From positions 1,396 through 16,543 of the forward strand of contig JAJFBO010000003.1 of the NCBI GenBank assembly GCA_020697025.1: DNA of 15,148 nt, given 5' to 3'. Shown here one piece after another: positions 1 to 15,148 of this stretch. Numbering within the stretch: the first letter of the stretch is position 1; every line of letters starts with the position of its first letter. Made by a program: the position numbers and the translations under genes. Source of the DNA: Burkholderiales bacterium (GTDB lineage: Bacteria; Pseudomonadota; Gammaproteobacteria; Burkholderiales; UBA11063). A model generated the notes under the pieces. It was not told the DNA's origin and did not search any database. It saw only the letters and a program-made list of their open reading frames with translations.

Positions 1-3000
1 AACCAATACTATAGGCCTGACCACTAGCTAAATCAAAGTTATTCTGCCAGCTAGTTAGAATTGATTGTAGTTCATTATTATTAATACCTGGGCCATTTAA
101 ATCTAAAATTTTTAGTTCTGGAACTATAATATTAGCAGCATAATACTGCTTACAATTAAAACTATCTTTTTTATTACCAGGTAATGACTCAGTTATATAA
201 TTTAACCTAAAACTATCATGATAATTAATTAGGTATTTAATACTTTGCCGTAGTATCTCAATTTCTAACTCTTGCGTTTTAATTAAAAATGACTGGTTCC
301 AATGTGCTGCTTCTACAAAATTGTTATTATAAACTTGATCCCAGAACCACTGCTGAATAGGCAGCATTGGCACTTCACCAGAAAGGTTTCCCCCTTCACT
401 TAAAATTGATAGCTGGATATCATTTAATATAATTTTACTTATTACTTTGTCATATAAATCACGTATAGTTTTATGATTAAATATATCTTCTATCCGTACT
501 GACAGGTTTAATCGTTGTCTTAACTTATTTACTATCTGGATACTTGTAATACTATCAGCGCCAAACTTAAATATATTATCAGTAATACTTATCTGATGAT
601 TTGATATATTTAATACTTCAGTAAAGATAGTTAATATTTTAGCTTCCAGATCATTTCGTGGAGCCAGAAAATTCTTTGTTGAAGCAACATCGGGAGCTGG
701 TAGCAAGTTTCTATCTAATTTGCCATTTATTGTTAAGGGTAATTTATTTAAGTAAACAAATACATTGGGTATCATATACTCAGGTAATTTATTGGATAGA
801 TAAAATAATAATTTTTCTTCGTCATGAATAATATCTGATACATAATAGGCTACTAAATATTTATTGCCAGGTGATAGTCCCTCATTATTAACAGTTTCTT
901 TAGCAATTACGACTGCATTTTTTATGCCTGGATAAGTGTTTAACACACTCTCGATTTCACTTAATTCAATCCTATAACCACGGATTTTTACCTGAAAATC
1001 ATTCCTGCCTATGTATTCTAAATCACCATTTGGTAAATAGCGTACTAAATCTCCAGTTTTATACATTCTGGTATTTATATCAGATTGTTTTTTTGTATCA
1101 GTTTGAAATGGATTAGGCAAAAAACTCTCTTTAGTTAGTTCCTGAAGATTTAAATATCCGCGAGCCAAACCTGCACCACCAATGTATAACTCACCTATAC
1201 TTCCCATTGGTAATGGATTTAAGCTTTTATCCAAAACGTATATTTTTTGATCTGGGATTGCTTTACCTATATTTGATATTTTATCCGCATCTTGTTCGTA
1301 AATTTCTTTATATGTTACATGTACGGTTGTTTCTGTTATTCCGTACATATTTACCAACTTAGGCTGATAATCTACATATTTATTAAACCAAGGTTTCAAA
1401 TTTAATAAATTAAGAGCATCTCCTCCAAATATGACATAACGTAGATAATCTAATTTCTCATTCTCTAATGCAACGTTGATAAATTCATAAAAAGCTTTTG
1501 GTGTTTGGTTTAAAACAGTTACTTTCTGTTTATTACATAATTTATAAAATAAACTTGTATCTTTTATTTGCTCTATAGTAGGAATTATTAATTTACCCCC
1601 ATAACATAATGCTCCCCATAGCTCCCATACAGAAAAATCAAAGACATAAGAATGAAATAATGTCCATACATCATGAATGTTAAATTGATAGAAATCATTA
1701 GTTGCTGTTAATAGTCTATGTACATTATTGTGTTGTTGAAGTACACCTTTAGGTTTGCCAGTTGCTCCACTAGTATAAATTACGTAAGCCAAGTTTTTAC
1801 TTGTTATATTTAACTCTGGATTTGCTATCGGGTATTTCCTGAGAATCCTGGTAAAGTTTTTATCATCTACCCTTAAAATATTGGAGTATGGATTATTACT
1901 TATATGGGAATGAGGAATTTCCTGAAAACTTCCAGGTGTTACTTTGTCAGTTAGCTCTTGATTATGGCTGTTAATAATTAAGGCCCTGGCCCGTGTATCT
2001 TCGATAATGTAGTTAATTCTTTCATCTGGATAATCTGGGTCAATAGGCACATATGCTGCACCTGATTTAAGCACACCTAATATGGCAACTATCATATACT
2101 CGCTTCTATTTAAGCATAATGCTATTAAATCATCTCCTTTTATCTGATACTTTTCCCTCAGATAATGCGCTAATTGATTCGCTCTTTGATTTAATTCCCT
2201 ATAAGTTAGCTGCTTGTCTTCATAAACTACTGCAATATTATCTGGGGTTTTGGCTGCTTGTTCTTCAAATAACTGATGAATAGTCTTATCCTGCGGGTAA
2301 TCCTTATCTGTTTTATTCCAATCATAGACTACCATTTGGTAATCTTCTTTTGATAATAATTGGAGATATTTGACTTGTGGGTTTGTTCTTATGTCATCTA
2401 AATGACTGGCAAAAAGGACGTTAATAGTTTTTATCAGCATCTTTATAAAAACAGCATCTTTTTTATAAAACTTTACTGATACTTTATTTTGTTTAATTGT
2501 AAACACTACGCTATGATTATCAATTGTACCTGAGTAATTATCAGTAATTGCAAATTCACTACATAAATTTAAATTATATCTATAGCCAAAATCTTTGAAT
2601 AAATCAAACTTATTATTAATAAATTCCTCATTTATTTTTTGAGTCATTTCATAATAGGAGAAATCTAAATTTTTCTGCTCTATAGGTATTATACTTATAT
2701 ATTCAATAATTTCATTTATAAGATAATTTGTGTTATCAATATGATTATGATAAATTTTTAAGAAAGTATCACTGCCATTTAAGCGGCTTAATATAATAGA
2801 TAAAAATAAGCATACTATATCAGCAGACATTTTATTGCTAAGGTCTATTTCCTGCTTCTCATCTGAAGGTAAAACATATGAAAGCAAACTACTTTGCGTT
2901 TCACATTCATTAACTAATTCAGTTAGCTTATTATAATAGTTAAACTCTTTTTGCTTGAGTTTTTTACAACCAGACAGTTCAGCAGGGCTTAAATGATATA

Positions 3001-3832
3001 GGTCTATATCTGCAAATACAAATTTATGGTTTACACTTTTACCATATATATCTTTTAACACACAGCCAGATGGATCAAGAACACTAAATTTCTCCTGGGT
3101 TGGTTTACTTTCCAGGATATAAGTTACACCCTTAATTTTTACTTTAACAGTAGCAACCGGATTAATATATCCATCACCAAAATTTAAGCTTTTAAATAGT
3201 GTATTTATATAAGATATTGTATCAACAGAACTTATATAAGCATAATTATCTGGTATATGCGCCCGGCCAAAATAAGTCTTTTGGGATAAATCCTGCTTAA
3301 TGCCTATTAGCTGATCTTGTTCAATATCACTAATTAGTTTTCTAAATCCACTAAATGCAGCTTCTGTGCATTTAAGATTAAGAGAAAATGCAGTATCAGC
3401 TTCCTCAACAGGAATTTCAGTTGTGTAATAAATATCACCTTCATCAATCCCTGCTATTATTTCATGCCAGCTAATACCATGAAATGGTTCATTATTGAGG
3501 ATTGCCCAGGTTGTACTACTTACTCCCGCATATTTAGGAAGAAGACTATCATGATAATTAATGGCTTTTATGGGCTTAAGTTGTGCCAGTAGTTCATCTG
3601 GAATGATATACGGATTGATGATACTAAATAAATAACAACTATTTAAATTATTGAATTCAAAAGCCTGCCTGGTATTTAAACAAGGTATGGAACGCTCTTT
3701 ACACCAATTAATTACATAAATATCATGGGTAAATACCGCTTTTATATTCCAGTTATTAGTTAGTAAATACTCTATACATCTGGTTGCTAAAGCGGTTTCA
3801 CCAAAAATAATTGCATTTTTTCTAGTTAGCAT
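1..3832 (-). CDS. Nonribosomal peptide synthetase starter module: formyltransferase - C remnant - A(Thr) - T - E (partial)
   Basis: The frame opens with ATG at 3830-3832 and stays open for 1277 residues to the left edge, so the C-terminus is missing. Domains in order: a formyltransferase (about 1-280) with the N-x-H-x-SLLP signature at 92-98 (N92, H94) and a matching Asp at D130, the Asn/His/Asp set of N10-formyl-tetrahydrofolate-dependent enzymes. Then a C-terminal-lobe-like piece of a condensation domain (about 310-500) lacking an HHxxxDG motif. Then an adenylation domain (about 515-1045) with [11 protein letters not shown] (686-696), MYGITETT (829-836), YKTGDL (924-929) and NGKLDR (1036-1041). 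Then a carrier protein with phosphopantetheine Ser in GADSI (S1094). Last, the start of an epimerization-type domain ([13 protein letters not shown], 1152-1164; HWNQSFL, 1177-1183). Aligning with GrsA, the ten pocket residues read DFWNIGMVHK, the known threonine code. It should load, formylate and epimerize Thr. LgrA (linear gramicidin) is the well-known relative with an N-terminal formyltransferase. The start has no clear Shine-Dalgarno. Confidence 0.95.
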
Positions 3833-3879
3833 CGTTTAAGCTCAAATTATAATATATGAAAATTATAGTTTTTATCATT

Positions 3880-4239
3880 CTAAGATTTGGTTATAAATGT
3901 AATTCCACAAATTATAAGAACCGCGCCAATTGTCTTATATAACATGCCTGTATTTTCTTTAAAAAATATCAAACCGGTTATTAAGGATAAAACTATACAT
4001 GAACCGACAAAGATTGGATAGATTTTTGAAAAGTCATACTTGCCAAGTAAATAAATCCATAAAAATGTTGCCAATAGATAAAAAAACCAGCCGACTATAT
4101 ACCATAAACTAGTAACTTGTTTATGCAGCAAATTGGCATTACTAGAGAATTTCAGGATTTCCCTGGCTGAATATTTCCAGAATATTGAGCTTGCTACTGA
4201 TGAAGATATTGCTATAAAAAACCAGACAACAGGATTCAT
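3880..4239 (-). CDS. Small four-helix DMT/SMR-like membrane protein
   Basis: This 119-residue, very hydrophobic protein has four predicted membrane helices at about 3-22, 44-66, 73-93 and 98-117. Length and layout match the small multidrug resistance / ArnE-ArnF / half-EamA branch of the drug-metabolite transporter superfamily. The third helix region (KIYPIFVGSCIVL) and the following FFKE with a G-rich last helix fit that superfamily. TM1 has no glutamate where EmrE carries its essential Glu14, so a proton-coupled drug antiporter of EmrE type is unlikely; an ArnE/F-like flippase subunit or another small carrier is more likely. It starts 47 bp upstream of the NRPS on the same strand, so the two are probably one transcript, and it could export or flip the peptide or a precursor. 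That role is inferred from position alone. TAGG about 10 bases before the ATG is a weak ribosome binding site. Confidence 0.75.
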   Translation of the reverse strand: MNPVVWFFIAISSSVASSIFWKYSAREILKFSSNANLLHKQVTSLWYIVGWFFYLLATFLWIYLLGKYDFSKIYPIFVGSCIVLSLITGLIFFKENTGMLYKTIGAVLIICGITFITKS

Positions 4240-4328
4240 ATTTTTTCAACCTATAAAAAGTTAAACCATAATATTTTATAACCATTTATATAATAAATCA
4301 GATCATGTAATACTTATTTTGAAATTTG

Positions 4329-4334
4329 ATTATA
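4329..4334 (-). promoter_or_regulatory. Candidate -10 element for the DMT/NRPS operon
   Basis: The minus strand reads TATAAT here, about 90 bases before the ATG at 4239. No good -35 match lies 16-18 bases upstream; the equivalent position falls inside the inverted repeat at 4340-4359. That would suit a promoter needing an activator bound upstream, for example at the palindrome 4370-4389. In DNA this AT-rich, a single TATAAT is weak evidence. Confidence 0.3.
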
Positions 4335-4339
4335 GAAAA

Positions 4340-4359
4340 AGCTTCATAAAGTAGAAGCT
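4340..4359. repeat. Inverted repeat AGCTTC / GAAGCT
   Basis: Two perfect 6-base arms (4340-4345 and 4354-4359) flank an 8-base spacer. The repeat sits between the candidate -10 (4329-4334) and the 20-bp palindrome. It could form a small hairpin or a dyad operator; there is no T-run to make it a terminator. Confidence 0.45.
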
Positions 4360-4369
4360 AAGTGGTGGG

Positions 4370-4389
4370 TAAATTACAATTGTAATTTA
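4370..4389. promoter_or_regulatory. Perfect 20-bp palindrome, putative operator
   Basis: TAAATTACAATTGTAATTTA equals its own reverse complement over all 20 bases, with no spacer. Continuous dyads of this size are typical binding sites for dimeric regulators (MarR, TetR or AraC-type). It lies about 130 bases upstream of the DMT/NRPS operon start and about 57 bases upstream of the start site implied by the candidate -10 at 4329-4334. No regulator gene is in the window. The palindrome is directly visible; the operator role is inferred. Confidence 0.55.
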
Positions 4390-4683
4390 TAAAATAACTG
4401 CCTGTTAAACTCTTTAACCAGAAATACTGTCTATAGTGATGTGTATATTATATCTAAAAGTATAAAAAGCAATTCTCTTTGTCCAGTATATATTTTAAAC
4501 TAAATTTAATTTCTAAAGTAAATTTTACAATAAAGAAAATAACTGCAATATAAAAAGTTTAATTAAAAGTCATAATTTTAAAAACTATTTATACAGTGAT
4601 AATGTTAGCTATTCTAATAACCTGAATTATTAAACTTGGCTATAAACATCTGCTTATAATGATAAAGTATATCACAACAGCCA

Positions 4684-4723
4684 AATATTTAATCAAAATT
4701 TTACGACCAGCGAATTAAATATT
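4684..4723. repeat. Inverted repeat with 10-base AT arms
   Basis: Arms AATATTTAAT (4684-4693) and ATTAAATATT (4714-4723) are perfect complements around a 20-base spacer that contains AAAATTTT. A run of five T follows on the plus strand a few bases later. All-AT arms can arise by chance in such DNA, so functional meaning is uncertain. Confidence 0.35.
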
Positions 4724-4932
4724 GATAATATTTTTAGCAAGATTTGTTAATTTTATAATAATTAAATACTTTACCTACCAAATTCGGGGTTTAACTAATT
4801 TACTAAATATGGTTTAATCCTTACCTGAGTAATTGATATTATATAAAACATATAGTTACATTATTAATTATTTTTTACAAAACACTAATAAATATTTTAA
4901 AATCCCTTAAATTAAGTGGTAAAAAAGGTTCT

Positions 4933-4968
4933 TTGCACATGTAATTAAATGTATAATTGTTAGTGCAA
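4933..4968. repeat. Inverted repeat TTGCAC / GTGCAA with long spacer
   Basis: Six-base arms at 4933-4938 and 4963-4968 enclose 24 AT-rich bases. The arms are among the few GC-containing stretches of the gap. They could be paired half-sites of a regulator or a long-loop stem; chance is also possible. Confidence 0.25.
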
Positions 4969-5095
4969 TTTAAACCTATAATCTTTATTACTTACATAAA
5001 ATGATCTTGTGGATTATTTTATTGAAGTTATAAAGCATTTAAATATTGCTCCAGATTTAGTGGATCCTAGCTGCTATTCTTAAGGCTATCTATAT

Positions 5096-5124
5096 TTAAG
5101 TCAACCTACCTATACAACTATACT
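5096..5124 (+). promoter_or_regulatory. Candidate promoter of the orphan gene at 5187
   Basis: TTAAGT (5096-5101) and TATACT (5119-5124) are separated by 17 bases and match the sigma-70 consensus at 3/6 and 5/6 positions. The implied start lies about 56 bases before the ATG. An alternative pair, TTGTGG (5007-5012) and TATAAA (5029-5034) with a 16-base spacer, lies further upstream. Neither is strong evidence on this AT-rich background. Confidence 0.3.
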
Positions 5125-5186
5125 ATTTATAAGTTTGTAGAATAACTTCAAACCAAATAAAACCTGTATCTATTGTAGGAATAAAT

Positions 5187-6548
5187 ATGCAAAATATTAA
5201 AGATGGCCGATTACAAAATACTTACATTTATAATTTATCTGAAGTATTAGATTTAATATCTGTAATAAACCCTACATTTTCAAAACGTATTCAAGAGAAG
5301 TATAATCAGTTAAAAGATTTTCCTTTTCTGGTGGTAAATTATCCATTTGGCGAGAGAATAATTCATAAACGTGATGTATTTTTACCTATTGCAGGTGGTG
5401 GAAGCATATCAGTTAATAATCAGTCCCTGCCCCCTATTATACGCGATAATTTTAGCTATACTAAGGGAGTTAATAATCCAGTAGGATTAATTTTGAACAA
5501 AGAATCTGAGTTTTATCTCTCAATGGCCAACCGTATAGTTTCCTATCCAACTATTAATGTAGGGCAAATGTTTGGATTTGTTCATATAGTTGATGCCGTG
5601 ATGAAGAAAAAGTCAAAGGCTAGTGTTTCTATCTGGAATCTGGATGCAGGCGCCAGAACATCATTTATATTACCCAAAATATCGGAGAATAATAGTCATA
5701 CAAATTTATTAAGGACTTATAGGATAGATGTAGAAAAACCTTCCTCCTATACAGATCAAAGCAAAATTTTTAGTGCACTTAATAATAGTATTAATAACCC
5801 TTGGACACAGTCTGTGTTATATTTTCCCAGGCAATTATTAGAAAGAATAAAAACAGATCCAACATTTCTGGAAATTTATCAGGAAATGTGCAATATCCAT
5901 CGTTCAAGTTATAATATTTGGCATAATACTTATACTAAATGGGATAATGACTTAGCTCTTGTATTTCAAGAAGCTAAAATAAATAAATTATCCGGCTACG
6001 CCATAAATATAGCTAAACATATTTATTTAACTATTGCCGGAGGGGTTTCCTGCTTTGCGCCGGCAACTGACGAAAACATGTTACCTAAAAAATTGATTGA
6101 AAAAGCATATTCAACACAAGAAGGTTACGGATTAAGTCAATACTGGCCAACTATTATGCAGCCTAAGCAATTTGATTTTAAAGAACCAGTTTATTATTCG
6201 ATCAGCCTGCCAACTTTAATAAATTATAATCCAGAAACATTTACAGAAAAAACTTCTATAGCTCTCCTGGTAGAAGTAGCGACTATACTAGACAGATGCC
6301 AAAAATATTTAATAAATAAGTTTGATGATTATGAATCGTTTCTGTATGAAACTGCAATAAAGGTAAAATTTTCTTTTTATCATGATGACCCAAATCCACA
6401 AAAATATAGAAATTTGATAAAGAATAGCACATTAATTCCAGAAGAAGATTCACGATTTTATAAAAAAGGCTGGGCCTTCCCAGCTCATAGCCAATTTGTT
6501 CGTGGCTGCATCAAGATCGAACCGTTACAACCTCCTATAACTAATTAG
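5187..6548 (+). CDS. Unrecognised 453-residue soluble-looking protein
   Basis: I do not recognise a family. The start is well supported by TAGGA about 8 bases before the ATG. There is no signal peptide, membrane helix, P-loop, zinc-binding cluster or repeat, so a cytoplasmic protein is likely. Features that might help a search: IAGGGSISV (about 68-76), a middle part rich in aromatic residues (IWHNTYTKWDND), IAGGVSCFAPAT (about 284-295), GYGLSQYWP (about 315-323) and a charged C-terminal part with FYHDDPNPQKY. Aromatic residues and Asn are common throughout, which partly reflects the AT-rich genome. It diverges from the NRPS operon across a 947-bp gap and overlaps the convergent protease gene by 8 bases. 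It could belong to the NRPS locus or be independent. It is clearly coding, since 453 codons stay open with normal protein composition, but its function is unknown. Confidence 0.85.
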   Translation: MQNIKDGRLQNTYIYNLSEVLDLISVINPTFSKRIQEKYNQLKDFPFLVVNYPFGERIIHKRDVFLPIAGGGSISVNNQSLPPIIRDNFSYTKGVNNPVGLILNKESEFYLSMANRIVSYPTINVGQMFGFVHIVDAVMKKKSKASVSIWNLDAGARTSFILPKISENNSHTNLLRTYRIDVEKPSSYTDQSKIFSALNNSINNPWTQSVLYFPRQLLERIKTDPTFLEIYQEMCNIHRSSYNIWHNTYTKWDNDLALVFQEAKINKLSGYAINIAKHIYLTIAGGVSCFAPATDENMLPKKLIEKAYSTQEGYGLSQYWPTIMQPKQFDFKEPVYYSISLPTLINYNPETFTEKTSIALLVEVATILDRCQKYLINKFDDYESFLYETAIKVKFSFYHDDPNPQKYRNLIKNSTLIPEEDSRFYKKGWAFPAHSQFVRGCIKIEPLQPPITN

Positions 6549-8094
6549 TGAATTGGGCACGATATTTTATCATACCTCTGGTATCCAGAATTTTGGCGCT
6601 AATTACATCACTCAATGTTGAGTCAGAACCCCTAATTATTATAGCTTTTTGATATTGCTCCAGTGCTGATTTATAATCACCATTTAAATAAAATGTATTA
6701 CCCAAAGCATAAAAATACTTCTGTTTATTGTTTAAACCAGTATCTGAATACAAAGAAGACTGCCTAAGCCATATATCTAAATCATTGGGATAGGTACGGC
6801 TCAAATTATCTAATTTTTTACTGGCTATACTGTATTGTTTGGAAACAAGGTATAAATCCACCTGGCCCAGCCATAATGATTTGTGTGTAGGGTAATTACT
6901 TAATGCATCGCCCAGAATTTTATCTGCAGCCTTATAATTTTTAATTGCAATTAAAATTTGTGCTTTTAAACTTAAAACTATCGGATGAGAAATAAAATTG
7001 GCCTCACTTATTTTTGCCAACGCAGTACCTGCCAGTGCAAGATTTTGATTTACAAAGTATGCATAAGCTAAACCATAGTATTGTGCGTCTAAATTAGCAT
7101 ATTTTTTACTAGTAATTGATTGTTTATAAAAGTTGATTGCTATTGGAGCTAATAATTGCCTGGTTCTACATTTTTCACGAATTAAAAGAAAACTCACACT
7201 ATCTTGCCGCATTTTGACATGTAAATTACGCGCCCGGTTTTCTGCTTCGCTAATTCTGGCACTTGTAACTGGATGAGTACGTAAAAACTCATAAGCACCG
7301 CTATCATTAAATTTATTTGCATCTTGCAAGCTCTGAAAGAAGCTAGGCATTGCTTTTGGGTCAAACCCGGCCTTATACATTATGCCTTGCCCTACCCGGT
7401 CAGCTTCACGCTCAAAATCGCGTGAAAACGATAACATATTTTGTATTGCCAGGCCCTGTCCGCTATTTAGTGCAACAATCGCTGCTGCTGGATTAAATGC
7501 AGCCAATAAACCGCCAGCTAAAACACCAGCAAGAGCTAACCATTGGCTACGGTTATAATTAGCAATATTACGAAAAATATGATGTTGTACGACATGTCCT
7601 ATTTCATGCGACATAACTGAGGTAAGCTCAGCTTCAGATTTAGTGGTAAAAATTAAGCCATTATACATGCAAATATATCCACCTGGCAAGGCAAATGCAT
7701 TTATCTGCTTATCTTTAATTATATAAAAATTAAAATCAGTGCCAGCTAAGGGTGAGTAACTCACTAAATTAGAACCAACTTCATTTAGATAAGTTAAAAC
7801 GTCATAATCATTTAACATATCCCCGGCACTACCAATTTCCTGAATTACCTGTAAACCCAAGAAGTTAGCCTCAGCAGGAGATAATAAAGCCCGATCGGAA
7901 TCTCCAATATCCGGCAAATTTCCACTATACTCACCTGGGACTGCACAACAAGTACCTGCAAATGTACTAAATAAAGTTACATCGATTATCTGCTTTAAAA
8001 ATCCACGGCGCTTTATATCAATTACTAATTCTTTTTGTGCCTGTGGTGCATCATATCTAGCATTATATAGCGCGGCTAAATACTTTTTTAGCAT
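6541..8094 (-). CDS. bepA: BepA-like M48 zinc metalloprotease with TPR region
   Basis: A periplasmic M48 protease of 517 residues (E. coli BepA has 487). The zinc site is visible: HEIGH at 163-167 and the third ligand Glu in EREAD (E228-D232). The conserved stretch NAFALPGGYICMYNGLI (132-148) precedes it. The C-terminal half (about 300-500) is helical with several tetratricopeptide-like units, for example YKSALEQYQKAI, as in BepA. BepA degrades or helps mature misassembled outer-membrane proteins such as LptD at the BAM complex. Placement 13 bases after bamC in the same operon agrees with that role. The N-terminus is odd: about 27 residues precede KRRGFLK (28-34) and a hydrophobic stretch, which looks like a twin-arginine signal with a long n-region rather than a plain Sec signal. 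CCAVPG follows, but it is not a good lipobox. AGG about 10 bases before the ATG supports this start. The paralogue family (LoiP, other M48) is less likely because of the TPR tail. Confidence 0.85.
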   Translation of the reverse strand: MLKKYLAALYNARYDAPQAQKELVIDIKRRGFLKQIIDVTLFSTFAGTCCAVPGEYSGNLPDIGDSDRALLSPAEANFLGLQVIQEIGSAGDMLNDYDVLTYLNEVGSNLVSYSPLAGTDFNFYIIKDKQINAFALPGGYICMYNGLIFTTKSEAELTSVMSHEIGHVVQHHIFRNIANYNRSQWLALAGVLAGGLLAAFNPAAAIVALNSGQGLAIQNMLSFSRDFEREADRVGQGIMYKAGFDPKAMPSFFQSLQDANKFNDSGAYEFLRTHPVTSARISEAENRARNLHVKMRQDSVSFLLIREKCRTRQLLAPIAINFYKQSITSKKYANLDAQYYGLAYAYFVNQNLALAGTALAKISEANFISHPIVLSLKAQILIAIKNYKAADKILGDALSNYPTHKSLWLGQVDLYLVSKQYSIASKKLDNLSRTYPNDLDIWLRQSSLYSDTGLNNKQKYFYALGNTFYLNGDYKSALEQYQKAIIIRGSDSTLSDVISAKILDTRGMIKYRAQFTN

Positions 8095-8107
8095 GATTAA
8101 ACCTGGC

Positions 8108-9217
8108 TTATTCCAACTGCTTTAATAAATCATTTAAGTACTTGGCCTGATGTTTAGAAAAATCCTTATCTTGTGCCCCTGAATATAGTGATATGTTAAG
8201 AGTAGTAACTGTTGGCGTTTTAACTCCTAATTTTATTACATACATCGCTTTAGGTATTTGTAAGCTATTTTTATTACTGCCAAACCAGCGGTCAAGAAAA
8301 CCAGGTTCGGGATTATCAATTTGTGATTGCAGCGGATAGACATAATATTCACCTGTAGTCCGGTTTTTATCAGTCACCCCTAATCCCACACGCTCTAAAG
8401 CTAAACCAGCACGCCACCATGCCCGGTCAAATGCATCATTAATTACTAGTGTTGATCCGTCCAAGGCTGCTGTTTTGGTCTCAACTGCCGCTACTGCAGC
8501 AATTTGTGATTCTATATGCTCTACCGGTACTTTTACAGGGTTGGCAAAAGCCATAAATTTCATTAAAAATTCAAGTTCCATCTTCGGATCTGGCGGCATT
8601 GGCATCCAAACAGGTATTTGATTATCCGAGGAAGACACACGGATATTCTGGTTAAGATATTTGGTACATCCTGGATATACTTCATTCATTTGGTAAATAG
8701 TAACAAATACTTGTGTATCACCACCATTTTGCCATAAATTTATGCGAAACATAAATTGCGACTGCAATGAATACATATTGCCCCAGCCAATCCAATCAAA
8801 GAAAGCTCGTATATCTTTTTCTTTTACTACATTATTCTTTGACGTCCAATCAGTTTGCATTAAACCAACTGTCTGATTTTGATATTTTATAGCAAGGCCG
8901 GATTGATTAAGAAAAGCCTGCATTAATGGCCCTACCTGATTAACTGTTTTACCTTTTATCATTAGGTAACGCTCGCTGCCGCCTTGCACGATCTGCATAT
9001 CCTTAATTTGATTTAAGGTATACCCTGCATTAACCGTACTTGTAGGCAGCATTTTCAGGCCCCCGCTAACATCAGGCGCACTAAGTCCAGGAGGAACTAT
9101 CAAATCAGAAGTAGGACGAGATAATCCTAATGAGTATTCTGACGCCGCCCCCATATTAGAACAAGCAGTTAGTACACATAGGCCAAGACAAATCAGTATA
9201 TTTATTATTTTTTGCAT
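8108..9217 (-). CDS. bamC: BamC, outer-membrane assembly lipoprotein
   Basis: A lipoprotein subunit of the BAM complex that inserts beta-barrel proteins into the outer membrane. A short signal peptide ends in the lipobox LTAC with the lipidated Cys at C19. A flexible region with the typical LIVPPGLSAPDV (about 39-50) follows, the segment that in E. coli BamC wraps on BamD. Two helix-grip domains come next, at about 85-215 and 245-365; the first contains the family's G-L-M-Q-T-D-W stretch. Its 369 residues compare with 344 in E. coli. The gene starts inside the end of dapA (13-base overlap), reproducing the well-known dapA-bamC (dapX/nlpB) pairing, and is followed after 13 bases by the BepA-like protease. 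GGA 8 bases before the ATG is a plausible ribosome binding site inside dapA, so translation is probably coupled. Confidence 0.9.
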   Translation of the reverse strand: MQKIINILICLGLCVLTACSNMGAASEYSLGLSRPTSDLIVPPGLSAPDVSGGLKMLPTSTVNAGYTLNQIKDMQIVQGGSERYLMIKGKTVNQVGPLMQAFLNQSGLAIKYQNQTVGLMQTDWTSKNNVVKEKDIRAFFDWIGWGNMYSLQSQFMFRINLWQNGGDTQVFVTIYQMNEVYPGCTKYLNQNIRVSSSDNQIPVWMPMPPDPKMELEFLMKFMAFANPVKVPVEHIESQIAAVAAVETKTAALDGSTLVINDAFDRAWWRAGLALERVGLGVTDKNRTTGEYYVYPLQSQIDNPEPGFLDRWFGSNKNSLQIPKAMYVIKLGVKTPTVTTLNISLYSGAQDKDFSKHQAKYLNDLLKQLE

Positions 9218-10092
9218 TTTATATCCATTAATTCTAGTTTTATATATTCTTGTGACAACCCGCTTAATGGCAAGAGCGGCAGCCTTACCATATTATGTTT
9301 GATAACATCCATAAAAGTTAAGCCCCATTTTAATGCTACCGGATTTGTCTCCATTGGTAAAGTATTATATAAGCCTGATAAACTGTCATTAATTTTGGTT
9401 ACTAATAATTTATTTCCTGATAATGCATTATCAATTAAAGATTTAAATTGACCAGGAAATAAATTACTGGCAACTGACACTACTCCATCTCCACCTTCTA
9501 GAACAAAATCGGAGGAAGTCTTATCATCTCCTGAGTATACAGCAAAATTTGCCCTACGGCGCTGGAATAAATCACAAGCACGTGCAATATTTGCTGTTGC
9601 ATCTTTTATACCCACAATATTTGGATAGTCCAAAGCCAGCCTGAGTATGGTTGCATTATCTAAATCACATGCTGTCCGGCTGGGAATATTATATAGAATA
9701 ATTGGACGTCTGCTTGTCTTTGCTATAGCTTTAAAATGCTGGTATAAACCTTCCTGGGTTGGTCGTATATACGCAGGAGTTGTTGCCATATAATAATCTA
9801 TGCCCTCTATATCATTTAATTTTTTAGTAAAATCAACTGCAAAATTAGTTGCAATATCATTAAATGCTATAATAATCTTTGCACTACCCTTATTTATTTT
9901 TATAACATGTGAAACAACTGCAATTTTCTCCTCAACTGTAAGGAGTGAACCCTCACCAGTAGAACCAGCAACTACCAGCCCATCAACCCTGTTTTTATTT
10001 TGAAACAAGACCAGGCTGGTTAAAGAGTCAAAATCAATTGTCCCATCTTGGTACATTGGTGTAGCTAGGGCAGTTAAAACCCCTCGAAGCAT
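9205..10092 (-). CDS. dapA: 4-hydroxy-tetrahydrodipicolinate synthase
   Basis: Condenses pyruvate with aspartate semialdehyde, the first committed step to diaminopimelate and lysine, so it feeds peptidoglycan synthesis in the cytoplasm. The 295 residues match the family length of about 292. Catalytic features are visible: the Schiff-base lysine K163 in GIKDA, Tyr134 in LYNIPSRT, Thr45 in GSTGEG, R139, and Tyr108 at the position of E. coli Y107. The neighbouring E. coli Y106 is replaced by Ala (TPAYIRP), a small variation next to the catalytic Tyr. A strong AGGGG ribosome binding site precedes the ATG by 8 bases. It lies 15 bases after asmA and overlaps bamC by 13 bases, in the middle of the envelope operon. 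Confidence 0.95.
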   Translation of the reverse strand: MLRGVLTALATPMYQDGTIDFDSLTSLVLFQNKNRVDGLVVAGSTGEGSLLTVEEKIAVVSHVIKINKGSAKIIIAFNDIATNFAVDFTKKLNDIEGIDYYMATTPAYIRPTQEGLYQHFKAIAKTSRRPIILYNIPSRTACDLDNATILRLALDYPNIVGIKDATANIARACDLFQRRRANFAVYSGDDKTSSDFVLEGGDGVVSVASNLFPGQFKSLIDNALSGNKLLVTKINDSLSGLYNTLPMETNPVALKWGLTFMDVIKHNMVRLPLLPLSGLSQEYIKLELMDIKCKK

Positions 10093-10107
10093 AATTATCC
10101 CCTATTC

Positions 10108-12222
10108 CTAATGTTTTTTCTTTTTATGTATACTATTTTTTTTTGCAGCCACTGGCTTTACAATATCTCTAGTATAAAGATGTATATTTTTAATATTTAT
10201 TTTTGGGCTAAACAAATCACCCGTTACAGTTACAGGGATTAAAACAGAATTTATTTTTTCATTATTACGTGGTAACGCGCTTTTAATCGATAGAGCATAA
10301 TTTATTTTAGCATTATCAAAATCAACTTGCCCATTGCCTGTAGCAATGACATATTTAGATGAAAAGTTAACTAAACCATTATTACTTACACCATTTACAA
10401 AGTTAAAGCTTGATCGCAATCTCTCAAAAGCTGTAGATTTTTTACTAGTAAAATTCATATCCGCCGGATTAACAAATAAATTAAAATCTACTCCATGAAA
10501 CATCCCATTTGAAGCACCCAGAGAAATATTACCATTTAAATTATGATATAGATCACTATAAGAATGTATTTTCGGCACAACAATATCGGCAACAAGATCT
10601 GCTTGTCCGCTAATTGCCTGAACATCAAATAAATCGCTAAACATATCTTGCAGGTTAACATTATTAATTACTTGCTTAGCACTAACATTATATTCATTTT
10701 CTCCAATTTTCTCTACTTTAACCTGTCCATTTAATAATCCTTTATATACATCTGCACGTATTTTATTCACATTTAAAGTATTATTAAGCACTGTAAATTT
10801 TGTTGATAAGTTATTTAAATTTATTCGGTCTAGCGCAAAATGTTTAATTATTAAATTGGCGTCAATATTAATTAAGGAAAGCCAGTCAAAAGGTAAGCGG
10901 CTATCATCGTATAGTAATGGAAGAATTTTTTCTTTATTAATTTTTATCCTGGATAAATCCAGATCATCTATATAACCAGCTAAAACCAGATATGGTTTAA
11001 CCTGATTGTAAAACTGCATTTTTAATTTTAATGGAGCACTATTTAAGCTACCAACAAAATTGATATCCAATAATTTTTGTTTTGGAAAATATCTGCAATT
11101 ACCAGATAATTCACCGCTAAATTTACCTGTAGCAAATTCTGGTAAAACTAAATTAACCTTATTTTCACATTTGCCAGCAGCAATAGATAAGGCCGATTCA
11201 CTATAATTTATGTCGCTTAAGTTTGAATTTAACTCCAATTTATTACCATTATATGACATGGTATAATTAGTAGTTATTTTATCAATATCTAATCCGGCAT
11301 AATTATTAAAGGTAATCTGATTGGCTGCAACTTTAATATCATGCATAACTAATAAATTACCATATTGCATATTCAAGCTTAACTGTTTTATACTAGCTTT
11401 AGCAAAAGAAAAAAGAAATTCATTTGCACTTATATCACTTTTATAATCATTACTATTTATATTTCCCTGAACCTGAGATAAAATAAGAGCTGATGATTCC
11501 ATATAATAAGTAGCGTTTGAATTTAATTTTAGCTGAAAACTCTGTCCATTGTATAACCTGATTTGAAAGTCCTTAAATAAAATTTTATGCGGCATTACAC
11601 CAGCTAATTTGCCACTCACCAGGGAATACATATTTTTATTATCAAGCTTAAACCCTAGTTCAAAATTAGCACCAGCACCAGCTTGACGTATTTTAATTGA
11701 ACCATCGCTTACTTTATTTATAACCTGGTCTCCTGCCGTATGTATTCCATATACATCAAAAGTTGTAATCCGGCTAAAAAAATTCCGCCGTGCATTTGAT
11801 AGATTAAACATATTACCCAGATTTGTTTTTTTAATTAAGTTAGCTTCATGAATTTCGACATCATTTAAGGCCATCCGCCGCACTTTATAACGTGCAAATA
11901 CAAGATCAAGCCAGGATAACTGACAGTTCATATCTTTTATTTTAACCAATGGATCATAGCTTTTAGTATCAACCTCAACATCTCTAAAACCTAAACTTAG
12001 CCCATGCCAAAATTTTGGAGAAACATGCCCAACTACCTCTACATGATAATTATTGCTATCAAATTGCTCGATAATTAACTGTTTTACTCTATCTTCATCA
12101 AATAAATAAAAGAAGAAAAATATTGGCAGTACAATAAATATAAAAGCAAAAATTACTATTAGCCAATAACACAGCCTAATTTTATTTTGATGACGTTTCA
12201 AATATTTAATCACTTGTTTCAT
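10108..12222 (-). CDS. AsmA family inner-membrane/periplasmic protein
   Basis: A 704-residue protein anchored by one N-terminal helix (about 18-42), with the rest in the periplasm. AsmA-like proteins are bridge-like repeating beta-groove proteins implicated in phospholipid transport to the outer membrane; E. coli asmA was found as a suppressor of OmpF assembly defects. The C-terminal part (about 545-690) shows the family pattern: LSGQADLVADI, a GNISLGASNGMFHGVDF segment, TAFERLRSSFNFVNGV, then GNGQVDF and VTVTGDLFSPKI. The N-terminal part (residues 43-110) has the FGL-x-DVEV-type AsmA start (LGFRDVEVD). The protein ends in a basic tail (KKNSIHKKKKH) after the last domain. It lies 67 bases after coaE and 15 bases before dapA. 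The exact subfamily (AsmA, YhdP, TamB-like) is not certain; length and the C-terminal domain favour AsmA itself. Confidence 0.85.
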   Translation of the reverse strand: MKQVIKYLKRHQNKIRLCYWLIVIFAFIFIVLPIFFFFYLFDEDRVKQLIIEQFDSNNYHVEVVGHVSPKFWHGLSLGFRDVEVDTKSYDPLVKIKDMNCQLSWLDLVFARYKVRRMALNDVEIHEANLIKKTNLGNMFNLSNARRNFFSRITTFDVYGIHTAGDQVINKVSDGSIKIRQAGAGANFELGFKLDNKNMYSLVSGKLAGVMPHKILFKDFQIRLYNGQSFQLKLNSNATYYMESSALILSQVQGNINSNDYKSDISANEFLFSFAKASIKQLSLNMQYGNLLVMHDIKVAANQITFNNYAGLDIDKITTNYTMSYNGNKLELNSNLSDINYSESALSIAAGKCENKVNLVLPEFATGKFSGELSGNCRYFPKQKLLDINFVGSLNSAPLKLKMQFYNQVKPYLVLAGYIDDLDLSRIKINKEKILPLLYDDSRLPFDWLSLINIDANLIIKHFALDRINLNNLSTKFTVLNNTLNVNKIRADVYKGLLNGQVKVEKIGENEYNVSAKQVINNVNLQDMFSDLFDVQAISGQADLVADIVVPKIHSYSDLYHNLNGNISLGASNGMFHGVDFNLFVNPADMNFTSKKSTAFERLRSSFNFVNGVSNNGLVNFSSKYVIATGNGQVDFDNAKINYALSIKSALPRNNEKINSVLIPVTVTGDLFSPKINIKNIHLYTRDIVKPVAAKKNSIHKKKKH

Positions 12223-12260
12223 ATTTTAACTTTACCCAAAGGATTTTTTATATAAATTTT

Positions 12261-12278
12261 AAAGGATGGCGGTCCTTT
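12261..12278. repeat. Inverted repeat between coaE and asmA
   Basis: AAAGGA (12261-12266) and TCCTTT (12273-12278) flank a GC-rich 6-base loop in the 67-base gap. Read on the plus strand it is followed by a T-run and looks terminator-like, but the genes here are read on the minus strand, where no T-run follows. It may be an mRNA hairpin that affects processing between coaE and asmA. Confidence 0.35.
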
Positions 12279-12289
12279 TTTAAAGTGGT

Positions 12290-12901
12290 TTATAACCTTG
12301 CATTTACTAAATTATTATATATCCCATGCAATTTATTTACTTGTGACTTCAAATCAAGTATTGTTTTATTATTATCTAATACATCATTAGTTAATTTCAT
12401 TTGTTCTGCTCTTGGCATTTGGCTGCTTAATACCGCAAGAACCATGTCCTTACTCCAACCATTACGTTTAATAACCCTGTCAATAATTATATTTTCGCTA
12501 CAATCAACAAAAATGCTTCGATTCATATACTTCATATATCTTGGTGATTGAAATAATAGCGGTACCACAATTACTGTGTACAAACTGTTGCTGCGGCTGA
12601 CACTGGCTACAACTTCATCAAAAATCAAGGGGTGAAGTATGGATTCTAATTTAAGTTTTTCATGCTTGTGGCTAAATATTAATTCACGCATTAAACTTCG
12701 GTTTAATGCTCCGTCTAAAGTAATATACTTTTGACCAAACTCTTTGATAATTAATGGCATTGCCGTGCCATTTGTATTAGTTAGCTCATGGCTTATGATA
12801 TCCGTGTCAATAACATCAATCCCAAAATTAGCAAAATAATTTGCAACTAAAGATTTGCCGCTGCCAATTAAACCAGTTAAACCAATCTTATATTTACTCA
12901 T
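12290..12901 (-). CDS. coaE: Dephospho-CoA kinase
   Basis: Phosphorylates dephospho-CoA with ATP in the last step of coenzyme A synthesis. The 203 residues match the family length. The P-loop GLIGSGKS is at 10-17, followed by the characteristic DVIDTDIISHEL (29-40). Further conserved features are the VVPLLFQS motif (about 112-119) and a lid region with VIKRNGWS. It overlaps the prepilin peptidase gene by four bases (ATGA) and so is probably translationally coupled, the usual pilD-coaE arrangement. Its carrier-protein cofactor precursor CoA is also needed by the NRPS T domain, but that is general metabolism and not a link specific to this window. Confidence 0.95.
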   Translation of the reverse strand: MSKYKIGLTGLIGSGKSLVANYFANFGIDVIDTDIISHELTNTNGTAMPLIIKEFGQKYITLDGALNRSLMRELIFSHKHEKLKLESILHPLIFDEVVASVSRSNSLYTVIVVPLLFQSPRYMKYMNRSIFVDCSENIIIDRVIKRNGWSKDMVLAVLSSQMPRAEQMKLTNDVLDNNKTILDLKSQVNKLHGIYNNLVNARL

Positions 12902-13779
12902 AACTGAAAGAGCGCCAGATTCAGATATTTGCCAGCTAGAACTACAATTAAGCCGGCAGCCCCTAAAAATGGACCAAATGGTATATGTCCAGATATGTTT
13001 TCATCAGAATATAGTTTACCACTTACTTTAGCTATAATATAGTATATTATTCCAAGCATTGATGAAATAAGCAAAATAACCACGAAAGCATTATAACCAG
13101 TCCAGGCTAAAATTGCCGCAAAAAATTTAAAATCACCATATCCCATTCCCTCCCGTTTAGTTATTATTTTAAATAACCAGTAAACTAACCATAAGGAGAG
13201 GTAGCCAACTACGGCGCCAATTACCGCATTTGCCAGGCTTAATGACAATATTCCATTTAAATTAACAATTAAACCCAGCCACAATAAACTTAAAGTAAGC
13301 TCATCGGGTAGTAGCATAGTATCAAAATCAATCAAGATTAAACAAACGATAAAACTGATAAATACTAAAAGTCCCGGCAATAAGATTATATCATTGGAAA
13401 TATAACCAGCAATTACAAATAATACTCCAGTTGCCAATTCAACAAATGGATAGCGAACTGAGATTTTAGAATAACAATGATGACACCTGCCATTAACAAT
13501 AAAATAGCCTAAAACAGGAATATTGGCCCAGAATGGAATTTTAGTTTTGCACGAAGTGCAATGTGAAGCAGGGTGAATTAGATTAATCTGTTCATATGGG
13601 CAAGTTATATCTATATTTAATTGATTGATACTCTCATTGTGCCACTTGCGGTTTAAGATTACTGGCAGACGATAAACCACCACATTCAAAAAACTTCCTA
13701 TAATCAACCCTAAAAATAATAATACAAATCCACGAAGTAAAAAACTATTTTGAAAAATAAATGCAAATAATTCAGTCAT
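12898..13779 (-). CDS. pilD: Type IV prepilin peptidase / N-methyltransferase (PilD/GspO)
   Basis: A polytopic inner-membrane aspartic protease that cleaves class III signal peptides of type IV pilins and type II secretion pseudopilins and methylates the new N-terminus. Its 293 residues fit the family. The N-terminal motif GSFLNVVVYRLP (28-39) is followed by a cytoplasmic domain with two CxxC pairs (C74/C77 and C99/C102), the zinc site of the full bifunctional form. The catalytic aspartates are recognisable: D151 in LIDFDTMLLPD and D216 in GMGYGDFK. About seven to eight hydrophobic segments follow the usual layout. No pilin, pilB or pilC gene is visible, although a CNNM transporter lies immediately upstream. 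A G-rich stretch just before the start may act as ribosome binding site, though its spacing is long. Confidence 0.93.
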   Translation of the reverse strand: MTELFAFIFQNSFLLRGFVLLFLGLIIGSFLNVVVYRLPVILNRKWHNESINQLNIDITCPYEQINLIHPASHCTSCKTKIPFWANIPVLGYFIVNGRCHHCYSKISVRYPFVELATGVLFVIAGYISNDIILLPGLLVFISFIVCLILIDFDTMLLPDELTLSLLWLGLIVNLNGILSLSLANAVIGAVVGYLSLWLVYWLFKIITKREGMGYGDFKFFAAILAWTGYNAFVVILLISSMLGIIYYIIAKVSGKLYSDENISGHIPFGPFLGAAGLIVVLAGKYLNLALFQL

Positions 13780-13852
13780 AAATTATACCGCCCCCCAAAA
13801 TACCCTGAACAAACGCCATCTTCTAAGACAACGATTTTATTAATAATTTAGG

Positions 13853-13861
13853 ATTATATCA
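13853..13861 (-). promoter_or_regulatory. Extended -10 promoter candidate for pilD-coaE
   Basis: The minus strand reads TGATATAAT, a perfect extended -10 (TGnTATAAT), about 74 bases before the pilD ATG in the 121-base gap after the CNNM gene. No good -35 exists 17 bases upstream, which extended -10 promoters can tolerate. It is the best promoter-like element in the right half of the window and could drive the pilD-to-bepA run. Confidence 0.45.
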
Positions 13862-13898
13862 AATTTACCAATCACTTGTTATTACTTATAATCCATAT

Positions 13899-13916
13899 AA
13901 TTACAAAGCTGTAATT
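13899..13916 (-). repeat. 7-bp stem-loop over the stop codon of the CNNM gene
   Basis: AATTACA (13899-13905) and TGTAATT (13910-13916) are perfect arms around a 4-base loop, with the TAA stop inside one arm. No T-run follows on the minus strand, so it is not a classical terminator. It could be a weak attenuator or a processing site. Confidence 0.35.
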
Positions 13917-15148
13917 TTAACCCGCTCAACCCAATAGTCACCCATACTTATAACTTCAAATATTAAATTATTCAATTTAAAGCATACTCCGACATTTGGA
14001 ATTCCATATAATATTTTAAGTACCAGCCCATTAACTGTCCTTGCATCATCAGATAATTCAATGTTTAAGCTATATATTTCATTTAAGTCGCGAAGTAACA
14101 TTGTCCCATCAACAATAATATTATTCTCACGAGTTTTAACCGATAATGTTTTTTGTTGAGGCGACTCTGTGGTAAAATTTCCAAAAACCATTTCCAACAT
14201 ATCTTCTAAGCATGCAATACCCAGAATATCGCCATATTCGTTAATTACTACAAAAATACGCGTCTTCTTATGATTAGACCTGTTAATTTGTTTTACTATT
14301 GACATAAAATCATTAATAAATTCAATTGGGCGGATAATTTCGGCTAATGCTTCTTTGGTTAAATTTTCATGATTAAGTGATAAAATATCTTTGACATGGA
14401 TGAACCCAATAATGCTGTCTATAGTATCTTCATATACGGGTATTCTGGTGTGATGACTAGTATATATTTGTTTATATATAGACTGGATATTACCATTCAA
14501 ATTTATTGCTTCAACCATACGTAATGGAATTAAAACCTCCTTAACCGTCATACTGTCTAGTTTCATTGAATTTAATAAAATTAACCGATGGTTTCCTTTT
14601 ATAGGTGAACGCTTATCAGCAATAATTGCTTTTAATTCTTCCAAAGAAGCTGCATCTTCAGTAGAGCGAATGAACTTGGTAAAAAAATATACTATCTTGT
14701 CAATAACCCAAATCACGGGCCTACAAATAAAAAATAAATAATAAGACGGCAGAGCGATTATTTTTAAAACTAGGGTAGGATTTCTTGAGGCAATTACTTT
14801 TGGCATTGCTTCAGAAAAAATAATAATGAAAAATGCAATAACAATGGTAGTAAGCGGCAGCATGAAATGTGCATTTAATCTGTGACTAAGCATATTAGCT
14901 ATTAATACAGCAGACAATGTAGTAAACATTGCATTAAATAAACTATTGCCAAATAAACTAAAAATTAATACTTTTTCTAGTTCTTTTTTTAATAAATAAG
15001 CATAATTAGCCCAGATTTTTTTTCCTTTTAACGCTTCTAGTTTATGTTGGGAGATAGCTACAGCTGCAGTCTCCAGTAAAGAAAATAAACTACCTAGAAG
15101 TAGAACAATTAGTAAAATAAACCCGGTTAATAATTTTGAATAAATCAT
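13901..15148 (-). CDS. CNNM/CorC-HlyC family transporter (CorB-like)
   Basis: A membrane protein of the CNNM family, linked to Mg2+/Co2+ efflux. Layout: transmembrane DUF21 domain (about 1-160, helices near 5-25, 60-85, 98-115, 130-150) with the conserved FSLLETA (22-28) and FSEAMPK (111-117); two CBS domains (about 200-260 and 270-325) that bind nucleotides in this family; and a C-terminal CorC_HlyC domain (about 335-412). The 415 residues match CorB/YfjD. The ATG is the last codon of the window (15146-15148). The first helix begins right after it and about 17 residues precede the conserved motif, as in E. coli YfjD, so this is a credible start, but upstream codons are not visible. It precedes pilD by 121 bases. 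Confidence 0.88.
   Translation of the reverse strand: MIYSKLLTGFILLIVLLLGSLFSLLETAAVAISQHKLEALKGKKIWANYAYLLKKELEKVLIFSLFGNSLFNAMFTTLSAVLIANMLSHRLNAHFMLPLTTIVIAFFIIIFSEAMPKVIASRNPTLVLKIIALPSYYLFFICRPVIWVIDKIVYFFTKFIRSTEDAASLEELKAIIADKRSPIKGNHRLILLNSMKLDSMTVKEVLIPLRMVEAINLNGNIQSIYKQIYTSHHTRIPVYEDTIDSIIGFIHVKDILSLNHENLTKEALAEIIRPIEFINDFMSIVKQINRSNHKKTRIFVVINEYGDILGIACLEDMLEMVFGNFTTESPQQKTLSVKTRENNIIVDGTMLLRDLNEIYSLNIELSDDARTVNGLVLKILYGIPNVGVCFKLNNLIFEVISMGDYWVERVKITAL

Follow-up and report, generated by a model that had tools for sequence, protein, structure and literature searches.

What does a peptide synthetase that begins with a formyltransferase (F) domain make, and how does its assembly line end beyond the edge of the sequenced stretch? 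The DNA analysed here, called the window, covers 15,148 nucleotides (G000:C95:1396-16543) of a Burkholderiales MAG, G000, of 1.60 Mb in 291 contigs and 88% complete.

An F-A-T-E initiation module

A single open frame on the reverse strand, ORF 2-3832(-), encoded 1277 aa and was still open at position 1, the window edge. Pfam searches of this frame returned Formyl_trans_N (E 9.8e-15), AMP-binding (E 1e-87), AMP-binding_C (E 6.4e-7) and PP-binding (E 3.5e-15). They also matched the beginning of a Condensation-superfamily domain (E 1.7e-6), with 27.5 bits against a curated cut-off of 30.6. The A core motifs and the carrier serine were present downstream of F in the same frame, as seen in a motif check. 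The features discussed below are the following.

3002..3832, reverse strand: formyltransferase domain, residues 1-277, with catalytic lobe and C-terminal lobe; N92, H94, D130
2378..2986, reverse strand: condensation-domain C-terminal lobe (C-lobe), approximately residues 283-485, lacking the N-lobe and HHxxxDG
701..2290, reverse strand: adenylation (A) domain, residues 515-1044, code DFWNIGMVHK (threonine); Pfam and TIGR01733
449..658, reverse strand: carrier (T) domain, residues 1059-1128, phosphopantetheine serine S1094 in GADSI; Pfam PP-binding and motif
2..379, reverse strand: epimerisation (E) domain, first part, residues 1152-1277; the rest and the start of a condensation (C) domain lie further left on this contig, at L009:1-1367, outside the window
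3880..4239, reverse strand: 119-aa membrane protein with weak SMR/ArnF similarity, 47 bp ahead of the synthetase gene
5187..6548, forward strand: 453-aa protein, divergent from the synthetase, of a family without Pfam or NCBIfam match

A first-pass annotation of the letters alone had proposed an F-A-T-E starter in one frame, in a proteobacterium and next to housekeeping genes. This description held: F, A and T were matched by Pfam in ORF 2-3832(-), as was, below cut-off, the first part of E that lies within the window; the host belongs to the Burkholderiales; and the neighbours include a BamC-like lipoprotein, DapA, CoaE, a prepilin peptidase and a CorC-like protein. We are highly confident that the window encodes an initiation module of the order F-[C-lobe]-A-T-E, and this module begins an NRPS that most likely has two modules. 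The domains, their catalytic residues except the HH of the E domain, the C-lobe, and the E and C start on the same contig are read directly from sequence and model. Scans of positions 3820-6700 gave near-chance numbers of promoters (25 versus 20.1, sd 4.8) and terminators (2 versus 0.9, sd 1.0).

The formyltransferase domain and its relatives

N92, H94 and D130 were found at the residues that had been named beforehand. Across 26 aligned sequences, that of the window among them, N92 and H94 were invariant and D130 was conserved in at least 90%; a loss of catalytic residues that would make F inert was not seen. The domain is a complete two-lobe enzyme, nearest to ArnA/Fmt-type structures, and is predicted to formylate the carrier-bound threonine.

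Formylating synthetases had also been described as few. This is true of the known products, of which there are three according to the accessible part of a 2022 review (PMC8949500), and it is not true of genomes: in GTDB genome contigs, 202 of 219 stretches encoded F-NRPS relatives (80 were kept), from Legionella, Cyanobacteria, Acidobacteria, Micromonospora, Bradyrhizobium and others. Three known products thus stand against about two hundred stretches in GTDB genomes alone. Two protein searches returned 112 and 76 proteins, 186 of them distinct. Closer to the window, the F module was present in 2 of the 23 genomes of the genus, and among 399 genomes drawn from the order Burkholderiales an F match with E <1e-30 was obtained in five, two of which belong to this genus; the other 55 matches were weaker (E 6e-20 to 8e-13) and mostly lay in Fmt-sized frames.

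Two variants of the architecture were observed. Single-module F-A-T-TE enzymes made up 56 of 193 pooled sequences (e.g., P0019, P0034, P0051; loci L062, L066, L090, L102), some of them named Legionella. Many of these enzymes had the code DLPELGEV[SA] or a close variant, which was seen in at least 23 of 170 sequences; their expected product is an N-formyl amino acid, released as such or as an oligomer. In the second variant, the F domain is internal and directly follows a condensation domain, C-F-[C-lobe]-A-T (L050, L063, L067, L076, L078, L104; P0020, P0024, P0028, P0043, P0098). The A code following such internal F domains fitted D.E[ND].G[TS][IV][IV] in 8/8 readable cases versus 2/149 other F modules, some redundant (Fisher p 6e-12, uncorrected for relatedness); the pattern was drawn up after the codes were seen, P0043 was dropped as a duplicate of L050, and P0028 and P0098 had no readable code. 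We take this code to be Orn-like, and its occurrence suggests that internal F domains formylate the side chain of a basic residue. No description of Orn-like codes in internal-F modules was found in the open-access literature searched.

This observation bears on the possibility that the F domain of the window has no activity, or that its formyl group goes not to the loaded alpha-amine but elsewhere, such as to a side chain or a free amine. The internal F domains of the family, placed after C and before A domains of this one code class, speak for it. We nevertheless judge it improbable, as N92, H94 and D130 are present and conserved, the F domain of the window stands at the N-terminus, preceded by no C domain, and threonine has no second amine.

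A condensation C-lobe between F and A

The F and A domains are joined through the C-terminal half of a condensation domain, the half with HHxxxDG being absent. The insert was considered as merely the C-terminal lobe of F; this was ruled out, as F, with both its lobes, stops at about residue 277 and the C-lobe after it is a separate unit. The F/C-lobe cassette was detected by HMM in 137 of 164 F-A pairs; in the window itself it was recognised by fold, the C-lobe being folded alone, apart from F. Direct HMM matches in the family (n = 26) started at model positions 166-183 of 417 in 21 cases, at 230-242 in four and at 377 in one. With hhalign, a 21-row profile of the insert matched C domains at 86.3% (E 4.8e-6), and shuffled, reversed and F-domain controls gave at most 0.4%. 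The window's own subgroup (15 rows) reached only 1.6% (E 0.03) directly against C domains, so its link to them runs through the family profile and the fold: the subgroup matched the family at 96.2%, and the family matched C domains at 99.0%.

The F domain seems to have taken the place of the condensation-domain N-lobe. The remaining C-lobe would be a non-catalytic platform docking F on A and T, as a C domain normally does. If F did replace the N-lobe, this would offer a concrete evolutionary and structural route for a tailoring enzyme into an assembly line, and would supply a rule by which formyl caps could be engineered. An F domain joined to a truncated C domain was not found described in the open-access literature searched. 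In P0052, P0060 and P0061, the F-A spacing is too short for a C-lobe, possibly an ancestral or reduced form.

The epimerisation domain and the gap at the window edge

The rest of the synthetase had been expected beyond position 1, and the leftward extension of the contig bore this out. The contig runs on for 1395 bp (L009), with a run of 28 N at L009 1368-1395; beyond it lie the rest of E (LLVDSVSW, EGHGRE, GWFT) and a C domain, of which the first 80-90 residues are present. The E part in L009 passed TIGR01720 (74.8 bits, cut-off 74.2), matched the PvdL E-C and the GrsA/TycA E domains, and was 61% identical to the E domain of the ortholog P0140. The catalytic HH falls inside the N run, where P0140 reads HHLLVDSVSW. 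P0140 has 18 residues (54 nt) where the 28 N stand; the length of the gap was therefore misjudged in the assembly, which explains the change of frame.

A fragmented MAG of 291 contigs, 88% complete and with an N run at the window edge, might contain a degenerate gene or an assembly artefact. This is very improbable here, given the long open frame with its core motifs. The record P0001, from a Burkholderiales MAG, is 94% identical over residues 1-500, and the same module occurs in P0140 and in G016, a genome of the same genus; the P0001 match and the F module in G016 also make an assembly chimera unlikely.

The probable remainder of the synthetase

P0140 (3853 aa) reads in one frame F-A-T-E-C-A-T-R-PAS-histidine kinase-REC, with the motifs HHLLVDSVSW, EGHGR, GWFT and HHAILDG. 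In addition to the E domain, it resembles the window gene in the F/C-lobe region (56% over 510 residues) and the C start (76%). Three contigs of G000 carry a reductase (R) followed by PAS and histidine kinase: C4 and C257, both with C-A-T-R-PAS-HK in a single frame, and C61, which is cut inside an A domain. Identities of C61 to P0140 and to the G016:C1 protein were 61/64% for A-T, 65/70% for R, 57/58% for the linker and 68/68% for PAS; the R domains of C4 and C257 were 53% and 51% identical to that of C61. The C61 frame has an R domain with GATGHLG and, by eye, the H-box HDIRSP, NLINNA, DNGKGI, GFGIGL and the REC aspartates. Its HK-REC part was nearer to a kinase of G016:C5 (69%) than to those of G016:C1 (59%) and P0140 (44%), and its PAS was 83% identical over 86 residues to the PAS of G000 contig C108; kinase parts are shuffled in this genus.

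As the 3' part of P0140 has its match on C61 in G000 itself, a thioester reductase and a hybrid sensor kinase probably form the end of the synthetase. C61 is the probable, unproven 3' end of the window gene, as judged from these identities. No contig linking C95 to C61 was present in the G000 assembly, and the approximately 740 missing residues (most of the second C and the core of the second A domain) were not found in it; 400 residues of P0140 were searched, with a best match of 35%. Contig C192 was ruled out as the missing middle: its identity to P0140 was 23% in C and 40% in the A core, and its ends did not overlap exactly with C61.

An ordinary N-formyl peptide synthetase, resembling LgrA or the kolossin synthetase, would have no kinase; it would end in TE or R beyond the gap and make an antibiotic or siderophore-like product, and C61 would come from another synthetase. 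Kinase matches were indeed obtained in only 5 of the 186 distinct family proteins (one of the two protein searches was limited to lengths of at most about 2235 aa). P0141 and P0143, whose F domains are fairly similar to that of the window, have TE and no kinase (P0141 ends in TE), and the open-ended NRPS fragments C220, C42 and C135 could also own C61. We consider this rather unlikely: among the proteins compared at full length, the closest over residues 1-510 are P0139 (the G016:C1 protein, 59%) and P0140 (56%), which both end in R-PAS-HK-REC. P0140 also has the same E-C order, and the 453-aa family, represented beside the synthetase, often accompanies such kinases. As a whole, the locus is best explained, with good likelihood, by the F-[C-lobe]-A-T-E start of a two-module NRPS with reductase release and an in-frame PAS-histidine kinase-REC; judging from P0140 and C61, the polypeptide most likely continues in frame into these kinase domains.

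Predicted product

The code of the window A domain, DFWNIGMVHK, is that of DhbF2, predicted for threonine in the accessible part of PMC4169593, and of OciA-A2, whose peptides have threonine at that place according to the accessible part of PMC2533009; the portion available of PMC12283262 also associates it with N-methylated threonine-type residues. In the proposed pathway, A would load L-threonine onto T, F would pass the formyl group from formyl-tetrahydrofolate to the threonine amino group, and E would convert the starter to D-allo-threonine. As E is present, the starter should become N-formyl-D-allo-threonine. The second module, C-A-T, would add one residue, and the thioester reductase would free N-formyl-D-allo-Thr-X as an aldehyde or alcohol, the most likely product predicted from the domain order. 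The proposal of an uncharacterised N-formyl product is thereby supported as probable.

The A codes of P0140 are DVWHFSLIDK (module 1) and DISYIAYIYK (module 2); those of G016:C1 are DVWHFSLIDK, DLYNLSLIWK and DFWNIGMVHK, the second lying after a Cy-like domain with HISVDALLMDG. DVWHFSLIDK is a serine-like code and DLYNLSLIWK a cysteine code; the first A domain of P0140 differs in this from the threonine code of the window, which counts against the overall explanation. Also against it, no Sfp-type phosphopantetheinyl transferase was seen in the 88% complete MAG G000 (one match, a 131-aa frame); a second match, a frame of 208-234 aa, was present in 4/4 other genomes of the genus examined.

Synthetase-kinase fusions and neighbouring genes

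In-frame fusions of NRPS and kinase were found in five frames of two genomes (G000 C4, C257 and C61; G016 C1 and C7) and in the further proteins P0140, P0145, P0148 and P0181. P0181, identical to a frame in L066 from a gammaproteobacterial MAG, is an F-A-T-TE enzyme that continues into PAS and a kinase of a different type, containing HisKA, HATPase, REC and Hpt. At G009:C111, G009:C201 and G021:C127, the kinase is a separate adjoining gene, perhaps the ancestral state. Matches to the kinase or part of it, some to PAS alone, occurred in 12/23 genomes of the genus. At the R-PAS junction, a Met was present in 5/5 readable frames, preceded by AGGAG in G016:C1, by AGGA in C4 and C7, by a weaker purine run in C61 and by nothing clear in C257; an internal start there may also yield a free kinase. 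No description of an in-frame peptide synthetase-histidine kinase fusion was found in the titles and abstract beginnings of the open-access literature.

Two neighbouring genes were also examined. The 119-aa membrane protein, with weak ArnF/EbrB similarity below all cut-offs, possibly exports the product. Its G016 counterpart is 66% identical and occupies the same place, 43 bp before the synthetase; among the loci L020-L119 searched, the protein occurred only at the G000 and G016 loci. Upstream of the membrane-protein/NRPS pair, the G016 locus (L020:1218-7923) also encodes five proteins that are PAS-like and, by eye, have LuxR-like C-termini (TKREQQILYFLSMNKSPKDIAQII...); they are possible readers of a signal.

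The 453-aa family gave 28 matches, fragments included, in 9/23 genomes of the genus, and the only organism names among its 26 protein matches were Burkholderiales bacterium and Aquella sp. (P0120, P0134). It lay beside PAS-histidine kinases or NRPS-kinase fusions in 13 of the 28 matches; by hand count, a kinase match was within 5 kb in 12, and at G016:C7 a kinase-bearing frame ends 0.8 kb off. The other 15 copies, that of the window included, had no kinase match that near on their own contig. G016:C7 mirrors the window: the 453-aa gene and an NRPS-R-PAS-HK-REC frame are transcribed divergently. At G016:C1, a remnant of the family follows the kinase match at a distance of 28 bp. The family's loci (window 5187-6548; G016:C5, C7, C8; G009:C111, C201; G021:C133, C135, C221; G010:C41; G012:C13) have an adjoining PAS-HK-REC in about half. 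The 453-aa protein would be a partner of the synthetase-kinase.

The closest full-length relatives end in a signal-sensing kinase of their own, so the product may be a chemical signal, a role in which we are only moderately confident; it would most likely be a small signal or a molecule whose synthesis the kinase gates. We tentatively propose, as one joint reading, that the fusion arose more than once, P0181 having F-A-T-TE with a different kinase, and that the synthetase is a self-contained signalling protein. One polypeptide would make the N-formyl dipeptide aldehyde or alcohol, its own PAS-histidine kinase-REC would sense this product or report the state of the assembly line, the internal start might free the kinase, and the 453-aa protein would serve as a dedicated partner. 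A fusion of the synthetase to a sensor kinase, if real, would unite the making and the sensing of a small molecule in one polypeptide, and the function of an orphan natural product could then be tested directly through its effect on kinase activity.

Comparison with known systems

What is new about the locus is chiefly the F/C-lobe cassette and the kinase tail of the full-length ortholog, and less the formylation itself. The F domain of LgrA formylates a carrier-bound starter; LgrA is not known to have an E domain in module 1 or a kinase. LgrA (PDB 5es5, 6mfz), which had been cited as the classical parallel, likewise has an N-terminal F followed by A-T, and its A-T regions of modules 1 and 2 match the window at i-E 3e-106 and 9e-112. 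In this respect the parallel stands; it fails in that the F domain of LgrA is no more than a distant match (E 1e-4 to 6e-4) and the window has an added C-lobe. The LgrA A domain aligns from residue 198, compared with 511 in the window, which leaves no room for a condensation C-lobe: in the LgrA-type didomain F is joined directly to A, whereas approximately residues 283-485 intervene in the window. The weak match and the different spacing rule out an LgrA-like F domain.

We know of no kinase tail or reductase in the kolossin A and anabaenopeptilide synthetases. These enzymes, KolA and ApdA, are F-domain NRPSs like that of the window, a likeness drawn from their descriptions, and account for two of the three F-NRPSs with known N-formyl products in the accessible part of PMC8949500. 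P0042, an F-NRPS fragment labelled Photorhabdus temperata, belongs to the same F family as the window (E 8e-40).

Outside the formylating synthetases, ArnA and Fmt are separate enzymes that act on a UDP-sugar or Met-tRNA, not on a carrier protein. The aureusimine-type AusA (A-T-C-A-T-R) has two modules and a reductase and makes a small aldehyde product. Its model was among the best NCBIfam matches of the window synthetase, below cut-off; compared with AusA, the window line adds an E domain and the kinase, and its formyl cap would block cyclisation to a pyrazinone. Finally, the tails of P0140, G016:C1 and C61 have the same PAS, H-box, N/G boxes and REC as hybrid sensor histidine kinases (PAS-HK-REC), but are fused in frame to a peptide synthetase.
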